IMG/VR virus record: IMGVR_UViG_3300045117_000178
Location: 1-59,847 of that record
Reading direction: 5' to 3' (one strand)
DNA from: a virus
Length of the DNA: 59,847 nt
Shown here: positions 1 to 59,847 of the stretch, piece by piece
Layout of the letters: each line of letters opens with the position of its first letter
How positions within the stretch are numbered: position 1 is the first letter of the stretch
Translations under genes and position numbers: made by a program
The notes under the pieces: generated by a model
What the model was told of the DNA's origin: nothing
Seen by the model: the letters and a program-made list of their open reading frames with translations, nothing else
The model's database searches: none

Positions 1-301
1 TGCTGTCCTGTCTGCCCACAAGGCCTGCTCGCAAGATCGCCTCACCCACGGGCTTGGATGCTATCTGGTAGATGAGCTCCATGAGGTGCTGGCTGATCTG
101 TTTGGCCACCTCGAGCGTGACGTCGGGGTTGGTGAAGTCCAAGGAGATGCCTTGGACCGGGATCGGTGCCTTGATCAAGTCCGTCTCCTTGCCTTGCCAC
201 CCGCAGTCGTTGCAGGTGGCATCATAGACCGATCCCTCTACCATCCTACCGCCTACGGTGACCTTTCCTGACCCGCACTGGGGGCAGATCGCTGTCAGCA
301 T
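1..301 (-). CDS. Zinc-ribbon protein, 3' end cut by window edge
   Basis: Partial gene with no stop before the left edge. It starts at ATG 301 behind a GGAGGAAGG ribosome site. The visible 100 residues open with MLTAICPQCGSGK and have a second cysteine pair CNDCGW about 20 residues on, a classic four-cysteine zinc ribbon, followed by an alpha-helical stretch. It overlaps the preceding gene by 56 nt in another frame. A nucleic-acid or protein-binding role is plausible for such a ribbon, but nothing narrower can be said. In contractile phages the tape measure gene normally follows the tail chaperones; it is not visible here and may lie further left. Confidence 0.7.
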   Translation of the reverse strand, partial: MLTAICPQCGSGKVTVGGRMVEGSVYDATCNDCGWQGKETDLIKAPIPVQGISLDFTNPDVTLEVAKQISQHLMELIYQIASKPVGEAILRAGLVGRQDS

Positions 302-623
302 CCTTCCTCCGTTTGCCGTACAGCCGGCTCTTCACCAGCGATACAAGCGGTGTGATCCTGAACGGACCCTTTGCGACCTCCTTCATCAAGTACTCGAGAG
401 CCGCCTTGTCCCCCTTGCGTTTCTGCTCCGTGAGGTAGGGGTAGAACGCGTCGTTGAACTCTGACCAGGCGTCCTGCGTGTGCTTCCCCTCGGGGTCGAC
501 CGCAGACTGGACGATCGCGCGGGTCGCCTTGTACTCGGCTTCCTGGCGCATTCGCCAGACGAGCATCATGACTGACTCCACCGGGCTGCCTGGAGGTGGG
601 AACTCCCCCATCAGATCGTACAT
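246..623 (-). CDS. Probable tail assembly chaperone, downstream (-1 frame) part
   Basis: 125-aa reading frame directly after the 369-aa gene. The frame is open upstream of its first ATG (623), through the end of the preceding gene and back past an A AAA AAT heptamer. A -1 slip there would join the two products, adding residues such as KKWLKTPLGWARANI before MYDLMGEF. No ribosome site stands out before ATG 623, which favours expression as a frameshift extension, as in most tailed-phage G/GT chaperone pairs. The C-terminus is basic (GKRRK, RKGHRRR). The protein alone is not recognisable; the role is inferred from arrangement and the slippery site. Confidence 0.6.
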   Translation of the reverse strand: MYDLMGEFPPPGSPVESVMMLVWRMRQEAEYKATRAIVQSAVDPEGKHTQDAWSEFNDAFYPYLTEQKRKGDKAALEYLMKEVAKGPFRITPLVSLVKSRLYGKRRKDADSDLPPVRVRKGHRRR

Positions 624-655
624 GATGTTGGCGCGTGCCCATCCCAGCGGAGTCT

Positions 656-1765
656 TCAGCCATTTTTTAAGGGCTCCAGATCCACGAACAGCTCACGCGT
701 CCGCTGGTCGAACCACGTGAAGTTGAGCCCGATCATGGCCAACATCTGCACGGCGTAGGACTTGACGATGTCGAGCTTGGCGTAGAACAAGTCCTTGCTG
801 AACCGACGCTTGTCGTCCAGGTGTGTGGGCAGCGGCCGTCCGTTGATGGCGTACAAGCCCGCGGCCAGCTGCATGATGCCGAGAAGATCGACGAGGTAGC
901 TGTCACCGCCCACGACGCCGTAGAGCTCGCGCTTGATGGCGAGATCCTCCTCGCCGCTAAGCGTCCGGTAGGTGATGACCAGCTTATCTCGAATAATCGT
1001 CACATCTTGCCGGATCTCACCTTCCTCGATGAGCTTCTCCACCGACAACGGAGAACACCGCGCCTCGATCTCCTTCTTCAGCTTCTCGATGCGGGCATCC
1101 CCGAGGCGGTCTTGCTCTGCTCGGATCTGGTCCAGAAGGCCAGAGAGGTCGGGCTGGTCCTTGAAGGGCGCGGCTGGGCCGGTCTCCTTCAACGCTTCCT
1201 TGTCCTTCTCCTCTTCCTTCTTCGTGACCTCTTCCTGGGCCTTGGCCGCGTCCGCTTGGAACTTTTGGAGGGCCTGGAGGCCAGCGACGGTTTCCTCGCT
1301 CAAGGTCATCTTCCTTTCTGGCTGCGCCCCGCGGTTGCGAAGAGCTGGTTGGTTGCCTGCGTACATCGACCCCACACCAGGCACGAAGCTCGGATCTCTC
1401 GCGGCCTCTGGAGGGAGGATACCTCCGAACGGCCCGGGCTTGACGGCCGGGCCCTTCCCAGTACGCAATGCGTACGGGTCCATCTGACCTGAGTTCCGAG
1501 CCTGCGCCTGCGCCGGGTCGTAGCGCGGGCTCAGCGGATTTGCCGGATCCCTCAACGCCATGGCCTGGTCGTGCATGGTCATGGGGTTGCCATCGGCGTC
1601 TGCCATGGGCTTGGCGTCCAATGGCGGGATGTGGACGGGTGGTGCGCCACCTAGTGGCTTACCACGCCCCTTGATCCTTTGCATGCGATCTTGAGCTGCC
1701 CGACGCCTGTTCTCCTGCTCGATTTGATCAGGAGTGAGCGGCTTGTTGAATTTCGTTGGGCCCAT
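656..1765 (-). CDS. Probable tail assembly chaperone, upstream part
   Basis: 369 aa, ATG at 1765 behind GAGGT. The N-terminal ~150 residues are low-complexity, rich in Pro, Gly, Arg and Gln. A charged coiled-coil stretch (KAQEEVTKKEEEKDKEALK) follows at ~185-205. The C-terminal ~150 residues form a compact domain (IRQDVTIIRDKLVITYRT, then GDSYLVDLLGIMQLAAGLYAING). Such a folded domain ending near a -1 slippery heptamer, with a second frame downstream, is the layout of phage tail assembly chaperones that coat the tape measure protein during tail building. The family call is by architecture, not by a recognised motif. The long disordered N-terminus is unusual for a chaperone. Confidence 0.55.
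   Translation of the reverse strand: MGPTKFNKPLTPDQIEQENRRRAAQDRMQRIKGRGKPLGGAPPVHIPPLDAKPMADADGNPMTMHDQAMALRDPANPLSPRYDPAQAQARNSGQMDPYALRTGKGPAVKPGPFGGILPPEAARDPSFVPGVGSMYAGNQPALRNRGAQPERKMTLSEETVAGLQALQKFQADAAKAQEEVTKKEEEKDKEALKETGPAAPFKDQPDLSGLLDQIRAEQDRLGDARIEKLKKEIEARCSPLSVEKLIEEGEIRQDVTIIRDKLVITYRTLSGEEDLAIKRELYGVVGGDSYLVDLLGIMQLAAGLYAINGRPLPTHLDDKRRFSKDLFYAKLDIVKSYAVQMLAMIGLNFTWFDQRTRELFVDLEPLKNG
662..668 (-). promoter_or_regulatory. Candidate -1 ribosomal frameshift site
   Basis: On the minus strand the sequence reads A AAA AAT in the zero frame of the 369-aa gene, three codons before its TGA. This matches the X XXY YYZ rule for -1 slippage. The -1 frame then stays open for the whole downstream 125-aa frame. 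No strong stem-loop was confirmed just after it. Confidence 0.55.
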
Positions 1766-1772
1766 TCGTACC

Positions 1773-2057
1773 TCAGAACAGCTTGGGTTGCTTGCGTGGG
1801 GGGATGAACTTCGGATCTCTTCTGCTGTCTCCTTTCACGAAGAACGCTTCGAGCATGCCGTGGAACTTGGCCCTGAAGGAATCCCTCCGCACATGTGGAA
1901 GCAGACCGTTCTGCGTACACCACTTGAAGAACTCGTCCACGCGGAACTTCATCCCGCGCGTCTCCCAGATCTCTGTCAGCTCATCGCCCGTGATGAAGGG
2001 CTTGGGAGGAAGAACTACTGCTTGCGGGATGTTGGTGCGCGCTGGATCATCGGCCAT
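1773..2057 (-). CDS. Small protein of unknown function
   Basis: 94 aa, stop 8 bp before the chaperone start, so probably cotranscribed with it. It has a predicted helical middle (FITGDELTEIWETRG, VDEFFKWCTQNGLL) and a basic C-terminus (RRDPKFIPPRKQPKLF). A promoter-like site lies just upstream (2075-2102). The position next to the tail chaperones suggests a virion-assembly role, but this is inference only. Confidence 0.6.
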   Translation of the reverse strand: MADDPARTNIPQAVVLPPKPFITGDELTEIWETRGMKFRVDEFFKWCTQNGLLPHVRRDSFRAKFHGMLEAFFVKGDSRRDPKFIPPRKQPKLF

Positions 2058-2074
2058 GCCAGTAATACATACGT

Positions 2075-2102
2075 CTTATGTACGTTTGTCAAGGCCTTCA
2101 GA
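2075..2102 (-). promoter_or_regulatory. Promoter-like site (minus strand)
   Basis: Minus strand reads TCTGAA, 16 bp, CATAAG, ending about 18 bp upstream of the ATG at 2057. It is a weaker match to the window-wide TGAAAA / TATAAG pattern. A TTGACA also lies in the spacer, so a host-type reading with a different -10 is possible. Confidence 0.4.
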
Positions 2103-2475
2103 TCAATGTGGTGAATTGCTTGTAGATCTGGGGAGTTTTGAGCAGGAAATCGCGCGGGTCGATCTCCCCGTGAGGGTAGGCGAGCACTACCGCGCTGACC
2201 GTGGTCTTGCCCCGGATGGCCTCGCTCCGCCCGTGAACGTAGAAGACGGGCTCCACACGTCGGCCCTCAACGTCCACGCCAGAGTAGTTGAAGAACGATC
2301 CGAGAGGCTTGCCCGCCATGTGCTCGAACAAGAAGATGCGATTGAGCTTCAAGATCGGGATGTGGAAGAGCTCGAGATGGGGGAGCCCCTCGAAGTCCAT
2401 CTCTACGATCTTGCCTCGCGCACAGCGCGCTACTTCTTCTCCGTCTTTGTAGACGACTGCTGATCCAAATTCCAT
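2098..2475 (-). CDS. Hypothetical protein
   Basis: 125 aa, mostly predicted beta (SAVVYKDGEEVARCARGKIVEMDF, FFNYSGVDVEG). It resembles a small soluble beta-sheet protein; no family recognised. Its start overlaps the end of the zinc-finger gene upstream by 46 nt in another frame, suggesting translational coupling. Confidence 0.6.
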   Translation of the reverse strand: MEFGSAVVYKDGEEVARCARGKIVEMDFEGLPHLELFHIPILKLNRIFLFEHMAGKPLGSFFNYSGVDVEGRRVEPVFYVHGRSEAIRGKTTVSAVVLAYPHGEIDPRDFLLKTPQIYKQFTTLI

Positions 2476-2699
2476 CCTACCGGCCCTTTCGTTCTTGGTG
2501 GTGGTTCAGTGATCGCCTTCAGCCCTGGCCGCTGGCAGAAGATGCACCTGCCCCATTTGTAGTCGCCAGAGTAAGGGGTGATGACGGTTCCGATTGAGAT
2601 CTTGTACCCTTCGTGCATGACCAGCTCTTGCGTTCGATGGCAGTGGATGCACTCGAAGACAAGGCGATGAAGGTAGTCGACCTGCTTGGTCTTGGGCAT
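2430..2699 (-). CDS. Zinc-finger small protein
   Basis: 89 aa. Two CxxC knuckles (CIHC at ~17-20 and CIFC at ~52-55) indicate a single structural zinc site. The C-terminus is hydrophilic (STKTEKK). The start ATG 2699 follows a minus-strand hairpin and TTCTTAGCTTGG, the tail motif that ends cassettes elsewhere in the window. Function unknown. Confidence 0.65.
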   Translation of the reverse strand: MPKTKQVDYLHRLVFECIHCHRTQELVMHEGYKISIGTVITPYSGDYKWGRCIFCQRPGLKAITEPPPRTKGPVGWNLDQQSSTKTEKK

Positions 2700-2706
2700 G
2701 AGGTCT

Positions 2707-2745
2707 CCAAGCTAAGAAGAGAGGCAGCCTTCAGGCTACCGCTCT
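2707..2745 (-). terminator. Hairpin plus TTCTTAGCTT (minus-strand copy)
   Basis: Minus strand: a stem of GGTAGCC with GGCTGCC around a short loop, then TCTCTTCTTAGCTTGG. This is the clearest minus-strand example of the hairpin and TTCTTAGCTT unit. It sits between two genes on the same strand, so it may attenuate or process rather than stop transcription. Confidence 0.55.
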
Positions 2746-2763
2746 CCCGATCGGCGGTCAACC

Positions 2764-3168
2764 TCACCACCTGATCCTCAACTTCTTCTCGTTGTCCACG
2801 GCCCATTCGTGCATGGCAGGTCCCTCAGAACCGCAGCTGTTGTGGCCGCCTCCCTGCCAGAAGGCATCGGTCAGCTCCTCCGGAACGGGGATCAACCTCT
2901 CCCACAAGCCGGGGTACGGATCTGGGTCGTCCGGCAGCCCGTCGTTGCCGTAGCAGCCGGACACCGTGACAGCGTGTGGGCCGATCTTGGCTTGTCCCAT
3001 CATGAAGTGCCCAAGCTGGTGAAGGGAGACCGAACGCACGCACGCTCGAAGTTCTCGATGATCGGCTTCCGGATGTGTGATGTGACTGAGGCTGAACACC
3101 ATGAGGAACGCGCCTTGGGCACGCTGCTCACCGTCTCTCGTGTACGAACGTTTGGATCTCAGGAACAC
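2764..3168 (-). CDS. Hypothetical protein
   Basis: 134 aa from GTG 3168. An internal ATG (~23 residues in, MVFSLSH) is an equally possible start because neither has a clear ribosome site. The folded-looking part contains a His/Cys-containing stretch (HQLGHFMMGQAKIGPHAVTVSGCYG) and an acidic proline segment (DDPDPYPGLWE). No known family recognised. Confidence 0.5.
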   Translation of the reverse strand: MFLRSKRSYTRDGEQRAQGAFLMVFSLSHITHPEADHRELRACVRSVSLHQLGHFMMGQAKIGPHAVTVSGCYGNDGLPDDPDPYPGLWERLIPVPEELTDAFWQGGGHNSCGSEGPAMHEWAVDNEKKLRIRW

Positions 3169-3461
3169 GAGGCACCCATGAGGTAGAGCCCGTCCTCCAC
3201 CGTTGGTCCGGGTATGGACATCGGCGTGTTGGGATGCACCTTGTCCAGCTCCGTGAGGAAGAACCCGTCACTCTGTCCGTCTGCGAACTTGACCGTGCAG
3301 TAGGGGTCTTCCCTGCTCTCACCGACTAGGCTGTGCTCGCCCCCATAGAAGATCTCGGTGATCGTGCCTACGTGACCCAGGTACCTGCGGTTGCAGAAAT
3401 CGTCGTCTCGACGGGCAACACGCACTCGATCGCGGTTGTTGAACTCGTACCACTTGGCCAT
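3159..3461 (-). CDS. Small SH3-like (KOW-like) protein
   Basis: 100 aa, start chosen at ATG 3461, two bases after the upstream stop and behind GGAGGAATGAG; a longer upstream extension in the same frame is only antisense-type shadow. The N-terminal half (RDRVRVARRDDD, GHVGTITEIFYGG) looks like a KOW/SH3-type small barrel, the kind that binds RNA or protein. The rest (CTVKFADGQSDGFFLTELDKV) fits the same beta fold. Function unknown. Confidence 0.55.
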   Translation of the reverse strand: MAKWYEFNNRDRVRVARRDDDFCNRRYLGHVGTITEIFYGGEHSLVGESREDPYCTVKFADGQSDGFFLTELDKVHPNTPMSIPGPTVEDGLYLMGASCS

Positions 3462-3462
3462 C

Positions 3463-4101
3463 TCATTCCTCCACCATGACTTGAACGATCGTTTGTGTTC
3501 GGAACCTGCACTCTTTGAACAGACGCAGGTCTCTGTTCGACTCGTCGTTGGCAATGAAGGTCGTGGCCTCTTCCTTCGATCCGACTTTGACCACCTCGTT
3601 GCCCGGCGCGAGCACAAGGTATTGAGGCAGTAGACCAGGTGGTGGTACCGAGACCGTGATGCTGGCGGGCTTGTCAGGGAGCTTGACCTCTTTCAACGCG
3701 GAGAAGGCGGGATTGAATGGTGGCACGTCATCATCGTCAGCTCTGCCCTTCTCGATCATCCTCCGCGCATTGTCCCCATCGATGATGGTCACGATGGCCG
3801 GACGACGCTCATTGGTTCGTGGCTGCTTGATCAACGCCCACACAGAGCCAACGGCCAATGTCTGATCGAGGTGGTCGGTCAACTCCGCCAACTGGGCGGG
3901 CTCGCCCTTGGAGTCGATGATGTCACGTGGCTTCGTAGCCCCCGTGCTACTCTCGGCGGCCTCGTTGACCAGGCCGATGAGGTCTGGATTGCTGTACTGC
4001 ACGAAGATCCTCGCGCGCTCTCGAAGTCGTTCCAGCGCGTGCTCGGTGACGAAGAACTTGCCCTCCCGCCCGTTGTCGGGCGGCCTATGAGACATTCCCA
4101 T
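3463..4101 (-). CDS. Hypothetical protein with toxin-like N-terminal motif
   Basis: 212 aa, ATG 4101 behind AAGGAGGAGTGC. Near the N-terminus FFVTEHALERLRERARIF resembles the start of small RNase-like domains (DUF4258-type), a tentative comparison. The middle and C-terminal portions (SVWALIKQ, RRPAIVTIIDGDNARR, YLVLAPGNEVVKVGSKEEA) look like two small alpha/beta units. A TATAAG promoter on the minus strand precedes it, so it probably leads the operon running to the left edge. Confidence 0.6.
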   Translation of the reverse strand: MGMSHRPPDNGREGKFFVTEHALERLRERARIFVQYSNPDLIGLVNEAAESSTGATKPRDIIDSKGEPAQLAELTDHLDQTLAVGSVWALIKQPRTNERRPAIVTIIDGDNARRMIEKGRADDDDVPPFNPAFSALKEVKLPDKPASITVSVPPPGLLPQYLVLAPGNEVVKVGSKEEATTFIANDESNRDLRLFKECRFRTQTIVQVMVEE

Positions 4102-4136
4102 GCACTCCTCCTTGGAGCTAGGTGACCACTTGGACT

Positions 4137-4164
4137 CTTATACCAACGTGGGCGTGAAGATTCG
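4137..4164 (-). promoter_or_regulatory. Promoter-like site (minus strand)
   Basis: Minus strand TATAAG at 4142-4137 with a weak A-containing -35 (CCGAAT) 17 bp upstream. It precedes the gene at 3463-4101. A minus-strand version of the promoter pattern seen before plus-strand cassettes. Confidence 0.5.
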
Positions 4165-4166
4165 GA

Positions 4167-4487
4167 TCACTTCTTGGTCAGATCCGCCAACCCCTGGAGC
4201 AGCTGCTTGAGGTCGTCCATCGTGGGCGGCTTCCTCGAATCGTCAGGCTTCCACGGCGTGTTAGAGGGCTGGAGCCTGCCGGTAGCCAAAGCTACCCTCA
4301 CGCTCTCGACGTACATGGTGTAGAGGTGCTCGACCTGCTGACGAGCTCGTCGCTCGCACATCTTAGCCAGAGCCAGGCAGTTGCTGCAAACGATCACACC
4401 TTGGAACTCGTTCTTGCCCTTCGTCGGGTGACCGCAGTTGAGGCAGAGATGGAAGCCTGGTTGGAGAGCAGTGAGTTCAGACACCAT
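4167..4487 (-). CDS. Zinc-finger protein
   Basis: 106 aa. Two pairs CLNCGHP and CSNCLAL about 20 residues apart form a zinc knuckle; the rest is helical (ARQQVEHLYTMYVESVRVALATG) with a basic C-terminus. One of several small zinc-binding proteins here. Its start overlaps the upstream gene by 11 nt. Function unknown; a nucleic-acid-binding or regulatory role is possible. Confidence 0.6.
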   Translation of the reverse strand: MVSELTALQPGFHLCLNCGHPTKGKNEFQGVIVCSNCLALAKMCERRARQQVEHLYTMYVESVRVALATGRLQPSNTPWKPDDSRKPPTMDDLKQLLQGLADLTKK

Positions 4488-4914
4488 GCAGACCCGACCT
4501 CTGAAGTCGGCTCTCGATGTCCCTCTCTTCGGCCCCCTTCAGCTCGCCGCGGACGATCCGCTTCATGCCTTCACCCACTGGACCCTCCTGGTCCAACGGG
4601 TAGATGTAGGTAGGCTGGATCGTCATCTTGGGAAGGGGGCCAGGGCACATGTCGACGGTGGTGAAGAACGTGCGGCGCTGCAGATGCTGCAGAGGCGGCT
4701 CACCCTTGGCCCTGGCCTCCAGCAGCTCCTGCTGCGTGGGAGCGATGGGCAGATGCACGGTCGTGACCTGAAGGACATTCAGGAACGTGATGGGTGTGCA
4801 GGTCTCCATCATCGCGGCCAGGTCGTCGTAGGTCTTGAACGACTGACCGAAGTAGCGGTTGTTCGAATCGCCGAAGAAGAACATCCCCGGCTCTTCGTGC
4901 TCGATCTTCTCCAC
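4477..4914 (-). CDS. Hypothetical protein
   Basis: 145 aa, ATG 4914, three bases after the upstream stop. Mixed alpha/beta composition (FFFGDSNNRYFGQSFKTYDDLAAMMETC; FLNVLQVTTVHLPIAP). No motif recognised. It is part of the minus-strand operon that starts at 5226. Confidence 0.6.
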   Translation of the reverse strand: MEKIEHEEPGMFFFGDSNNRYFGQSFKTYDDLAAMMETCTPITFLNVLQVTTVHLPIAPTQQELLEARAKGEPPLQHLQRRTFFTTVDMCPGPLPKMTIQPTYIYPLDQEGPVGEGMKRIVRGELKGAEERDIESRLQRSGLHGV

Positions 4915-4917
4915 GAA

Positions 4918-5226
4918 TCACCTCCGCATGCCCATGTAGGGATTGTAGTGTTGCAGCTCCACGACCAGCGGCTGTTCGGAGAGCTGGTACTTCTCCACCT
5001 TCGACCCCAGCAGTCCGTCTGGCCCAAACAGCGTGCCGGTGCGGTCGAGGTTCCTCAGCGTGAACATGAGGATTCGCTTGTCGTCGATCCAGTGAACGTC
5101 CAGGACTTCGACAAGCCCTGACATTCGACTGATCGCAGGGAAGGCAGACACATGGAATCCGGACTTCCAGATGTTGGTGCCTTCGATCCACTTGGTCTCT
5201 TCCACTGTCGTCTTCACCTCCTGCAA
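4918..5226 (-). CDS. Hypothetical protein
   Basis: 102 aa, beginning MQEVKTTVEETKW and ending HYNPYMGMRR. Predicted beta-rich (VEVLDVHWIDDKRILMFTLRNL). It is the first minus-strand gene next to the divergent plus-strand promoter at 5247-5275. No family recognised. Confidence 0.6.
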   Translation of the reverse strand: MQEVKTTVEETKWIEGTNIWKSGFHVSAFPAISRMSGLVEVLDVHWIDDKRILMFTLRNLDRTGTLFGPDGLLGSKVEKYQLSEQPLVVELQHYNPYMGMRR

Positions 5227-5246
5227 GAACCTAACAGATCTGCCGA

Positions 5247-5275
5247 GAAAAAGCCATCGGAGCTAAGGTTATAAG
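5247..5275 (+). promoter_or_regulatory. Cassette promoter
   Basis: GAAAAA, 17 bp, TATAAG, then GATCAATAAG and a ribosome site AAAGGAG before ATG 5298. One of the best matches to the recurrent plus-strand promoter. Confidence 0.7.
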
Positions 5276-5297
5276 ATCAATAAGAAAGGAGGTCATT

Positions 5298-5636
5298 ATG
5301 GCCTTGCCTGCGATCGCAGCCGGAATCATCCGGCAGGCACTTCAGGTCAACTCTCGGCTGACGTACGACGAGTTCATCTCGGAGCACTCCGCGACTCTCC
5401 GCAAGGAGGGTCGTACGGTCTCGAAGAAGTACTTCGAGATCGTGCGGAGCCAGTTCAAGCCCTCCTCAGCCGCCCCAGCTCCTCCTTCCGGCATCCCTCA
5501 GTCGGTGTCGGAGGCCCTCGCCACCCTGGCCGGTGCGATGAAGGGCCTGGGCTGGGAATCGGTGGTCATCACCAACGGCAAGGTGACGATCACCGAGCGG
5601 CGCGTCCACACGCTGGACCTCTGCCCGCATGTCTAG
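5298..5636 (+). CDS. Hypothetical protein
   Basis: 112 aa, ATG behind AAAGGAGGTCATT, first gene of a two-gene plus-strand cassette. The N-terminal ~55 residues are helical (AAGIIRQALQVNSRLTYDEF; HSATLRKEGRTVSKKYFEIV) and look like a small DNA-binding or adaptor helix bundle. A Pro/Ala linker follows, then a helix and a short beta hairpin (ESVVITNGKVTITERR). Not recognised as a known family. Confidence 0.65.
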   Translation: MALPAIAAGIIRQALQVNSRLTYDEFISEHSATLRKEGRTVSKKYFEIVRSQFKPSSAAPAPPSGIPQSVSEALATLAGAMKGLGWESVVITNGKVTITERRVHTLDLCPHV

Positions 5637-6054
5637 GGCTCGCCGCCTGACCCTGGTCGATCAAATCGACCTGGGGCGGGATGACGAGTACGATGGGCTC
5701 ACCCTGCGCAACTTCAGCGCGGGTGGACCCATCGTGGCGCAGCTCCTGGATGGCCAGATCCAGGAAAACGAGGTCATCGCCATCGTCTCAGCCGATGGCC
5801 AGCGCTGCCGCCTCGTCGCCGACCTTGCGGGGGTTGGCGGCGTCTTCCTTCCGCGGATCGACCCCGCCCAGAAGTGGTCGATCGGTCTCAAGGTGAACGA
5901 GTTCCTGCGTGGCATCGTCGATGGCCACGCAAGGATCAGAGAGCGCCTTGAGGAGGCCAGAGATCGCATCATCAGATCAATGGCCAAGTCAGAGGTCATG
6001 AAGGCTGCGCGCAAATCCAAAAGGAGGATCAGGAAGCGCAGCTACGAGCAGTAG
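5629..6054 (+). CDS. Hypothetical protein
   Basis: 141 aa, overlapping the previous gene by 8 nt, so translationally coupled. The first ~75 residues are beta-rich (DEYDGLTLRNFSAGG, ENEVIAIVSADGQRCRLVAD). The last 50 form a basic helix (HARIRERLEEARDRIIRS, KAARKSKRRIRKRS), suggesting nucleic-acid contact. A strong hairpin terminator follows. Function unknown. Confidence 0.65.
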   Translation: MSRARRLTLVDQIDLGRDDEYDGLTLRNFSAGGPIVAQLLDGQIQENEVIAIVSADGQRCRLVADLAGVGGVFLPRIDPAQKWSIGLKVNEFLRGIVDGHARIRERLEEARDRIIRSMAKSEVMKAARKSKRRIRKRSYEQ

Positions 6055-6065
6055 ACCACAGCAGA

Positions 6066-6112
6066 CCCCTCCCTCGGGCCGCGGCCGAGGGAGGGGGTTC
6101 TACTCTTAGCTT
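6066..6112 (+). terminator. Cassette terminator with TTAGCTT tail
   Basis: Perfect 12-bp stem (CCCCTCCCTCGG with CCGAGGGAGGGG, loop GCCGCGG) followed by TTCTACTCTTAGCTT rather than a T-run. The TTAGCT also supplies the TAA stop of the convergent HAD gene. Confidence 0.75.
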
Positions 6113-6513
6113 CCAAGTGGATCATACGCCCAGTAGGGCTTGAACTTCAGCACGCGCTTTGCCAGGCCCGTAGGCACACCGGTGAACTCGATGTTGCGAT
6201 CGTCCACGTAGCTGTCAGCGAGCAGCTTCTTGCAGCCTTCGCCGCCCGGCCAAGGATGGCCGTTGATGTAGTGGAAGGGCACGCCCAGCTCGCGCAGGTG
6301 GGCACGAAGCTCGGGCGTGTCGTTCCTGCACGTCCACACGACGATCTTGACGCCAGCAGCCTCCATCTCCCTCAGCTCCTCGATCATGCCCTTGAGCACG
6401 GGACCGAAGTCCGTCTGGCTGAAGTCGCCATCGTAGTCAAGGAGCGTGCCGTCGAGGTCCAGCGCACAGATCTTTGGCCTTCCCTGATCGAACTCTCGCA
6501 TTGTCTCGGGCAT
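6106..6513 (-). CDS. HAD-family phosphatase
   Basis: 135 aa. Motif I is CALDLDGTLLDYDGDF (nucleophile Asp in DLDGT), motif II is VVWTCRND, and ADSYVDDRNIE near the C-terminus fits the acidic motif IV. The size is that of a minimal HAD core without a cap. ATG 6513 was chosen because GGAG lies 8 nt upstream; an ATG at 6534 is possible. The substrate is unknown. A P-loop kinase lies in the same operon (7475-7987), so a nucleic-acid end-repair pairing like the two halves of polynucleotide kinase-phosphatase is conceivable but unproven. Confidence 0.8.
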   Translation of the reverse strand: MPETMREFDQGRPKICALDLDGTLLDYDGDFSQTDFGPVLKGMIEELREMEAAGVKIVVWTCRNDTPELRAHLRELGVPFHYINGHPWPGGEGCKKLLADSYVDDRNIEFTGVPTGLAKRVLKFKPYWAYDPLGS

Positions 6514-6535
6514 TCGTCGTTCTCCGGCCGCCATT

Positions 6536-7306
6536 CTACGGCGCGGCCACGGCCGCGGCAACTGCGAGTGCGGTGGCCGCGTCCTTCGACATCTTCAGAG
6601 GCGGCAGCTTGTCCAGGCTGTAGGGCTTGCCGAGGTCGGCGATGACCGAGAGCAGGAGCTCCTCATTCTCAGTCAGGTCGGTCTTGACCTGCTGGTACTC
6701 CTGCTCGAGCTTCTTGCTCTGCTCGAGGACGGCTTCGAGCGCCTCGCCGTTATTCCCGTACTGGATCTTGCGAATCCGCTCGTTGTACTCGCGGCTGATG
6801 GCCGCGGTCGCCTCACGGATCTTGGACTCCTTCTCGGCCTTGAGCCTGGCGATCTCGTCCTCGTTGACCTTCTGCTGGGTCCTCCGCAGCCGGCCGGCCT
6901 GGTCGCTCAACGGCCCCATGAGTCGGGCGACCTCGAGCTCCTTGGCCCGGATGCCCTCGGCCGTCTGCTTTCGCAGGACTTGCTGCGCACGATGGAGGTA
7001 GGCACCGACCACGTAGTTGATCCCGTGGACGAAGGAGTCCTTGTTCGGTTGGTCGGTGCCGATGAGCGCCTGGATCTCCTCCGGCCAGCCGCTGAAGACC
7101 TTGAGCATCTCCTCAGCCACTGCCGAGATCACCTCCTCCTTCTTGGCCGCCGCCTTCTTCTCGTCCTTCTCTTCCTGCGTGGGCACGCCCTTGAGCAGCT
7201 CCTGGCGCACCTTCTCGCGCTTCTTCTCGCGCTCGCGCTCCTCCTCCTTCTTCTTCTTCTTGCCGGCCTCTGCCTCGGACTGGTCCTTCGCCTTCTCCTT
7301 GGTCAT
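6536..7306 (-). CDS. Charged coiled-coil protein
   Basis: 256 aa behind GGAGGAGGAAC. The first ~60 residues are almost only Lys, Glu, Arg and Ala. A folded region follows (EEMLKVFSGWPEEIQALIG), then a long coiled coil (~120-225, with EIARLKAEKESKIREA) and an Ala/Val-rich C-terminus (ALAVAAAVAAP). The first 20 nt of the gene match the start of the Lys/Pro-rich gene at 17854 (both begin MTKEKAK). A structural or scaffolding role is possible. Its first 194 nt overlap the preceding gene out of frame. Confidence 0.65.
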   Translation of the reverse strand: MTKEKAKDQSEAEAGKKKKKEEEREREKKREKVRQELLKGVPTQEEKDEKKAAAKKEEVISAVAEEMLKVFSGWPEEIQALIGTDQPNKDSFVHGINYVVGAYLHRAQQVLRKQTAEGIRAKELEVARLMGPLSDQAGRLRRTQQKVNEDEIARLKAEKESKIREATAAISREYNERIRKIQYGNNGEALEAVLEQSKKLEQEYQQVKTDLTENEELLLSVIADLGKPYSLDKLPPLKMSKDAATALAVAAAVAAP

Positions 7307-7478
7307 GTTCCTCCTCCATCAGCTCCGCGACCCGGAGCAGTCGATGATACTTCGTGTAGAGATCGGTCACCAGCCAGTACAACGTCGGATCTTGATTGCC
7401 GCGTGTACGAATGAACAACTCCTCGAACCGACTGTTGGTGGCCGGCTGATGGACCTCCAAGAACTTCTTGAGCTTCAC
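7113..7478 (-). CDS. Small protein with long overlap into next gene
   Basis: 121 aa, GTG 7478 overlapping the stop of the kinase gene (GTGA). The first ~55 residues look like a real helical domain (FEELFIRTRGNQDPTLYWLV; YTKYHRLLRVAELMEEEH). After that the frame runs 194 nt through the Lys/Glu-coding start of the next gene, giving a low-complexity Gly/Glu/Arg tail. No earlier stop exists in this frame, so the tail is either genuine or the result of a sequencing error. Function unknown. Confidence 0.5.
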   Translation of the reverse strand: MKLKKFLEVHQPATNSRFEELFIRTRGNQDPTLYWLVTDLYTKYHRLLRVAELMEEEHDQGEGEGPVRGRGRQEEEEGGGARAREEAREGAPGAAQGRAHAGREGREEGGGQEGGGDLGSG

Positions 7479-7987
7479 TTCCCGACGATCCGATGCAGAG
7501 AGTTGTCGTCCGTCGCGAGCTTGCGTTGGATGCTGGCGACGGTCTCCAGCAAGCCGTACACGTAGTTCTCGAGCTTGGCCGCGGCCGGACGCTCGAACCT
7601 CTCAGCCATCTCGAACAGCTTGCTGAACGGCACGAGATGCCGACAGGCCGCATGGCACTCGAGGATGGGCCTCTGGACCTCCAGCAGGTGCACGATGTAT
7701 CCCATCTCCTCGGCCTGGGTCTTGAACCACTTGTACTCCCACTGCTGGGTGTTGGTGTTGTCCACGATGATCAGGTCGGCGTCGTTCTCGATGAACTGGG
7801 TGAAGCGGTCGTGCGTCCACTGCACGGCCTCGTTGATGCGCTCCTTGTCGAACTTGTACGGCTGACCGTCCCTGGTCCAGAAGTCGTCCATCGAGACGAT
7901 GAACGCCTCGGCCTTGTCCCTGAAGAGCTTGGCCACCGTGCTCTTGCCCGAACCCGGCAGTCCCCTCATGATGATCACAGTCCTCAT
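7475..7987 (-). CDS. P-loop kinase, polynucleotide-kinase-like
   Basis: 170 aa, ATG 7987 behind AAGGAGTGTGCT. Walker A is MRGLPGSGKST at ~7-17; SMDDFWTRDGQPYKFD follows and IIVDNTNTQ is the second conserved strand with Asn. This pattern is typical of AAA_33 kinases such as the 5'-kinase half of T4 polynucleotide kinase and NEDD4BP2-like enzymes. It would transfer phosphate from ATP to a nucleic-acid 5' end or small substrate. It shares an operon with a HAD phosphatase. Start overlaps the previous stop by ATGA. Confidence 0.8.
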   Translation of the reverse strand: MRTVIIMRGLPGSGKSTVAKLFRDKAEAFIVSMDDFWTRDGQPYKFDKERINEAVQWTHDRFTQFIENDADLIIVDNTNTQQWEYKWFKTQAEEMGYIVHLLEVQRPILECHAACRHLVPFSKLFEMAERFERPAAAKLENYVYGLLETVASIQRKLATDDNSLHRIVGK

Positions 7988-8184
7988 AGCACACTCCTTG
8001 GCGCTGGTCTCCAGTTGTTGCTGATGTGGACCGACGACAGCGACCACTCACCGTGAGCGCGGTCCTCTTCCACCTTGGCTACGGCCACCTCGATCGCCTC
8101 CCTGAAGAGCGCTGCGTCCGGCCGGTTGTCCTTGGTGTCCATCTCGACGTCGATGTTCACCGACATCTGGAGCCTGGCGATCAC
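7984..8184 (-). CDS. Small hypothetical protein
   Basis: 66 aa, GTG 8184 overlapping the upstream TGA (GTGA). The core is one amphipathic helix (AALFREAIEVAVAKVEED) between short strands (MSVNIDVEMD; GEWSLSSVHIS). The longer reading frame upstream is an antisense-type artefact. Function unknown. Confidence 0.55.
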   Translation of the reverse strand: MIARLQMSVNIDVEMDTKDNRPDAALFREAIEVAVAKVEEDRAHGEWSLSSVHISNNWRPAPRSVL

Positions 8185-8666
8185 AGAGCACCTCGTATCA
8201 CGTAGGTCTTGTTGAACAGCGGGCAAGCGAGCGGGCGGCCACCGTTCATGACACACTTCAGCTCGCCCTCGTCGACCCCCATGCAGGTGTTGTCCGTGTC
8301 CCGGAACGGGCACCCGCGGCAGTCATCCACCACGATCTCCTCTTTCCTGATGCGCCTCTTGGCCGGCCGGCGCTCGAGCGCCTGCAGAATGGGATTGTCT
8401 CGCAGGCCCCACTCGATGGAGCTGGGGTTCTGGGACACCCTGCAAGCACGCTCGCCGACCTCCTCGAGCAGACCCTGGTCGTGAAGCTCGCTCACGCGCT
8501 TGTGGGCGTTGACGTCGTCCATCTGGTGGTCGAGCTCGCGCTCGGTGAGGGTCTCCGGATGGACGTTGATGAAGTGGCGCAGGACCTGGGCTCGAGCTTC
8601 TGTCAGCTGCCCGCTCTCCAAGATCCTGATGTAGGCCTTGATACTGGTCTGCCTGATCCTCCGCAC
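8181..8666 (-). CDS. Winged-helix-like protein with Cys-rich C-terminus
   Basis: 161 aa, GTG 8666. Residues ~5-75 resemble a winged helix-turn-helix (QLTEARAQVLRHFINVHPETLTERELDHQ; KRVSELHDQGLLEEVGE), like small phage proteins that read DNA or RNA. The C-terminal half carries four or five cysteines (DDCRGCPFRD, NTCMG, LKCVMNG, LACPLF) that could hold zinc or an iron-sulfur cluster. Likely a regulator; target unknown. Confidence 0.65.
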   Translation of the reverse strand: MRRIRQTSIKAYIRILESGQLTEARAQVLRHFINVHPETLTERELDHQMDDVNAHKRVSELHDQGLLEEVGERACRVSQNPSSIEWGLRDNPILQALERRPAKRRIRKEEIVVDDCRGCPFRDTDNTCMGVDEGELKCVMNGGRPLACPLFNKTYVIRGAL

Positions 8667-8681
8667 CAGGGCACTTCCTTT

Positions 8682-9128
8682 CTAGGCTTTTCGCCTTCTT
8701 GGTGAGGCAGACAAGGCATCTGCCACATCCCATCCATTGTTCAAACGATACTTGATCGTATCGCTGTTCAATCCAGTTTCGATCTCCCATTGTTTCAGGT
8801 TTTGCGTCTTGCCAAAGGCTGTTATCAGCACGCAGTTGCTCTTGTTGTTATTTTGATCCTTCATAGTGGCCCACACGCAATTGTCTGGATCATAATCTCC
8901 GTCTGTGTCCTTTCTCTCCAGCGTGTGCGCCAAGGAAGGTTTCGTACCCATGTCGGAAAGGAAGTTCTCGAATTTCTCCCAACGTGAGCAGATCTTAATG
9001 CCCCTGCCACCATAGCGATCGTAGGACTTGTGCTTCTTGTAAAGACATCGCCTGCGCATTGAACGCCAGGCCTCATACTCACTTGAAGTCCTGCCGGGTC
9101 TGCGGTGGCCATGCCGTAGCCCACTCAT
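8682..9128 (-). CDS. Homing-type endonuclease with AP2/HNH-like features
   Basis: 148 aa, ATG 9128 with GGAG upstream and ATGA overlap. It carries the pattern of phage mobile endonucleases: EYEAWRSMRRRC, YDRYGGRGIKICSRWEKFENFL, LERKDTDGDYDPDNCVWAT and a C-terminal unit TQNLKQWEIETGLNSDTIKY...NGWDVADAL. Such proteins bind and cut DNA and spread by homing. The local GC looks lower than in neighbouring genes, consistent with insertion. It sits cleanly between two genes, so no host gene is obviously split. Confidence 0.75.
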   Translation of the reverse strand: MSGLRHGHRRPGRTSSEYEAWRSMRRRCLYKKHKSYDRYGGRGIKICSRWEKFENFLSDMGTKPSLAHTLERKDTDGDYDPDNCVWATMKDQNNNKSNCVLITAFGKTQNLKQWEIETGLNSDTIKYRLNNGWDVADALSASPRRRKA

Positions 9129-9373
9129 TCCCGTCTCCAAATGACGTTGGTGTAGTCCTCCCCATCCCTTCCTCTGGCCTCGACGATCTCCACGCGGCTG
9201 ATGATGCGGAAGGGCAACATCAACACCGCTTCGCTCACGTTGCGAATGACGATCCTTTCGGTTGGGTGCTCCAGATTGGCCATCAGCTCCTGCACGTGGA
9301 AGTCCAACATGTCCGGGAACTCGTAGATAGCGTCCAGCGTGGTCACGACCCGCAGTGGGTGCAGCTCGCCCAT
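9125..9373 (-). CDS. Hypothetical protein
   Basis: 82 aa, ATG 9373 overlapping the upstream stop (TGATG); an in-frame start 30 nt earlier is less likely. It reads as an alpha/beta protein (LRVVTTLDAIYEFPDMLDFHVQ; ERIVIRNVSEAVLMLPFRIIS). No motif recognised. Confidence 0.55.
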   Translation of the reverse strand: MGELHPLRVVTTLDAIYEFPDMLDFHVQELMANLEHPTERIVIRNVSEAVLMLPFRIISRVEIVEARGRDGEDYTNVIWRRE

Positions 9374-9576
9374 CACGCCCACCCCCGGTCTTCTGCGAGC
9401 CACTCGGGGATAACGAGCGTGCCGGAGTCGCCCTTCTTCGAGGACGCGGTGATCTCAGAATCCTCATCGATCTGCGACAACGGAACGAACCCTTCCTCGC
9501 CCTCGTAGTCCACGATCATCGACTCGTTCAGGACCTTCATGACTGTGACGTCACCGCTCCACATCTTCCTAGCCAT
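9373..9576 (-). CDS. Small hypothetical protein
   Basis: 67 aa, ATG 9576 behind GGAGATCAAG. The longer frame above it is shadow. It is beta-rich (WSGDVTVMKVLNESMIVDYEGEEG) and ends in an acidic/aromatic segment. Function unknown. Confidence 0.55.
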   Translation of the reverse strand: MARKMWSGDVTVMKVLNESMIVDYEGEEGFVPLSQIDEDSEITASSKKGDSGTLVIPEWLAEDRGWA

Positions 9577-10042
9577 CTTGATCTCCGTTCTTCCACCGCT
9601 TGCCATCACAGGAGGCAGAGCCCCAGAAGTAGCCACGCACCCACCAGAGGGCGTCGATGAGGCCGACTGCCGCCAGAGGCAAGAAGTAGATGCTGAAGAA
9701 TGCAGAGGCCAGCCCCGCCCCCGTGGCAAGGGACATGCCCCAGACGAAAGGTGAGATGTGGATGATCGTGTGGGGTGGCCATGCCCGGACTGGGGCCAGG
9801 TACTGGCAGCGAGCGAAGTACCAGCGCGCGTCAGGCCATGGCTTCTTCCACAGCTCCCAAGGCCTCCACCACCTGTACTCGACCTCACCGTTGGCACCGA
9901 CGTGCGCCCAGTGGGCTAGTGGGTAGAGCCCAAGGGGCTTGCACCCCTTGAACGCTGCACAGATCAGGTGGCTGGCTTCGTGCATGACGTTCTCGAACAG
10001 CCACGCAATAGGTACGATGATCGCAAGCCATACCCAAGTCAT
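9569..10042 (-). CDS. Membrane protein with HExxH motif
   Basis: 157 aa, ATG 10042 behind GGAGATCATC. An N-terminal membrane segment (WVWLAIIVPIAWLFENVM) contains or abuts HEASH at ~21-25, a zinc-protease-type HExxH. Two more hydrophobic stretches follow (IIHISPFVWGMSLATGAG; FSIYFLPLAAVGLIDALWW). The arrangement resembles membrane-embedded M50-like peptidases, where HExxH lies in a membrane helix. The NPDG-type third motif of that family was not seen, so activity is uncertain. Confidence 0.6.
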   Translation of the reverse strand: MTWVWLAIIVPIAWLFENVMHEASHLICAAFKGCKPLGLYPLAHWAHVGANGEVEYRWWRPWELWKKPWPDARWYFARCQYLAPVRAWPPHTIIHISPFVWGMSLATGAGLASAFFSIYFLPLAAVGLIDALWWVRGYFWGSASCDGKRWKNGDQDG

Positions 10043-10051
10043 GATGATCTC

Positions 10052-10273
10052 CTATGTGAGTCCATCCACTGTGGGATCGTAGCCGTGCTCATCAGCGTCT
10101 GGATCGGGCTCATCGAACTCGTAGTCCAGGCGCTGGCATTCTTGGCTCATGCCCTCAACACCCTGGTAGTCCGGGCATCCGGCCTCCTGGCATTCCTTGC
10201 AGAACTTGCCGGGTTCCCCTATCACGATCTCGAAGCAGTCCCTGCAGGCGCAGTGTCTATAGCCGGACGCCAT
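10052..10273 (-). CDS. Cys-rich zinc-finger protein
   Basis: 73 aa, ATG 10273 behind GGAGCTGCTCG. Six cysteines occur in the first ~35 residues (HCACRDCFE, FCKECQEAGC), enough for at least one zinc finger; the C-terminal third is strongly acidic (DEPDPDADEHGYDPTVDG). Overlaps its upstream neighbour by 17 nt. Function unknown. Confidence 0.6.
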   Translation of the reverse strand: MASGYRHCACRDCFEIVIGEPGKFCKECQEAGCPDYQGVEGMSQECQRLDYEFDEPDPDADEHGYDPTVDGLT

Positions 10274-10448
10274 CGAGCAGCTCCGTCACCAGCTTCTGGG
10301 CGGCGTCGTAGTCCTTGTAGCCTACGTGGCTTCTGCCCGACTCCAAGTCCTTGGCATAGCTGATCAGCTTGCTGATCTCTCCCCACGGTAGGCCGGCGGT
10401 CATCAGCGATGACACGAAGGCGATGAGTCGTTTCTCGAGCTCGCTCAT
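10257..10448 (-). CDS. Small helical protein
   Basis: 63 aa, ATG 10448 overlapping the previous stop (ATGA). All-helical prediction (LEKRLIAFVSSLMTAGL; WGEISKLISYAKDLES; AAQKLVTELLDGV). No family recognised. Confidence 0.6.
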   Translation of the reverse strand: MSELEKRLIAFVSSLMTAGLPWGEISKLISYAKDLESGRSHVGYKDYDAAQKLVTELLDGVRL

Positions 10449-10612
10449 TTCTTGCTCTTGCTCTCTGCCGTCAGCTTCTCGTTGAGTTGGGGGATCGTCA
10501 TGTCCCAGACGTCGCCATCCTTGGTCGTGACGTAGGCGATTCCAGCTTCTTCGCGGATCTTACACCCGCGCTCGACTTTCAGGAACGTGTAGATGCTCTT
10601 CTTCAGGTCCAT
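10445..10612 (-). CDS. Small protein (55 aa)
   Basis: 55 aa, ATG 10612 overlapping the stop of the gene upstream (TGATG) and ending in ATGA overlap with the next gene. Reads MDLKKSIYTFLKVERGC ... AYVTTKDGDVWDM ... LNEKLTAESKSKK. Its reality rests on the overlap at both ends and normal codon use. Confidence 0.6.
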   Translation of the reverse strand: MDLKKSIYTFLKVERGCKIREEAGIAYVTTKDGDVWDMTIPQLNEKLTAESKSKK

Positions 10613-11067
10613 CAGTCGTCCTCTCTCAGACCGATGGCCACCGCCACCATCGTCTTGGTCTTCTTCTTGGCGGGACGGTAGTAGCAGGTGCCAGTGACCG
10701 GCTCGATGAGGATGGGTCTTGGTGCCTCCTGTAGAAGCGACCAGTCGATACCCACCGGGTGGATGACAGGGAGCCGATCATCTGGTAGCTGCTCTAACGC
10801 CTCGATCAGCTCCCGGACGGTGAAATAGGACGTGACCATCTGTGCCCGATCCTTCGGCTTCTTCTTCCAGTCCCTGTCCAAGATTAGGGCTTCGTCGTTG
10901 TGCCAACCGATGGGCATGGACTTATGTCCGTACCACCGCACTTTCCACGAATGCTCGATCCACCCCAAGACCCGTCCGCGACAGCCCTTCCGGATTTGAC
11001 ACCGACTCTCAGCCCACATTTCCTTGGCGGCCCGTACCTCACTTCCCTTTTTGATCTTTGACTTCAC
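10612..11067 (-). CDS. Hypothetical protein
   Basis: 151 aa, GTG 11067 behind a strong AGGAGG inside the end of the RNase HII gene. The N-terminal ~75 residues look like a small basic beta domain (GRVLGWIEHSWKVRWYGHKS). The C-terminal half has VRELIEALEQLPDDRLPVIH, the pattern of small helix-strand units found in phage hypothetical proteins. Function unknown. Confidence 0.6.
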   Translation of the reverse strand: MKSKIKKGSEVRAAKEMWAESRCQIRKGCRGRVLGWIEHSWKVRWYGHKSMPIGWHNDEALILDRDWKKKPKDRAQMVTSYFTVRELIEALEQLPDDRLPVIHPVGIDWSLLQEAPRPILIEPVTGTCYYRPAKKKTKTMVAVAIGLREDD

Positions 11068-11680
11068 TGGACCTCCTTTCCAGTTCCTTCTTCACTGGTG
11101 CGTAGCACCGGCGATGGACCGGACTCGGCCCGAACTCAGTGAGGGCCTTCTTGTGATCGGCCGTCGGATAGCCGTTGTGCTTGGAGAACCCATACTGAGG
11201 GTACTGCTCATGAAGGGCCTCCATCACCGACGTTTGACAGTACTTGGCGACGATCGAGGCTGCGCTGACTTCTGGGATCGTCTCGTCTGCTTTCACCACG
11301 TACTTGAAACAGTCCGCTCCAGGTACAAGGCGGTTGCCGTCGACGGTGGCGATCGGTTGAGTAGTCATCTTCTGCGTCACTACATTCCACATAGAGGGGC
11401 ATAGCTTGGTGATCTCCGCAGCGACCTGCTTCATGATCTCTGTCCAGACGTCCCAGATGTTTCCGACCTCGTCGATGCGCGCATGAGAACCGAAGTGGAT
11501 GGACTTCCAGCAGCACGCCAGGTAGATCTTTTCCACCATCACTTCGCGCTGCTCGGCTGTCATCTTCTTGCTGTCTCGCACACCCTCGGGGATCTTGTAG
11601 ACGTCGTTGAATCCGACGGCCGCAATGACCATTGGACCCGCCAGCGTGCCGATGCCGGCTTCATCAACCCCGATGATCAT
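11039..11680 (-). CDS. rnhB: Ribonuclease HII
   Basis: 213 aa, close to the usual family length. ATG 11680 overlaps the MazG stop (TGATG). Motifs in order: GVDEAGIGTLAGPMVIAAV at ~4-22 (catalytic Asp-Glu), RDSKKMTAEQRE at ~38-49, VDGNRLV at ~115, and DETIPEVSAASIVAKY with GYPTADHKKAL. These carry the family's acidic active site. The enzyme removes RNA from RNA-DNA hybrids, for instance primers or misincorporated ribonucleotides during phage replication. It forms an operon with the MazG-like gene. Confidence 0.9.
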   Translation of the reverse strand: MIIGVDEAGIGTLAGPMVIAAVGFNDVYKIPEGVRDSKKMTAEQREVMVEKIYLACCWKSIHFGSHARIDEVGNIWDVWTEIMKQVAAEITKLCPSMWNVVTQKMTTQPIATVDGNRLVPGADCFKYVVKADETIPEVSAASIVAKYCQTSVMEALHEQYPQYGFSKHNGYPTADHKKALTEFGPSPVHRRCYAPVKKELERRSSEVKDQKGK

Positions 11681-12294
11681 CAGACCTTCTCGTGCGCGTT
11701 GTCCGGGTTCTGAACCCAATCCCGCTGAGTGACCTTCTGCGCGGTCTGGACCACGAGCGCGTTGAACTCGACGTCGTTGTACTCGCAGAAGCGGTAGAGC
11801 ATCCGCCAGATGTGGCAGAGGCACCACTGCATCTTCTCCGGGTGGTTCTCGCTCATGCGGATCTGTTGATCCCACTTGAGCACGGCGTGGGCTAGCCTGC
11901 CGATGACGATGGCCAGGCCCTCCATCAGGTGGTCTGCCGCCGGGCAGTGCTGATCGTTCTCGTTGTCCAGGTATGTCTGCTCGAAGACCGTGGGGATGGT
12001 GTCGTAGTTGACGATCTCCGGCACATTGAAGCCGCAGTTGAAGCAGAGATCCAGGCTGTAGACCATCATGTCAGCCACGGCGTCCATGATCTCTTTCTTG
12101 TAGTTGGTGCCCCCGGCGTAGGTGTCCATGAGTTCGCCGTACTCCTCGACGATGCCCATGACTTGGCGCAGGCGCTGGCGGCCCTCGATGTCGAGTTTGG
12201 AGCCAGGATCTGGCTTGTGGAACTGTTTGGCCCAGTTGCCGATGCGGTTCTTCCAGTCCTCGAGCTCACCCACGTTGAACAACAAACCGGACAT
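11680..12294 (-). CDS. MazG-like NTP pyrophosphohydrolase
   Basis: 204 aa. The helix pair GIVEEYGELMDTYAGG and KKEIMDAVADMMVYSLDL carries the ExxE...ExxD metal-binding pattern of the all-alpha NTP pyrophosphohydrolases (MazG/dUTPase type). A second helical half follows (EGLAIVIGRLAHAVLKWDQQ). Phage members lower ppGpp or unwanted dNTP levels; which applies is not known. First gene of the minus operon left of the divergent promoter region at 12295-12392. Confidence 0.8.
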   Translation of the reverse strand: MSGLLFNVGELEDWKNRIGNWAKQFHKPDPGSKLDIEGRQRLRQVMGIVEEYGELMDTYAGGTNYKKEIMDAVADMMVYSLDLCFNCGFNVPEIVNYDTIPTVFEQTYLDNENDQHCPAADHLMEGLAIVIGRLAHAVLKWDQQIRMSENHPEKMQWCLCHIWRMLYRFCEYNDVEFNALVVQTAQKVTQRDWVQNPDNAHEKV

Positions 12295-12313
12295 TTCGGT
12301 CTCCTTCCAAGCA

Positions 12314-12343
12314 GTGAAAGTGTTGATGATCTCTCGTTATAAG
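12314..12343 (+). promoter_or_regulatory. Cassette promoter
   Basis: GTGAAA, 18 bp, TATAAG, then GAACTTTG. It drives the single gene at 12393. Confidence 0.6.
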
Positions 12344-12392
12344 AACTTTGTCGATCGATCGGGCTTTTACCACACCCACAAGGAGATCACCA

Positions 12393-12758
12393 ATGGCAAA
12401 GCACGTAGTCGTCGGAGAGGTCATCGGTTACGAGGTCAAGTTCCTCCCCTACCGCGAGGAGGAGATCAAGAGCCCCAAGACGGGCAAGGTCGTGGGCACC
12501 AGCTCGAAGTACCAGACCATCAGGTCGTTCGTCCACCTCCGCGTCCTGGACGGTGAGCGCCAGGTGGACATCGAGGTCAACACCGACCAGTACAGCGAGG
12601 GCGAGCCCTCTCGCGAGGACAACTGGGAGAGCACCAAGAATATGAGGCTCAAGACCTTCAAGCGCCTGGTGAAAGAGCTGCCCATGGGCAGCGAGGTCGA
12701 GCTCGAGCGCAAGACCGGCCGGGGTGACCGCCCCTACTACATCTTCCCCGAGAAGTAG
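12393..12758 (+). CDS. Hypothetical protein
   Basis: 121 aa, ATG 12393 behind GGAGATCACCA; an upstream in-frame ATG at 12348 has no ribosome site. It begins MAKHVVVGEVIGYEVKFL and is beta-rich throughout (RSFVHLRVLDGERQVDIEV), with a basic C-terminal half (KTFKRLVKELPMGSEVELER). It looks like an OB- or Ig-type small domain that could bind nucleic acid, but no family is recognised. Ends at a hairpin terminator. Confidence 0.6.
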   Translation: MAKHVVVGEVIGYEVKFLPYREEEIKSPKTGKVVGTSSKYQTIRSFVHLRVLDGERQVDIEVNTDQYSEGEPSREDNWESTKNMRLKTFKRLVKELPMGSEVELERKTGRGDRPYYIFPEK

Positions 12759-12779
12759 GAGCGGGTCACCCCGCAGGGG

Positions 12780-12816
12780 ACCACCCGCGCTGCCGCGCGG
12801 GTGGTTCTCTTAGCTT
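12780..12816 (+). terminator. Cassette terminator with CTTAGCTT tail
   Basis: 10-bp stem ACCACCCGCG with CGCGGGTGGT, then TCTCTTAGCTT. The tail supplies the TAA of the convergent transglycosylase gene. Confidence 0.75.
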
Positions 12817-13286
12817 GAATCACGATTCGCGAAGACTTCGGGTCTGAACTTCTTGATCAGGAACTCGTAGAGCTTGGTCACCTTCATGGTGTGGTGTGGG
12901 TTCTTCACCTTGTAGCCCCACTTGAGATGAGCCCACCATTGATGATCTGTGTGCCCCTCCCTCTTGCAGTAGGCCCGCCACATGTCGGCTAGGCGGACCC
13001 ATTCCCGGATGTTGGTCCGGGGCACGAATAGCTCCTCTTCGCGGCCAAGGAATCGAGCTGACCCCCTGGCCGCGACGTGGACTTGCGTGAGGCCGTAGTC
13101 GTTGGTCTTGCTCTTGGTGCGCTTGTTCCAGCTTCGCGCGGTCTCGACGTGGATGAAGCTCACTACCAGCAGTGGATCTACGTCCTTGCGGGCGGCTTCG
13201 GTTTTGATGATGCGCACGTACTTCTTCGCAGTCGTCTTTCCGATGTGTGGGGCAAGAAACAGGATCGCTGCTAGTAGATAATGCAT
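12810..13286 (-). CDS. Lytic transglycosylase-like lysis protein with signal peptide
   Basis: 158 aa. The N-terminus MHYLLAAILFLAPHIG is a short signal or anchor. The core matches an SLT domain: catalytic-type Glu in VSFIHVETARSWN, then NDYGLTQVHVAARG (the GLMQ-like motif) and a helical tail with RLADMWRAYC. Such enzymes cleave the MurNAc-GlcNAc bond of peptidoglycan; here it could serve host lysis or entry. It lies outside the tail module, which favours lysis, but that is inference. Confidence 0.75.
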   Translation of the reverse strand: MHYLLAAILFLAPHIGKTTAKKYVRIIKTEAARKDVDPLLVVSFIHVETARSWNKRTKSKTNDYGLTQVHVAARGSARFLGREEELFVPRTNIREWVRLADMWRAYCKREGHTDHQWWAHLKWGYKVKNPHHTMKVTKLYEFLIKKFRPEVFANRDSS

Positions 13287-13295
13287 GTCGTACTC

Positions 13296-13574
13296 CTAGT
13301 TGGCGCTGACAGGGACCGGCGCGTTGGGGTCGTCGAGCAGGACCTCGAACCCCGCGTGCGCCAGATGGCGTCTCAGCTCCTCGTTCTTGCGAATGGCCTC
13401 ACCCAGCGACACCCAGAAGTAGTTCTGGAGCTGGGCCATGTCGCCGATGGTCATGCCCCTCTCGCGCTGCAGGCGAAGGCTGATGACGTGCTCTTTCCGC
13501 TCGCCGTAGATCGACAGCTGGAAGAAGTTCTGGGCCGCGATCCCGGGCTCAGACGTCCCCTCGCTATGCGACAT
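13296..13574 (-). CDS. Hypothetical protein
   Basis: 92 aa. Two helices (ISLRLQRERGMTIGDMAQLQ; WVSLGEAIRKNEELRRHLAH) and a short C-terminus with a hydrophobic strand (FEVLLDDPNAPVPV). Unrecognised. It sits 9 bp upstream of the transglycosylase, so a lysis role is possible by position only. Confidence 0.55.
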   Translation of the reverse strand: MSHSEGTSEPGIAAQNFFQLSIYGERKEHVISLRLQRERGMTIGDMAQLQNYFWVSLGEAIRKNEELRRHLAHAGFEVLLDDPNAPVPVSAN

Positions 13575-13652
13575 CGTGGTACCTCCTGTTGGTTGTAGAT
13601 CACGCCCGCCGAGAACACGGCTAGAGATGGGCGCTATGTGGATGAGGAAGGT

Positions 13653-14255
13653 CTAGGCCTCGGCCTGCTTCTCCGCGACCGTCGGCGGCGGGGCCTTGCG
13701 CTGGAAGGTCTTCGGCGCGTTGTTGGCCTTGGCCTTGGTATCGGTCTTGGGCTTGGCCTCGGTCTTGGGCTTGGGAGCCTCCTTCTTGGTCTCCTTCTTC
13801 GGGGCCGGCTTCGCCTTCGCCGCGGGCTTGGCCGCGGGCTTGGCCTTCGCCTTCGCCTTCGGCTTGGCCTTTCCCTTCTTGCCGGCGCGCTCGAGCGCCT
13901 TCTCCCACTGGCCCTTGCGCTTCTCCCCGTCCTCCTTGGCCCCGAGGGTGGCCGAGCCGCGTTCGTACACGCCCTCGAACTCGGTCTCGCCATCGTTGAG
14001 GATCTTGCGGCCGCGCTCGGCGATGCGGTACTGGCCACGGCTGTCGACGCCGCCCATCTCCACGAGCTCCTCCCGCACCGGCTTGCGGAAGGCGTTGCGG
14101 ACGGCCCGGATCTCCTCGGTGGTGACGTTCTCGGCCTTCTTGCGGAAGACCGAGGCCGCGATGTCACGCGCCTTCATCCAGTTCCGAGCGCCCTTGCACT
14201 CGGGGTCCAGGGCCTGGAGCATCTTCTGCTCCGACTTGCTCAGCTTCACGATCAT
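13653..14255 (-). CDS. Winged-helix protein with histone-H1-like basic tail
   Basis: 200 aa. The first ~100 residues look like a winged helix (KLSKSEQKMLQALDPEC, VTTEEIRAVRNAFRKPVREEL, GQYRIAERGRKIL). The last ~90 are almost only Lys, Ala and Pro (KAKPKAKAKAKPAAKPAAK), like the C-terminal tails of histone H1 and bacterial HctB/AlgP-type proteins. It probably binds DNA broadly and could compact or organise phage DNA. No enzyme motif seen. It is one of two putative chromatin-type proteins in the window. Confidence 0.65.
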   Translation of the reverse strand: MIVKLSKSEQKMLQALDPECKGARNWMKARDIAASVFRKKAENVTTEEIRAVRNAFRKPVREELVEMGGVDSRGQYRIAERGRKILNDGETEFEGVYERGSATLGAKEDGEKRKGQWEKALERAGKKGKAKPKAKAKAKPAAKPAAKAKPAPKKETKKEAPKPKTEAKPKTDTKAKANNAPKTFQRKAPPPTVAEKQAEA

Positions 14256-14310
14256 GTCTTTCCTCCGCGTTGGAAGATCAGTGAATCATCGATCACTGAC
14301 CCAGTCAACC

Positions 14311-14339
14311 CCAAAAATGATTCGGGGGTGTGGTATAAG
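14311..14339 (+). promoter_or_regulatory. Cassette promoter
   Basis: CCAAAA, 17 bp, TATAAG, then GCTACCC and ATG 14368. Confidence 0.6.
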
Positions 14340-14367
14340 CTACCCAATCAACCGACGAGGGCAAATT

Positions 14368-14766
14368 ATGAATGATCAAGATCTCTTAGCGAGGCTGAAG
14401 CAGATAGCAGAAGCCGAAGACGCAGAGCGTCTGGCCGAGAAGCAGGGCCTCGCGAATCTTGCGGTCGTGGTTCAATCTCAGATCTCCGCACTTGTGAGCG
14501 TGCTTCGATCAAAGGATATCCTCACAGAGGAGGATGTCAAGGCCTGGGAACACCAGGCAGAGGTCGGCCAGCAGTTTCTGAGAGTGCTGATGGAGTCCAA
14601 TGCCGAGCGTGAGAACGCCTCAACCGCACAAGAGGCCTACGACGCGACAAAGAAAGGGTTGATGGCCGCTCGAGATCTTGCCGCCATGATCAGCAAGCGC
14701 GCAGCAAACGATATCGACGACAAGCTCAGGCAACTCGATGAGGCGTGGAAGGAGAACAACAAGTGA
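14368..14766 (+). CDS. Helical protein of unknown function
   Basis: 132 aa, ATG 14368 with GAGG 8 nt upstream; the long frame running in from 13696 is a shadow of the H1-like gene. All-helical and probably coiled-coil (LLARLKQIAEAEDAERLAEK; KKGLMAARDLAAMISKRA; LRQLDEAWKENNK). No motif recognised. First of two coupled plus-strand genes. Confidence 0.6.
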   Translation: MNDQDLLARLKQIAEAEDAERLAEKQGLANLAVVVQSQISALVSVLRSKDILTEEDVKAWEHQAEVGQQFLRVLMESNAERENASTAQEAYDATKKGLMAARDLAAMISKRAANDIDDKLRQLDEAWKENNK

Positions 14767-15122
14767 TCCTCGTCGAGGAGTATGAGTGCTTCATCGAAGG
14801 CGCACGTCTCGACTGGCTGCATCCGAGTCACGGACGGTGGCCTGACCTGGCTGCGAGGTTCTTGCGTGACAAAGAGGACAAGGAGGGATTCCTGGTAGCG
14901 GTCTGGTGGGATGGTCGAGCCTACAGTGTCATCGTTGAGGGCCCGGAGGAACGTCACTCGATCATACAGACCTACCGGTGGGTTCCGTCGAACAGGGACC
15001 GAACTGTGTGGTGGTGCCGATTGTACCAACACCACGGTGCCGAGCTCGACACCAGCAAGGACGCAGCCATCCGGATTCGACAGATCGCCAACGCCAGCTG
15101 TGAGCTGTTCATGGACTACTGA
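14763..15122 (+). CDS. Hypothetical protein
   Basis: 119 aa from GTG 14763, overlapping the previous stop (GTGA); an earlier in-frame ATG at 14745 lies inside the upstream gene. Trp-rich with alternating strands (FLVAVWWDGRAYSVIVEG; RTVWWCRLYQ). No recognised family. It converges on the gene at 15116 with the stops overlapping by 7 nt, and no terminator hairpin was seen. Confidence 0.55.
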   Translation: MILVEEYECFIEGARLDWLHPSHGRWPDLAARFLRDKEDKEGFLVAVWWDGRAYSVIVEGPEERHSIIQTYRWVPSNRDRTVWWCRLYQHHGAELDTSKDAAIRIRQIANASCELFMDY

Positions 15123-15253
15123 CGGCGCGTCTGCACCAAGATCTCGATCTTACCTATGCACGCGCGTGCGATCTCCAGCTGATGTTGGAGATCGTACATC
15201 TTAGCTTCGTCGCGCTGGAGGTCAGTGACCTCGTGGTTGTACGCGCTAATCAC
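15116..15253 (-). CDS. Small helical protein (45 aa)
   Basis: 45 aa, GTG 15253 overlapping the upstream TGA (GTGA). Continuous helix (AYNHEVTDLQRDEAKMYDLQ; QLEIARACIGKIEILVQTRR). The long reading frame above it is shadow. Function unknown. Confidence 0.5.
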   Translation of the reverse strand: MISAYNHEVTDLQRDEAKMYDLQHQLEIARACIGKIEILVQTRRQ

Positions 15254-15720
15254 CTTGCGGACGCGTGCAACGAGCTCATCTCCGGAAATGGGCTTCTCGT
15301 GACCTGCTTGTGGTCGAGCACGACGTACTCTTCGATCTCTGCGAGGTTTGCTATCCGCAGTTCCTTCTTCCCCTTGAACTCCTCCGCGTTCCACACCTCC
15401 GGGCACCCGCCCGTCTGCCGGCAGTGATCCGGTATCAGATACCCCGATGTGTGCATCCACCCCGTCAGGCCGTCGTTCGATGCCCAGAACTCCAGGACGC
15501 TCTTCAGCGGGGCAAGGAGCACGAATCTCCACTCCTTGAAAGGGACACCATGGATCGCTGGCCCCGGAGGGCTCATCCTGTAAGACTTCTTCCACTGGCT
15601 GATCGACTGCTCCCACCACTCCCTCGTCGCCTGGCGATCTTCGTTGTATTGCACACATGTGATCCGCTCTCCAGACGCCGGCAGGACCTGGAAGGACCTC
15701 CTCCTGATCCCGTGGCTCAC
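15250..15720 (-). CDS. Hypothetical protein
   Basis: 156 aa. Contains a basic/aromatic N-terminus and a beta-rich centre (FKEWRFVLLAPLKSVLEFWAS; GLTGWMHTSGYLIPDHC). No motif recognised. Stop-start overlaps on both sides place it in the thymidylate kinase operon. Confidence 0.55.
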   Translation of the reverse strand: MSHGIRRRSFQVLPASGERITCVQYNEDRQATREWWEQSISQWKKSYRMSPPGPAIHGVPFKEWRFVLLAPLKSVLEFWASNDGLTGWMHTSGYLIPDHCRQTGGCPEVWNAEEFKGKKELRIANLAEIEEYVVLDHKQVTRSPFPEMSSLHASAR

Positions 15721-16385
15721 GGGTGCCTCTGACGGATGATTCGCAGCATGTCGGCCACGACATCAGCCGGCTGGGTATTGATCGTGCTGATGTGGTAGAT
15801 CTCCTCCGCCCCCACCGTCGGGATCACCTTCCCACCGGTCTCCATCGGCGCGTAGATGCCACCTGACTTGCCGATGAAGTAAGAAGGACGGCTGAAGCGC
15901 GAGTAGCGCTCGGCATACCTCTCCTGCAGCTCGTTGGAGTCGTACCGCTCCTTCACGTCTCTCTTCTTCATGCGCTCGGCTGCGATCTCCGGCGGACAGG
16001 TGAGGATGAAGACGTAGTTCGGTGCCAAGATCTTGCGGTGCATGAACTCGATGATCTCAGCCGGGTAGTTGTCCTGCTGGTAGACCCAGGTGCTGGGATA
16101 GTAGCGGTCGCACACGACCGTCTCCCCCTGCTCCAGGTGCGGGCGAATGAAGTTGCTGATGTGGTCCCAGCGGTCGGCAAGGAACAGGGGGAACATGCCG
16201 GCTTCGTCCGCGAGCTCCTCACCCTTGAGGATCTTGCGGATGTGGCGGCCAATGATGCCGTCGCTGGGCTCCTTGGTCCAGACCGCCTGGATGGCGGCCT
16301 CGTTCAGGACCTGGACCAGGCCCTTGGAAGCGGTGGTCGTACCGACACCATCCGCCCCATCGATCACGATGAACAGTGGGTCCAT
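15717..16385 (-). CDS. Thymidylate kinase-like protein
   Basis: 222 aa, typical family length. P-loop region FIVIDGADGVGTTTASKG at ~5-22; DRWDHISNFIRPHLEQG and the DRYYPSTWVYQQ motif (DR(Y/S)xxS) at ~93-105; a LID-type stretch RMKKRDVKERYDS. It should phosphorylate dTMP to dTDP for phage DNA synthesis. The usual P-loop Lys (GxGKT/S) is replaced by Thr, which is unusual for a dNMP kinase and could mean altered or weak activity. Operon partner of the gene at 15250. Confidence 0.75.
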   Translation of the reverse strand: MDPLFIVIDGADGVGTTTASKGLVQVLNEAAIQAVWTKEPSDGIIGRHIRKILKGEELADEAGMFPLFLADRWDHISNFIRPHLEQGETVVCDRYYPSTWVYQQDNYPAEIIEFMHRKILAPNYVFILTCPPEIAAERMKKRDVKERYDSNELQERYAERYSRFSRPSYFIGKSGGIYAPMETGGKVIPTVGAEEIYHISTINTQPADVVADMLRIIRQRHP

Positions 16386-16400
16386 TGTTCTCCTCTAAGA

Positions 16401-16922
16401 TCAGAGACCGAGGTCTTGGGCCGACGGCCTCTTGAACGTGCTGGAAGGGAGAGGACTGGTGATGTCCTTGGCTCCCAACGGAGGGGTGACGACCTGTGTC
16501 TTCGCCGGGGCAGGGGCCGCCTGCCTGCCGGTCCCGGCAGTCGGTGGTGCAGCCGCTCGAGCGGACCCGGTTGCGGCCGCCATCTGCGACTGGGTGGCTG
16601 GGGCGCGCTGAACTTGTTGGGTGGCTGGGGCCGGTGCGTTGGCCCGATTGCGGGCAGCTATCATGCCTACCTGTGTTCTGGCCCCGCCGGCAGCCGCACC
16701 GGGCCCGAGAGTCGTACGGCTGATCTGCTGTGCGGCTTGAGCCATCGAGGACTGCCCCGCAGGGGCCGGGGCCGGAACCCCTGCCCCGCGGGACACTGGT
16801 GGCATCTTCGGCGCGGTGGCCGTTGAAGGTGGAGGTTTCGAAGGTGCTGATGGAGCCGGAACGCCGGTAACAGCGATCTTCTCCAACTCATCGAAGAATG
16901 CTGACAGGACTCTGATGTGCAT
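16401..16922 (-). CDS. Pro/Ala-rich protein with FFDELEKIA tag
   Basis: 173 aa. The N-terminus LSAFFDELEKIAVTG matches the tag on several head/tail-region proteins here (29321, 29695, 39603). The rest is disordered Pro/Ala/Gln/Gly (PSAPSKPPPSTATAP; ATQQVQRAPATQ). It is probably an internal or peripheral virion protein even though it lies far from the structural operon. No clear ribosome site precedes ATG 16922. Confidence 0.55.
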   Translation of the reverse strand: MHIRVLSAFFDELEKIAVTGVPAPSAPSKPPPSTATAPKMPPVSRGAGVPAPAPAGQSSMAQAAQQISRTTLGPGAAAGGARTQVGMIAARNRANAPAPATQQVQRAPATQSQMAAATGSARAAAPPTAGTGRQAAPAPAKTQVVTPPLGAKDITSPLPSSTFKRPSAQDLGL

Positions 16923-16940
16923 GCCCGATTCTAGCGCCTG

Positions 16941-17300
16941 CTAGTGGCTGGTGACAAGCGCGATACTTGCGTGATCTTCATCGTCAGTCTGCCAAGGGAG
17001 CTCGATCTTGGCCTCGAATTTGTTGGCTCCCTCGCTCGACCAGGATCTGAGCTTGTCGCCGATGGGGCCTGAGAACTCGACTGTGAGCGCCCGCAATCTG
17101 ATGGTGTGGTCGCAGGCTTCGATGACCATGCGAAGGTGCTGGAGATCTTCGAACATCACGTGCAGGAGTCCGTCCCCGTCCACGATCCAATCGATGGCGT
17201 CAGGACGACCCGATCGGATGTGCGCCAAGAAGTTCTCCATGCGCGACCGCTGATCAGCGGTCATGGGCTCGAAGTGCAGCTCCCACGTGCTGACGACCAT
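16941..17300 (-). CDS. Hypothetical protein
   Basis: 119 aa. Alpha/beta pattern (WELHFEPMTADQRSRMENFL; AIDWIVDGDGLLHVMF; VIEACDHTIRLRALTVEFSG). No family recognised. Its start abuts the stop of the histone-fold gene (17300), so the two are probably cotranscribed from the promoter at 17550-17578. Confidence 0.6.
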   Translation of the reverse strand: MVVSTWELHFEPMTADQRSRMENFLAHIRSGRPDAIDWIVDGDGLLHVMFEDLQHLRMVIEACDHTIRLRALTVEFSGPIGDKLRSWSSEGANKFEAKIELPWQTDDEDHASIALVTSH

Positions 17301-17509
17301 CAGACGTCGTTGGGGCCGACGGTCTTGCCACCGCGGCCCTGGGCGCGGTCGACCGCGCGCTTGACCAGGATGCAGACCTGCTCGCTGAGCGCCTCCGGGA
17401 AGTCGCCCCCCATGCGGAAGCCTTCGCCCCCGATCTCCTGGACGTACTCCTTGACCTTGCTGGTGACGACCAGCATCGGGAGCTCCTTGACTACCTTCTT
17501 CTCTGGCAT
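17300..17509 (-). CDS. Histone-fold protein (bacterial-type)
   Basis: 69 aa, start behind AGGAGGATCACG. It fits the short bacterial histone pattern (DUF1931/Bd0055-like): MLVVTSKVKEYVQE as helix 1 (~12-27), FRMGGDFPEALSEQVCILVK and RAVDRAQGRG as helix 2 (~31-60), then KTVGPNDV at the start of helix 3, where the chain ends. Such proteins bind DNA as dimers. The match is strong in order and spacing; the usual GRKT triplet is GGKT here. With the H1-like protein at 13653 it suggests phage-encoded DNA packaging or masking. It has its own minus-strand promoter. Confidence 0.8.
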   Translation of the reverse strand: MPEKKVVKELPMLVVTSKVKEYVQEIGGEGFRMGGDFPEALSEQVCILVKRAVDRAQGRGGKTVGPNDV

Positions 17510-17549
17510 CGTGATCCTCCTGTGAAGTTACGGTCTACCAACTGAGGAC

Positions 17550-17578
17550 CTTATACCATCGATCAATGATTGTTTGCC
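17550..17578 (-). promoter_or_regulatory. Promoter of histone-fold gene (minus strand)
   Basis: Minus strand GGCAAA, 17 bp, TATAAG, ending ~40 bp upstream of the histone-fold start. Matches the recurrent promoter pattern. Confidence 0.6.
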
Positions 17579-17608
17579 AGCCGGCCGCTTCGCGGCCGCC
17601 GGCTGCCG
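17577..17608. other. GC-rich hairpin in intergenic region
   Basis: GCCAGCCGGCCGC TTCG CGGCCGCCGGCTGCC, a long, nearly perfect stem with a TTCG loop. No T-run on either side. Part of a 344-bp region (17510-17853) with no gene. Confidence 0.6.
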
Positions 17609-17654
17609 GAGGGTGGACCAAGCTGGGTTCGCGGATGGGTCTAGATTCCTACTC

Positions 17655-17741
17655 TATAATTCCTCTTCTTCCTTTTTTCTTCTTCTACATAGGGCCTATT
17701 CATAAGCCCTATGTAGAAGAAAAGAACGACCACACATTATA
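17655..17741. repeat. Inverted repeat flanked by convergent TATAAT boxes
   Basis: In the 344-bp gene-free stretch, a 16-bp perfect inverted repeat (arms 17680-17695 and 17706-17721, arm TTCTTCTACATAGGGC) encloses a 10-nt loop that can pair further. A perfect TATAAT on the plus strand (17655-17660) and one on the minus strand (17741-17736) point toward it. This is the most AT-rich patch nearby. Neither stem side has a following T-run, so it is not a standard terminator; an origin, primer or regulatory site is possible. Confidence 0.6.
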
Positions 17742-17798
17742 CAAGACCTCAGACCTCCCCACCTCAGGGACGACCTGGGCCGGGAACCGGCCCAGGTA

Positions 17799-17827
17799 AC
17801 AAAACCACAAGGCTTTCTTGGGATAAG
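17799..17827 (+). promoter_or_regulatory. Cassette promoter
   Basis: ACAAAA, 17 bp containing CTTTCTTGG, GATAAG, then GATCAGTAAC and AAAGGAG before ATG 17854. Confidence 0.7.
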
Positions 17828-17853
17828 ATCAGTAACTGGGAAAGGAGCTTTTC

Positions 17854-18129
17854 ATGACCAAGGAGAAGGCGAAGCCCAAGCCCAGGGCGAAGCCGAAGTC
17901 CAAGCCGAAGAAGAAGGCCGAGCCCAAGAAGGCCGAGCCCAAGCCCGTGGCGGGGCGGGTCGACGTCTACCACCACTATCCGCAGCCCGCGCCGCCCACG
18001 GTCGCGCCGCCCACGCCGCCCGCCCCGAAGGAGGAGATCACGGCGGGCGGGGTGGTGGCGGAGGTGGTCGGGTTCGGGGCCCTCATCGGGCTCACGATCC
18101 TCATCGGCCGCGCTATCGCCGGCCGATGA
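17854..18129 (+). CDS. Lys/Pro-rich protein with C-terminal membrane helix
   Basis: 91 aa. Residues 1-33 are Lys/Pro/Ala repeats (KPKPRAKPKSKPKKKAEPKK), then VDVYHHYPQPAPPTVAP, and a C-terminal hydrophobic helix (VVGFGALIGLTILIGRAI). Probably membrane-anchored with a basic cytoplasmic tail. It shares its first 20 coding nt with the gene at 7306. Single-gene cassette with its own promoter and terminator. Confidence 0.65.
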   Translation: MTKEKAKPKPRAKPKSKPKKKAEPKKAEPKPVAGRVDVYHHYPQPAPPTVAPPTPPAPKEEITAGGVVAEVVGFGALIGLTILIGRAIAGR

Positions 18130-18159
18130 AAGCTGGGAACCCCTCCCCCGGCGGGTGGG

Positions 18160-18194
18160 CCGCCGGTCGAAAGACTGGCGGTTCATCTTAGCTT
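18160..18194 (+). terminator. Cassette terminator with CTTAGCTT tail
   Basis: 9-bp stem CCGCCGGTC with GACTGGCGG around a GAAA tetraloop, then TTCATCTTAGCTT. Confidence 0.75.
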
Positions 18195-18196
18195 GA

Positions 18197-18225
18197 TAGA
18201 AAATCGTGGTCGATTCAGTGATAAG
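18197..18225 (+). promoter_or_regulatory. Cassette promoter
   Basis: TAGAAA, 17 bp, GATAAG, GATCACG. Starts three bases after the previous terminator tail. Confidence 0.65.
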
Positions 18226-18259
18226 ATCACGTCAACTCACCAGTTACCCAGGAGGCGGC

Positions 18260-18940
18260 ATGGGCCATTTGCTCTACTGCGAAGGGATCATTGGAGCCGG
18301 CAAGTCCGAGTACTGCAAGCAGATAGCCAAGCGCTTGAGCCTGCGTCTGATCAAGGAGCCGATGGAGGACAACCCGTACATCGACCTCTTCTACCAGGAC
18401 CCGAAGAGGTGGGCGTACGAGATGCAGATCTACCTCCTGCACCGGCGCATCGGGCTCCAGCAGCTGGCCGCGGCCGAGGCGCTCTACAGCGCCGAGTACC
18501 GCGGAGCCATCATCGACCGGTCGCTGTTCGGAGACGCCAACTTCGAGGAGCTCCACCACGAGGTCGGCAACATCAGCGACCTCCAACACCACGCCTACCT
18601 GACAGCCATCCGCAACATGAAGCTCATGATCTTCCCACCCACGGTACTCGTGTTCCTGGATGTCGAGCCGAAGGTCGCGCTCGAGCGCATTCGGGAGCGG
18701 GCGCGCGGGTGTGAGGTCAACATCAAGATCGAGTACCTGGAACAGCTCACGCGCAAGTACCACAGCATGATCCAGGGCGCGAAGACCGGGCACTACCCGT
18801 TCTCGCACGCGGTCTCCGTCCTCTACGTGCCCTGGAACCACAACACCAGGACAGACCCCGAGTGGGACTCGGCGGCTGCCAGCCTTCAGCGGTTCCTGGA
18901 AGAGACGCGAGCTGGACTCACGCCAGAGTGGCGTCTATGA
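18260..18940 (+). CDS. Deoxynucleoside kinase
   Basis: 226 aa, ATG 18260 behind AGGAGGCGGC. The P-loop is EGIIGAGKSEYC at ~8-19; IIDRSLFGDANF carries the DRS motif; FLDVEPKVALERIRERARGCE contains the arginine-rich LID. These define the dNK/dCK/TK2 family, which salvages deoxynucleosides by 5' phosphorylation. With the thymidylate kinase and MazG-like genes it supports phage DNA synthesis. It is coupled by ATGA to a one-helix membrane peptide gene. Confidence 0.85.
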   Translation: MGHLLYCEGIIGAGKSEYCKQIAKRLSLRLIKEPMEDNPYIDLFYQDPKRWAYEMQIYLLHRRIGLQQLAAAEALYSAEYRGAIIDRSLFGDANFEELHHEVGNISDLQHHAYLTAIRNMKLMIFPPTVLVFLDVEPKVALERIRERARGCEVNIKIEYLEQLTRKYHSMIQGAKTGHYPFSHAVSVLYVPWNHNTRTDPEWDSAAASLQRFLEETRAGLTPEWRL

Positions 18941-19041
18941 CCGATCTCAAAGTACTGGCCATCCGCGCGGCGATCGTTTTCATATCCGTGTTCGTCGTGT
19001 ACTTCGTCTACTACCTCATCAAGCGCCCGCCAAATGACTGA
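18937..19041 (+). CDS. Single-span membrane peptide (34 aa)
   Basis: 34 aa, ATG 18937 overlapping the kinase stop (ATGA). Nearly all one transmembrane helix (LAIRAAIVFISVFVVYFVYY) followed by KRPPND. Such tiny membrane peptides are common in phages; function unknown. Confidence 0.55.
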   Translation: MTDLKVLAIRAAIVFISVFVVYFVYYLIKRPPND

Positions 19042-19058
19042 CCCCTTCCAGGTATAAG
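19030..19058 (+). promoter_or_regulatory. Cassette promoter
   Basis: CCAAAT, 17 bp, TATAAG, GATCATAACC, then AAAGGAGG before GTG 19085. No terminator separates it from the kinase cassette. Confidence 0.65.
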
Positions 19059-19084
19059 GATCATAACCTGGAAAGGAGGACATT

Positions 19085-19273
19085 GTGCCTCGTAGTCACG
19101 TCGTTGTCGAACTGACGATGACGGACGTGAAGTCCGTCACGACCGACGACAACGCCGGAGAGGAGGTCGCGGTCATCAACGGCGCGACCTTCAACCTCAC
19201 GATCCCGCGCCAGGTCATCGAGGATCTGGCGCGACGGTTCCAGGAGAACGACCGCCTGCGAAGGCGGTCCTAG
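19085..19273 (+). CDS. Small hypothetical protein
   Basis: 62 aa, GTG start behind AAAGGAGGACATT. Two strands (HVVVELTMTDVKSV; EEVAVINGATFNLTIP) and a basic helix (QVIEDLARRFQENDRLRRR). Possibly a small DNA-binding or adaptor protein; no family recognised. Confidence 0.6.
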   Translation: MPRSHVVVELTMTDVKSVTTDDNAGEEVAVINGATFNLTIPRQVIEDLARRFQENDRLRRRS

Positions 19274-19282
19274 TCCCACGGC

Positions 19283-19322
19283 GAGACGGCCGCCATCCCA
19301 TCAGCCGTCGTCTCATTAGCTT
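19283..19322 (+). terminator. Cassette terminator with ATTAGCTT tail
   Basis: Stem GAGAC-GGC with GCC-GTC-GTCTC (3-nt bulge), then ATTAGCTT. Confidence 0.6.
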
Positions 19323-19328
19323 GAAGAG

Positions 19329-19355
19329 GAAAAAAGGAATATTGCTGGATATAAG
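19329..19355 (+). promoter_or_regulatory. Cassette promoter
   Basis: A-tract GAAAAAA, about 15 bp, TATAAG, then GTCATTGG and AAAGGAG before ATG 19389. Spacing is shorter than in other copies. Confidence 0.5.
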
Positions 19356-19388
19356 GTCATTGGTGGATCAACATAGAAAGGAGAACCA

Positions 19389-20387
19389 ATGCGTTCGATG
19401 CCGAAGAGGTCAACGGTGGAGAGCAGCCAAACCACCAACACCAGATCAGACACCAAGATCGTCACGCCGAAGATGGTAGGAAGCTGGGAAGCACCACCTT
19501 TCCAGAGACCAGTGCAGACCAGCAAGAAGGTCCTGGCACTGGTGGAGCAACTGAAGGCGACCGGTAGGCTGGAGGACAGCGCCATAGTGCTCGGAGAATG
19601 GGAGGGCAGGACCTATATCGTCGACGGGCAGCATCGGCTGAGGGCTTTCATGCTGTCAGAGCTCGAGCGGATGTCAGCGCAGGTCACTGTCCACAATTAC
19701 GAGAAAGGCCCCGCCGGGCTGAGAGCCATGCACGAGACGTACATCCATCTCAACAGCCACCTGGCGCGGCACAGGCCCGACGATCTGCTGCGAGCCATGG
19801 AGGGTGTCAACGTTCATCTGCACCAGATAAAGAGCGCCTGCAAGTTCACCGGATTCGATTACATCAGGCGCGGCCCCACCTCCCCCATCCTGTCGATGTC
19901 GACCGCCATCCGATCGTGGATGAGCAGCGCGTCCGACGTCCCCGGAGGTTGTAGCAAGGGGGCGATGGACATGGTGATGGATCTCACCGACACCGAGACG
20001 AAGAGCCTGATCGATTTCCTCAGCCTTGCCCATGAGGCATGGGGGGACGGGGTAGAGAACAAGCCCTTGTGGGCCGGCCTCAATCTCATCCTCTGCATGT
20101 GGCTCTATCGCAACACGGTCCTTGCTCCGCCGCCGGACAACCCCAAGAAGAAGAACCTCACCAGGGCCCAGTTCTTGAAGGGCTTGTTCGCGTTGGCAGC
20201 GGACAAGAAGTACATGAACTGGATCTTCGGACGTAGTGGGAAGGTGAACGAAGATACGCGCAACCCCGCCTATCGGGAGCTGTTGAGAACGATCAAGAAC
20301 AGAATGAACGCGGAGGGTATCAAGAACTTCCACCTCCCCTGCCCCGACTGGTACAAGGTCACGCAGGGGCGACGCCCCATCCCCTAG
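19389..20387 (+). CDS. ParB/sulfiredoxin-fold protein (DGQHR family)
   Basis: 332 aa, ATG behind GAAAGGAGAACCA. Residues ~39-90 hold the ParB-like fold: FQRPVQTSKKVLALVEQL, VLGEWEGRTYIVDGQHRLRAF. The DGQHR motif is the phosphate-contacting signature of this fold, found in DndB- and ParB-type proteins and some nucleases. The C-terminal two thirds are helical and unrecognised. Role unknown; DNA binding or nucleotide-dependent regulation fits the fold. Single-gene cassette. Confidence 0.7.
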   Translation: MRSMPKRSTVESSQTTNTRSDTKIVTPKMVGSWEAPPFQRPVQTSKKVLALVEQLKATGRLEDSAIVLGEWEGRTYIVDGQHRLRAFMLSELERMSAQVTVHNYEKGPAGLRAMHETYIHLNSHLARHRPDDLLRAMEGVNVHLHQIKSACKFTGFDYIRRGPTSPILSMSTAIRSWMSSASDVPGGCSKGAMDMVMDLTDTETKSLIDFLSLAHEAWGDGVENKPLWAGLNLILCMWLYRNTVLAPPPDNPKKKNLTRAQFLKGLFALAADKKYMNWIFGRSGKVNEDTRNPAYRELLRTIKNRMNAEGIKNFHLPCPDWYKVTQGRRPIP

Positions 20388-20406
20388 ACCAAACCAGACA
20401 GACAGC

Positions 20407-20437
20407 AAGAACAACGCGGCCGCGTTGTTCTTAGCTA
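20407..20437 (+). terminator. Cassette terminator with CTTAGCTA tail
   Basis: 26-nt perfect palindrome AAGAACAACGCGG with its complement, merging into TTCTTAGCTAG. Confidence 0.75.
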
Positions 20438-20446
20438 GAGCGCCTG

Positions 20447-20923
20447 TCAACCCCCCTTGAGCAAGGTCTTCGGCAGGGCCTCGAACATCTTCTCGAGCTC
20501 CGTGGGCGCAGCCTTCACGGCCTTCGGGTCCTTGGGCACCAGCTGTGTCGTGGGCTTGGCAAGCAGCCCCTCCAGCAGCTTGCGTAGGTCCTGGAACGCG
20601 GTCTCGGCCTGGGCCATGAGCTTCTTGATGTCCGGGTCGGTCTTGGCCTGCTGCGCGATGTCGACCCCATCCAGCGCCACCTGCAGCCCCTGCAGGACCG
20701 CGGCCTTGATCTTGGTGAACTTGGCGAGCGCGACCTTCACCTTCTCCATGTCCGTCTGGGTGGCAGCCCACGCCATGAAGACGGCCTCCGAGCTCTGGAC
20801 CGCGATCTGTGTGCCCCCGATCACCAGTCTGGCGGTGGCGTACGGGTCGGTGCCTTTGCAGTTGGTGAGGCCGGGACACCCGGCCAGCAGCACGAACAAC
20901 AGCACTGTCAAGATCTTTCTCAT
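20447..20923 (-). CDS. Lipoprotein
   Basis: 158 aa, ATG 20923 behind AAGGAGATCCACC. The N-terminus MRKILTVLLFVLLAGC is a type II signal with an LAGC lipobox at the Cys near residue 16. The mature part is helical (GTQIAVQSSEAVFMAW; VKVALAKFTKIKAAVLQGL; ALPKTLLKG). Candidate outer-membrane lysis accessory (o-spanin) or exclusion lipoprotein; no partner i-spanin was seen next to it. It lies antisense within the plus-strand cassette block, with a TTGTCA / TATAGC promoter possibility just upstream. Confidence 0.65.
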   Translation of the reverse strand: MRKILTVLLFVLLAGCPGLTNCKGTDPYATARLVIGGTQIAVQSSEAVFMAWAATQTDMEKVKVALAKFTKIKAAVLQGLQVALDGVDIAQQAKTDPDIKKLMAQAETAFQDLRKLLEGLLAKPTTQLVPKDPKAVKAAPTELEKMFEALPKTLLKGG

Positions 20924-20987
20924 GGTGGATCTCCTTTTTGCTGATGCTATAGCGACAAGACCGTCGATGACAAGCTAAGATCTGCGC

Positions 20988-21260
20988 ATGCGACGCTTCT
21001 ATCTGTACCGAAGCGTGGACGTCACTGTGGTATCGGGCACCGGCGTGATCGCGGAGGGTATCGAGTTCACCAATGGGTGGGTGGTACTGCGTTGGATCAG
21101 CTCAACTCCCAGTGTGATCTTCTACACGGATGTGGCCGACATGTTGAAGGTCCACGGTCACCATGGATTGACGACCATTCAGTGGGTAGATCGGGAGACA
21201 AAAACGGATAGCGTGAAAAGGTATAAGAACCATGACAGAGGACGGGAAACCGTGCTCTGA
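20988..21260 (+). CDS. Phage hypothetical protein
   Basis: 90 aa. The core DVTVVSGTGVIAEGIEFTNG, VVLRWISSTPSVIFYT and KVHGHHGLTTIQWVD resembles a small conserved protein seen in many phages. The C-terminal 20 residues overlap the next promoter. No clear ribosome site. Function unknown. Confidence 0.6.
   Translation: MRRFYLYRSVDVTVVSGTGVIAEGIEFTNGWVVLRWISSTPSVIFYTDVADMLKVHGHHGLTTIQWVDRETKTDSVKRYKNHDRGRETVL
21198..21227 (+). promoter_or_regulatory. Cassette promoter
   Basis: ACAAAA, 18 bp, TATAAG, GAACCATGACAG. The first possible ATG is only 4 nt after the -10, so the product may be leaderless or a short RNA. Confidence 0.55.
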
Positions 21261-21348
21261 GCTGCCCTCGGCGTCCTACGACCTCGGGATGCCAATTCTG
21301 GGTGGCTGGAACCTCCGATCACCTCCTTTCTTGGTGATTGAAGCCTGA
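21232..21348 (+). CDS. Possible 38-aa peptide or short RNA
   Basis: 38 codons from ATG 21232 to TGA 21348 (starts MTEDGKPCSEL). The 3' half forms a 14-bp hairpin followed by ATTTTAGCTGG, so the stretch from 21232 to 21370 could instead be a short structured RNA. Low confidence as a protein. Confidence 0.3.
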   Translation: MTEDGKPCSELPSASYDLGMPILGGWNLRSPPFLVIEA

Positions 21349-21368
21349 TCGGGGGTTCCATTTTAGCT
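21308..21368 (+). terminator. Cassette terminator with TTTAGCTGG tail
   Basis: 14-bp stem (arms 21308-21321 and 21346-21359, one G-U) then ATTTTAGCTGG. A second, mutually exclusive stem (ATCACC with GGTGAT) is possible inside. Confidence 0.6.
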
Positions 21369-21377
21369 GGAGGGATC

Positions 21378-21596
21378 ATGGGCCACCGACTGAGACTGGA
21401 ACGGCGCAAACGACGAGTGCCGACCTCGTTCGTTCTGACGGCAGAGCAGCTCGCGTTCCTGCAGCAGAAGGCGAAGGAGAGCAGCGACCGATTGCACAAG
21501 CGGGTCCACGCCAGCCACATCGTGCGCGCTCTGATTCGGCGCGCGATGGACGAGGACCAGGAGAAGGGCAAGGTCTGGTATGACGAAGATCTCTAA
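21378..21596 (+). CDS. Ribbon-helix-helix-like regulator
   Basis: 72 aa, ATG behind GGAGGGATC. Basic start (GHRLRLERRKRRV) then PTSFVLTAEQLAFLQQKAKE and HASHIVRALIRRAM, a strand-helix-helix pattern like CopG/ParD-type DNA binders. Likely a transcription repressor or DNA-binding protein. Overlaps the next gene by 17 nt. Confidence 0.6.
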   Translation: MGHRLRLERRKRRVPTSFVLTAEQLAFLQQKAKESSDRLHKRVHASHIVRALIRRAMDEDQEKGKVWYDEDL

Positions 21597-22065
21597 GCTC
21601 GCACCGAAACCACCATCTCCACCCGCGCCCCAAACATACCCGGTGCCCTTTCCTGTGGCTGTGCCGGGAGCCACTCCACCGCTCAAGACCCAGAGGTCGC
21701 TGTTCAAGGACATGTTCGGGACCGATCACAGCGTTCTGGCCTTGGCGCTGGACAGTCACTGGGCCAACCCCGAACAGCGCGAGCTCGCTCTTCAGATCTT
21801 GTCAGGCCAAAAGTCCGTCTCCACCCTCACCGATTCCGAGCAGGAGGTCTTGGATGCGATCGTCCACAGCTACAACGATGCCGAGCGCCCCACCGGTACG
21901 CCTGTGCAATCAGCCAACGAACGACTGTCCGTACCTGGAGGTGCAGAGCAAGGACAAGACATGCAGCCTACCGGAGAACCTGATCTGCAAGATCGATCCC
22001 CCGACGAAGAAGGACCAGACTTCAGCGACGCCTACTCCTGGACAGAAGGAGGAGGACCAAAGTAG
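21580..22065 (+). CDS. Hypothetical protein
   Basis: 161 aa. Pro-rich N-terminus (KPPSPPAPQTYPVPFPVAVP), helical centre (SVLALALDSHWANPEQRELA; LTDSEQEVLDAIVHSYNDA) and disordered acidic C-terminus. Unrecognised; cotranscribed with the RHH-like gene. Confidence 0.55.
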   Translation: MTKISKLAPKPPSPPAPQTYPVPFPVAVPGATPPLKTQRSLFKDMFGTDHSVLALALDSHWANPEQRELALQILSGQKSVSTLTDSEQEVLDAIVHSYNDAERPTGTPVQSANERLSVPGGAEQGQDMQPTGEPDLQDRSPDEEGPDFSDAYSWTEGGGPK

Positions 22066-22078
22066 GAAGGCCGGCTTC

Positions 22079-22108
22079 TGAAACCCACCACTCCTTTCTT
22101 GGCATAAG
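22079..22108 (+). promoter_or_regulatory. Cassette promoter
   Basis: TGAAAC, 18 bp containing CTTTCTTGG, CATAAG, GATCATAAC, then AAAGGAGG before ATG 22135. The preceding CGGCTTCTGAAA is repeated before the RNA promoter at 22411. Confidence 0.65.
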
Positions 22109-22134
22109 GATCATAACAGAGAAAGGAGGGTAAT

Positions 22135-22308
22135 ATGGCCAAGCCCTTCAGTCGGGAGTGGGAGCTCGTATCGCCCAAGGTGTTCCGACTGAAAGTCTAC
22201 GGCGGCTGGATCGTTCATTTCGAGGATCTTTTCACCCCAACCACTGGGCACACCGCTCTCTGCTTCGTGCCGGATCCCCGGCACGAGTGGGAGCTCGAGC
22301 CGGCATAG
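22135..22308 (+). CDS. Small hypothetical protein (57 aa)
   Basis: 57 aa, ATG behind AAAGGAGGGTAAT. Strand-rich (FRLKVYGGWIVHFEDLF; HTALCFVPDPRHEWELE). Typical single-gene cassette with promoter and terminator. Function unknown. Confidence 0.65.
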   Translation: MAKPFSREWELVSPKVFRLKVYGGWIVHFEDLFTPTTGHTALCFVPDPRHEWELEPA

Positions 22309-22312
22309 TCTC

Positions 22313-22343
22313 GGGGCGAAGTTCTGCCCCAAATTCTTAGCTT
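22313..22343 (+). terminator. Cassette terminator with CTTAGCTT tail
   Basis: 5-bp stem GGGGC with GCCCC, then AAATTCTTAGCTT. Confidence 0.6.
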
Positions 22344-22410
22344 CGAAGATGAGCGCGGATGTCAAGTATGAATGAACCGGTTTCCCAAATTTTTGGGAGC
22401 GTCGGCTTCT

Positions 22411-22439
22411 GAAATTCGATCTCCCTTTCTGGAGATAAG
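22411..22439 (+). promoter_or_regulatory. Promoter of structured RNA 1
   Basis: GAAATT, 17 bp containing CCTTTCT, GATAAG, then AGCCATAG. Directly upstream of a region without a credible long gene. Confidence 0.6.
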
Positions 22440-22445
22440 AGCCAT

Positions 22446-22720
22446 AGAAAGGATGAAGCAGAAATTACGGCCAATTCGTGTTCTGCGAGTCCTTTGCTTC
22501 CTAAGCGTGGGGGAAGAGATTCCCATCCCTAGTCCGTCCTAAGGAAAGGCACGTTCTCCGAAAGGAGTGACTGACGTAGCCAGAGCCCCCTGCTTCCGAG
22601 TCAACGCACCAGCGGCCGCGGTGTTCATGGGGATGTGCAGCGAACCCGATTGGCACGGGTTCGAGCTCTAGCGGAGCGTCTGCAAGAGGATCTCGGGGAG
22701 AGCTTCGGCTCTTTCTTAGC
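22446..22720 (+). ncRNA. Putative structured phage RNA 1
   Basis: About 275 nt between a cassette promoter and a UUCG hairpin with TTCTTAGCTT. Predicted stems: GGGAA/TTCCC closing a GAGA tetraloop (22511-22524), CTCC/GGAG closing GAAA (22556-22567), an 8-bp perfect CGAACCCG/CGGGTTCG stem (22641-22663), and the terminal AGAGC-TTCG-GCTCT. Tetraloop-capped stems of this density suggest a folded RNA. The only reading frame starting near an AAAGG is 29 codons and does not look like a protein. Family not recognised. Confidence 0.55.
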
Positions 22721-22721
22721 T
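22699..22721 (+). terminator. Terminal hairpin of RNA 1
   Basis: AGAGC TTCG GCTCT followed by TTCTTAGCTT. Confidence 0.65.
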
Positions 22722-22725
22722 TGGG

Positions 22726-22982
22726 AGGGACGCCCAAGGAAATCATCCCAAGCGCAGCGGGAACGCCACAGGGGGCATGATCTCCACAGGGTAGCTGCCG
22801 CTCGGACGACTGGAGGATTACCGAACGATTACCCGCACAAAGGTGGGCATGGGCATGATCTTGGGGCGGTGCTGTGGACAAACAAAGCCCGCCTGCGGGG
22901 GGCCGGTCCCGAGGCGGGCTCCTTGCTGTGGACCAGGAAGTGACCGGCTCAGCCGGCGCGGAGGTAACCAGGCCCAAGCAAA
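22726..22982. other. Gene-free interval before the structural operon end
   Basis: Nothing coding was recognised in these 257 nt. It contains GGGCATGATCT twice (about 22774 and 22852) and GCTGTGGAC twice (about 22871 and 22925). It ends in the terminator-type hairpin described separately. Confidence 0.5.
22884..22922 (-). terminator. Terminator of the head/tail operon (minus strand)
   Basis: Minus strand: AGCCCGCCT ... AGGCGGGCT stem followed by TTGTTTG, a more standard intrinsic terminator. It lies ~60 bp after the last structural gene. Confidence 0.65.
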
Positions 22983-24176
22983 CTAGAAGCTGGTGTAGTC
23001 CTGCGTGTCGTACGCCCCCAGCGGAAGATTCCGGTAGCCCATGCCGTAAGCCATCGGATTTGCAGTGGCTTGTTCCATCGTCCTGACGGCCGCCGGCACG
23101 CCCTTCGCCAGGCCGTAGGCCGTGCCACCAAGGATGCCCATGGTCGCAAGGCCGCCCATAAGGCTTGGACCCTTATGGACTTTTCCGGCCTGCAAGCCCT
23201 CGATCTCCGTGGCCTTGGTCGCCTTCCTCGAGAGCTTGCCCGGGGCGCGCTCCGGAGCCGGAGTACCAGGCGTGCGGTAGGGCCCTCCAGCACCTCCAGG
23301 AGCGCCTGGAGCCGCGCCATGCGGCGGGACGTGGCCGGGAGCGGCCGAGGCCCCTCCAGTGCCTACTGGGAGCTTTGCTCGCTGCTTACGTTCGAGGTTG
23401 GCCAGCAGTTGCTTCATGTGGTCGCCCGCAGGGGCGTCTGCGGGGATAGGCGGAGGGCCCACGGGGCGGATGCGGGCGGCCTGTTCGGCGGTTGCCAGCT
23501 GGCCCACGGCCTTCCTCTCCCCACGGGCGAAGAGACGGCTGGCTCGGCGGCCGGCACCGGCTACGGCCTGTCCGACGCGGCCAAAAAAGCCGGTGATCGG
23601 TGCCAGGCTGAGGGCGTGTTTTGCGAGGCCCTCCTGGCGGCGGAACTCATCGATGGTGGTGCCGGCCTGGAGTAGCTGGCCGGGCTGGATGTTGGAAGAG
23701 ATGCCCCTGCCGGATGGGATCTGAGGGAGGGCTTCTTGCGGATCGGTGACGGCGGGCTCTCGCTTGCTGTCTTCCGTCTCGGCGAGTTCCTTGAGAGCGG
23801 CCTGCGTGCCGAACTTGTTGGCGATGGCCCCGCTCAAGATCGCCCCGATGTCTCCTTCTGCCGCGTGCTTCGCCAGATACTTGCTCGCGACACCGCCTGC
23901 CACGGTACCCACAGCAGATCCCACCAGCGCACGACCGAGGACGCCCTTGCGTTTGCCGGTAACCGGATCTTTTGGAGCCGACATCGCTCCGAGCGCAGCC
24001 CCACCGATAGTGCCGATGGGACCGACGAGGGCGCGCTTCTCCATTGACCGGTGGGCAGACACACGTGCGGCGGTCTTCAGGACGTGGGTAGCGAGATCGT
24101 GGTGTGCGCGCTCCCTTCCGGCCCTGTCAGCCTCCTCCCTCGTGACCGGGAGGAGGCCTTGGAGTTCGCGCATCAT
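22983..24176 (-). CDS. Glycine-zipper virion-region protein
   Basis: 397 aa from ATG 24176 (ATGA overlap with the tube-like gene); the longer frame above is shadow. It contains Gly-zipper segments (VGPIGTIGGAALGAMSAP; RALVGSAVGTVAGGVASKYLAKHAAEG), two KH-A sites (LAKHAAEG, LAKHALS) and a Pro/Gly linker (GGPYRTPGTPAPERAP). It shares PPIPADAPA with the protein at 54709. Probably a virion protein, possibly ejected or membrane-active. The role is inferred from context and composition. Confidence 0.6.
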   Translation of the reverse strand: MMRELQGLLPVTREEADRAGRERAHHDLATHVLKTAARVSAHRSMEKRALVGPIGTIGGAALGAMSAPKDPVTGKRKGVLGRALVGSAVGTVAGGVASKYLAKHAAEGDIGAILSGAIANKFGTQAALKELAETEDSKREPAVTDPQEALPQIPSGRGISSNIQPGQLLQAGTTIDEFRRQEGLAKHALSLAPITGFFGRVGQAVAGAGRRASRLFARGERKAVGQLATAEQAARIRPVGPPPIPADAPAGDHMKQLLANLERKQRAKLPVGTGGASAAPGHVPPHGAAPGAPGGAGGPYRTPGTPAPERAPGKLSRKATKATEIEGLQAGKVHKGPSLMGGLATMGILGGTAYGLAKGVPAAVRTMEQATANPMAYGMGYRNLPLGAYDTQDYTSF

Positions 24177-24889
24177 GGGGTGAGGACGCCCGCGGTCTGC
24201 CCGGTGATGAGCGACAGCGCGCTGACGGCCACCGGCACGCACCGCTCGAACTGGATGGCCGCGCTCTCCTGGATGATCACGCCCTGGCTGTCGGTCGCCC
24301 ACGTGTGGTTCGGCACGTAGCAGGCCTCGAGGTAGACGGCCCCGACGGTGTCCTCGTTGCTGTCACGCATGTACAGCAACAGACCGACCGGCTGGTTGAA
24401 GAGGTCGGAGGCGAGGTTGAGGTACAGGTTCTCGTAGCCGGGCGGGATCTTGACGTCGTGGGGGTTGGCCACGGTCGCGCTGCCGGCGTTGGGGAACACC
24501 GCCTTCACCGTCGTCGGGGGGATCAGGTCCTCGTAGTAGGCGTAGAGCATGCGCAGCAGCGACGGCCCGTGGTACATGATGCGGGCGATCGTCAGCTGGC
24601 CGATGGTGCGGCCGCTGATGAAGTAGCTGCGCTCGCTCCCGATCTCGAAGATCCGGTTGAACTGCCGGTTGTGGGAGAGGTTGACGTTCTGGATCACGCC
24701 GAGAGGCATGACGATCTGATCCGCTCCCGCACCAGCAAGCGCCCCGGCGGTGGCGGTCGCACCACCGACGTTGGCGAGGCGGGGAGGACCGGCAGCCACG
24801 ACCACGAAAGCAGCCGACAGGAACTGGCCGTCCACCATGCCGGACTGGACGAAACGGTCATATGGCGACCACTCACTGAACTTGGCCAT
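24173..24889 (-). CDS. Probable tail tube protein
   Basis: 238 aa, starting MAKFSEWSPYDRFVQSG. The stretch FEIGSERSYFISGRTIGQLT and the following MYHGPSLLRMLYAYYEDL match the beta-barrel tube proteins of contractile phages, and it lies directly downstream of the sheath gene as in most myoviruses. Tube proteins stack as hexamers inside the sheath. The call is by position and local pattern. Confidence 0.7.
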   Translation of the reverse strand: MAKFSEWSPYDRFVQSGMVDGQFLSAAFVVVAAGPPRLANVGGATATAGALAGAGADQIVMPLGVIQNVNLSHNRQFNRIFEIGSERSYFISGRTIGQLTIARIMYHGPSLLRMLYAYYEDLIPPTTVKAVFPNAGSATVANPHDVKIPPGYENLYLNLASDLFNQPVGLLLYMRDSNEDTVGAVYLEACYVPNHTWATDSQGVIIQESAAIQFERCVPVAVSALSLITGQTAGVLTP

Positions 24890-24942
24890 CTTGAACTCCT
24901 TCTATCGTTCGGTTTCCGTTTCCTTGCCTCGTTCAGCCTGGA

Positions 24943-27900
24943 TCAGATGATGAGGGTCAGGCGGATGTAGTTGCAGGGATACGGAACGTCCAGGGTGACG
25001 TCGATCAGGACCGTGTCGGGCGCGTCCTTGTCCTGGATGATGTTGTTGAGGTCGCCTCCGATCAGGACACCAGCCTCCGTGAGGAAGGCCAGCTGGCCCT
25101 GGATCACAGTGCTCAGGGTGTCCAGGAAGCCCTGGGTGATGTTGAACTTCCCGATGAAGTTCCGCAGGCCCGCCCGCATGAACTTGGCCGTGAAGTCCAC
25201 CACCTTCGTGATGGAGAGCTCGCGCGTCTCGATCGAGGTCAGGTCGGTGGTGAGCTGGTGCCTGCAGGTGAGCGGGCCGCCAGCCACCTCCTGGATGACC
25301 CAGTAGACACCGCCGGCCGCCCCGATGTTGAGCTGGCGCTCGCTGAACTTGTCGTTCGAGCCCACCACCCGCGTGAAGCCGGTGATGGGGAAGTTGGTGA
25401 AGCCCTGCTGCGGCGGCTGCATGCCGATCATGCCGGCGACAGCCGCGCAGATGTAGAAGGCGGGGATGAGCTGCTCGAGGCCCTTGATGGAGGCCCCGCA
25501 CTGGTCGGGGCCGATCATGACCAGACGCCGATCGGCGTAGCTCTGGCCGAGCGCCGCGTAGGTCTCGACCATCTCCTGCTTGCTCGTGACCACCGCCCCG
25601 CGCACCTTGATGCTGAACTCCTCGGAGATCAGCGTGCTGGGCAGATTGGTCATGGAGTAGAAGTTGTCGTCGTTCTCGCCCGGCGCGAACGTCACGCGGA
25701 CGGTGAGCTTGGTGCCGGTGACGGTCGAGACGCTGTACTTCTTGCTGTCGCTGGCAATGTCGAGGTAGACGCCGTCTTCCACCGTGATGGTCCCGGACGG
25801 ATCCACGCCCGCCGCCAGCAGCAAGGCGGCCAGGTTCGAGAGCTTGGTGTCGAGCTCGTTGGTGATGCCGGTGCTGTCGGCGTCCGTCCCGCTGCCGACG
25901 AGCGTGTCGACCTTGCGCGCTGGCATCGGCGGGTTGAACACCAGGATGCGCTCGCCGCGGCTGTCGGGCTCGCTCATGTAGTTGACGTGGGTCTGCCACA
26001 TCTGGTGAACGACCGCCTCCTGGGTCAGCGGCGCGATGCCGTAGACCTCCTCGCTCTCGAGGAAGGCCGCCGCCAGGCTGTAGGCCTCGAGCGTGCCGTA
26101 GGGCGCGTCGTCGGTGACGGCGTCCACACCCAGGCCGCTGACGGTCACGCCCGGAGAGTTCAGGAGCGCGAAGAACAGACCGAGGGACAGCGGGCTGTCG
26201 CTGGTGATCGGCTCCATCGCAGCCTCGAGCTCGGTCGTGCTCTCGAAGGTCAGCATCGAGGGGTTGGCGGCCGCCGCCGTGACGTCCAGGCGCAGAGCCT
26301 TGTAGGTCAGCATCAGCGGGTTCATGGCCAACGACACCGGCAGGCCGCGGGTGTCGCGCAGGATGTCCTGCTTGACCGTGACGTTGCCAGCGAGGTCCAC
26401 CACGAGATCCGGCCGGGGGCGCGTGGCCGGCAGCGTGCTCGGGATGTTCTTGGCCTGGATGTAGAAGCTGCGCTTCTTGAACGTCGCGAACGTCTGCTGG
26501 GTGTCGATGCGCAGGTCCGTGGGAGTCCCGCCCGGAGACACCTGGACGATCGTGCCGACGTACTCACCCTCGGCGTAGAGCGCGTCGCCCTCCTTCGGCT
26601 TGAAGGCCCGGCCGTTGACCACGGCGTTGTCGGTGAAGCCGAGAGTGGCGTTGGCCGTCCCCATGCCGATCTCGATCTTCGACTCGTCGCCGAGCTTGGT
26701 CGAGGCCAGCACCAGGTTGTTGGAGACGACCGAAGCGAAGCCAGCCCCCATCGTGGCGTTGATGGCGGTCGCGAGCTCGGCCTGCGTCAGCCACTGGTAG
26801 ATGTTGTCCACACCCGTGAAGCCGATGGCCGTGAACGCCGTGCTGGTGGCGTCCACCCAGATGATGCCACCGGCATCGGTCGACCCACCCACCTGGAAGC
26901 TGATGTACGTGCCGGCAGGGTCTGCCACACCGCTGCCGTTCGACCGGTAGCACACGGTCTGGCTGCACTGGGTGTTGATGGCGGTGATCGCAGCAGCGAT
27001 GTCAGCGGGCGTGGCGAACGTCACGGTCTTGAGCGTGCCGTTGACGTTGAGCTTGAGCTGGTTGGTGCCAGGCGAGCTGTAGGGGTTGGTCGGGGTGATC
27101 GGGCCGCCGTTGAACGTGATGGTCTGCGGCGGCAGGCCGTCCAGCTGCACGATGAACGTCTTGCGGTGGACGTAGATCGTGGAAGCCGGCAGCGTCGTGG
27201 TTCCGGTGAGGCTGGCCGCGGTCGGGTCCAGCCCGAAGTCCTCCGAAGGGAACCTGATCAGCGGGCTCTTCGTGTCGCCGTTGCCATCATCCACGCCGTA
27301 CAGGACGTAGGCCTCGGTGTTGTCGGTCAGGCCCAGGACGGTGTTGCCCGTACCCGTGCCGACCTTGATGTAGCCCTTCAGGCTCTTGAGCAGGAGCTTG
27401 TTGGACCCGCCGTCGTAGGCGTACGTGCCGTTGAGGCTGCTGTTGATCTTGTAGAGCAGGGAGTCGCCCATGCCGCCCTGACCGGCAGTGAAGCCGATCG
27501 CGGACCAGGCGGTCGATCCGGTCTCGATGAGACGGATGTGATCGCCCGTAGGGGTGGCCCCGCCGACCTGGAACGTGATGTACGTGCCGCCGCCATCAGG
27601 CGTTCCATCGGCCAGCGAACGGAAGGCCACGGGCGCTCCGAACTGGCTGTTGATCTGTGTGACGGCCGCGGCGATGTCAGCCGGGGTCGCGAACGTGATG
27701 GTGACCGGAGTGAGGTTGTTCTTTTGGATCACCAGCGTGTTGGTACCCACCGCGCTGTAGACGTTGCCCGGCGTCACGTGCGTACCGTCGAGCGCGTGCA
27801 TCTCGCCAGTGAAACTCACCGTCTGCTCGGCGGCTCCCATCTCGACCACGAGCTTCAGCGTCGTGTTCTTCAGCGTGGTCGTGGGGAACGTGATGGCCGA

Positions 27901-28590
27901 CCCCAGGATGAACGACATGATGCCGTTCCGGAGGAAGGTCTCCGTCCGCTTGACCTCCTGCAGGGTGCTTCCGGTGTTGATGAACACCCTGATGGAGTCC
28001 TCGTCGAAGTCGATCTCGTCGATGTTCCCGCGCGGGTCGGGGAAGCTCAGCTGATCGATGTAGGCCTTGTCCTGCTTGTAGGTCGACAGCCCGTAGGCCG
28101 TCCACCAGGGCAGGAAGCCCAGGGGCGTGTTGGCGTCGCCGTCCAAGATCTGGAGGGTCTGCCCGTCGCCCTTGCTCGTGCCCTTCAACAGGACGTACGT
28201 GCTCGCGCCGATCGTGACGGTGTAGGCCGTCCAGCCCGAGGGCGCGGCGCTGAGGATCTGCGCCTTCACCTGGTCGGCGGTCAGGTTCACGGCCGTCGGG
28301 TCCGAGAACGTGACCTCCTGCGCGGCCCCGCCGTTGACGCTGACCTTCAGCTTCTTGCCATCCAGGCCGACGTAGGGCTGTGCCTGCAGCGCGAGGATGA
28401 CCGGAGGCATGCTGATCACGGCATCGGTGTTGGCGACGTTGTTGCCGGAGGCGTCCTGCTTGTAGGCTTCCACCAGCTGGAACGCCGGGCCGACCACGCA
28501 CGGGACGAGCGTTGGCTGCACGATCGTCGGGCTGGTCGTTCGGAACTGCTGGATGATGGAGATGCCTGGACGGGGAAGCTCGTTGGCCAT
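24943..28590 (-). CDS. Tail sheath protein with repeated insert domains
   Basis: 1215 aa. The N-terminus (RPGISIIQQFRTTSPT) and the last ~350 residues (SYADRRLVMIGPDQCG, QQGFTNFPITGFTRVVG, FMRAGLRNFIGKFNITQG, PDTVLIDVTLDVPYPCNYI) are those of contractile-tail sheaths. A ~600-residue middle holds two similar units at ~240-435 and ~470-660 (both with YSxxGTNxL, TFATPADIAAA, TYIxFQVGG and AIGFT) and a diverged first one at ~70-160. These probably decorate the outside of the sheath. The family's usual length is 400-700 aa, so this is large. Confidence 0.9.
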   Translation of the reverse strand: MANELPRPGISIIQQFRTTSPTIVQPTLVPCVVGPAFQLVEAYKQDASGNNVANTDAVISMPPVILALQAQPYVGLDGKKLKVSVNGGAAQEVTFSDPTAVNLTADQVKAQILSAAPSGWTAYTVTIGASTYVLLKGTSKGDGQTLQILDGDANTPLGFLPWWTAYGLSTYKQDKAYIDQLSFPDPRGNIDEIDFDEDSIRVFINTGSTLQEVKRTETFLRNGIMSFILGSAITFPTTTLKNTTLKLVVEMGAAEQTVSFTGEMHALDGTHVTPGNVYSAVGTNTLVIQKNNLTPVTITFATPADIAAAVTQINSQFGAPVAFRSLADGTPDGGGTYITFQVGGATPTGDHIRLIETGSTAWSAIGFTAGQGGMGDSLLYKINSSLNGTYAYDGGSNKLLLKSLKGYIKVGTGTGNTVLGLTDNTEAYVLYGVDDGNGDTKSPLIRFPSEDFGLDPTAASLTGTTTLPASTIYVHRKTFIVQLDGLPPQTITFNGGPITPTNPYSSPGTNQLKLNVNGTLKTVTFATPADIAAAITAINTQCSQTVCYRSNGSGVADPAGTYISFQVGGSTDAGGIIWVDATSTAFTAIGFTGVDNIYQWLTQAELATAINATMGAGFASVVSNNLVLASTKLGDESKIEIGMGTANATLGFTDNAVVNGRAFKPKEGDALYAEGEYVGTIVQVSPGGTPTDLRIDTQQTFATFKKRSFYIQAKNIPSTLPATRPRPDLVVDLAGNVTVKQDILRDTRGLPVSLAMNPLMLTYKALRLDVTAAAANPSMLTFESTTELEAAMEPITSDSPLSLGLFFALLNSPGVTVSGLGVDAVTDDAPYGTLEAYSLAAAFLESEEVYGIAPLTQEAVVHQMWQTHVNYMSEPDSRGERILVFNPPMPARKVDTLVGSGTDADSTGITNELDTKLSNLAALLLAAGVDPSGTITVEDGVYLDIASDSKKYSVSTVTGTKLTVRVTFAPGENDDNFYSMTNLPSTLISEEFSIKVRGAVVTSKQEMVETYAALGQSYADRRLVMIGPDQCGASIKGLEQLIPAFYICAAVAGMIGMQPPQQGFTNFPITGFTRVVGSNDKFSERQLNIGAAGGVYWVIQEVAGGPLTCRHQLTTDLTSIETRELSITKVVDFTAKFMRAGLRNFIGKFNITQGFLDTLSTVIQGQLAFLTEAGVLIGGDLNNIIQDKDAPDTVLIDVTLDVPYPCNYIRLTLII

Positions 28591-29358
28591 TTAGGACTCC
28601 TTCTTCACGTTCAAGGACTGCTGGAAGGCGACCCCTCTGATGACCCTTCCCCGGATCCGTGGAGCGTTGGGAGTCGTTCCCCGCAGCTGGTCACGGACTG
28701 GAGTCTGTTGGGCCTGGACTTCGCCTCGGATGCTCATCCTCATTTCGATGTTTTGGATCAGGTTCTGCTGCGGCGTGACTCTGCCGTAGACTTGAAGGTG
28801 GAAGGGGACCTGCACGGTCGTGCAGATCCATTCACCCTCGGTGTCGCCCGACACGATGGCCCCGGCCGGTGAGGGGCTGCCGATGCTGATACCGCGTCCG
28901 AGCTCGTGGATCTTGGTGTGCTTCATGAACAGCTCACGAAGCAGCCACACGTGGTTGGCCACGACCCATGCGATGTACTCGCTCTCGAGGTCGACCTGCG
29001 AGCAGCAGTTGATGGAGATCGTACCGGGCAACAGGTCCGTCTTCTGCTTCGCACCCGTCACCTGATCGAGCTTCTGCATCTCGTCCAGGGACGTTTGCCC
29101 CCAACGCACGGGACCTCGAACCACAGTGATTCCGGGTCGTTTGCCCACGACGTCCAGGCGCAAGGGTGCCTCATCGGTGATGACGAGCTCGGTGTCCTCC
29201 AACGACGGATCCCACTTGAAGCACCCGGGGTCTTGCGCCTCGAACAGCCCGTGTAGGAACGAGAGCATGGACTTCCGCACCATGAGGAGCGGCTGCTCTG
29301 CCCACGTGGCCACCGCTGCGCTAGCGGTCGTCCCTTTGGGTGGTAGCGGCGTCGTCAC
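28591..29358 (-). CDS. Virion protein, possible tail terminator
   Basis: 255 aa from GTG 29358 behind AAAGGTG. It is immediately upstream of the sheath gene, where many phages encode the tail terminator or completion protein. Alpha/beta with a long beta stretch (EGEWICTTVQVPFHLQVYGRVT) and a Gln-rich C-terminus. Placement is the only basis for the role. Confidence 0.5.
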   Translation of the reverse strand: MTTPLPPKGTTASAAVATWAEQPLLMVRKSMLSFLHGLFEAQDPGCFKWDPSLEDTELVITDEAPLRLDVVGKRPGITVVRGPVRWGQTSLDEMQKLDQVTGAKQKTDLLPGTISINCCSQVDLESEYIAWVVANHVWLLRELFMKHTKIHELGRGISIGSPSPAGAIVSGDTEGEWICTTVQVPFHLQVYGRVTPQQNLIQNIEMRMSIRGEVQAQQTPVRDQLRGTTPNAPRIRGRVIRGVAFQQSLNVKKES

Positions 29359-29698
29359 CGGACACCTTTCTCACCAGCTCATCCACGAGCTTGTTGCCAG
29401 CCAAGGTATATCCTGCACCCAAACCTGCCCCTATGGGAACAGCATATCTGAGGAAGGACGCGGCCCTGGGGCCCACTCCCTTCTCCAGAAGGTAGCGCTC
29501 GAGCGGGCGACCTACGAGTCTGGCTGTGCCGTAGCCGACTCCCACAGCGCCGGCTGCCGGGATGCCGTAGCGCAGGAGCTTGCCGAGCATGCCGGGTTGG
29601 ATCTGCCGTGGCTCTTCACGCACCAGCGGTCGATCTTCAACCGGGATCTCGCTCGAGATCTTCTCCAGCTCGTCCCAGAAGGCGGCGTAGTCGATCAT
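29321..29698 (-). CDS. Glycine-zipper virion-region protein with DELEKIS tag
   Basis: 125 aa, ATG 29698 overlapping the previous stop (ATGA); the longer frame is shadow. Starts MIDYAAFWDELEKISSEIP, one of the shared tags. Two Gly-rich hydrophobic segments follow (YGIPAAGAVGVGYGTARL; RYAVPIGAGLGAGYTLAG). Likely a small internal or membrane-active virion protein. Confidence 0.6.
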   Translation of the reverse strand: MIDYAAFWDELEKISSEIPVEDRPLVREEPRQIQPGMLGKLLRYGIPAAGAVGVGYGTARLVGRPLERYLLEKGVGPRAASFLRYAVPIGAGLGAGYTLAGNKLVDELVRKVSGDDAATTQRDDR

Positions 29699-30540
29699 GC
29701 TGCACCTGCCGCGACCTGTTGTTCTGCCATGGGTACTTCCTGCCTCTTCCGGAGAGCCTGCCTCACCTTCCTGATGACGTATGGTGCCGCGACCCACGGC
29801 GCGGCGTGACCTGCGTACGTCAGGAACGCCTTACCCAATTGTCGTCGAGCGATCGCCAGCTCCGCAGGTGATGCAGACATCCTCTTCAGTGCCCCATATC
29901 CTTTGAGCGAAGCGTACGCCTCTTCTCCAAGGATGGGCGCAGTGCCAGCCAGAGCAAGCAGCGGTGCGGCTTTGGCGGCCGTACTGTCCGGGTCAGCAGC
30001 AAGCGCAACTCCGGGTGCTACCGCTTGTTGCACTACGGGGCCGAGACGTCGCAGCGGAACCTGTAAGCGACCCAGGCCCCTGGCTGCCGCCTCGTGCCCA
30101 AGTTCGTGCGCCAGGATGTGCCTGCCCACGTTCGGGGGCGATATGATCACATTTTTACTGAGTTGTGATATGAATTCTTTCGGTGCGCCTTTTCTACGCA
30201 GCTCCTCTAGTGCTTCCGGGTAGATACCATGCGGGTATCTACCCGCATGCTCCACCTCACCGCCAAGAACTATCGACGCCCCGGGGGCGATCTTTTCGGA
30301 CAGCCGAAGTGCATCACTTTCAGTCGTTGCCATGGGGTGGGAAGTGATGTCTCGCGTGAAGACGTGGTGTGCCAGACCTCCCAGACCTCTGCTTGCTACG
30401 AGTGCAGATCCCACCCCAGCGGCCCCAGCACCTATCCGATTCATCACCTCACGTTCGGTATCGGTGACCTCACCTCCAGGCAGTGAGATCGCAATCTTCT
30501 CCAGTTCGTCCCAGAACCCAGCCAGAAGATGCTCATCCAT
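29695..30540 (-). CDS. Virion-region protein with zincin-type HELGH motif
   Basis: 281 aa. N-terminal tag LLAGFWDELEKIAISLPGG, a Gly-rich helix, then a domain with HILAHELGHEAAARG at ~141-155, the HExxH zinc site of metallopeptidases followed by a possible ligand region. Further Ala/Gly-rich helices follow (ALAGTAPILGEEAYASLKG). It is embedded between connector-type and tail genes and carries the tag, so it is probably in the virion. Peptidase activity is inferred only from the motif. Confidence 0.65.
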   Translation of the reverse strand: MDEHLLAGFWDELEKIAISLPGGEVTDTEREVMNRIGAGAAGVGSALVASRGLGGLAHHVFTRDITSHPMATTESDALRLSEKIAPGASIVLGGEVEHAGRYPHGIYPEALEELRRKGAPKEFISQLSKNVIISPPNVGRHILAHELGHEAAARGLGRLQVPLRRLGPVVQQAVAPGVALAADPDSTAAKAAPLLALAGTAPILGEEAYASLKGYGALKRMSASPAELAIARRQLGKAFLTYAGHAAPWVAAPYVIRKVRQALRKRQEVPMAEQQVAAGAA

Positions 30541-31438
30541 TTCGATACCCGTAGGCCGTCAGCACCGCGAGGATGTCCTCCTCGTTGGTCGCGGCCTCCA
30601 AGTTCTGCGGACGACTGAAGTTCCTCTCGGCGCTGGGCTCGAGAGCGGTCAGATCGTCCACGTTGACGGGCAGTGCGAACTCAACGTCGCTCTTTGAGAT
30701 CTCGTGCAGCGTGATTTCCTGATGCACGGGGGCTCGCAGGCGCTCTGTGGTGGCCACGCGGACGACACGCCATCGCCTGTTCTCGTGCTCGACCAGGACG
30801 TCGTCCGGCTTCAACATGGGGTAGGCCCCAAGCCGCGCGGACGTGTTCACCTGCTGGGTGCTGCCGGTCTGGATCTGCTGATCGGCTTTCGGGCTTGGAT
30901 CGAACTGGACCCAGATCTGGACCGGGTCGAGGTAGCCGCGAACGTACTGGGAGTCGAAGCACGTGGGACAGTTGCTTCTGATCTTCCTGTACGTTCCGCT
31001 CTTGCCGATGTCCATGCAGTGCGGGCAGTACTGTCCGAACGTGCGCTTCGGGAACAGCCAGCACATGCGCCCGATGTGCTCTCGCAGTACCGTCTGCTCG
31101 AGCAGTTGGATCTCGATCGCGATCAAGTCCGGCTCGGCGATCTGCGTCGTGCTCTTCGAGTACCCGACGTTCTCGGGATCGGACTTCTTCGCGCTTCGAA
31201 TGCGGTAGTAGTAGAAGCGCCACCGGTGCTGGAGATTGACGCGGGTGTCGATGAAGCGATAGCGATCGCTGAACGGCCCGCCGAGGGTATCGAACGGGCC
31301 CTCCGGACTCTCGCTACGCTCGATGGTCCAGTCGAAGTCGTAGGGATCGAGGACCGTGTCCTTGATCTCCCATGTTACTTCCAGCGAGTCGGCAGAGAGA
31401 CTGCGGACCCGCAGGTTCTGGAAGTCGAAGTTCGACAC
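30533..31438 (-). CDS. Neck/connector candidate with FN3-like and zinc domains
   Basis: 301 aa. Residues ~8-105 look like a fibronectin type III domain (RVRSLSADSLEVTWEIKD; RWRFYYYRIRSAKKS). A four-cysteine knuckle follows at ~138-160 (CPHCMDI, CPTCFDS), then a beta-rich C-terminus (RRWRVVRVATTERL). Proteins of this composition occur among neck or tail-completion proteins of large phages. Position between tagged internal proteins and the tail genes supports that. Confidence 0.6.
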   Translation of the reverse strand: MSNFDFQNLRVRSLSADSLEVTWEIKDTVLDPYDFDWTIERSESPEGPFDTLGGPFSDRYRFIDTRVNLQHRWRFYYYRIRSAKKSDPENVGYSKSTTQIAEPDLIAIEIQLLEQTVLREHIGRMCWLFPKRTFGQYCPHCMDIGKSGTYRKIRSNCPTCFDSQYVRGYLDPVQIWVQFDPSPKADQQIQTGSTQQVNTSARLGAYPMLKPDDVLVEHENRRWRVVRVATTERLRAPVHQEITLHEISKSDVEFALPVNVDDLTALEPSAERNFSRPQNLEAATNEEDILAVLTAYGYRNG

Positions 31439-31441
31439 CCA

Positions 31442-32428
31442 CTACCCCGCGGCCTTCGCTGCCGCCTTCGCCGCTGCCGCCTCTGCAAGGGCCCTCTTCT
31501 TGGCGAGGTAGATTTCCATCTCCTCGGGCGTGGCACGGGCGGTCCTTCCTCCGAGGTAGCCTCCGCCGATGTCCCCCGCCAACCCACCGACAGTCTGCCC
31601 AATCAGACCACCCGCCTCTCCACCGAGCGCGCCGCCCAGCAGACTACCACCGAGCTGACCGACGGCGTTGCCGATAACGCCCCCGCCGAGACCTCTCCAG
31701 AACCCAGATCGAGGGGTGGACTCCGGGTCACCTTGGGCGAAGTAGCCGGTGAGCGCGCCGGGAGTGAGTGCGATCTTCACAGCCGCCTGCTTCATCTTCT
31801 CGGCCGTGACCTTCACGGCAGCCCGACGAACGTGCTCGGGTGCGCCCTTGGTGGCCTTGAGCGCTTGCCGCACGACCTTGGCCTTCTCCTGGGCTTCGGG
31901 CGTGGTGAACTCGTCCGCCTTCTCGAAGTCGGCGGTCTTGTGACAGCCGATGTTGGCGATCTTGGTACGAAGAGAGGCGAGCTTCATGGTCTCGCTCTCC
32001 ATCCGCGCCAGGGACCTGCCCCAGCTGTCAGCCCACGCGATCTTGGCCGACGCTTCCTTGCCGATGTCGGGGAACTTCTCGTGGACCTTGCGCTCGACCA
32101 TCTCCTTCTCGGCCGGAGTCCCATGCTGGGCCACGCGGGCGAGCGCATTGCGGGCGTGCTTGCGGTCGGGGATAGGGTAGGCTCCCTTGGCCTCGCCCTT
32201 GACCTCGGTGCCGGCGCGCTCGGCCTTCTTCTTGGGCACGGCGAAGCTCTTGGCTGGCAGGCTCTCCCGCCGCTCGAGGCTCATGGTGCCAGCGGTCTTC
32301 TCACCCATGGCGATCTTGAGCAGCTCGTCAGTCGACAGCTTCATGAGCTGGTCCTCGAGCGAGACGGCCGCGACCTTCTCTTGCTCGCCGTTGTAGATGC
32401 TCTCCAGGTACGAGTTCAAGGTTTCCAT
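31442..32428 (-). CDS. Virion-region protein with phage DUF6582-like segment
   Basis: 328 aa. Begins with KVAAVSLEDQLMKLSTDELLKIAMG, a distant copy of the DELEKIA tag. At ~60-125 it carries SFAVPKKK, YPIPDRKHARNALARVAQHG and VHEKFPDIGK, a widespread phage segment (DUF6582-type) of unknown function. The C-terminal ~110 residues are a long glycine-zipper (GLGGGVIGNAVGQLGGSLLG) ending in an Ala-rich helix. Likely an internal or ejected protein. Confidence 0.65.
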   Translation of the reverse strand: METLNSYLESIYNGEQEKVAAVSLEDQLMKLSTDELLKIAMGEKTAGTMSLERRESLPAKSFAVPKKKAERAGTEVKGEAKGAYPIPDRKHARNALARVAQHGTPAEKEMVERKVHEKFPDIGKEASAKIAWADSWGRSLARMESETMKLASLRTKIANIGCHKTADFEKADEFTTPEAQEKAKVVRQALKATKGAPEHVRRAAVKVTAEKMKQAAVKIALTPGALTGYFAQGDPESTPRSGFWRGLGGGVIGNAVGQLGGSLLGGALGGEAGGLIGQTVGGLAGDIGGGYLGGRTARATPEEMEIYLAKKRALAEAAAAKAAAKAAG

Positions 32429-32441
32429 AGGATCACCTTTC

Positions 32442-34343
32442 CTACTTCTTCGCGACGTGCTGTAGCAGTGACTTCACGCCCTTGACGATCGATGGAGCCG
32501 CCAGCGCGCCAGCTGTTGCCCCAGTCAGCGCGGCGATGGCGGCCGCCGCACGAGGATGTTCACGATTGGTCTTGGCTGTGTCGTGTGCCGCACGGGTGAG
32601 GATCGTCTGGTACTTTCCGATCACACCCTTGTCCTTGTCGGACTCCAGCCTCTTGAGCCTGTGGGCCAGCACGACCTCCTTGTCCGACTTCCCGCCCTTT
32701 CCCGAGCGATCGGTCAGTCCTTGGATACCGGCGGCGGCCAGCCCACCGATGGCCGCGCCTGCCGCACGCTGACCCCAGCTCGCGTTCTTCAGCAGGCGAT
32801 GAGCATCGGCCTTGTACTGGTGGGCATCCTCCGCATCGGCCTTCAGCCACTCATGGGCGAAGCGCAGCTGTTCGGCCTTGCTGCCGCCGTGCGGGAAGTG
32901 CCCATGAGTGGTGATCTGGTGGATCTCATCGTCGGTGTATGGCTTCAGGCCGTGCTTCGTCACCAGCTCCGGGATCTTCTTCCTCACCTCTGGGTGGAAG
33001 CCGCGCGGGCCATCGAAGTCAGAGTTCTTCTCCAGCTGTCCGGGCGTGTGATCGGTGGAGATACCGTAGCGGCGGTTCGGGATCGCGTTGATCGCGTCCG
33101 CCGTCTTAACGAAAGGGCGTCGAACCGCTGCGCCCTTGAAGGCTTCCTGCTTCATGGAAGTCGGGGGCGGTGGTAGGATCTTGCGCTTCGTCTGGCTGCG
33201 AATCAGCTTCTCTTCCGCAGTTGCTACTGCCTTCTGCAATGCCTCACCCTCAGGACTGAAGGGTTTCTTCTTCATCGAGGCCTTGAATACGCGCTCGAGC
33301 CGCTTCGCACCTGCGGTCTTGCTTGCGGCCACCGCGCTCTCGGCCAGCCCCAAGGCATGCTGGTGCTCGGCGTCGTTGGCCTCGGCATCCTCCTGGTCGC
33401 GCGCTGCGATCTCTCCCTGGACGGCGTCGAGCAGATCCATGAGCTCGTCGTCTTCCATCTCCGCGAGCTGGCCTTCGACGTCCTCTGGCCCCGCACCTTC
33501 CGGCATCGGCTCGGCGACCGGCATGCCTGGGGGCATCTCTGCAGTCCCCGGCGACAGCATCGGAGGCACGGCCTCCGATTGCTTCTCCTGTCCTGGCTGC
33601 GGGGCAGCCTGCTGCGGGGCAGCCTGCTGTGGGGCAGCCTGCTGGCCGGCCGCGGCCGGGTCGATGGGCTGCCCGGTGTTGGGGTCGACAGCCATCTCGG
33701 GCGCGGGCGGCGCAGTCGGATCGCTGAGGGCGAGCTGTTGCAGCTGCTGCCTGTAATCCTGGATGCCTTGGCGCAGGCGCATCAGCTCCTCGTTGGCGGC
33801 CATCGATGCCGTCTGGCTCTGCTGGAGCTGCGCGCCCATCTCCTGCTGGGTGGCCTGGAGCTGCTGAGTCGCCTGATCGGCCGCCTGCTGTGCCTGCTGC
33901 GCCTGTTGGCTGGCCTGCTCTGCGCCGGCCTCCGCGGCCTCTGCCCGCTGGGTGGTCTCCTGGAGCTTCTGCTCCATGAAGGCGGCTTCGTTCTCGGCCT
34001 GGATCTGTCCGAGCTCGGCGTCTTCTTGGACGCGCGCCATCGCGCGCTGGTATTCCAGCTCCTCCGGTGTGATCCCCATGCCCTCGGCGTCATGGATGTT
34101 CGGCTGCTGAACCTCCGGGCGCACGCGCTCGCGGACTCCCTCACTGATGAGAGAGCCGGGATCGATCTTCCCGTAGTTGCTGCCGTAGCCACCCATGCGC
34201 TCGCCCTCGGGCATGCTCTGGGGGTTGCCGAGGTCGGCCTTCTTCCTGATGCTCGCGCGCTTCACGCGAACGAAGTAGGAGGCGGCCTTCTCCCACGGGA
34301 TGCTGCGATCACCCTGGATCGCTCTTTCGAGATCGCGACTCAT
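32442..34343 (-). CDS. Large coiled-coil, Gln-rich virion-region protein
   Basis: 633 aa. Order: basic N-terminus with KAASYFVRVKRASIRKKA; a Gln/Ala coiled coil at ~110-210 (QQAQQAQQAADQATQQLQ); a Pro/Gln low-complexity part with tandem QQAAPQ units; an acidic stretch (VEGQLAEMEDDELMDLL); a basic middle; and a C-terminal Gly-zipper (AAGAAIGGLAAAGIQG, ALTGATAGALAAPSIVKG). It fits an internal head or ejection protein. No enzyme motif seen. Confidence 0.6.
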   Translation of the reverse strand: MSRDLERAIQGDRSIPWEKAASYFVRVKRASIRKKADLGNPQSMPEGERMGGYGSNYGKIDPGSLISEGVRERVRPEVQQPNIHDAEGMGITPEELEYQRAMARVQEDAELGQIQAENEAAFMEQKLQETTQRAEAAEAGAEQASQQAQQAQQAADQATQQLQATQQEMGAQLQQSQTASMAANEELMRLRQGIQDYRQQLQQLALSDPTAPPAPEMAVDPNTGQPIDPAAAGQQAAPQQAAPQQAAPQPGQEKQSEAVPPMLSPGTAEMPPGMPVAEPMPEGAGPEDVEGQLAEMEDDELMDLLDAVQGEIAARDQEDAEANDAEHQHALGLAESAVAASKTAGAKRLERVFKASMKKKPFSPEGEALQKAVATAEEKLIRSQTKRKILPPPPTSMKQEAFKGAAVRRPFVKTADAINAIPNRRYGISTDHTPGQLEKNSDFDGPRGFHPEVRKKIPELVTKHGLKPYTDDEIHQITTHGHFPHGGSKAEQLRFAHEWLKADAEDAHQYKADAHRLLKNASWGQRAAGAAIGGLAAAGIQGLTDRSGKGGKSDKEVVLAHRLKRLESDKDKGVIGKYQTILTRAAHDTAKTNREHPRAAAAIAALTGATAGALAAPSIVKGVKSLLQHVAKK

Positions 34344-34352
34344 GATGATCTC

Positions 34353-34805
34353 CTACTTGTCGTACGTCAGGAAGAACACGTTCGAAGTGTTGTTGTGCTC
34401 GAGCGCCAGGAAGTCGGTCTTCAAGATCTTGGCCGCCCCAACGGTTCCAGCCGCCAGCCCCAAGGGGGCCATGGCCGTTCCGCTCGCCAGCACGTCGGCG
34501 TCTTTCACGAGCACGATCTGCGCCGTCCGCTCGAGCGCGCCGTACCCGTAGTTCCGCACACCGGACGTCGTCTGGCCCGTCCCAGTCACGGCGTTGTTGA
34601 TGTAGGCCACGATGTCGTTGAGCTTGGCCGTCTCCCACGCGACGGTGTTGGGGAACGTGATGGTCTTGGCCGGGGTCTTGAAGACCAGCGTGAGGTTGCG
34701 GACGTTCACACCCTTCTGCGGGTCGATGGGGACTGTACCCACGATCAAGCCCTGCAGGAAGTCTTGACACTCCTGCCGGCTCTTGAACTCCTTGATGTAG
34801 ATCAT
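34353..34805 (-). CDS. Structural protein, unknown role
   Basis: 150 aa. Beta-rich with Thr/Asn (NLTLVFKTPAKTITFPNTVA; GTGQTTSGVRNYGYGALER). Sits between connector-type genes. Could be a head-tail joining protein. No motif recognised. Confidence 0.55.
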   Translation of the reverse strand: MIYIKEFKSRQECQDFLQGLIVGTVPIDPQKGVNVRNLTLVFKTPAKTITFPNTVAWETAKLNDIVAYINNAVTGTGQTTSGVRNYGYGALERTAQIVLVKDADVLASGTAMAPLGLAAGTVGAAKILKTDFLALEHNNTSNVFFLTYDK

Positions 34806-34814
34806 GTGCTCCTC

Positions 34815-35336
34815 CTACTGGAACAGCGACCCGTAGAAGCCGTTGATGAAGTAGTACTCGGTGTTCACGCCCTGCTCGCCGATGATCCCGTTGATGTTCA
34901 GCGAGACCTTCACCTTGATCTTGTCCTGCTCGTACTTGCTCTGCATGCGATCGAGCCACTGCAACAGCAGCGGACTCTTGTCATCAATGGAGACGTTGAT
35001 GCCGCCGTCAGAGAAGTTGAGCTGGTTCCGTGTCTGCAGGAAACCCACGGATTGGATCAAGGCGACGGCTGTGCCGTACCGGCAGAGGCTGGTGAACCCC
35101 ATGTCCATCAGCTGCTCGATGGTGTACTGCCCCAGCAGCGGCGGCGTGCCGTTGAAGTCCGAGAGGAAGTCGACGACCGCCCAGGCGATGAGCCTGTTGC
35201 TACTCTCTTCTCCCCGGATCAGCCGATTCAGATGCGGGTAGTCCCGCATCCACAGCCTCATCATGTTGATGAAGGCGTTGAACTTGTCGGACAGCCCGGG
35301 GATCGAGCTCGTGCCCTGGAGCTGGGGGTCGCTCAC
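34815..35336 (-). CDS. Structural protein, probable head-tail connector
   Basis: 173 aa, ATG 35336 overlapping the previous stop. Contains WMRDYPHLNRLIRGEESSN and WAVVDFLSDFNGTPPLLGQ, a helical pattern seen in large-phage connector or completion proteins. A beta C-terminal part follows (KVKVSLNINGIIGEQG). Role inferred from order downstream of the capsid gene. Confidence 0.55.
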   Translation of the reverse strand: MSDPQLQGTSSIPGLSDKFNAFINMMRLWMRDYPHLNRLIRGEESSNRLIAWAVVDFLSDFNGTPPLLGQYTIEQLMDMGFTSLCRYGTAVALIQSVGFLQTRNQLNFSDGGINVSIDDKSPLLLQWLDRMQSKYEQDKIKVKVSLNINGIIGEQGVNTEYYFINGFYGSLFQ

Positions 35337-35629
35337 TTGCTCTTGCCCTTCTTGGGATCGCCCTTCGGCGTGACCTCCACCTTGCTCTCGGGGGCCTTCA
35401 CGTCATCGACGAGCTCGAGCACCTTCGGCTTGTGGACCTCCGGTCCCACCTGGACCGGCTTGGGCGCAGGCGGTTCACCCTCGAAAGGGAAGATCAGGTC
35501 CCCGTTGGCGCGCAGGCTCTGCGCACGCGACTGGTAGAGGAGAGAGTCTTCGATCTCGACCACCTTGCCGGGGGCGATGGTGGTATGACCGATCTCGATC
35601 GGCATCTTGCTCTGGTTCTTGACCTTCAT
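35333..35629 (-). CDS. Small virion-region protein
   Basis: 98 aa, ATG 35629 behind AGGAGATAGAC; longer frame is shadow. First half a small beta barrel-like region (KMPIEIGHTTIAPGKVVEIED), second half Pro/Lys-rich (EPPAPKPVQVGPEVHKPK), ending DPKKGKSK. Unknown. Confidence 0.55.
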   Translation of the reverse strand: MKVKNQSKMPIEIGHTTIAPGKVVEIEDSLLYQSRAQSLRANGDLIFPFEGEPPAPKPVQVGPEVHKPKVLELVDDVKAPESKVEVTPKGDPKKGKSK

Positions 35630-35631
35630 GT

Positions 35632-36168
35632 CTATCTCCTCTTGCCCTTCTTGCCTGGCTCGGGCTTTCTCTCCTCGGCCTGGGGCTCTGGGGCCTGGTA
35701 GGCGCGAGAGAAGTCGGCTTCCTCGGTCACGATCGGCTGCGTGACTTCCACGGACTTGACGTCCTGTGGGGGGATCTCGACGTCGTTGATGACCACCCTG
35801 GTGGCCGGCGCTTCCTGTGCCAGCTCCTCGATCTTGTCCTCTGGAGCGGGCTTGGAGTCGGTCTTGGGCTTCCACGCGCAGTCCCGGATCTCCTGGCCTC
35901 TGCGCTCCTTGATGGTGCCGTGCTGGTCGGTGTAGATCTGAGCACCGTCCGGGGTCGAGACCCGGAAGGCCCCCATCTTCACGCGCTCCATGATGGAGTC
36001 CAGGTGCTTCTCGAACTCCTCAGGGCTGAGGCGCAGGGTCTGGTTGTGCAGCAGGCGACGACCCGCCACGAACTGCTTCTGCCGCACGCGGCCCGGCTGG
36101 TAGAAGCGGCGCACCTTCGTTTCTGGGTGCATGGCGACGTTGGTGATGATGAAGACCGGCTCCGGCAT
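35632..36168 (-). CDS. Virion-region protein
   Basis: 178 aa, ATG 36168 chosen for GGAGGTAACC directly before it (a TTG at 36180 is unlikely). Beta-rich N-terminus (EPVFIITNVAMHPETK), a helix (SPEEFEKHLDSIMERVK), then an acidic/Pro C-terminus (EPQAEERKPEPGKKGKRR). Position just after the capsid gene suggests a head or connector role. Confidence 0.55.
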   Translation of the reverse strand: MPEPVFIITNVAMHPETKVRRFYQPGRVRQKQFVAGRRLLHNQTLRLSPEEFEKHLDSIMERVKMGAFRVSTPDGAQIYTDQHGTIKERRGQEIRDCAWKPKTDSKPAPEDKIEELAQEAPATRVVINDVEIPPQDVKSVEVTQPIVTEEADFSRAYQAPEPQAEERKPEPGKKGKRR

Positions 36169-36181
36169 GGTTACCTCCAAT

Positions 36182-36213
36182 GATGGCTATATCTTACAGG
36201 CGATACAGCCATC
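36182..36213. other. Hairpin upstream of the 36168 gene
   Basis: GATGGCT/AGCCATC plus TATC/GATA, one mismatch, between the capsid gene and the next gene. No T-run. Confidence 0.5.
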
Positions 36214-36241
36214 TTGAGAAGCAAGTTTTCGGGGATCGGGA

Positions 36242-36265
36242 GGGGCCCGGAGAGATCCGGGCCCC
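36242..36265. other. Perfect 9-bp hairpin after the capsid gene
   Basis: GGGGCCCGG AGAGAT CCGGGCCCC, ~36 bp after the capsid stop on the minus strand and without a T-run. It may attenuate or stabilise the capsid mRNA. Confidence 0.55.
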
Positions 36266-36300
36266 TTGTCGGGTGAGAGCCACGATGGGCCCCGGCCGAG

Positions 36301-37428
36301 CTAGTACTGCTCGACGGCCGGGTAGTGGAGGCCCTGGTCGACACGGTTGTTGACCGCGCCGAGGTCCTCCTCCTCCATCGGCGTGACGGCGCTGAGGATG
36401 CTGTCCGCGTTGTGGAGGGTGGCGTCGCCGGAGTAGAGCTCCATCTTCCGCACCGACGCGATGTTGATGATCCCCAGGGCGATGTCCTCCCAGGACTGCC
36501 AGGTGATCAGGTTCGCGATCTTGTCGATGTAGAACTTGGTGTTGTTCAGGACGTAGAACTTCCCGAAGAACTCCGGCTTGGTGAAGGTGTAGAGGTTGCC
36601 CGGCCGCAGGAGGTCGGTCTTGATCGTGCGGGTGTACGCGCGCCCGAGGAGCGTGTTGTACTTGTACCCGTCGGTCGTGGTCTCGCTCTGGAGCCTGTTG
36701 CCGAAGTCCTCGACCGTCCACTGGAGGATGTCGTCCCAGTCGACCTCGGTCAGCAGGGTCATCTCGGCGCGCAGGCGGTGCCCGTCGAGCAGCTTGTAGA
36801 GGTTGACCACGTCCGGCCTCTGGAGCGGGAGGCTGACGCTGCCGTCCACGGCGGCCGCGCGGGCGAGCTCGCCCTTGCGGACCGAGAACTCGACCGGGGG
36901 CGTCGCGCCCTGCAGCGTGGTGGCGCTGAGCTCGGGGGCGGCGGCCAGGCCGTTGGCCTCGGCCTGGAGCGCCTGGACAGCGGCCTCGATGTGGATGAGG
37001 AACTCGCGGTCCTCGATCTCCTGGATGTCCTTCACCGAGTTGTCCTCGATGACCTTGGTGATGGGCATCTCGTACGCCAGGAGCTCCTGCTCCACCTTCT
37101 CGAACTTCTCCGAGCTGATGGTGAAGAAGGGGATCTCGGCGCGCGGCGCACGGACGAAGTTCGCGCTGGGCTGGCCGCGGAAGCTGACAGCCATGGCACG
37201 GGACTTCGGCTCGACGTCGACGATCTTCACCAGCGTGTCGTGCTTCACGGAGCGCTGGCAGTCGGCGCGGGTGACGGGCTCGGGCGGCAGGATCTTGCGC
37301 GCGAACGACACCTCACGGAGACGGTCGCGGATGTAGTTGCCGCCGTACTCGGCGATCTTCTCTTTGCCTTCCGTGGTCTCCAGCCGCTGGCTGAAGAGCT
37401 CGGTCAGGACTTGTGCGGTCGTACTCAT
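36301..37428 (-). CDS. Major capsid protein
   Basis: 375 aa, ATG 37428 behind AAAGGAAAGGACGAAC. It lies next to the acidic scaffold-like gene and downstream of the prohead protease. The layout is HK97-like: a helical N-arm (TTEGKEKIAEYGGNYIRDRL), a long helix region (AAVQALQAEANGLAAAP), and a beta/alpha C-terminus (YTRTIKTDLLRPGNLYTF; GKFYVLNNTKFYIDKIANL). No direct sequence signature proves it; order, size and the absence of a better candidate do. Confidence 0.75.
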   Translation of the reverse strand: MSTTAQVLTELFSQRLETTEGKEKIAEYGGNYIRDRLREVSFARKILPPEPVTRADCQRSVKHDTLVKIVDVEPKSRAMAVSFRGQPSANFVRAPRAEIPFFTISSEKFEKVEQELLAYEMPITKVIEDNSVKDIQEIEDREFLIHIEAAVQALQAEANGLAAAPELSATTLQGATPPVEFSVRKGELARAAAVDGSVSLPLQRPDVVNLYKLLDGHRLRAEMTLLTEVDWDDILQWTVEDFGNRLQSETTTDGYKYNTLLGRAYTRTIKTDLLRPGNLYTFTKPEFFGKFYVLNNTKFYIDKIANLITWQSWEDIALGIINIASVRKMELYSGDATLHNADSILSAVTPMEEEDLGAVNNRVDQGLHYPAVEQY

Positions 37429-37450
37429 GTTCGTCCTTTCCTTTCTCGCT

Positions 37451-37906
37451 CTACGTCAGCGTGTTGAAGAAGCGGAGCTTCTGTCCGTTGGAGGAAGGCA
37501 TCCTGGTGACGTAGCCGATCGTAAGGCTACCACCAGCCTGCTTCTTCAGACCCGACCTGGTCGTGCTGAGGTACGTGACATCCGCCACCATCAGCGCGTT
37601 GCCGTGAGCGAGGCCGGTCGCGTCGAAGACGAGGGTGTCGGCCTCGAACTTGCCGATGTACAGCACCGGCACCTTGCCGAGCGCCTGGACGTCGCTGCGG
37701 CCGCGCTCGGCGAAGACGACCCAGGACAGCTGGGTGCCGTCCGAGCGGATGGCGTGCTTCTGGTCGGTCGGCGAGTACATGAGCCACTCGCCATCGAGCA
37801 GTGGGTTGGTCCCGTTGGGGTTCGTGAGCGTCTTGTCCACGAGGGCCAAGTCGCGCCGGTACACCCATTCGATGGGTGTGACCAGCCTGAAGTTCTCGAC
37901 TACCAT
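37451..37906 (-). CDS. Head decoration or capsid-associated protein
   Basis: 151 aa, directly upstream of the capsid gene. Beta-rich (EWLMYSPTDQKHAIRSDG; LSWVVFAERGRSDVQALGK; YIGKFEADTLVFDATG). Size and position fit a decoration or capsid-stabilising protein; not proven. Confidence 0.55.
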   Translation of the reverse strand: MVVENFRLVTPIEWVYRRDLALVDKTLTNPNGTNPLLDGEWLMYSPTDQKHAIRSDGTQLSWVVFAERGRSDVQALGKVPVLYIGKFEADTLVFDATGLAHGNALMVADVTYLSTTRSGLKKQAGGSLTIGYVTRMPSSNGQKLRFFNTLT

Positions 37907-37952
37907 CTGTTTCTCCTTGGTTCAGTCAGCGGTTTCCGCCGATCTGCCTCCG

Positions 37953-38336
37953 TCAGCCGAGGTGCCCGAGAAGATAGGACTCGAGCTGGGTCTGCCCGTT
38001 GCCGGGCTCGAGCTCGTCACCGAGACCACCGATCTGGCCGTTGGGAGAGGACATCTTCACGGCCTCCTCCATCACGTCCAGGCTCTTGCCCTTGGCGACA
38101 GCCTCCTCGATGGAAGCGACCTTCTCCTCCATCGTCTCGCCCAGAGCGGTGATGTTCTTCTCGGTGGCGACCTTCGCCAGCTCGTTGATCCGGCTCCTCT
38201 GCTCGTAGTCCCGGATCTTCGCGGTTGCGGTGGCCAGCTTCTTCATCAGGCCATCGCGCTCCGCTGCCAGGCTGCGCAGCATGCCAGGAACCGCGGAGAG
38301 GACGGCAGCGACCTTCTGTGAACTGATCTTTTCCAT
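37953..38336 (-). CDS. Scaffold/core-type helical protein
   Basis: 127 aa beginning MEKISSQKVAAVLS. Helical with two K-x-A motifs (AKVATEKN, EEKVASIEEAVAKG) and a Gly-rich C-terminus. It sits between capsid and scaffold-like genes, so an internal core role is likely. Confidence 0.55.
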   Translation of the reverse strand: MEKISSQKVAAVLSAVPGMLRSLAAERDGLMKKLATATAKIRDYEQRSRINELAKVATEKNITALGETMEEKVASIEEAVAKGKSLDVMEEAVKMSSPNGQIGGLGDELEPGNGQTQLESYLLGHLG

Positions 38337-38347
38337 CGTCTCCTCCT

Positions 38348-39589
38348 TTACACCATCGAGGAAGCGCCGCCAGTGCCCAGCCCAGATCCGCCGGTCGTGC
38401 CGAACTGACCCTGGGCCTTCTTCTCGCCAGCCTCTCCCTCTTCCTTCTTCTTGGCCTCGAGCGCTGCCTTCAGCTTCTCGGCCTTCTCCTTCTCTTCCGG
38501 GGTAGCGTCTTCCTTCTCCCCGGCCTCCGCGATCTTGCGGAGGTACGCCCTGGCCGCCGCCGCCTTCACGGAGGAGATCTTCACCCCCGCTTGTCCGGTG
38601 GAGTCCAGGTTGTTCTGAAGGACCGGATCCGTTGACTTCTTCTGGGCTGGTTCGTCGATCACCTGACCCATCTGTCGCTTGGGTTCCGCCTTCGCATCGC
38701 CCTTGTCGTAGCCGATCGCACGCTCGAGCGTGTCGATCATGTTGCGCTGAGACTCGGCCGCGGCCGGCATCTTGGGGACGTCCTGCTCGCTGGCGCTGGC
38801 GTTCGGGTTGACCAGCGGCTCACGGCCGGCACCGATCTTGGCGTCCTCGCCGTCGTGAGCGGCTTCCTCCGCCGCCTGCTTCCAGAGAGAGCGGACGAGA
38901 CGGATGGAGGCCTTCTTCTCCTCCTCCTTCTTCTCCTCCTCCGGCGTCTCCTTGGCCTCGTGCTCCTCCTTCTTCTCCTTCTCCTCCGACTCCTTCTCCT
39001 CGTGCTCCTCGGCCTTCCCCTCCTGCGCGAACTTGCGCAGGACGTTGCGGAGCGCACGCACGGACGAGCTCTTCTCCACCAGCTGCGGCTGCTCGCCCGT
39101 CCCGCCCGGCACGTCGTTCATGTCGGTCTCGACCGTGGAAGCTCCGGGGTTGGTCTGGCCGTCCTTGGCACCCACGGTGTCGGTGCCGGGCCTCATGGCC
39201 GGCTTGCCGCTGCCGGCCTCACCCGTCTCGTAGTTCTGGGTGCCGGGAGTGCCCTGGAGGTTGACTTCGAGCGCGGTCTCGCCCTTGCCAGGACCGACCA
39301 TCGGCTCCTCGGCCACCTTGGTCCAGTTGATGTGGTCCATGTGGCTGTTGATGAAGTCGAGCGCGGAGGCGACCTTCTCGACCACGGAGGAGGAGACGTG
39401 GCCCTTCTTCTCGGGCTCCTTCTCCTCTTTCTTCTCCTCCTTGGCCTCGGCCTTCTCTTCGGCCTTCTCCCCTGCGGAGGTGGGAGGCTCCTTGCCCTTC
39501 TCGGCCTCGGCCTCGGCCTCGGCGAGCTTGGTGCGCTCCTGAGCCTCCGCGATTGCACCGTGGATCATCTGCTGAAGGGTCAATCGCAT
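38348..39589 (-). CDS. Acidic scaffold-like protein with repeated K-x-A motifs
   Basis: 413 aa, extremely rich in Glu, Lys and Ala. Recurrent hydrophobic-x-K-hydrophobic-Ala motifs (VEKVASAL, WTKVAEEP, LRKFAQEG, LWKQAAEE, LRKIAEAG) are spaced along it like processing sites, separated by charged low-complexity tracts (EEHEEKESEEKEKKEEHEA). Between protease and capsid genes this is the classic spot for a scaffold or head core protein cut during maturation. No conserved scaffold domain was recognised. Confidence 0.65.
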   Translation of the reverse strand: MRLTLQQMIHGAIAEAQERTKLAEAEAEAEKGKEPPTSAGEKAEEKAEAKEEKKEEKEPEKKGHVSSSVVEKVASALDFINSHMDHINWTKVAEEPMVGPGKGETALEVNLQGTPGTQNYETGEAGSGKPAMRPGTDTVGAKDGQTNPGASTVETDMNDVPGGTGEQPQLVEKSSSVRALRNVLRKFAQEGKAEEHEEKESEEKEKKEEHEAKETPEEEKKEEEKKASIRLVRSLWKQAAEEAAHDGEDAKIGAGREPLVNPNASASEQDVPKMPAAAESQRNMIDTLERAIGYDKGDAKAEPKRQMGQVIDEPAQKKSTDPVLQNNLDSTGQAGVKISSVKAAAARAYLRKIAEAGEKEDATPEEKEKAEKLKAALEAKKKEEGEAGEKKAQGQFGTTGGSGLGTGGASSMV

Positions 39590-39602
39590 TGCGTTCTCCT
39601 TT

Positions 39603-39860
39603 TCAGACCCGCACGGGCGGCGGTGGTGTGGACTTCAACTCCGAACCCACACCTACGTCCGTGCCTGGTGCCTCCACATTGGATCGGGTGTAGTTCGTGC
39701 TCTTCCCCATCTTCGTCGACGGGTTGACAGCCTTGGGCTGGATCTGTGGCGCGGCGATCGGCTGCTTGAACTCCGAGGGCTTCTCCGGCACAGGCCCACT
39801 GCTTGGGGGCAGTGGGAACTGCGCCATCTTTTGAAGCTCATCGAAGAAAGCTGCCAGCAT
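39603..39860 (-). CDS. Small Pro-rich protein with FFDELQKMA tag
   Basis: 85 aa from ATG 39860, which has GGA upstream; GTG 39872 is an alternative. Starts MLAAFFDELQKMAQFPLPP, clearly matching the 16401 N-terminus, then a disordered Pro/Ser tail. Probably an internal head protein. Confidence 0.55.
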   Translation of the reverse strand: MLAAFFDELQKMAQFPLPPSSGPVPEKPSEFKQPIAAPQIQPKAVNPSTKMGKSTNYTRSNVEAPGTDVGVGSELKSTPPPPVRV

Positions 39861-39894
39861 CACTCGTTCCACGGACCCAACCCGAGGTTGTCAA

Positions 39895-39920
39895 CCCTGG
39901 GGAGCGCGAGCTCCCCAGGG
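39895..39920. other. Perfect 11-bp hairpin between head genes
   Basis: CCCTGGGGAGC GCGA GCTCCCCAGGG, a perfect stem capped by a GNRA-type loop on the plus strand, between two minus-strand head genes. No T-run follows; an RNA-processing or attenuation signal is possible. Confidence 0.6.
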
Positions 39921-39933
39921 AAGACTGTCGGTG

Positions 39934-40857
39934 CTACTCGTTCCACTGGACCGGATACCCGGCCTCCTCCAGCATCATCAGCGCGCGGGTCTCGATCGCG
40001 TCCTCGAGCCGCTGCTCGGCGGTCTTCTCCTGATCGATGTAGCCGTTCTCGATCAGCATCTGGTTGGCGCGCTCGGCAGCGATCTGCTCGAACTGCTCGT
40101 CGTAGGAGCGGGCCTCCTTCTCCTCCTTCTTGCCGCCCAGGGCCTTGCTCGCGCCGTAGATCCCGAGTCCGGCCGCCGCGGCGTGCGGAAGGAAGCGAGC
40201 CGCACCACGCGCGCCGAGAGCGAGACGCTCGCCAGCGCTGCGCCCGCCCCCGCTGATCGCGGCGCGGAGCTGCTCGACGCCCTTCTTGTGGTACTGCTTC
40301 ACGGCGTGACCGGCCTCGCGGGCCGCGCCCTCGAGCTTGCCGACCTGCCTGCCCTGCCCGGAAGCCTTGGTGCCGGCCGCGGCCGGTCCCTCGTACTTCG
40401 CCGCCGACGACGCGCTCTCGGCCGCGCGCTTCTTGGCCGCGCGCTCCGCCATCACCTTCTCCTCGAACGCCTTGGCCTCGGCCTCCGTGGGCTGGGTCGG
40501 GAAGTTCTTGATCTGCGAGGGCTTCACGGGCTTCGCCTGCTTCTCGATCGAGGCCAGCTCGTCGACGTAGGCGTGCGCCATCGCGCGTCCCAGGAAGTCG
40601 GCCTCGGCCAGCTTCTCGCGCATCTCGGTCTCGTCATTCGAGGCCACCTTGGTCTGCCCCATCCCGCCCTCGATCTCGGCCAGGAGCTGCCCGACCTGCT
40701 CGTCCGGGAGCGACGCGAGGTCGACGCCCTCTTCGGCCGCGAGCTTCACGAGGAACTCGGCTGCCGCCTGCTTCTGCAGGTCCTCGCCGTCGTATCCACC
40801 GCTGAGGACGCCCAGGTTCCCCTGGGTGTCGTAGAAGTTTGCCAGTGTACGGTCCAT
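39934..40857 (-). CDS. Internal virion protein candidate
   Basis: 307 aa. Features: acidic N-terminus with AAAEFLVKLAAEEGVDL, helical middle, Lys/Ala-rich segments, a Gly/Ala patch (RFLPHAAAAGLGIYGASKAL) and a C-terminal coiled coil (EQFEQIAAERANQMLIENG). Clustered with the protease and scaffold. No family recognised. Confidence 0.55.
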   Translation of the reverse strand: MDRTLANFYDTQGNLGVLSGGYDGEDLQKQAAAEFLVKLAAEEGVDLASLPDEQVGQLLAEIEGGMGQTKVASNDETEMREKLAEADFLGRAMAHAYVDELASIEKQAKPVKPSQIKNFPTQPTEAEAKAFEEKVMAERAAKKRAAESASSAAKYEGPAAAGTKASGQGRQVGKLEGAAREAGHAVKQYHKKGVEQLRAAISGGGRSAGERLALGARGAARFLPHAAAAGLGIYGASKALGGKKEEKEARSYDEQFEQIAAERANQMLIENGYIDQEKTAEQRLEDAIETRALMMLEEAGYPVQWNE

Positions 40858-40931
40858 CTTGCTCTCCTTGGATCAGAGTTACGTTACCTTCTCCAGCGGC
40901 GACGACTCAACAAGGTGCGAAGCCTCTCTCG

Positions 40932-42788
40932 TCAGCCAACGATTGACTTGCCGACATTGAGAATGCCCTTCCCAATCTTTTTCGGCAAGTCAGATCCTGT
41001 CAGGTGAAGCGCGCCACCGAATAGCGCCATGCCGGTCGCGAGCGGATGTTCGGAGACGAACTCCATCGCATAGCTCGGACGCTTTCCGGTGTACAGATCG
41101 CGCTGGATCTTCATCCCCGCCAACCTCGACAGGAGGTATCCAGCAGGGATCGCTCCGGCCACCGCCAGGTTCTTCAACGACCCGACGTTCGCCGCGGTCT
41201 TGGAGAACATGTCCTCCAATGACACCCCATGGACATGGGCCTGAACATCGGGGTACTGATGGAGGTGATCGGTCATCTGCGCGATCTTCTCGACTACCTG
41301 TACGCGGTAGCCATTATACGCGGCAGAAACCTTGTCCATCAAATCGTTTTTGACCTGCTCCGGTGGTTCGCCCTCCGGCTTGGGCATCCCACAGATGGTG
41401 ATTCGCACCATGCGCCTGGTGAGCACCGGGCCTAGGTTGCTCCGGTCCTCGATCGAGCCCTTCAGAAGACCGGCGATCAGCTTGCTGATGAACTCTGGAC
41501 TGATCGGGACCGAACGGTCAACGTTCTCACTGTCACCGAAGACCTGGTTCTTCTTGTCCATGTCGTCAGCGACGTCGCCCTTGCCCATCCGTACGAGCAC
41601 GATGCGCTGGAACTCGCGCGGGCGAAGCACCATCCCCATCATCGTGGGCGTCGACACCGACTCACGAAGAGGCTGCTCCCCCATCTGATCCAGTACCTCC
41701 CTGGGAAGGTCGGGCTCAGATCTCTGGAGGACCGGAATGGCCTTGCTCATGAACTGGGATGGCACAACTTCCTTTGTAATCTCTGCGCGCTTGCTTTGGG
41801 AAGCCTTTTTTTCTCGGATGCTACGGAGCATCTGACGGGCCCGCTCGATGGACGCGGTCTTCACGGAGGCCGCTTTCTCGAACCCCTCTTTGTGGGTCGC
41901 CGGCATCTCGTCCTCCTCCTGATAGCCGTAGTGCTCGGCCATATAAGAAGACGGGACCACGATCATCCCGCGGCCTCTGGCCCCGGCCAGCTTCGCCATC
42001 ATCTTGGAGGTCTTGTCGGCCCCGATGAAGACGAAGCTGATGTCGAAGAACCGTGGGTAGGGGTTGAACGCGCAGACCTTCCGGCCATCAGGAAGAATCT
42101 CGTTCATCCGGTACTTGAGGAAGTCGCTGTAGTCGTCGCGCGTGATCGAGAGACCAGGGATCGGTTTGATCTTCTTGTGGAACTCGATGACGGCGATACC
42201 TGGGTGCTTGTGCTGGTCGGGTCGGTAGTTGCTGAGAGCCTTGCGGTAGAGTTCCCAGTCGGTCGTGATTGAGCACAGATCGTAGGGGACCTTCGTGCCC
42301 ATGCTGGTATCGGGCAACATCCCTTGATCGATCTTGTCCACCACTCTCTGCGCGCCAACGGCTTCCGCGCGGTCCCGATCGATACGAACGACCAGCTCCA
42401 CGCGGTGCATGTTGGTGTTGTAGGCCGCGAGCTCGACCTCACCGAAGGCCCTGGCTGGGTCCTTGTTGGCGTGGTGCATGAACGGCTTGGCGTAGACCTT
42501 GAACGTCTCGTAGCCGTACACCGGGCCTCGGTGGATGAGGAACTCTTCTTCGAACGCATCGCCGTTGATGTTGCTCGACCAGTACTCGTAGGCACCGAGA
42601 GCGTTCACCAGCGCGTAGATGGAGTTCGGATTCGGCTTCAACCCGTCGATGTAGGTTCGGATCTCCGGCAGGAATGGACTGGCCACCTTGTCCATATAGG
42701 AGTGGTGGAGTTGATCCGGGTGCCGGAAGATCTCGATGAGCTGATGGCCCTGCTGGTCGTGAGCAGGGAAGTGGCAGAGCTTGATCAT
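40932..42788 (-). CDS. Prohead-protease-like protein with long C-terminal extension
   Basis: 618 aa. Residues ~40-290 match large-phage prohead proteases: YEYWSSNINGDAFEEEFL, KPFMHHANKDPARAFGEVEL (catalytic-type His), MHRVELVVRIDRDRA, LPDTSMGTKVPYDLC (nucleophile-type Ser), and FFDISFVFIGADKTSK. It would cleave scaffold and capsid precursors. The C-terminal ~320 residues are an unusual addition with K-x-A sites (FEKAASVKTASIERA), a helical part, and a final hydrophobic segment (LATGMALFGGALHLTG). The extension may be removed on maturation or form another head protein. Confidence 0.7.
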   Translation of the reverse strand: MIKLCHFPAHDQQGHQLIEIFRHPDQLHHSYMDKVASPFLPEIRTYIDGLKPNPNSIYALVNALGAYEYWSSNINGDAFEEEFLIHRGPVYGYETFKVYAKPFMHHANKDPARAFGEVELAAYNTNMHRVELVVRIDRDRAEAVGAQRVVDKIDQGMLPDTSMGTKVPYDLCSITTDWELYRKALSNYRPDQHKHPGIAVIEFHKKIKPIPGLSITRDDYSDFLKYRMNEILPDGRKVCAFNPYPRFFDISFVFIGADKTSKMMAKLAGARGRGMIVVPSSYMAEHYGYQEEDEMPATHKEGFEKAASVKTASIERARQMLRSIREKKASQSKRAEITKEVVPSQFMSKAIPVLQRSEPDLPREVLDQMGEQPLRESVSTPTMMGMVLRPREFQRIVLVRMGKGDVADDMDKKNQVFGDSENVDRSVPISPEFISKLIAGLLKGSIEDRSNLGPVLTRRMVRITICGMPKPEGEPPEQVKNDLMDKVSAAYNGYRVQVVEKIAQMTDHLHQYPDVQAHVHGVSLEDMFSKTAANVGSLKNLAVAGAIPAGYLLSRLAGMKIQRDLYTGKRPSYAMEFVSEHPLATGMALFGGALHLTGSDLPKKIGKGILNVGKSIVG

Positions 42789-43360
42789 TTGGTGAACGGG
42801 TTCTTCACTGCACGCGGATCCTTCGACTTGCGAAGCACGGCCTTGGCGCGTTCCATCTCGAACGCCTCGGACGGCGCTGGGCCCTTTTCCTTCGGCGGCT
42901 TCCCTTCGGGCTTGGCCGACATGAAGGCGTGAAGGATCGGGTCCTCCATCGGCGCACTTTTGGCCAAGGTGGTGGCAGTCTGCGGGTCGACGTAGGCACC
43001 CTCTCCACCCTCTGCGCGGTCGAGGAAGCGGGAGACGGCAGATCCCGCGACCAGCGGGTCGGTCGCGAAGTCGGGATTGAGGTGGTAGAGGCTGTTGAAG
43101 GCCAGGTGGACCTGCTTGGAGTCCTTCTTCGCCAGGCTCGGGTTGGCCTCCAACATGCCCTTCATCGCGCGGCCCTTGACGATGGTGTCCTTCAGCTTGC
43201 CCAGCCCGTATCCGGCAGCCGTACCGATCGCAGCGACACCGGCCGCTGCCGTCCCGGCAACCAGGTGGTCCTTGAACGCCTGCCAGAGGCCGGCGGTCTT
43301 CTGCAGTCGCTCGCGCAGGCGGTAGAGCTTGAACTCTTGATCGATGTCGTCGAAGGTCAT
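42785..43360 (-). CDS. Virion-region protein
   Basis: 191 aa, ATG 43360; the longer frame is shadow. LQKTAGLWQAFKDHLV and an Ala/Gly segment (VAGTAAAGVAAIGTAAGYGLG) near the N-terminus, then a globular helical part (HLAFNSLYHLNPDFATDP) and a charged C-terminus. ATGA overlap into the protease gene. Likely internal head protein. Confidence 0.55.
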   Translation of the reverse strand: MTFDDIDQEFKLYRLRERLQKTAGLWQAFKDHLVAGTAAAGVAAIGTAAGYGLGKLKDTIVKGRAMKGMLEANPSLAKKDSKQVHLAFNSLYHLNPDFATDPLVAGSAVSRFLDRAEGGEGAYVDPQTATTLAKSAPMEDPILHAFMSAKPEGKPPKEKGPAPSEAFEMERAKAVLRKSKDPRAVKNPFTK

Positions 43361-43370
43361 CTGCCCGCTC

Positions 43371-43676
43371 CTACTGGTAGTACGCCGCCTGTTCCGGCTG
43401 TTCCGGCTGTTCTTCTCCTCTGAGAGACTTGATCTTCGCTCGGAGCCTTTGTACCGGGCCGCTCTCCCACGTCTTCTTGGCCCCCCACCCGGCGGCAACG
43501 TAGGGCGCGACCTTGGCCGCGAGATGTGCGACCTCGCTCTTCACTCCGGCCTCTGCCAGCTGTCTGGAGAGCGCGTTGCCCGCGCGATTCAGGCCGCGAA
43601 ACGCACCAGCGATCATTCGGCCAGCACCAGCTTCCTTGCGGAGGATCGCGTACGCGATGTCAGCAGCTCTGCTCAT
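43371..43676 (-). CDS. Small helical virion-region protein
   Basis: 101 aa. AYAILRKEAGAGRMIAGAF contains a K-x-A site; helices follow (ALSRQLAEAGVKSEVAHLAA) and a Gln/Pro-rich C-terminus (EEQPEQPEQAAYYQ). Unknown. Confidence 0.5.
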   Translation of the reverse strand: MSRAADIAYAILRKEAGAGRMIAGAFRGLNRAGNALSRQLAEAGVKSEVAHLAAKVAPYVAAGWGAKKTWESGPVQRLRAKIKSLRGEEQPEQPEQAAYYQ

Positions 43677-45082
43677 CTTCGATCTCCACCGGGTATGGCC
43701 CCCGAAGCGACGATGCCAGCTCCCAGCCCGGCCGCCCCGCCAGCGACCGTGCCGATCCTCGCGTTCCGAAGCGTTCGCACAGCCTCCCCTGGGACTTGGG
43801 ATACGGATTGGGCTACCTGTTTGCCTGGTACCCCGGCGGCGATTTGGTTGGTGACCTTCTTGCCCAAGCCGAGGGACGCCCCTCCAGCTAGCCCCGCCCC
43901 CAGTCCTCCTCCGATCAGCGCGCCCTTCAGAGCTCCGCTTCCCCGCTCACCGGGCTTGGCGGTCGCCGCACCGATACCCGCACCCAGAAGTCCCGGAACG
44001 ACGGCACCACCCAGGGCAGCTTTCGCGGCAAAGCCGAGAGCGACCTTCTCGATCTCGTCCTCGATGTCATCGAGGTCTCGAGCCGATGCCATCTTCACTG
44101 AGGGATTACTGATGGCTGGGGAAAGGGACTGTTCTATCTGACCCAGCTGGTTGTCGAACGATCGAAGCCCGCGCTGGAGCTGCTGACCCTGACCCATGGC
44201 CTGTAGCAGGGAGGTGTTGATCTCCTGGATCCGATTGTCGAGCACATCGACCGCGCCCTGGAGCTGACGGAGCTCGGTCGCGGTCTTGGAGAACTCGATG
44301 AAGGTCGAGATCACCCCATGCTCGGGGTTGGGCTCGTGCCCGACAGCGGCCGACGAGCGGAGGCTTTCGATGAACGCGCGCTTGGTCATGACGCCATGGT
44401 TCACGAGCTGATTGCGGACGGCCGAGATCCCGTCATAGAGGTCCTGCTCGTGCCCGAAGTGAGACCAGGCCGCGGCGATCTTGGACAGCGGCTCGCCCAC
44501 CAGCACGCACTTCTTGACCTCGCCGTAGAGGTCCTCTTTGAGCAGCTCCATGCGTGTGGTGAGGCTGGAGATCTTGGACATCACGTGCTCACGCGCGCCC
44601 ATCGCGGTCGTGCGGAGCGCATGGAGATCGGAGAGGCCGGTCGCGGTCGGACCTGCGCAGGCCTGCTTGCCGAAGATCTCTTCCTCCACGTTCCTCGCCT
44701 GCGGAGCAGACGGCGGAGCGGAGTAGTCATCGACGTGGTGGGTATCGGGCTGGCTGCCGTCGTTCATGCCCTTCAGAACGACCGAGGGGTCGGCCGGGCC
44801 GCCCTCGAACTCGATGTTGCGGACGCTGCCGCCTTTCTCCCACTCGTTCTGGAAGGCGGACTGGTTCGCGAACTCACAGACGCGGCGCGCGTGCTCGGGA
44901 CCGAGGTCTTGGTCTTTGATGACTTCGAGCACGGCGTCTGAGAGCGGGGTGCAGTTGCTGGAGTACAGCGCGGCTGCCTGCTTGCCGAGCAGCTGGAGAC
45001 GTCCGGGGTCCACTGGACGTGCACGAGCCTGCTCGATGATACCTTGCGGCACCGCTCCTAGCTCTCGATCCATGTGGGGCAT
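43673..45082 (-). CDS. Glycine-zipper virion-region protein
   Basis: 469 aa, ATG 45082 behind GAGGTACAGG. First gene of the structural operon. The N-terminal ~320 residues are helical with long coiled coils (LTTRMELLKEDLYGEVKK; LQGAVDVLDNRIQEINTSLL). DLDDIEDEIEKVALGFAAK resembles the DELEKIA tag but is internal. The C-terminal ~130 residues are strongly Gly-zipper (GGAVVPGLLGAGIGAATA; ALIGGGLGAGLAGGASLG). Suggests a membrane-interacting internal protein. Confidence 0.55.
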   Translation of the reverse strand: MPHMDRELGAVPQGIIEQARARPVDPGRLQLLGKQAAALYSSNCTPLSDAVLEVIKDQDLGPEHARRVCEFANQSAFQNEWEKGGSVRNIEFEGGPADPSVVLKGMNDGSQPDTHHVDDYSAPPSAPQARNVEEEIFGKQACAGPTATGLSDLHALRTTAMGAREHVMSKISSLTTRMELLKEDLYGEVKKCVLVGEPLSKIAAAWSHFGHEQDLYDGISAVRNQLVNHGVMTKRAFIESLRSSAAVGHEPNPEHGVISTFIEFSKTATELRQLQGAVDVLDNRIQEINTSLLQAMGQGQQLQRGLRSFDNQLGQIEQSLSPAISNPSVKMASARDLDDIEDEIEKVALGFAAKAALGGAVVPGLLGAGIGAATAKPGERGSGALKGALIGGGLGAGLAGGASLGLGKKVTNQIAAGVPGKQVAQSVSQVPGEAVRTLRNARIGTVAGGAAGLGAGIVASGAIPGGDRR

Positions 45083-45196
45083 CCTGTACCTCGTGGGCCT
45101 GATTCTAGGCGGGAAGATCTATGAGGTCAACGGATCTTGCCGCAACTCCGAGCCCTTGCCCTTGCTTATGCGAGGGCAACTAAAGTAGAATGAGTT

Positions 45197-45592
45197 ATGA
45201 TCCAAAACAGAACTGTGAGCAATGCCAGGTCCTTGACCAGCAAGCGCAAGGATTGGGATGAGTACCTCAGAAAAAACAGGGAGACCAACCGAAGACTCAG
45301 AGCGAATCTTCGTGCTGGAGCCATAGCCGCCCTTGGGGGGAAATGTGTCCGTTGCGGCTTTGGTGACATCCGCGCCCTTCAAATCGATCACATAGATGGT
45401 GATGGGGCAAAGGATCGCAAGGACCGCAAGATGAATCAGTGGATGTTCTACAAGTCGATTGCGGAACATGGTGGTCAAGGGAAGTACCAGTGTCTTTGTG
45501 CAAACTGCAACCAGATCAAAAAAATCGAGATGCGTGAACTTCCTCCGGGTCGGCAGCGCACTGAGTGGTACTATACCCACATCAAACGGTAA
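45197..45592 (+). CDS. HNH endonuclease
   Basis: 131 aa. The HNH core is clear: GGKCVRCGFGDIRALQIDHI with the catalytic-type His in DHIDGDG, and CLCANCNQIKKIE, the second Cys pair that holds the structural zinc. Base composition looks lower in GC than its neighbours, suggesting a mobile insertion (free-standing homing endonuclease). No clear ribosome site precedes ATG 45197. It starts the plus-strand block between the structural operon and the terminase. Confidence 0.8.
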   Translation: MIQNRTVSNARSLTSKRKDWDEYLRKNRETNRRLRANLRAGAIAALGGKCVRCGFGDIRALQIDHIDGDGAKDRKDRKMNQWMFYKSIAEHGGQGKYQCLCANCNQIKKIEMRELPPGRQRTEWYYTHIKR

Positions 45593-45608
45593 CACGTGGA
45601 GCTTGAGA

Positions 45609-46382
45609 ATGGGAAGTGCTGAAGATATCAAGCCCGTAGCAACGCTGGCAGACTACGTCGAGCCCCACGAAGCCGCCGAAATGCTGGGGGTGAAGCGCTC
45701 CACGATCTGGAACTACATCAAGCGCGGGCTCCTCAAAGGACGACACTTCAAGGGTCAGGGGAGGCGGTACTTCATACGCAAGATCGACGTCCAATCCATC
45801 GTGAGCGCGAAGGAAGAGATCGATACGAACGGCGGATCTCTCAAAGAGATCATCGCGGGCATCAGGATTCGTCTGCACAGCATCGAGTCCAGGATGGACT
45901 TCCTGATGGAGGCGTTGGGTCTCCAAGTGTCGGTTCTCAGGGACAAACCAGTCGAGGACTTGCTGGCGATCTACAATGACGCGGTTCTGGCTGGGTCAAC
46001 GAACCCGCGCTTCATCCCCGCGGTGCAGGTACGCAAGTGGGCCGATGTGCTCTGCCAGTTCACAGAGCTGGAATTCCAACGACTGGTCGCACCTACGCAG
46101 GACATCCACCCGTGGAAGCCGCTCTTCGGCCTCTGCGTCAACCTCCTCACGGACTTCCGCCGCCGCAAGCGCTTCGGGTCCGACGTCAACATGCAGCAGA
46201 CGTACCGGGTGCTGGACAAGGCACGCAAGCAGCTCAGCCGGGCAGTGATGGTGTTCGAGAGCTCCATGGCTTCGAACTTCGGACCCATCAAATCCGCACG
46301 CATCCACAAGATCCATAGCCACGCGGACTCTCTCGACCGCTACATTGACGCCGAAGTAGGCCTCCCAGAACCTCCAAACTGA
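45609..46382 (+). CDS. MerR/excisionase-like HTH protein
   Basis: 257 aa, ATG 45609 with GGAG 8 nt upstream; the longer frame entering from the HNH gene is shadow. Residues ~15-55 carry EPHEAAEMLGVKRSTIWNYI, then RRYFIRKIDVQSI, the helix-turn-helix and wing of excisionase/MerR-type binders. A coiled-coil and a larger helical domain (QTYRVLDKARKQLSRAVMV) follow. Probably a DNA-binding regulator. Its stop overlaps the -35 of the next cassette. Confidence 0.65.
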   Translation: MGSAEDIKPVATLADYVEPHEAAEMLGVKRSTIWNYIKRGLLKGRHFKGQGRRYFIRKIDVQSIVSAKEEIDTNGGSLKEIIAGIRIRLHSIESRMDFLMEALGLQVSVLRDKPVEDLLAIYNDAVLAGSTNPRFIPAVQVRKWADVLCQFTELEFQRLVAPTQDIHPWKPLFGLCVNLLTDFRRRKRFGSDVNMQQTYRVLDKARKQLSRAVMVFESSMASNFGPIKSARIHKIHSHADSLDRYIDAEVGLPEPPN

Positions 46383-46408
46383 AAACCGATCCTCCTTCTT
46401 GGGATAAG
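46380..46408 (+). promoter_or_regulatory. Cassette promoter
   Basis: TGAAAA, 17 bp containing CTTCTTGG, GATAAG, GATCGTAAG. Closest to the window consensus. Confidence 0.7.
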
Positions 46409-46458
46409 GATCGTAAGCCCAGAAATGGGTAACGATCCTTTGGCCAAAGGAGGAAAGG

Positions 46459-46803
46459 ATGGCAACGAAGCCTGCAGCAGCAGCAAAGAAGCGCGAGATC
46501 GTCCACAACCAGGACGGTCTCTTCATCCCCACCGAACGCATCCCCGAGGTGCGGGCGGCGGTCGGGGAGAAGAACTTCGACAAGGCCGTGCGGGAGGCTG
46601 GCCTCGACCCGAAGGACCTCGCCAGCCCGGGGTTCGGCGACATCATCGTCGATACCTGGGGGTCGGGCTGGAAGGGGAAGGTCACGATCGTGGTGGCCGG
46701 CGTCGGGGCCGTGACGCTCACCCTCACCCTGGTGGAGGGCGGGTTCCGCCTCGCCGGCAGCGAGGGGCCGCTGTCCTGGCTCGCGCACAAGCTGGTCGGC
46801 TGA
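46459..46803 (+). CDS. Small protein with hydrophobic segment
   Basis: 114 aa, ATG behind AGGAGGAAAGG. A basic/helical front (AAAAKKREIVHNQDG) and an Ala/Val-rich hydrophobic strand run (KVTIVVAGVGAVTLTLTLVEG) that may cross the membrane. Single-gene cassette; function unknown. Confidence 0.6.
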   Translation: MATKPAAAAKKREIVHNQDGLFIPTERIPEVRAAVGEKNFDKAVREAGLDPKDLASPGFGDIIVDTWGSGWKGKVTIVVAGVGAVTLTLTLVEGGFRLAGSEGPLSWLAHKLVG

Positions 46804-46836
46804 GCACAGCACCATCACAAGAGCAGCAAAGGAGGG

Positions 46837-46872
46837 CTCCCGGTAGATGAAAACCGGGAGTTCTTCTTAGCT
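46837..46872 (+). terminator. Cassette terminator with TTCTTAGCTA tail
   Basis: Perfect 8-bp stem CTCCCGGT with ACCGGGAG, then TTCTTCTTAGCTATAAG. The next promoter's -35 (TGAAAA) lies in its loop and the -10 begins at the end of the tail. Confidence 0.75.
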
Positions 46873-46877
46873 ATAAG
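46848..46877 (+). promoter_or_regulatory. Cassette promoter overlapping a terminator
   Basis: TGAAAA inside the hairpin loop, 18 bp, TATAAG, GATCAATAAG. Drives the gene at 46898. Confidence 0.65.
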
Positions 46878-46897
46878 ATCAATAAGAAAGGAGGACC

Positions 46898-47089
46898 ATG
46901 AACAAAGAACAATTGATCCGTGCCATCAAAGCGCAGATCCGTGGTGCCACCGGTAGGGACTACATCGTTGATTGGGATGTGATGACACCAGCAGAGCTCT
47001 CCACCGTGCTCAGGCTCCTGAAGGACATCGAGGACGAGGCCAAGATGCGCGCCAAGCAGCGGGCGCGCAGGATGGGCATCCCGCTCTGA
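46898..47089 (+). CDS. Small basic helical protein
   Basis: 63 aa, ATG behind AAAGGAGGACC. Helical with basic end (QLIRAIKAQIRGATG; EAKMRAKQRARRMGIPL). Unknown; could bind nucleic acid. Confidence 0.6.
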   Translation: MNKEQLIRAIKAQIRGATGRDYIVDWDVMTPAELSTVLRLLKDIEDEAKMRAKQRARRMGIPL

Positions 47090-47090
47090 C

Positions 47091-47118
47091 GGAACGCAGG
47101 GGGGCGTTCCATTAGCTT
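47091..47118 (+). terminator. Cassette terminator with ATTAGCTT tail
   Basis: Perfect 7-bp stem GGAACGC with GCGTTCC, then ATTAGCTTG that runs into the next -35. Confidence 0.7.
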
Positions 47119-47147
47119 GAAAACCGGACTGCCTTTCTTGGGATAAG
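47118..47147 (+). promoter_or_regulatory. Cassette promoter
   Basis: TGAAAA, 18 bp containing CTTTCTTGG, GATAAG, GATCGTAACC and GAGAGGAG before ATG 47174. Confidence 0.7.
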
Positions 47148-47173
47148 GATCGTAACCAAGAGAGGAGATTGTT

Positions 47174-47578
47174 ATGATCCATCGTCTTTGTGAGTGGCAC
47201 AACTACGACGGGGACATGCGGGGCTGGTCCCGCGGTGCCCATGGCTCGCCCGACATCGCGTGCAACGCCTGTAGGGCGGACGGGTCGTTCACCCCCGAGG
47301 AGGTGGGGGAGTACGAGCGGGAGGAGGAGGCGGAGATCGAGCGCCGCGCTCGCATCGTCACGGCCGGCAATGGGGCGCAGCTGCGCATCACCTGCCACAG
47401 CCCGCCGTTCAGTTCCGGCGGCGACTACAGGGTGATCCTGCTGTCCGGGGCGTGGCCGACCTCGGATGAGCTCATCAACCTCTGCAGCGCCGGCCACGCC
47501 CCCTTCGGGGGGTACGTGCGCATCGACGTTCACAAGGGCGAGCCAGTCGCCCACGTCTACGTGAACGGGACCGACTAG
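47174..47578 (+). CDS. Hypothetical protein
   Basis: 134 aa, ATG behind AGAGGAGATTGTT. N-terminal Cys/His region (CEWHNYDGDM, CNACRADG) may hold a metal; a charged coiled coil (EEVGEYEREEEAEIERRARI) and beta C-terminal half (YVRIDVHKGEPVAHVYVNG) follow. Unrecognised. Confidence 0.6.
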   Translation: MIHRLCEWHNYDGDMRGWSRGAHGSPDIACNACRADGSFTPEEVGEYEREEEAEIERRARIVTAGNGAQLRITCHSPPFSSGGDYRVILLSGAWPTSDELINLCSAGHAPFGGYVRIDVHKGEPVAHVYVNGTD

Positions 47579-47582
47579 GCTC

Positions 47583-47616
47583 CCTGGGTTCTCCAGGTCG
47601 AGTCTTCATTAGCTAG
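47583..47616 (+). terminator. Cassette terminator with ATTAGCTA tail
   Basis: CCTGG/CCAGG stem with a short loop, reinforced by flanking GACT/AGTC, then TTCATTAGCTAG. Overlaps the terminase stop. Confidence 0.6.
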
Positions 47617-49463
47617 CGCTTGCGCTTGGGGCGGAAGTCCTCGCCCGAGTCCTTCAGCGGCGCGATGATGTCCGGACGTGGGTACTTGATCATGGATGCC
47701 AGGAAGCAGTACACGATCGAGTGGAAGGTGTCGTCCGTGGTGCCGGGCGAGTGATTGTAGATCGTCATGCGCAGCTGCTTGCTGTACTCGCTGAAGATGT
47801 TGAGGATGTCTTGTCCGTAGGGCTCGAAGAAGTCATCCCAGTTCGGCAGCGCGATCTGCTTGCGGATCATCGCGTTGAACACGTCGCTCATGACCTCTGT
47901 GCGGTGGCACATGAACCGACGTAGCTGCGGCTGCCAGAAGATCTTGCCCTTCTTCTGGTTGGGGTTGTACTGGTACTTGAGCACCTTCTGCGGCCCGAAC
48001 GCGCGGACAAGGTGGTCATTGCGATCGAAGCCACCGCCGTAGTCGCAGCCGGTGATCTGGACGTTGTACCGCGCGAGGATGTTGCAGATGCGGTCGAGCT
48101 GCCGCACAGGCTCCAGGTCCTCACCCACGAAACGGTGTACCCAGAAGACGGTGAAGGCACCAGTCCCGAAGTACGTGCCCAGAGAGATCACGGTGTACGC
48201 ATTCTCTCCCGTCCCCCAGTCGATGCCGGCGAAGATGTCCTGGGTGTGACCGAACTTCATGTAGTACTCGAAGTCGCTGATCCGAATGTCCTCCTTGCAG
48301 CACGCCTTCAGCTGACCTCGAGTGATGGGACGAGTACCGCTGTCGTAGGAGAGGCCGAGGACCTCGTTGTTGAACTTCTGCCTCGGGTAGCGCTTCTGTT
48401 TCTCGAGCAGCCCCTTCCAGCCGTCAGGCGTCTTGACCACCCATGGCACCAGCAGCTGGCTGATGTGGTAGCCCTCGAACGTCACCTTCTCCTTGTTGCT
48501 GTCGGTCGCGGGATTCATCGCAGACCACACAGCGTCAGGGTGGTAGATTTCGATCGGCTGGTGGCAACGGTCGCAGATCAGTCCCTCGGCCCCGATGTTG
48601 TCCTCACCCAAGATGTTCCAATGCCAGGTGCTCTTGTCGCCGGGCACACCATGGTGCTCACAGGGGACGACCCACTCGTTCTGCGTGGAGAAGTTCGCCC
48701 AGTAGTACTCGATGGTGTTGTCTAGGCTCTTGGGCGTGCCGGAGTAGATGAAGATCTTCCAGTCGCTGTGGCTGGCGCACTCCTCGATGACGGGGATGTT
48801 GTCGACCAGGATGTCCTGGATCTCGTCGATGTCTATCAGATCCGTGGGGATACCGCGGACGCGGTCGGCCGTGAGGTAGGCGTAGCGAAGACGGATCTGA
48901 GAGTAGTTGATGAACTTCTTGTGGAAGACCGCATTCGTGAGCTTGGTGTTGGTGTACGCCTGAACGACCGGGCTCATGCTGATCGGGTCAGCGAGACGAT
49001 CGTTGGAGAACACCTTGGTCTGCTCGGCCGAGGGGCTGACGTACAGGCTCTTGAAGTAGTTGATGAGGCAGCTGTAGGCGAGCAGCTTGTTGCCGAGCGT
49101 CGTGCTCTTCTCGACCTGGCGGCCGGCCTTCAGCAGCGTCTTCTTCTCACCCGTGTCGTAGACTCGGCGGAGGTACGGGCGCTCTGCGAACGAGAAGTTG
49201 TCGACCTTGCCCTTGTCCGCAATGCGAATGGCGGTCTCTGAGAACTCGGACGGGGAGACGTTGTAGACGTAGTCGATCTTGGCTTCCGACTCGTCGACGT
49301 CTTCTGGCTCTTCATCGAAGCCGTAGTCCCTGGGCTCACCCTCTTCATCGAGATCGTAGAACGGCTCAGTGTAGATCTTGCCGTCCACAAGCTGCTGTGC
49401 GAGAGCGATCGGAACATCGATCTCTGCGCGGCGTGCTCGAACTCGACGAAGGTCAACAAGCAA
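47613..49463 (-). CDS. terL: Terminase large subunit
   Basis: 616 aa. ATPase part: Walker A LLKAGRQVEKSTTLG at ~111-124 (Glu where many have Gly), Walker B region LIDIDEIQD at ~209-217, and FIYSGTPKSLDNT near ~238-250. Nuclease part: FAGIDWGTGENAYTVISL at ~410-427 and QITGCDYGGGFDRNDHLV at ~465-482, the RNase-H-like acidic motifs, with a later Asp in TDDTFHSIVY. It powers DNA packaging into the prohead and cuts the genome. Start TTG 49463 is the best in-frame choice but has no clear ribosome site, so the N-terminus is uncertain. Confidence 0.85.
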   Translation of the reverse strand: MLVDLRRVRARRAEIDVPIALAQQLVDGKIYTEPFYDLDEEGEPRDYGFDEEPEDVDESEAKIDYVYNVSPSEFSETAIRIADKGKVDNFSFAERPYLRRVYDTGEKKTLLKAGRQVEKSTTLGNKLLAYSCLINYFKSLYVSPSAEQTKVFSNDRLADPISMSPVVQAYTNTKLTNAVFHKKFINYSQIRLRYAYLTADRVRGIPTDLIDIDEIQDILVDNIPVIEECASHSDWKIFIYSGTPKSLDNTIEYYWANFSTQNEWVVPCEHHGVPGDKSTWHWNILGEDNIGAEGLICDRCHQPIEIYHPDAVWSAMNPATDSNKEKVTFEGYHISQLLVPWVVKTPDGWKGLLEKQKRYPRQKFNNEVLGLSYDSGTRPITRGQLKACCKEDIRISDFEYYMKFGHTQDIFAGIDWGTGENAYTVISLGTYFGTGAFTVFWVHRFVGEDLEPVRQLDRICNILARYNVQITGCDYGGGFDRNDHLVRAFGPQKVLKYQYNPNQKKGKIFWQPQLRRFMCHRTEVMSDVFNAMIRKQIALPNWDDFFEPYGQDILNIFSEYSKQLRMTIYNHSPGTTDDTFHSIVYCFLASMIKYPRPDIIAPLKDSGEDFRPKRKR

Positions 49464-49487
49464 AACGAGAACCCCACTTGTTATAAG
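49460..49487 (+). promoter_or_regulatory. Promoter of structured RNA 2
   Basis: GCAAAA, 16 bp, TATAAG, then AGACTTG. Points away from the terminase gene into a region without a credible gene. Confidence 0.6.
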
Positions 49488-49493
49488 AGACTT

Positions 49494-49868
49494 GTAGCGG
49501 AAGCGACGTAAGTTTCTTTCGCTGCGCGCGCAACCTCCGTGTGGTGGTAGGAGGTAGGGTCAATCAGGCCCTCGCTCTCGGTATTTCTAGTTGGGCTTCG
49601 GCCCTTCATCCGAATCGCCTTGAGCATCCGGCCACCAAAACGTGGGAGGCGTTTCCTCCAAGTGTCTCGAGCTTCTATTGCTCCCCCTCGATCAACCAAC
49701 ACCCTAATAGGGACACGTTGGGTGGAGCGTAGTAGCAGAGGGACGCTTTGTCCCCTGGGTGACTAAGCGCCGCGTAGATCCGGCGCGGATCCCAGCCCGC
49801 CACAGCCGGGTAATGCTACTGCGCACCATTCAACGCGGATTGGCGGCTTGGCCGCCAATCATTTAGCT
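49494..49868 (+). ncRNA. Putative structured phage RNA 2
   Basis: About 375 nt between a cassette promoter and a 10-bp hairpin with ATTTAGCTAG. Stems include CCTCC/GGAGG, GGGC-TTCG-GCCC, GGAGG/CCTCC, CCAAC/GTTGG enclosing CCCT-AAT-AGGG (49696-49721), and an 11-bp closing helix (49727-49737 with 49814-49824, one G-U) around three arms (GGGAC/GTCCC, CTGGG/CCCAG with inner GCGCCG/CGGCGC, CCCG/CGGG). This four-way junction and the lack of a convincing ORF point to a folded non-coding RNA. No known family recognised. Confidence 0.6.
49838..49868 (+). terminator. Terminal hairpin of RNA 2
   Basis: Perfect 10-bp stem GATTGGCGGC/GCCGCCAATC with TTG loop, then ATTTAGCTAG. It overlaps the end of the minus-strand gene at 49859. 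Confidence 0.75.
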
Positions 49869-50290
49869 AGCCCCTCTCCGACCTTCCGATCCAGCACCTC
49901 CGCGAACCTGCGGAAGGTGTCCTCATTCGGAGGCAGAGGACGCCTGTTGATGGCCGGCACCGTCACACAGTAGCTGTTGACCTCGGGGATGAACTCCACC
50001 AGAGGCTTGACCGTGGGGTACGACTCCTCGGCCGCGGCCAGGACGTCGAGACCGAAGCTCCCACTGCCCCAGTACCCGTCCTCGACCGTCGGACCCTTCC
50101 ACACGTGGTAGAGTAGGTCTCCCTCCTTCACCAGGTACTTCACGATCACGTGGTCGGTCTCCAGCAGTGGAGCGGCCACCACAACCGCCTTCTCCACGTC
50201 CGAGACCTTGGCGTCGCCCGCCTGGACACCCTTCATGACCTGCGCGCGGTCCTCGTCGCTGATGAATGCTGGCTTCGGTAGATCGTTCAT
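49859..50290 (-). CDS. Hypothetical protein
   Basis: 143 aa. Starts MNDLPKPAFISDEDRAQV; contains DHVIVKYLVKEGDLLYHVWKG and VEFIPEVNSYCVTVPAINR, an alpha/beta pattern. No family recognised. Its stop lies in the hairpin that ends RNA 2. Confidence 0.55.
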   Translation of the reverse strand: MNDLPKPAFISDEDRAQVMKGVQAGDAKVSDVEKAVVVAAPLLETDHVIVKYLVKEGDLLYHVWKGPTVEDGYWGSGSFGLDVLAAAEESYPTVKPLVEFIPEVNSYCVTVPAINRRPLPPNEDTFRRFAEVLDRKVGEGLAK

Positions 50291-50299
50291 CCGGCCCTC

Positions 50300-51178
50300 C
50301 TAGAAGTCTTCGTCATCGACGTCAGTGCCCTCGCCCGACTTGCTGAAGTTGCCCTGCGGTGTGAGCTGCTTGATATCGATGACCTTGGCATGATCCATCT
50401 TCATACGGAACTGCTGGAACTGCCTCAACACGTCCTGTAGCGCGACGTCGCTCTGACGAAGGATGTTGTTCGCCTTCTCCAGAGTCGTGATGCAGTTCTT
50501 GAGCGCCATGCTCGTGTCGACCGTGCAACGCTGGTTCTCGAGCTCGAGCGCGTGCTTGACAGCGATTTGCCCGATGCGCGCGGCTGCCTCGACCATGTTG
50601 AAGTTGGCCGGCGGCGCGCTGATGCCTACCACCCACGGTAGGTGCTTGGGTGCGAGGTCGGAAGGAGTCAGCAGGCCCTGGACGAGGACGTTCGAGCCCG
50701 CGTGTCCATCGAAGTACTCCAGCCACTGACCCGAGGTCAGCAGGCCCCGATTCCAGAAGTAGTGCCGGTACGCCGTCACCCCGTCCCTGGTGAGAATGAT
50801 CGTGGTGTACTTTCTTAGCTTCTTGGCCACGACCGCCGGGTGCATGGTCGAGAGCAGAAGCGGCCGGAGCTTCTCCTGCAGGTAGGAATCGCGAAGGATG
50901 GCCACCGCCTCTCGCGCACTGGGCGTCTGCGCCCACATGTCGAAGATCTTGTGAGCCTTCAACCAGCGCCTGGTGTCGAGGTCCAACGGGTCGTCAGGAC
51001 GAAATGGGTCCGGGCGCGGTTCCATCTCGTCATGAACATGACGGATGTACCCCAGGTTGAGGCCGTCCAGACCCAGCTGGTCCAGCTGGTCCATGATCCG
51101 CTGTTCGTCGAAAGCCGCCTCCCGCGAGATCAGGAACTTGATGTAGAACTCGCAGGGGCTCCTGACAGGAAGTCTCAT
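50300..51178 (-). CDS. Conserved-looking virion or packaging protein
   Basis: 292 aa. Helical, with two long segments (LRDSYLQEKLRPLLLSTMHP; ALKNCITTLEKANNILRQSD) and an acidic C-terminus (EGTDVDDEDF). Lies two genes upstream of the large terminase, where a small terminase would be expected, but no HTH was recognised. That role is a positional guess. Confidence 0.5.
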   Translation of the reverse strand: MRLPVRSPCEFYIKFLISREAAFDEQRIMDQLDQLGLDGLNLGYIRHVHDEMEPRPDPFRPDDPLDLDTRRWLKAHKIFDMWAQTPSAREAVAILRDSYLQEKLRPLLLSTMHPAVVAKKLRKYTTIILTRDGVTAYRHYFWNRGLLTSGQWLEYFDGHAGSNVLVQGLLTPSDLAPKHLPWVVGISAPPANFNMVEAAARIGQIAVKHALELENQRCTVDTSMALKNCITTLEKANNILRQSDVALQDVLRQFQQFRMKMDHAKVIDIKQLTPQGNFSKSGEGTDVDDEDF

Positions 51179-53184
51179 GCTTGGGGATGCTGCACAAGCT
51201 CCCGTAGACCGTCGATGACCCTGTCGAGGTGGCGTGTCACGCGCTCGAGCGCTCCGGTGTCGACGTTCGACAGGCCGAGACGAGAGGCGATCAGCAGCTC
51301 GCTGAGCTTGCTGAGGGTGTCCTCGAACTCCGGCAAGTACGACACGAACGTCGAGACGTTCTCGGGATTGAGGAAGCCGATGGAAAGGACTCGATCCACC
51401 GAGAGCGGATCATCCAGAGACGCTGCCTCCTTCAGCATCAGGACGTTGATCTTCGGCAGGCGGTTGATGTACTTCTCCGCGCGCTTCTCGGCCGCAGCGT
51501 ACTTCTCGGCAGCGAGAGTGACCGGCCGCACTCCCTCTATCGAGCACCACCTGCTCAGCTTCTTCGCGGACGCCAGCTTGGTCTTGGCGAACTCGGGGTC
51601 CACACCCAGAACGGCGAGGTTGAACACCGCCTGGTCATGGTCGATGAACTTCACGGGTAGCACGGCGGCCAGCTTCTCCACGGGCTGGCCGCGCATGCTG
51701 TACGTCCCACCCGACTCCCACATGATCTCCACCTGATGGGGGAGCTTGCGCGCGGCCGCGGTCTTGGAGAACTCGTCGGGGGTGGAGGCGAGATCGGTCA
51801 TCTCCCGCATCGGGAGCCATCCGCAGTCCGCGGGGACGGCGAACACCATCTCGGACATGGGGGAGATCTCCTGGATGCCAGGAACCAGCTGGACCTGGAC
51901 CTCACTGCCCATGATCGTCTGCGCGTGGTAGGTGTCCTTGCCATCCGGCCCTTGGACCACCCCCATGATGGTCATCGGGACCAGGGCCACGGCGCTGCCG
52001 CCGCGAGAGTAGTAGAAGCACCCGAACCCCTTTGGCGGCTCATCGATGATGTTCGTGCCCTTGCCCACGAGACTGCCAGCGACATCGTCCTGGAAGGCCG
52101 ACTCGCTGCCGTTGGAGAAGATCGAGGTCGAGAGGTTGTGGCCGTCGAGGTCGATGCAGCTCGGGAACACCCAGCCCATGAGCTCCTTGCCGTCCATGGT
52201 CTTGACCTTGTACTCGCCGAACTCGTCCACGACCTTGACGGTCGCATCGTCGAGCGTGTCCTTGACCGCGGCGTTGGTGGAGACCGTGACCGTCCCGTTC
52301 CTCTCGACCTTGTTGACGATGTCCGACCCCAGCATCTCGGTGGCCTCCGGCCGACCGACGACTTCCTCCTGTGGCAGGAGGGTCTCGGGGTTGGCGGTCT
52401 TGATCAGGAAGCCGCCCGCCGTCTTCACGATCTGGATGACCTTCGGCGGGATCGCGTGGAGGGCCTCCTTCATCATGTCCTGCCCAGTGGACGACGGGGT
52501 GTGCCGCATACCGGCTAGCTTCGACAGCCAGCTGAGGGTTGCCCGGTTGTCGAGTAGTGCATGCCGCAGATCTCTGTCTTCGTTCATCAGCTGCTCGACA
52601 GCATCGACCTGCGCCTGCTTCACGCTCTCCCTGATGACGTCCATCAGGAACTCCTGACGGACAGCGGAGGTCTTGGGCGTCTCGAGCTGACCGACACGGG
52701 CGTTGCCGAGCCCGAACCCACCCGAACGGTAGGGCGGGTAGAGGATGTTCAGCATGTCCTGGTCGCCCGGCCTCTCGGCCGCGGCTTCGAACACCTGGGG
52801 CCTGAACATCGCGCGCTTGAGGCGCTCCTCCGTCAGCGGCTGGGCCTTCCCGTTCTGGATGAAGGTGTCCAGCGGGCTCATCCGGCCCTCGTTGACGATG
52901 ACCGGGATCATCGCCATGTTCATGCCCTGAGCGCCGGAGCTCACGCTGTACTCGAGGGGGTTGACCGCGAGCTTGTTGGTGATCTCGACGGCCCCGATGG
53001 CGTACCGACGCTCGGGGTCCAGCTCGTTGATGACGATCTTTGGATCGAAGTCCCCCACGTACGAGGCCTGGCGGTAGAGCTCGTTCATGATCTCCGACTG
53101 CCAGTCGTCCGGGTTCTCGGAGAGACGGGTGAAGGCCGCGGCGAACTTCTGAAGCCCCTTCGGATTGTCCAGGAAAAGGTCCAT
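51175..53184 (-). CDS. Large virion-associated protein, unrecognised
   Basis: 669 aa, overlapping the next gene by 4 nt. An N-terminal globular part (QKFAAAFTRLSENPDDWQSE; PERRYAIGAVEITNKLA), a central beta-rich part (ERNGTVTVSTNAAVKDTLDD; GCFYYSRGGSAVALVPMT), and a helical C-terminal ~200 residues. Many K-x-A sites occur (LQKFAAAF, FSKTAAAR, LAAEKYAAAEKRAEK). Probably structural; no known family assigned. It does not look like a portal. Confidence 0.55.
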   Translation of the reverse strand: MDLFLDNPKGLQKFAAAFTRLSENPDDWQSEIMNELYRQASYVGDFDPKIVINELDPERRYAIGAVEITNKLAVNPLEYSVSSGAQGMNMAMIPVIVNEGRMSPLDTFIQNGKAQPLTEERLKRAMFRPQVFEAAAERPGDQDMLNILYPPYRSGGFGLGNARVGQLETPKTSAVRQEFLMDVIRESVKQAQVDAVEQLMNEDRDLRHALLDNRATLSWLSKLAGMRHTPSSTGQDMMKEALHAIPPKVIQIVKTAGGFLIKTANPETLLPQEEVVGRPEATEMLGSDIVNKVERNGTVTVSTNAAVKDTLDDATVKVVDEFGEYKVKTMDGKELMGWVFPSCIDLDGHNLSTSIFSNGSESAFQDDVAGSLVGKGTNIIDEPPKGFGCFYYSRGGSAVALVPMTIMGVVQGPDGKDTYHAQTIMGSEVQVQLVPGIQEISPMSEMVFAVPADCGWLPMREMTDLASTPDEFSKTAAARKLPHQVEIMWESGGTYSMRGQPVEKLAAVLPVKFIDHDQAVFNLAVLGVDPEFAKTKLASAKKLSRWCSIEGVRPVTLAAEKYAAAEKRAEKYINRLPKINVLMLKEAASLDDPLSVDRVLSIGFLNPENVSTFVSYLPEFEDTLSKLSELLIASRLGLSNVDTGALERVTRHLDRVIDGLRELVQHPQA

Positions 53185-53242
53185 CTTCTTCGTCTCCTAC
53201 GTGAAGGCTACCTCTGATCGAGGCTCCACCGCAAGTGGAGAT

Positions 53243-53479
53243 CTACGGCAACTCCGGTTGAACGTGGCTGTAGACCGACTCCGCGACGGCCTTCGCAATC
53301 ACGTGGGCTGTGCCCTCATCCATGTAGATGTCCCCCACTGTGGGGATCATCTGGATCGTCGTCGTCCCGTCCGGCTGCGGGATCTCTTTGGTGGCGACTG
53401 AGACCGTCACGCCCCTGGCTATGGGGTTCGCTCTCAGCTTGCTGAAGATCATGTCCTCCAGTGCCTTGGCGGAGATCAT
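53243..53479 (-). CDS. Small virion-region protein
   Basis: 78 aa, ATG 53479 overlapping the spike stop (ATGA); the longer frame is shadow. Alpha-beta-alpha pattern: SAKALEDMIFSKLRANP, then VTVSVATKEIPQ and an Ala-rich helix (TAHVIAKAVAESVYSHV). Probably acts with the spike. Unknown. Confidence 0.55.
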   Translation of the reverse strand: MISAKALEDMIFSKLRANPIARGVTVSVATKEIPQPDGTTTIQMIPTVGDIYMDEGTAHVIAKAVAESVYSHVQPELP

Positions 53480-54699
53480 GGCTTCGGCACCATGAACTTG
53501 GGGTTGAGGCAGGCCGCGAGCTGTCCAGCCTGGGTAGGCGGTGCCTTCGGTGCTTCGTGCGAGTGCAACCCTAGCCACTTCAACAGCGCGCCAGAAGACA
53601 GGATCGGTTCGAGTGGACCGTTTCCGAGCTTGAGGATCGCGGCATCGATGGTCTTGACGCCAGTGATGACCTCCATGCTGACCGCGGCCTTGAACGAGTG
53701 TGTCCCCATCACCTCCTCGTTCTTGGCCCCAGAGACCTTGATCTCCTGCGTGCCCGTGACGGTCAACTTGTCTGACCCCATCACGGTCGTCTCGCGGCCG
53801 CCCGTGTACTTCTCGGTCAGCTTGCCCCCAGACACGATGTCGATGTCACCACTCTTCTTGATCCGAAGCGTGTAGTTCTCCCCGGAAGCGGAGCCGTCGT
53901 CGACCTTCACGTTCTTGGGTGCGATCACCAGCTCGTAGCGGATGTCGTCGCTCACGTGCCCGAAGCGGACCTGGACGTCGGCCTTGTCGTTCTGCGCCTT
54001 GTCCCGGACGGTCAGACGGTAGATGACAGGGGCTTCACCCGCAGGGTCTCCCTCTTGACGATCCACCCGCCAGAAGACCGCTCCTCCTGGGGTGCTCATC
54101 TCGAAGTTCTCGCAGAACTGGCGCAGATAGTTGAGGACCGGTATGAACATCGTCTGGCAGGTGGGCGTGGTGCCGATCTGGATCACTCCACCTCGACGCA
54201 AGTAGATGAAGTTGCCGTCATGCCCAACGAGTGCTATGTCCCCTGGATTCAGATCTGGCCTGTTGCTGCGAAACGACCCTCCAGCCTTCTTGGGCGCGCT
54301 CTCTCCCGTGGACTGCGCGGTGGAGGGTTTTGGTAGATCTTCCTCGTTCTCCACGCCCGGCTGATCGGCCTTGTCTGTGAGGTCGTCCTGTTGTGCCTTC
54401 TCCGATTTCGGCACGCCGACGAAGCCCAACACGAAGGGCGATTGGGAGTCCGAGGGCGACGTGAAGTAGCAGACGGTGCCGACCTCCGGCATGACGTAGA
54501 TGCCGGCACCGTTCGTCGCCTCCAGGTACGGACACATGAGCGGTACCTTTGGAACGAACTTGCCGCTGTACTCGGAGATGATGTCGACCGTCCAGTTCTT
54601 CATGTCGACATCGGCGATGACCCCCTTCTCCGCCCAGGTCGGTACCTGGGCGTTCACCCTTTGCGAGGGGGAGTTGGACGTGCCCGAAGGGGTTGTCAC
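53476..54699 (-). CDS. Baseplate spike protein (gp5/gpV-like)
   Basis: 407 aa. Residues ~20-115 form an OB-fold typical of phage central spikes (VIADVDMKNWTVDIISEYSG; YVMPEVGTVCYFTSPSDSQS; PFVLGFVGVP). A disordered linker follows, then a second beta part, and from ~270 a repetitive run (GDIDIVSGG, TTVMGSDKLTVTGTQEIKVS, EVMGTHSFKAAVSMEVITG) like the triple-stranded beta-helix of spike proteins. It forms the tip that pierces the host envelope. No lysozyme domain was seen. Confidence 0.75.
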   Translation of the reverse strand: MTTPSGTSNSPSQRVNAQVPTWAEKGVIADVDMKNWTVDIISEYSGKFVPKVPLMCPYLEATNGAGIYVMPEVGTVCYFTSPSDSQSPFVLGFVGVPKSEKAQQDDLTDKADQPGVENEEDLPKPSTAQSTGESAPKKAGGSFRSNRPDLNPGDIALVGHDGNFIYLRRGGVIQIGTTPTCQTMFIPVLNYLRQFCENFEMSTPGGAVFWRVDRQEGDPAGEAPVIYRLTVRDKAQNDKADVQVRFGHVSDDIRYELVIAPKNVKVDDGSASGENYTLRIKKSGDIDIVSGGKLTEKYTGGRETTVMGSDKLTVTGTQEIKVSGAKNEEVMGTHSFKAAVSMEVITGVKTIDAAILKLGNGPLEPILSSGALLKWLGLHSHEAPKAPPTQAGQLAACLNPKFMVPKP

Positions 54700-54708
54700 G
54701 TCGAGATC

Positions 54709-55179
54709 CTAGTAGCCGGCGTAGACAGGCTGGGGCTTCGGGCGAGAGAATGCCTTGTGCAGTAGTGCCCCAGCTCCCAGCAGCGCGCCACCAGCAAGCC
54801 CGGCTTTGCCGAGCGGGGTCTTGGCGACAGACTTCAGGCCTCCCAGGATGCCTCCGCCGCGCGTGACGCTCTTGCCGCCGATGTTCTCGATCGTCGGGAT
54901 CTTGCCGCCCTCGAAGACGTTCTTTGTGTGCTGCCAGAGCGTGGTGCCGGCAGGTGCTCCCAGGCGTTGCGCCATGGGTCCGGACCCGCCGATCGCCTGA
55001 CCGAGGTGTCCAAGGCCCTCGCCCATGAACTGTCGCCCCTTGGTGAACATGCCAGGGGCCGCCGGGGCGTCTGCGGGGATCGGTGGGGCCTCGGCGTAGG
55101 CCATCTTCCTCAACTCGGTCAGCTCCTCGATGAAGGCCGACCCCAGCCTGGTCATGTAGATGTTGTCAGAGGTGTTCAT
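54709..55179 (-). CDS. Glycine-zipper virion-region protein
   Basis: 156 aa. Tag-like N-terminus (SAFIEELTELRKMAYAEAPP), the PPIPADAPA motif also found at 22983-24176, a Gly-rich middle, and a zipper C-terminus (LGKAGLAGGALLGAGALL). Sits between the RNA polymerase and spike genes. Could be carried in the virion; function unknown. Confidence 0.55.
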   Translation of the reverse strand: MNTSDNIYMTRLGSAFIEELTELRKMAYAEAPPIPADAPAAPGMFTKGRQFMGEGLGHLGQAIGGSGPMAQRLGAPAGTTLWQHTKNVFEGGKIPTIENIGGKSVTRGGGILGGLKSVAKTPLGKAGLAGGALLGAGALLHKAFSRPKPQPVYAGY

Positions 55180-55188
55180 CTTGATCTC

Positions 55189-58100
55189 CTAGTGCGGGTG
55201 CTTCAATCCGAACTCTGCCCCGTGAGCGATCCCCGGTATCGGATGAGTCCCGTGGATGTTTGTTCCCCATCCTTTGTTGGCAGCCTCGATGATCGTTTCG
55301 TGCAAGCGCTCGTGGTTCAATCTTGCCATCCAGTCAGTCTGGATGTCGAGTGGCAGTTTCTGCACGCCTTTGAGGACCGGCGCGTGTTGAATCGGCCGTA
55401 GTCTCTCGGCATTGAGCCGCTTGTTGACGGCTTGGATCTGGGAGGTCGGGGCGAAATCGCCACGCAGGAACTCCTTGTTGTCCCCAGGTTCCTCAACACG
55501 GGTCAGGTTCGTCATGCTCTTGACGATGGTCTCGATGTTACGGCGACGGATGCCCTCGCTCTTGTAGAGATCGTAGAGCTGACTGGAGAGGTAGCCCTGG
55601 ACCTTGCTCAGACCAGCCAACGGCAGGAGCTCGTGGGGGTTGATGGGGCCGTGTGACACTGGGTCTCCCTTCTGCACGGCCATGCCCACGGACAGCTTCT
55701 TGGGCTTGTCACCGACGAAGACGATGGGCTCCCCTCGATCCTGGGGAACGTAGTGGCGCACGCCTTCGACGAAGACGTTCGTTCCTCCAGCCGGGTCCTT
55801 CGAGATCTTCGTGACCTTGCCTTCCATCGTGCTCAGGGTGGCCGACTTTGGGATCTTCTCGTAGAGCTGTACCAGCTGCTTCACGCGGTTGAACTGGTCG
55901 GTCAGCTGAGCTCGTGCCTTGGCCGCCTCTCCCACAGGCGCGATGCCGCCCTCATGGAAGGTCCGCATGGACAGCTGAGTCGCTCGCTCACCGATGGATT
56001 GGGCGCTGATGACCCCGACGTTCTTGCCGATGGCAGGGTGCTGTCCGTTCTCGTCCAAGCCGTAGCACTTGGCGCAGATCCCAGTCCCGTGCTCACACCG
56101 CAGAGGCGATCTCACAATGATCTTGCCGATGCGCGCCTTGTTGTTGCGCAGGCTATCTCGAACCTCCGGCGTGATGAGAGTGCCGGCTGGGAACGTCTTC
56201 TTGCCGATCTTGACATCGACCGCCAGGTGGCGGTCGAGGATGTCCTTCTCCTCTACGGGCAGCGAGATGCCCTTCTTCGTACCACAATCGTGGACTCCGA
56301 CGATGTTGTTGATCACGGAGTTCATGACCTGCTTGGTGAGATAGCCGGGCTCTTCAACCGACTGTACCTTCTGGATGACGCCCTTCCTGGCCCCGGACAT
56401 CGAGGTCCAGTAGTCTCCGGTGTCCAGGCCCTCGGAGTAGGACTTCCTGACGGGCGACGGGATCACCTCACCTTTGGCATTCATGATCAACATGGGAGCC
56501 ATGGTGATCTGCCTGTAGGCGTCGATGCTGGGTTTCACGCCGGCCTTCATCATGTTGAATAGGGCAGTCGGCTTCTTCGAGTGCTGGGTGTCGACGACGT
56601 GCAACATCGCTTGCGTCGCGCCGTCGTAGACCTGGACGACCTTCTTCTCCTTGTCCACCTGCTTGCCGGGCCCCTTCATGATCTCGGCGACCTTGGCATC
56701 AGCCATCCTCAAGATCTTGTCTCTCGTGACTTTGTCGGCCCGCAGATCGTCCAGTCCGAGAGAGAGCGCCTTGTTTGTGGCGAACTGGTTGCCCAGGTCC
56801 TTGAGCTTGTTCGAGACCACACCGAAGTCGTTCTTGTGCTCTTTGGCCACGACCGTCAGGAGTGCTGCCTGTCCCTTGCCATCGAGAACGAAGGTTGGAT
56901 CCAGCACCTTCTTCCGAAGAGGCTCCGGCAGGACTTCAGCAATGAGAGCTCTGCCAACCGTCGTTCTGCCCTGCCCGATCTTCACCTCGTGATTGAAGTT
57001 GATCTTCCCCTGGTGCGCGGCCTGCGCGGCAGTTGCTAGGTCCTTGAAGGACTCATTGGAACGCCCGGTGACCTGTGCCAGCGTGAAGAGGCCCAGCTGG
57101 CTCTCGTGCGTGGGTCGGTACATGATCGAACCGCTGGCAGGGCTGAAGAGATTGCGCGAAGGGAGCATGTCGTACGCTTCCTTCACGGCCTGGGTGGTCA
57201 ACGGGACGAACGCGCTCATGGTGTCGCCGTCGAAGTCGGCATTGTAGCCGGACGTCACCAGCGGGTGGATCTTGATGGCTTTGCCACTGATGAGCACGGG
57301 CTTGAACGCTTGCACGCCGTAGCGATGCAGCACGGGGTCGCGCTTCATCAGCAGCGGTCGGTTGTCGACCACGCGCTCGAGAGCCCTGGAAGCAAGGGGG
57401 TCGTTGTTCTTGATGGCCAGCTGCGCCTGGAGCGGCGTCATGTCTGCCAGGCCGCGCAGCTCACGCACCACGAACGGCTTGTAGATCTCCATGGCCGCCG
57501 TCCGCGGGATGCCGACCTGGTCCAGCCCGAGCTCGGGCTCTGGGATGATGGTCGAGCGCATGCTGAGGTCCTGCTTGCGCTTGATCAGTTTCTCCTGGAA
57601 GAACCCCTCCTTCGGCTTGCCCTCCTTCTCTCCCTCCTTCACGCGCTTTCCACGGATGATGTCGAGCACGCCACGGAACTTCTGGTTGAGGTGGCCGCCG
57701 AGACCGGCAAGCGACCGCATGCCGTCGTAGATGGCCGACCGTCGGTCATCCTTCATGTGGTCGGGCAGAAGTGGACTGGCCTCGTTCATCTTCTTCACGA
57801 GCAGGCCGACGCCCTTGTACATGTGGTTGAGGTCGTCCTCGTTCAGGCTTCCGTTGGGCATGACCGACACCGGGCGTAGAGCCGGTGGGATCACCGGGAT
57901 GTGCTGCTGCATGTAGGCTTCATGCGGCGTCATCCCGAGGTTGCTCAGGACCGACAGATACTTGACCTTCTTGTTCGTGGCATCGAGCTTCGGACCCTTC
58001 AACGCGGGGTCAGCTAGGCGGGCCTGAGCCGCCCTCAGCTCTTTCTGCACGTCGATCTTGCCCAATAGGTGGGAGATCGCCAGGCCGCTGCGCAGGCCTT

Positions 58101-59847
58101 CCTCGGGCTTGACGAACGCGCCGGTCTTCGGGTGGATGGCCTTCTCACCCGACATGACGGCGTCGAAGTCCTTCTGTTTGAGCCCCGTGAGGCTGGTGAT
58201 GGCCTTCTCGAAGATCGGGTTCGGCATGGGCTCGGGCAGCTTGATGTGGGCCCACTTCGTGCCGTCGACACCACCAGTCACCTTCGGGTCGAACAGGCCG
58301 TGCTCTTCCGGCTTCAGGTTCTTCCCGATCACCATCCGTCCGGGGTCCTTGATCGCGCCGTTGCTCATCTCCAGGACGTTCTTGTCCGTGAGCGGCATGA
58401 GGTTGATGGTGTTGCCCTGCTTGACGGCGTTCACTCCGATGGCTTTGAGGTAGCCCAGGAACTTGTTGTAGGCGAACGACGGTTTGGGAGGAGGAATCGG
58501 ATCTCCGGCCTGGATGGCAGACCACAGTTCGTCGTTGGTCTCGGCGTTGCTCTTGTAGGTCTGCATCTCGCGGATGTTGGCTTTCGCCCCGTGCGCCAAC
58601 ATCGCGTACAGGCCCAGTGCGTCGATCGCTTGCGCTCCGTGGGGACCACCACCTTTCGGGATGTGGTTCACGTCGTAGGAGTAGCCGGGACCACCGGCAC
58701 GTGCGACCAGCTTCTTCTCCACCTGGTGCTTGAGCTTGTGAATGTAGTGCGGCCCGACCAGAGCCTCTCCCATAGGCTTGCCGGAGGTCGGGTCGAACAG
58801 CAGCTCCTTGTCTGACAGACCGTGGGCCTTGAGGTCTTTCTGCACGCGATCAAGCCAGTCCTCGGTGCCGTCGAAGTTCTGGATCTGGTAGGGCTTGCCC
58901 GTCTTCTCGGCGATCTTGGCGGCCGCGGTCTCCAGCACCTGGCCAAGGTTGAGACGGCCGGGGATGCCGGCAGGGTTCAGCGCGATGTCGATGTGACGTC
59001 CGTCCGAAGTCTTCGGCATCTCGTGATCGGGCACGATGCGGGTGATGATGCCCTTGTTCCCATGCCGTCCGGTGATCTTGTCACCGATCTCCGCCGCCTC
59101 GTTCGTACGGACGTGGACCTCGACACGCCCACCGTGCTTGACAATGTTCGTGACAATGCCCGGATGATCGGCTTCCCACCGGATGGACGCATCGCTGTAC
59201 GGCTGCACGAGCGACTTGTGCATGCGCGACAGCATCCTCGACTCGTCGTCAGTGATGTCCTTCTTCTTCAAGGCCGCAACGAGGAGGTCGCCCGGCTTGA
59301 TCTCCGTTCCGGGCTTGATCACGCCGTCCTCGTCCAGCTTGTCCATGTGCCCCTTCGTGATCGTGCTTCCGAAGTAGGAGGCGAACTTCTTCCGGTCCTG
59401 CACGTGGTCCGGGCTGAGATCGAGACCCTTCCGGTACATGTGCTCGGACGTCAGTTTGCGCGAGGCGCTGTCGCTGATGACGACGCCGTCCTCGAAGTTG
59501 TACCCATGGAACGGGACGAAGCCGGCGCGCAGGTTGGTGCCCAGAGCCAGACTACCGTTGCGAGTGAAGTTGGTGTCTGCCACCACCTGGTTCTCACGCA
59601 CGCGATCGCCAGGCTTCACAAGCGGCGCGCTGTGCATGAAGCTCTTCTCATCGTTGAGCGGGAAGTGTTCGTACAGCTGCATCTCATGCTTCTTGCCATC
59701 ATCTCCCTGGATGTGGATGTGATCTTTGCCGACCTTCAGCACCTCGCCGGACACCGGAGCTAGATGAGAGCTGCTGCGTCCGATGAGCTCGTTCAGAGTC
59801 GCGGCCGTGGGGGGGGGAAACCGCGTGTGGGAGGGGGGGACATCCCC
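55189..59847 (-). CDS. Multisubunit-type RNA polymerase, beta C-terminal half fused to beta-prime (5' end outside window)
   Basis: Open to the right edge; 1552 residues visible, first internal GTG at 59754. From that GTG: beta motifs YNFEDGVVISD (~85), TGRHGNKGIITRIVP (~228), LNPAGIPGRLNLGQVLE (~259), and KGGGPHGAQAIDALGLYAM (~367). Without a stop, beta-prime follows from ~455: LKPEEHGLFDPKVTGG, KDL...ELGLDQVGIPRTAA, LHRYGVQAFKPV, and the catalytic YNADFDGDTMSAF (~837-849). Later come SGARKGVIQKVQS and GYLTKQVMN, HDCGTKKG with CEHGTGICAKCYG (zinc site), and SIGERATQLSMRTFHEGG. The N-terminal beta-prime zinc finger is not seen. It should transcribe phage genes; the specificity factor is unknown. 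Confidence 0.9.
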   Translation of the reverse strand, partial: GDVPPSHTRFPPPTAATLNELIGRSSSHLAPVSGEVLKVGKDHIHIQGDDGKKHEMQLYEHFPLNDEKSFMHSAPLVKPGDRVRENQVVADTNFTRNGSLALGTNLRAGFVPFHGYNFEDGVVISDSASRKLTSEHMYRKGLDLSPDHVQDRKKFASYFGSTITKGHMDKLDEDGVIKPGTEIKPGDLLVAALKKKDITDDESRMLSRMHKSLVQPYSDASIRWEADHPGIVTNIVKHGGRVEVHVRTNEAAEIGDKITGRHGNKGIITRIVPDHEMPKTSDGRHIDIALNPAGIPGRLNLGQVLETAAAKIAEKTGKPYQIQNFDGTEDWLDRVQKDLKAHGLSDKELLFDPTSGKPMGEALVGPHYIHKLKHQVEKKLVARAGGPGYSYDVNHIPKGGGPHGAQAIDALGLYAMLAHGAKANIREMQTYKSNAETNDELWSAIQAGDPIPPPKPSFAYNKFLGYLKAIGVNAVKQGNTINLMPLTDKNVLEMSNGAIKDPGRMVIGKNLKPEEHGLFDPKVTGGVDGTKWAHIKLPEPMPNPIFEKAITSLTGLKQKDFDAVMSGEKAIHPKTGAFVKPEEGLRSGLAISHLLGKIDVQKELRAAQARLADPALKGPKLDATNKKVKYLSVLSNLGMTPHEAYMQQHIPVIPPALRPVSVMPNGSLNEDDLNHMYKGVGLLVKKMNEASPLLPDHMKDDRRSAIYDGMRSLAGLGGHLNQKFRGVLDIIRGKRVKEGEKEGKPKEGFFQEKLIKRKQDLSMRSTIIPEPELGLDQVGIPRTAAMEIYKPFVVRELRGLADMTPLQAQLAIKNNDPLASRALERVVDNRPLLMKRDPVLHRYGVQAFKPVLISGKAIKIHPLVTSGYNADFDGDTMSAFVPLTTQAVKEAYDMLPSRNLFSPASGSIMYRPTHESQLGLFTLAQVTGRSNESFKDLATAAQAAHQGKINFNHEVKIGQGRTTVGRALIAEVLPEPLRKKVLDPTFVLDGKGQAALLTVVAKEHKNDFGVVSNKLKDLGNQFATNKALSLGLDDLRADKVTRDKILRMADAKVAEIMKGPGKQVDKEKKVVQVYDGATQAMLHVVDTQHSKKPTALFNMMKAGVKPSIDAYRQITMAPMLIMNAKGEVIPSPVRKSYSEGLDTGDYWTSMSGARKGVIQKVQSVEEPGYLTKQVMNSVINNIVGVHDCGTKKGISLPVEEKDILDRHLAVDVKIGKKTFPAGTLITPEVRDSLRNNKARIGKIIVRSPLRCEHGTGICAKCYGLDENGQHPAIGKNVGVISAQSIGERATQLSMRTFHEGGIAPVGEAAKARAQLTDQFNRVKQLVQLYEKIPKSATLSTMEGKVTKISKDPAGGTNVFVEGVRHYVPQDRGEPIVFVGDKPKKLSVGMAVQKGDPVSHGPINPHELLPLAGLSKVQGYLSSQLYDLYKSEGIRRRNIETIVKSMTNLTRVEEPGDNKEFLRGDFAPTSQIQAVNKRLNAERLRPIQHAPVLKGVQKLPLDIQTDWMARLNHERLHETIIEAANKGWGTNIHGTHPIPGIAHGAEFGLKHPH

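Follow-up and report, generated by a model that had tools for sequence, protein, structure and literature searches.

The window, an uncultivated virus record of 59,847 bases analysed over its whole length, contains a gap (49,464-49,858) separating two minus-strand genes, one encoding a conserved 143-aa protein and the other the terminase large subunit (terL). A plus-strand promoter and a structured noncoding RNA lie at this gap (Table 1). The window TerL is a lambda-type GpA ATPase by its match to PF05876, and PHROG and Pfam searches recognised no small-terminase gene beside terL. The 143-aa protein gave no match in Pfam and PHROG searches. Structure comparison produced no firm match, only middling similarity to a number of unrelated alpha/beta folds, and hence an RNA-binding role for this neighbour cannot be claimed. 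The gene order in the terL relatives from IMG/VR was a gene of ~670 aa, a gene of ~300 aa, the 143-aa homologue, the gap and terL. In several relatives (L009/L019, L017/L055, L020/L059, L047-L050 and L062), terL reads as one ORF of ~970-1410 aa; compared to the 616-aa window protein it carries large insertions in frame, possibly inteins. The window also encodes a 1521-aa protein (55189-59754, minus strand) with the C-terminal part of RNA polymerase beta (Rpb2 domain 6) and beta-prime domains 1, 2, 3 and 5; judged by these domains, this single chain is a fused phage-encoded multisubunit-type RNA polymerase.

Table 1. Features at the terminase gap of the window.
Feature	Coordinates	Strand	Description
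Structured noncoding RNA	49494..49868	+	z -4.88; homologous gap and fold in relatives; codon signal absent
Terminase large subunit (TerL), 616 aa	47613..49463	-	phrog_675 (7.9e-61); PF05876 GpA_ATPase (5.2e-08)
Conserved 143-aa protein	49859..50290	-	Far-side neighbour of the RNA; homologues in all relatives
Phage-type promoter of the RNA	49461..49487	+	CAAAA (49461-49465), 15-nt gap, TTATAAG (49481-49487)
P1, 5' hairpin	49494..49525	+	49494-49503 with 49516-49525; MFE
P3/P3a	49574..49625	+	Hairpin GGGC-UUCG-GCCC inside internal loop UAGUU (49588-49592) / UUCAUCC (49605-49611)
Possible P4 and pseudoknot (tentative)	49638..49687	+	GGGAG (49644-49648) with CUCCC in 49680-49687
P6, 11-bp long-range helix	49727..49824	+	49727-49737 with 49814-49824; MFE
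P7, terminal hairpin and tail	49838..49867	+	Perfect 10-bp stem (hairpin 49838-49860), then ATTTAGC tail

The RNA folded on the plus strand with an MFE of -171.2 kcal/mol, a value that none of 100 dinucleotide shuffles equalled, and the z of the reverse strand was only -2.20. The initial annotation had proposed a structured RNA beside the terminase gene, with a long-range helix of 11 bp enclosing three arms and a perfect terminal hairpin, and the fold bears out each of these elements. P6 encloses arms at 49740-49754, 49755-49795 and 49796-49810 and extends outwards, and its counterpart in three relatives (L004, L006 and L007; helix 10) covaries. The P4 pairing and pseudoknot have covariation support in the same three relatives; in the window they are seen as complementarity only and compete with a hairpin of the MFE fold. 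P7 lies right where the 143-aa gene has its stop codon and, together with its tail, is a probable terminator; a simple terminator scan did not call it, the U-rich tail being short. All classes of the RNA described below have such a GC-rich hairpin with an NTTTAG-like tail behind it.

A promoter had also been proposed ahead of the RNA, and it proved to be of a phage-specific type. A simple sigma-70 scan found no promoter, but the CAAAA and TTATAAG boxes fit the consensus CAAA-N17/18-GGTATAAGNA, a recurring phage promoter type also written CAAA-N17/18-GGTATAAG. The window copy is a weaker match, having TTATAAG instead of GGTATAAG, and its upstream box and the terL start codon (TTG) overlap; every RNA homologue starts with GGTATAAG or a near variant of it. 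Two related records contained 12 and 19 GGTATAAGNA sites, whereas the pattern in reverse occurred 0 and 3 times. These 31 sites share a CAAA/AAAA upstream box, and most stand ahead of an ORF that has a Shine-Dalgarno sequence. In the window, CAAA-N17/18-[GT]TATAAG also occurs at 5,270, 12,338 (weaker), 14,334, 19,053, 21,222 and 17,555 (minus strand), and sites of this promoter type lie mostly on the strand opposite terL. The promoter type precedes a ParB-like gene in the window (19053) and in G003/L157, and an HNH gene in G004. No structural gene was recognised downstream among the genes that could be typed, most downstream genes being unannotated. Read from this context, the promoter type would be early or middle. 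An identical 16-mer, TATAAGATCAATAAGA, is common to window sites 46872 and 5270 (+). Two further candidate RNAs carry the same promoter type. One, of ~270 nt (L155 601-1200; G003 near 72,256, minus strand), had no Rfam match at gathering and no tRNA. The other, a candidate small RNA of ~100 nt (L154 701-1050; G004 near 20,257, minus strand), combines a single long hairpin with a T-rich terminator, and no ORF lies within 240 nt.

The conservation of the fold was assessed in L004, L006 and L007 (terL ~73% identical), in which the whole gap can be aligned by sequence alone. This alignment revealed a 13-helix structure including one pseudoknot, in which 95.3% of cells were paired compared to 39-48% (about 42%) with slid partners, a percentage that is favoured by the choice of the structure by eye from folds of the same sequences. 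Much less biased by this choice are the double-changed pairs, of which there were 22; shuffling gave 8.0 on average, and none of 500 shuffles reached the observed number. At paired columns, G-U outnumbered A-C by 17 to 3, which fixes the strand as plus, as expected of an RNA. Absence of covariation in homologues had been named beforehand as a refutation of the structured RNA, and covariation was found.

We then ran a covariance model of the 5' half (R1), trained on L004, L006 and L007 only, on 413 kb of sequence. The matches were L009 (E 2e-07), L008 (2e-05), L002 (0.0016), L019, L003 and the window, all at the orthologous gap and on the orthologous strand, with E-values from 2e-07 to 0.15; restricted to the gap (a 501-base stretch), the window match had an E-value of 1.8e-4. 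A sequence-only model, made from the R1 alignment without its base pairs, found only L009 and its near-copy L019, indicating that the signal is carried by the fold. The corresponding model of the 3' domain (R2), run unfiltered, found L008 (E 0.0024) and missed the window, L002 and L009; the model is too specific and the 3' domain more diverged. Direct comparison of the window with L002 showed that the P1, P3a, P6 and P7 helices correspond, with compensating changes: P3a changes from GGGC/GCCC to GGGU/ACCC in L002 between identical flanks, and P6 is 11 bp in both. A home-made structural aligner applied to all nine sequences produced over-gapped alignments that missed the shared motif, and its output was discarded. 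Sequences L021, L025, L005 and L037, from two contigs of metagenome 3300045146, were 99-100% identical to the window in terL or the RNA region and thus provide no independent evidence. A scan of all IMG/VR contigs for the RNA motif returned 49 stretches, 7 of which were already known terminase loci; 41 of the other 42 lacked TATAAG within 160 bases upstream, and the remaining one, L097, has it at -135.

The expectation that the region holds no credible protein was also upheld. Substitutions between L004 and L007 were even across codon phases in the gap (40/34/32), in contrast to the third-position excess in the adjacent gene (19/15/56), and no conserved reading frame across the gap was found in the relatives. 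ORFs of 134-226 aa that span the gap in relatives, of which only those of L004 and L007 share 55%, were rejected as genes because the nucleotides were conserved as well or better and the codon-phase signal was absent.

In 17 TerL lineages, the same gap holds a promoter-RNA-hairpin gene, which comes in three size classes: ~130 nt (class a, 4 lineages), ~180-210 nt (class b, 6) and ~330-390 nt (class c, 7). All class c relatives retain the P1 hairpin, with pair changes, and the P3 internal-loop motif, where R1 aligns. In relatives with terL ~60% identical, the RNAs in this gap are shorter; they share the promoter and likewise end in a GC-rich hairpin. Class a RNAs (z -6 to -9) consist of three hairpins: one at the 5' end, a long one and the terminal one. 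In class b, the loop of the 5' hairpin is complementary to a 3' segment; a pairing of GCCAUCAC with GUGGUGGC is suggested only, since both are invariant in the five aligned sequences. Size and fold thus change greatly between relatives (~130 to ~390 nt), the cores of the three classes cannot be aligned, and the central domain differs so strongly that one biochemical target shared by all classes is not obvious. Descent from one RNA is indicated by the common place, promoter and end hairpin and by an R1 match within class a, at the gap of L045 (E 0.017 on 413 kb; 0.0026 on its own record). In the terL tree, class a and class b are each split off by a supported branch, and the other RNA-bearing lineages make up class c. 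Inside the RNA-bearing clade, L039 and L059 (TerL ~64-66% identical over the conserved core) have no gap, the 143-aa homologue overlapping terL, and the RNA is absent there; it was also absent in eight more distant terL relatives. A low-sensitivity search of the L059 record for the RNA elsewhere, at its six GTATAAGNA sites, gave no structured gap. Apart from L039 and L059, the terL clade keeps the RNA in this gap, encoded on the opposite strand from the genes.

These sequence data confirm that 49,494-49,868 (+) of the window is a real noncoding RNA gene that has its own promoter, a fold that is conserved and a hairpin resembling a terminator. As to what the gene does, it is possible but rather unlikely that the RNA, or its transcription, acts in cis as an antisense element that opposes the late mRNA running from the 143-aa gene into terL and so keeps terL low until late. 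The entire RNA runs antisense to the gap that precedes terL, the window promoter overlaps the start of terL, and the arrangement is identical in all RNA-bearing relatives, whatever the RNA class. The opposite strand and the promoter are observed features, and the overlap with the terL mRNA is putative. However, antisense action does not need an elaborate covarying fold with a pseudoknot, and the conserved position is weak evidence for it, because the entire local gene order is conserved. Both a processed or untranslated part of an mRNA and a transcription insulator between operons, either having no RNA function of its own, would suit a terminator-like hairpin placed right at the 143-aa gene's stop codon, but there is no ORF downstream in the plus direction and an insulator has no need for 87 covarying pairs, which makes this explanation improbable. 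Since cos or pac sites often lie near the terminase gene, a structured, noncoding stretch at this place might instead be a DNA element, an origin or packaging site with folding single strands; the excess of G-U over A-C on the plus strand points to RNA, however, and with a promoter at the head of the element we regard this as very improbable.

The initial annotation had loosely compared the RNA to the phi29 packaging RNA (pRNA), adding that other roles were equally possible. That caveat was fair, and the structured noncoding RNA part of the interpretation is strongly upheld, covariation included; the likeness to phi29 pRNA was not supported. A component or guide of the terminase motor, similar to phi29 pRNA or replacing the small terminase subunit, would agree with the RNA always adjoining terL where present, with RNA classes that follow the TerL tree and with the failure to recognise a small-terminase gene beside terL. 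It is nevertheless unlikely, given a fold and size that are not conserved, the lack of an Rfam match, a lambda-type TerL, two clade members without room for the RNA beside terL, and a promoter type seen ahead of non-structural and not of structural genes. An extended form of the packaging explanation, to which we give similarly little credence, would make the RNA a new terminase-linked class whose core was rebuilt at least three times, and a part of head assembly or packaging outside the kin of phi29. The constant elements would then be the promoter, the 5' and terminal hairpins and the location in the genome, around a core ranging from one hairpin of ~60 nt to a pseudoknotted multi-domain RNA.

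Our preferred, still tentative explanation is a stand-alone phage RNA gene whose product works in folded form, most probably through binding of a phage or host protein, and regulates infection. A trans-acting folded RNA is preferred over cis antisense control of terL, and packaging is considered a minor option, because the fold evidence indicates that the folded RNA matters; the position of the RNA says little on its own, as the neighbouring genes also keep their order. From the demonstrated gene, fold, strand and conservation, we infer the time of expression, the partner and the effect as follows. Transcription of the RNA would belong to the programme with which the phage expresses its non-structural genes, probably early or middle ones, and the transcript would end at the 3' hairpin. 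Its action would depend on the folded form, and neither on coding nor on base-pairing along its length.

The structured RNAs of phages beyond a few model systems are mostly uncatalogued. For the terminase-gap RNA there is an unusual amount of sequence evidence, comprising a promoter, a covarying fold, a probable end signal and retention throughout a clade. Its threefold change in size between close relatives, at a fixed place, makes it a good case for studying the growth of complex RNAs. As a regulator, the RNA would connect early transcription with the late operon in a phage whose own genome encodes an RNA polymerase. If its action is on packaging, no other RNA of that kind is known to us from outside the phi29 group.

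The RNA represents a new, previously uncatalogued family of the general kind of phage structured noncoding RNAs. None of the 4227 families of Rfam 15 matched at gathering, and the GOLLD, ROOL and OLE models gave no match. A permissive Rfam search returned nothing credible and no pRNA up to E 10 for the window or E 5 for classes a and b. The gap had no DNA similarity to named phages, and a literature search found no paper describing a terminase-gap RNA. Like phi29 pRNA (Rfam RF00044), it is a phage-encoded structured RNA; class a is similar in length, and the position here ties the RNA to a packaging gene. In phi29 pRNA, however, the 5' and 3' ends form one stem below a three-way junction, whereas class a consists of separate hairpins end to end and the 5' and 3' hairpins of class c are independent. 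The packaging ATPase of phi29 is also of another type than the TerL found here, with its PF05876 GpA_ATPase and phrog_675 matches, and the RNA described here differs further in a fold that is not conserved between relatives and in its lack of an Rfam match. The noncoding RNAs of phage K are similarly intergenic phage RNAs with no assigned function; they were found as RNA-seq transcripts (PMC9241854), whereas the terminase-gap RNA is known only from its conserved fold and promoter. GOLLD, ROOL and OLE are large, ornate structured noncoding RNAs, of which GOLLD and ROOL are known from phages (PMC12286853, PMC2864571). The terminase-gap RNA resembles them in being large and ORF-less with multi-arm junctions and pseudoknots, and differs from them in being shorter (330-390 nt at most), in its fixed place beside terL and in having much shorter relatives.
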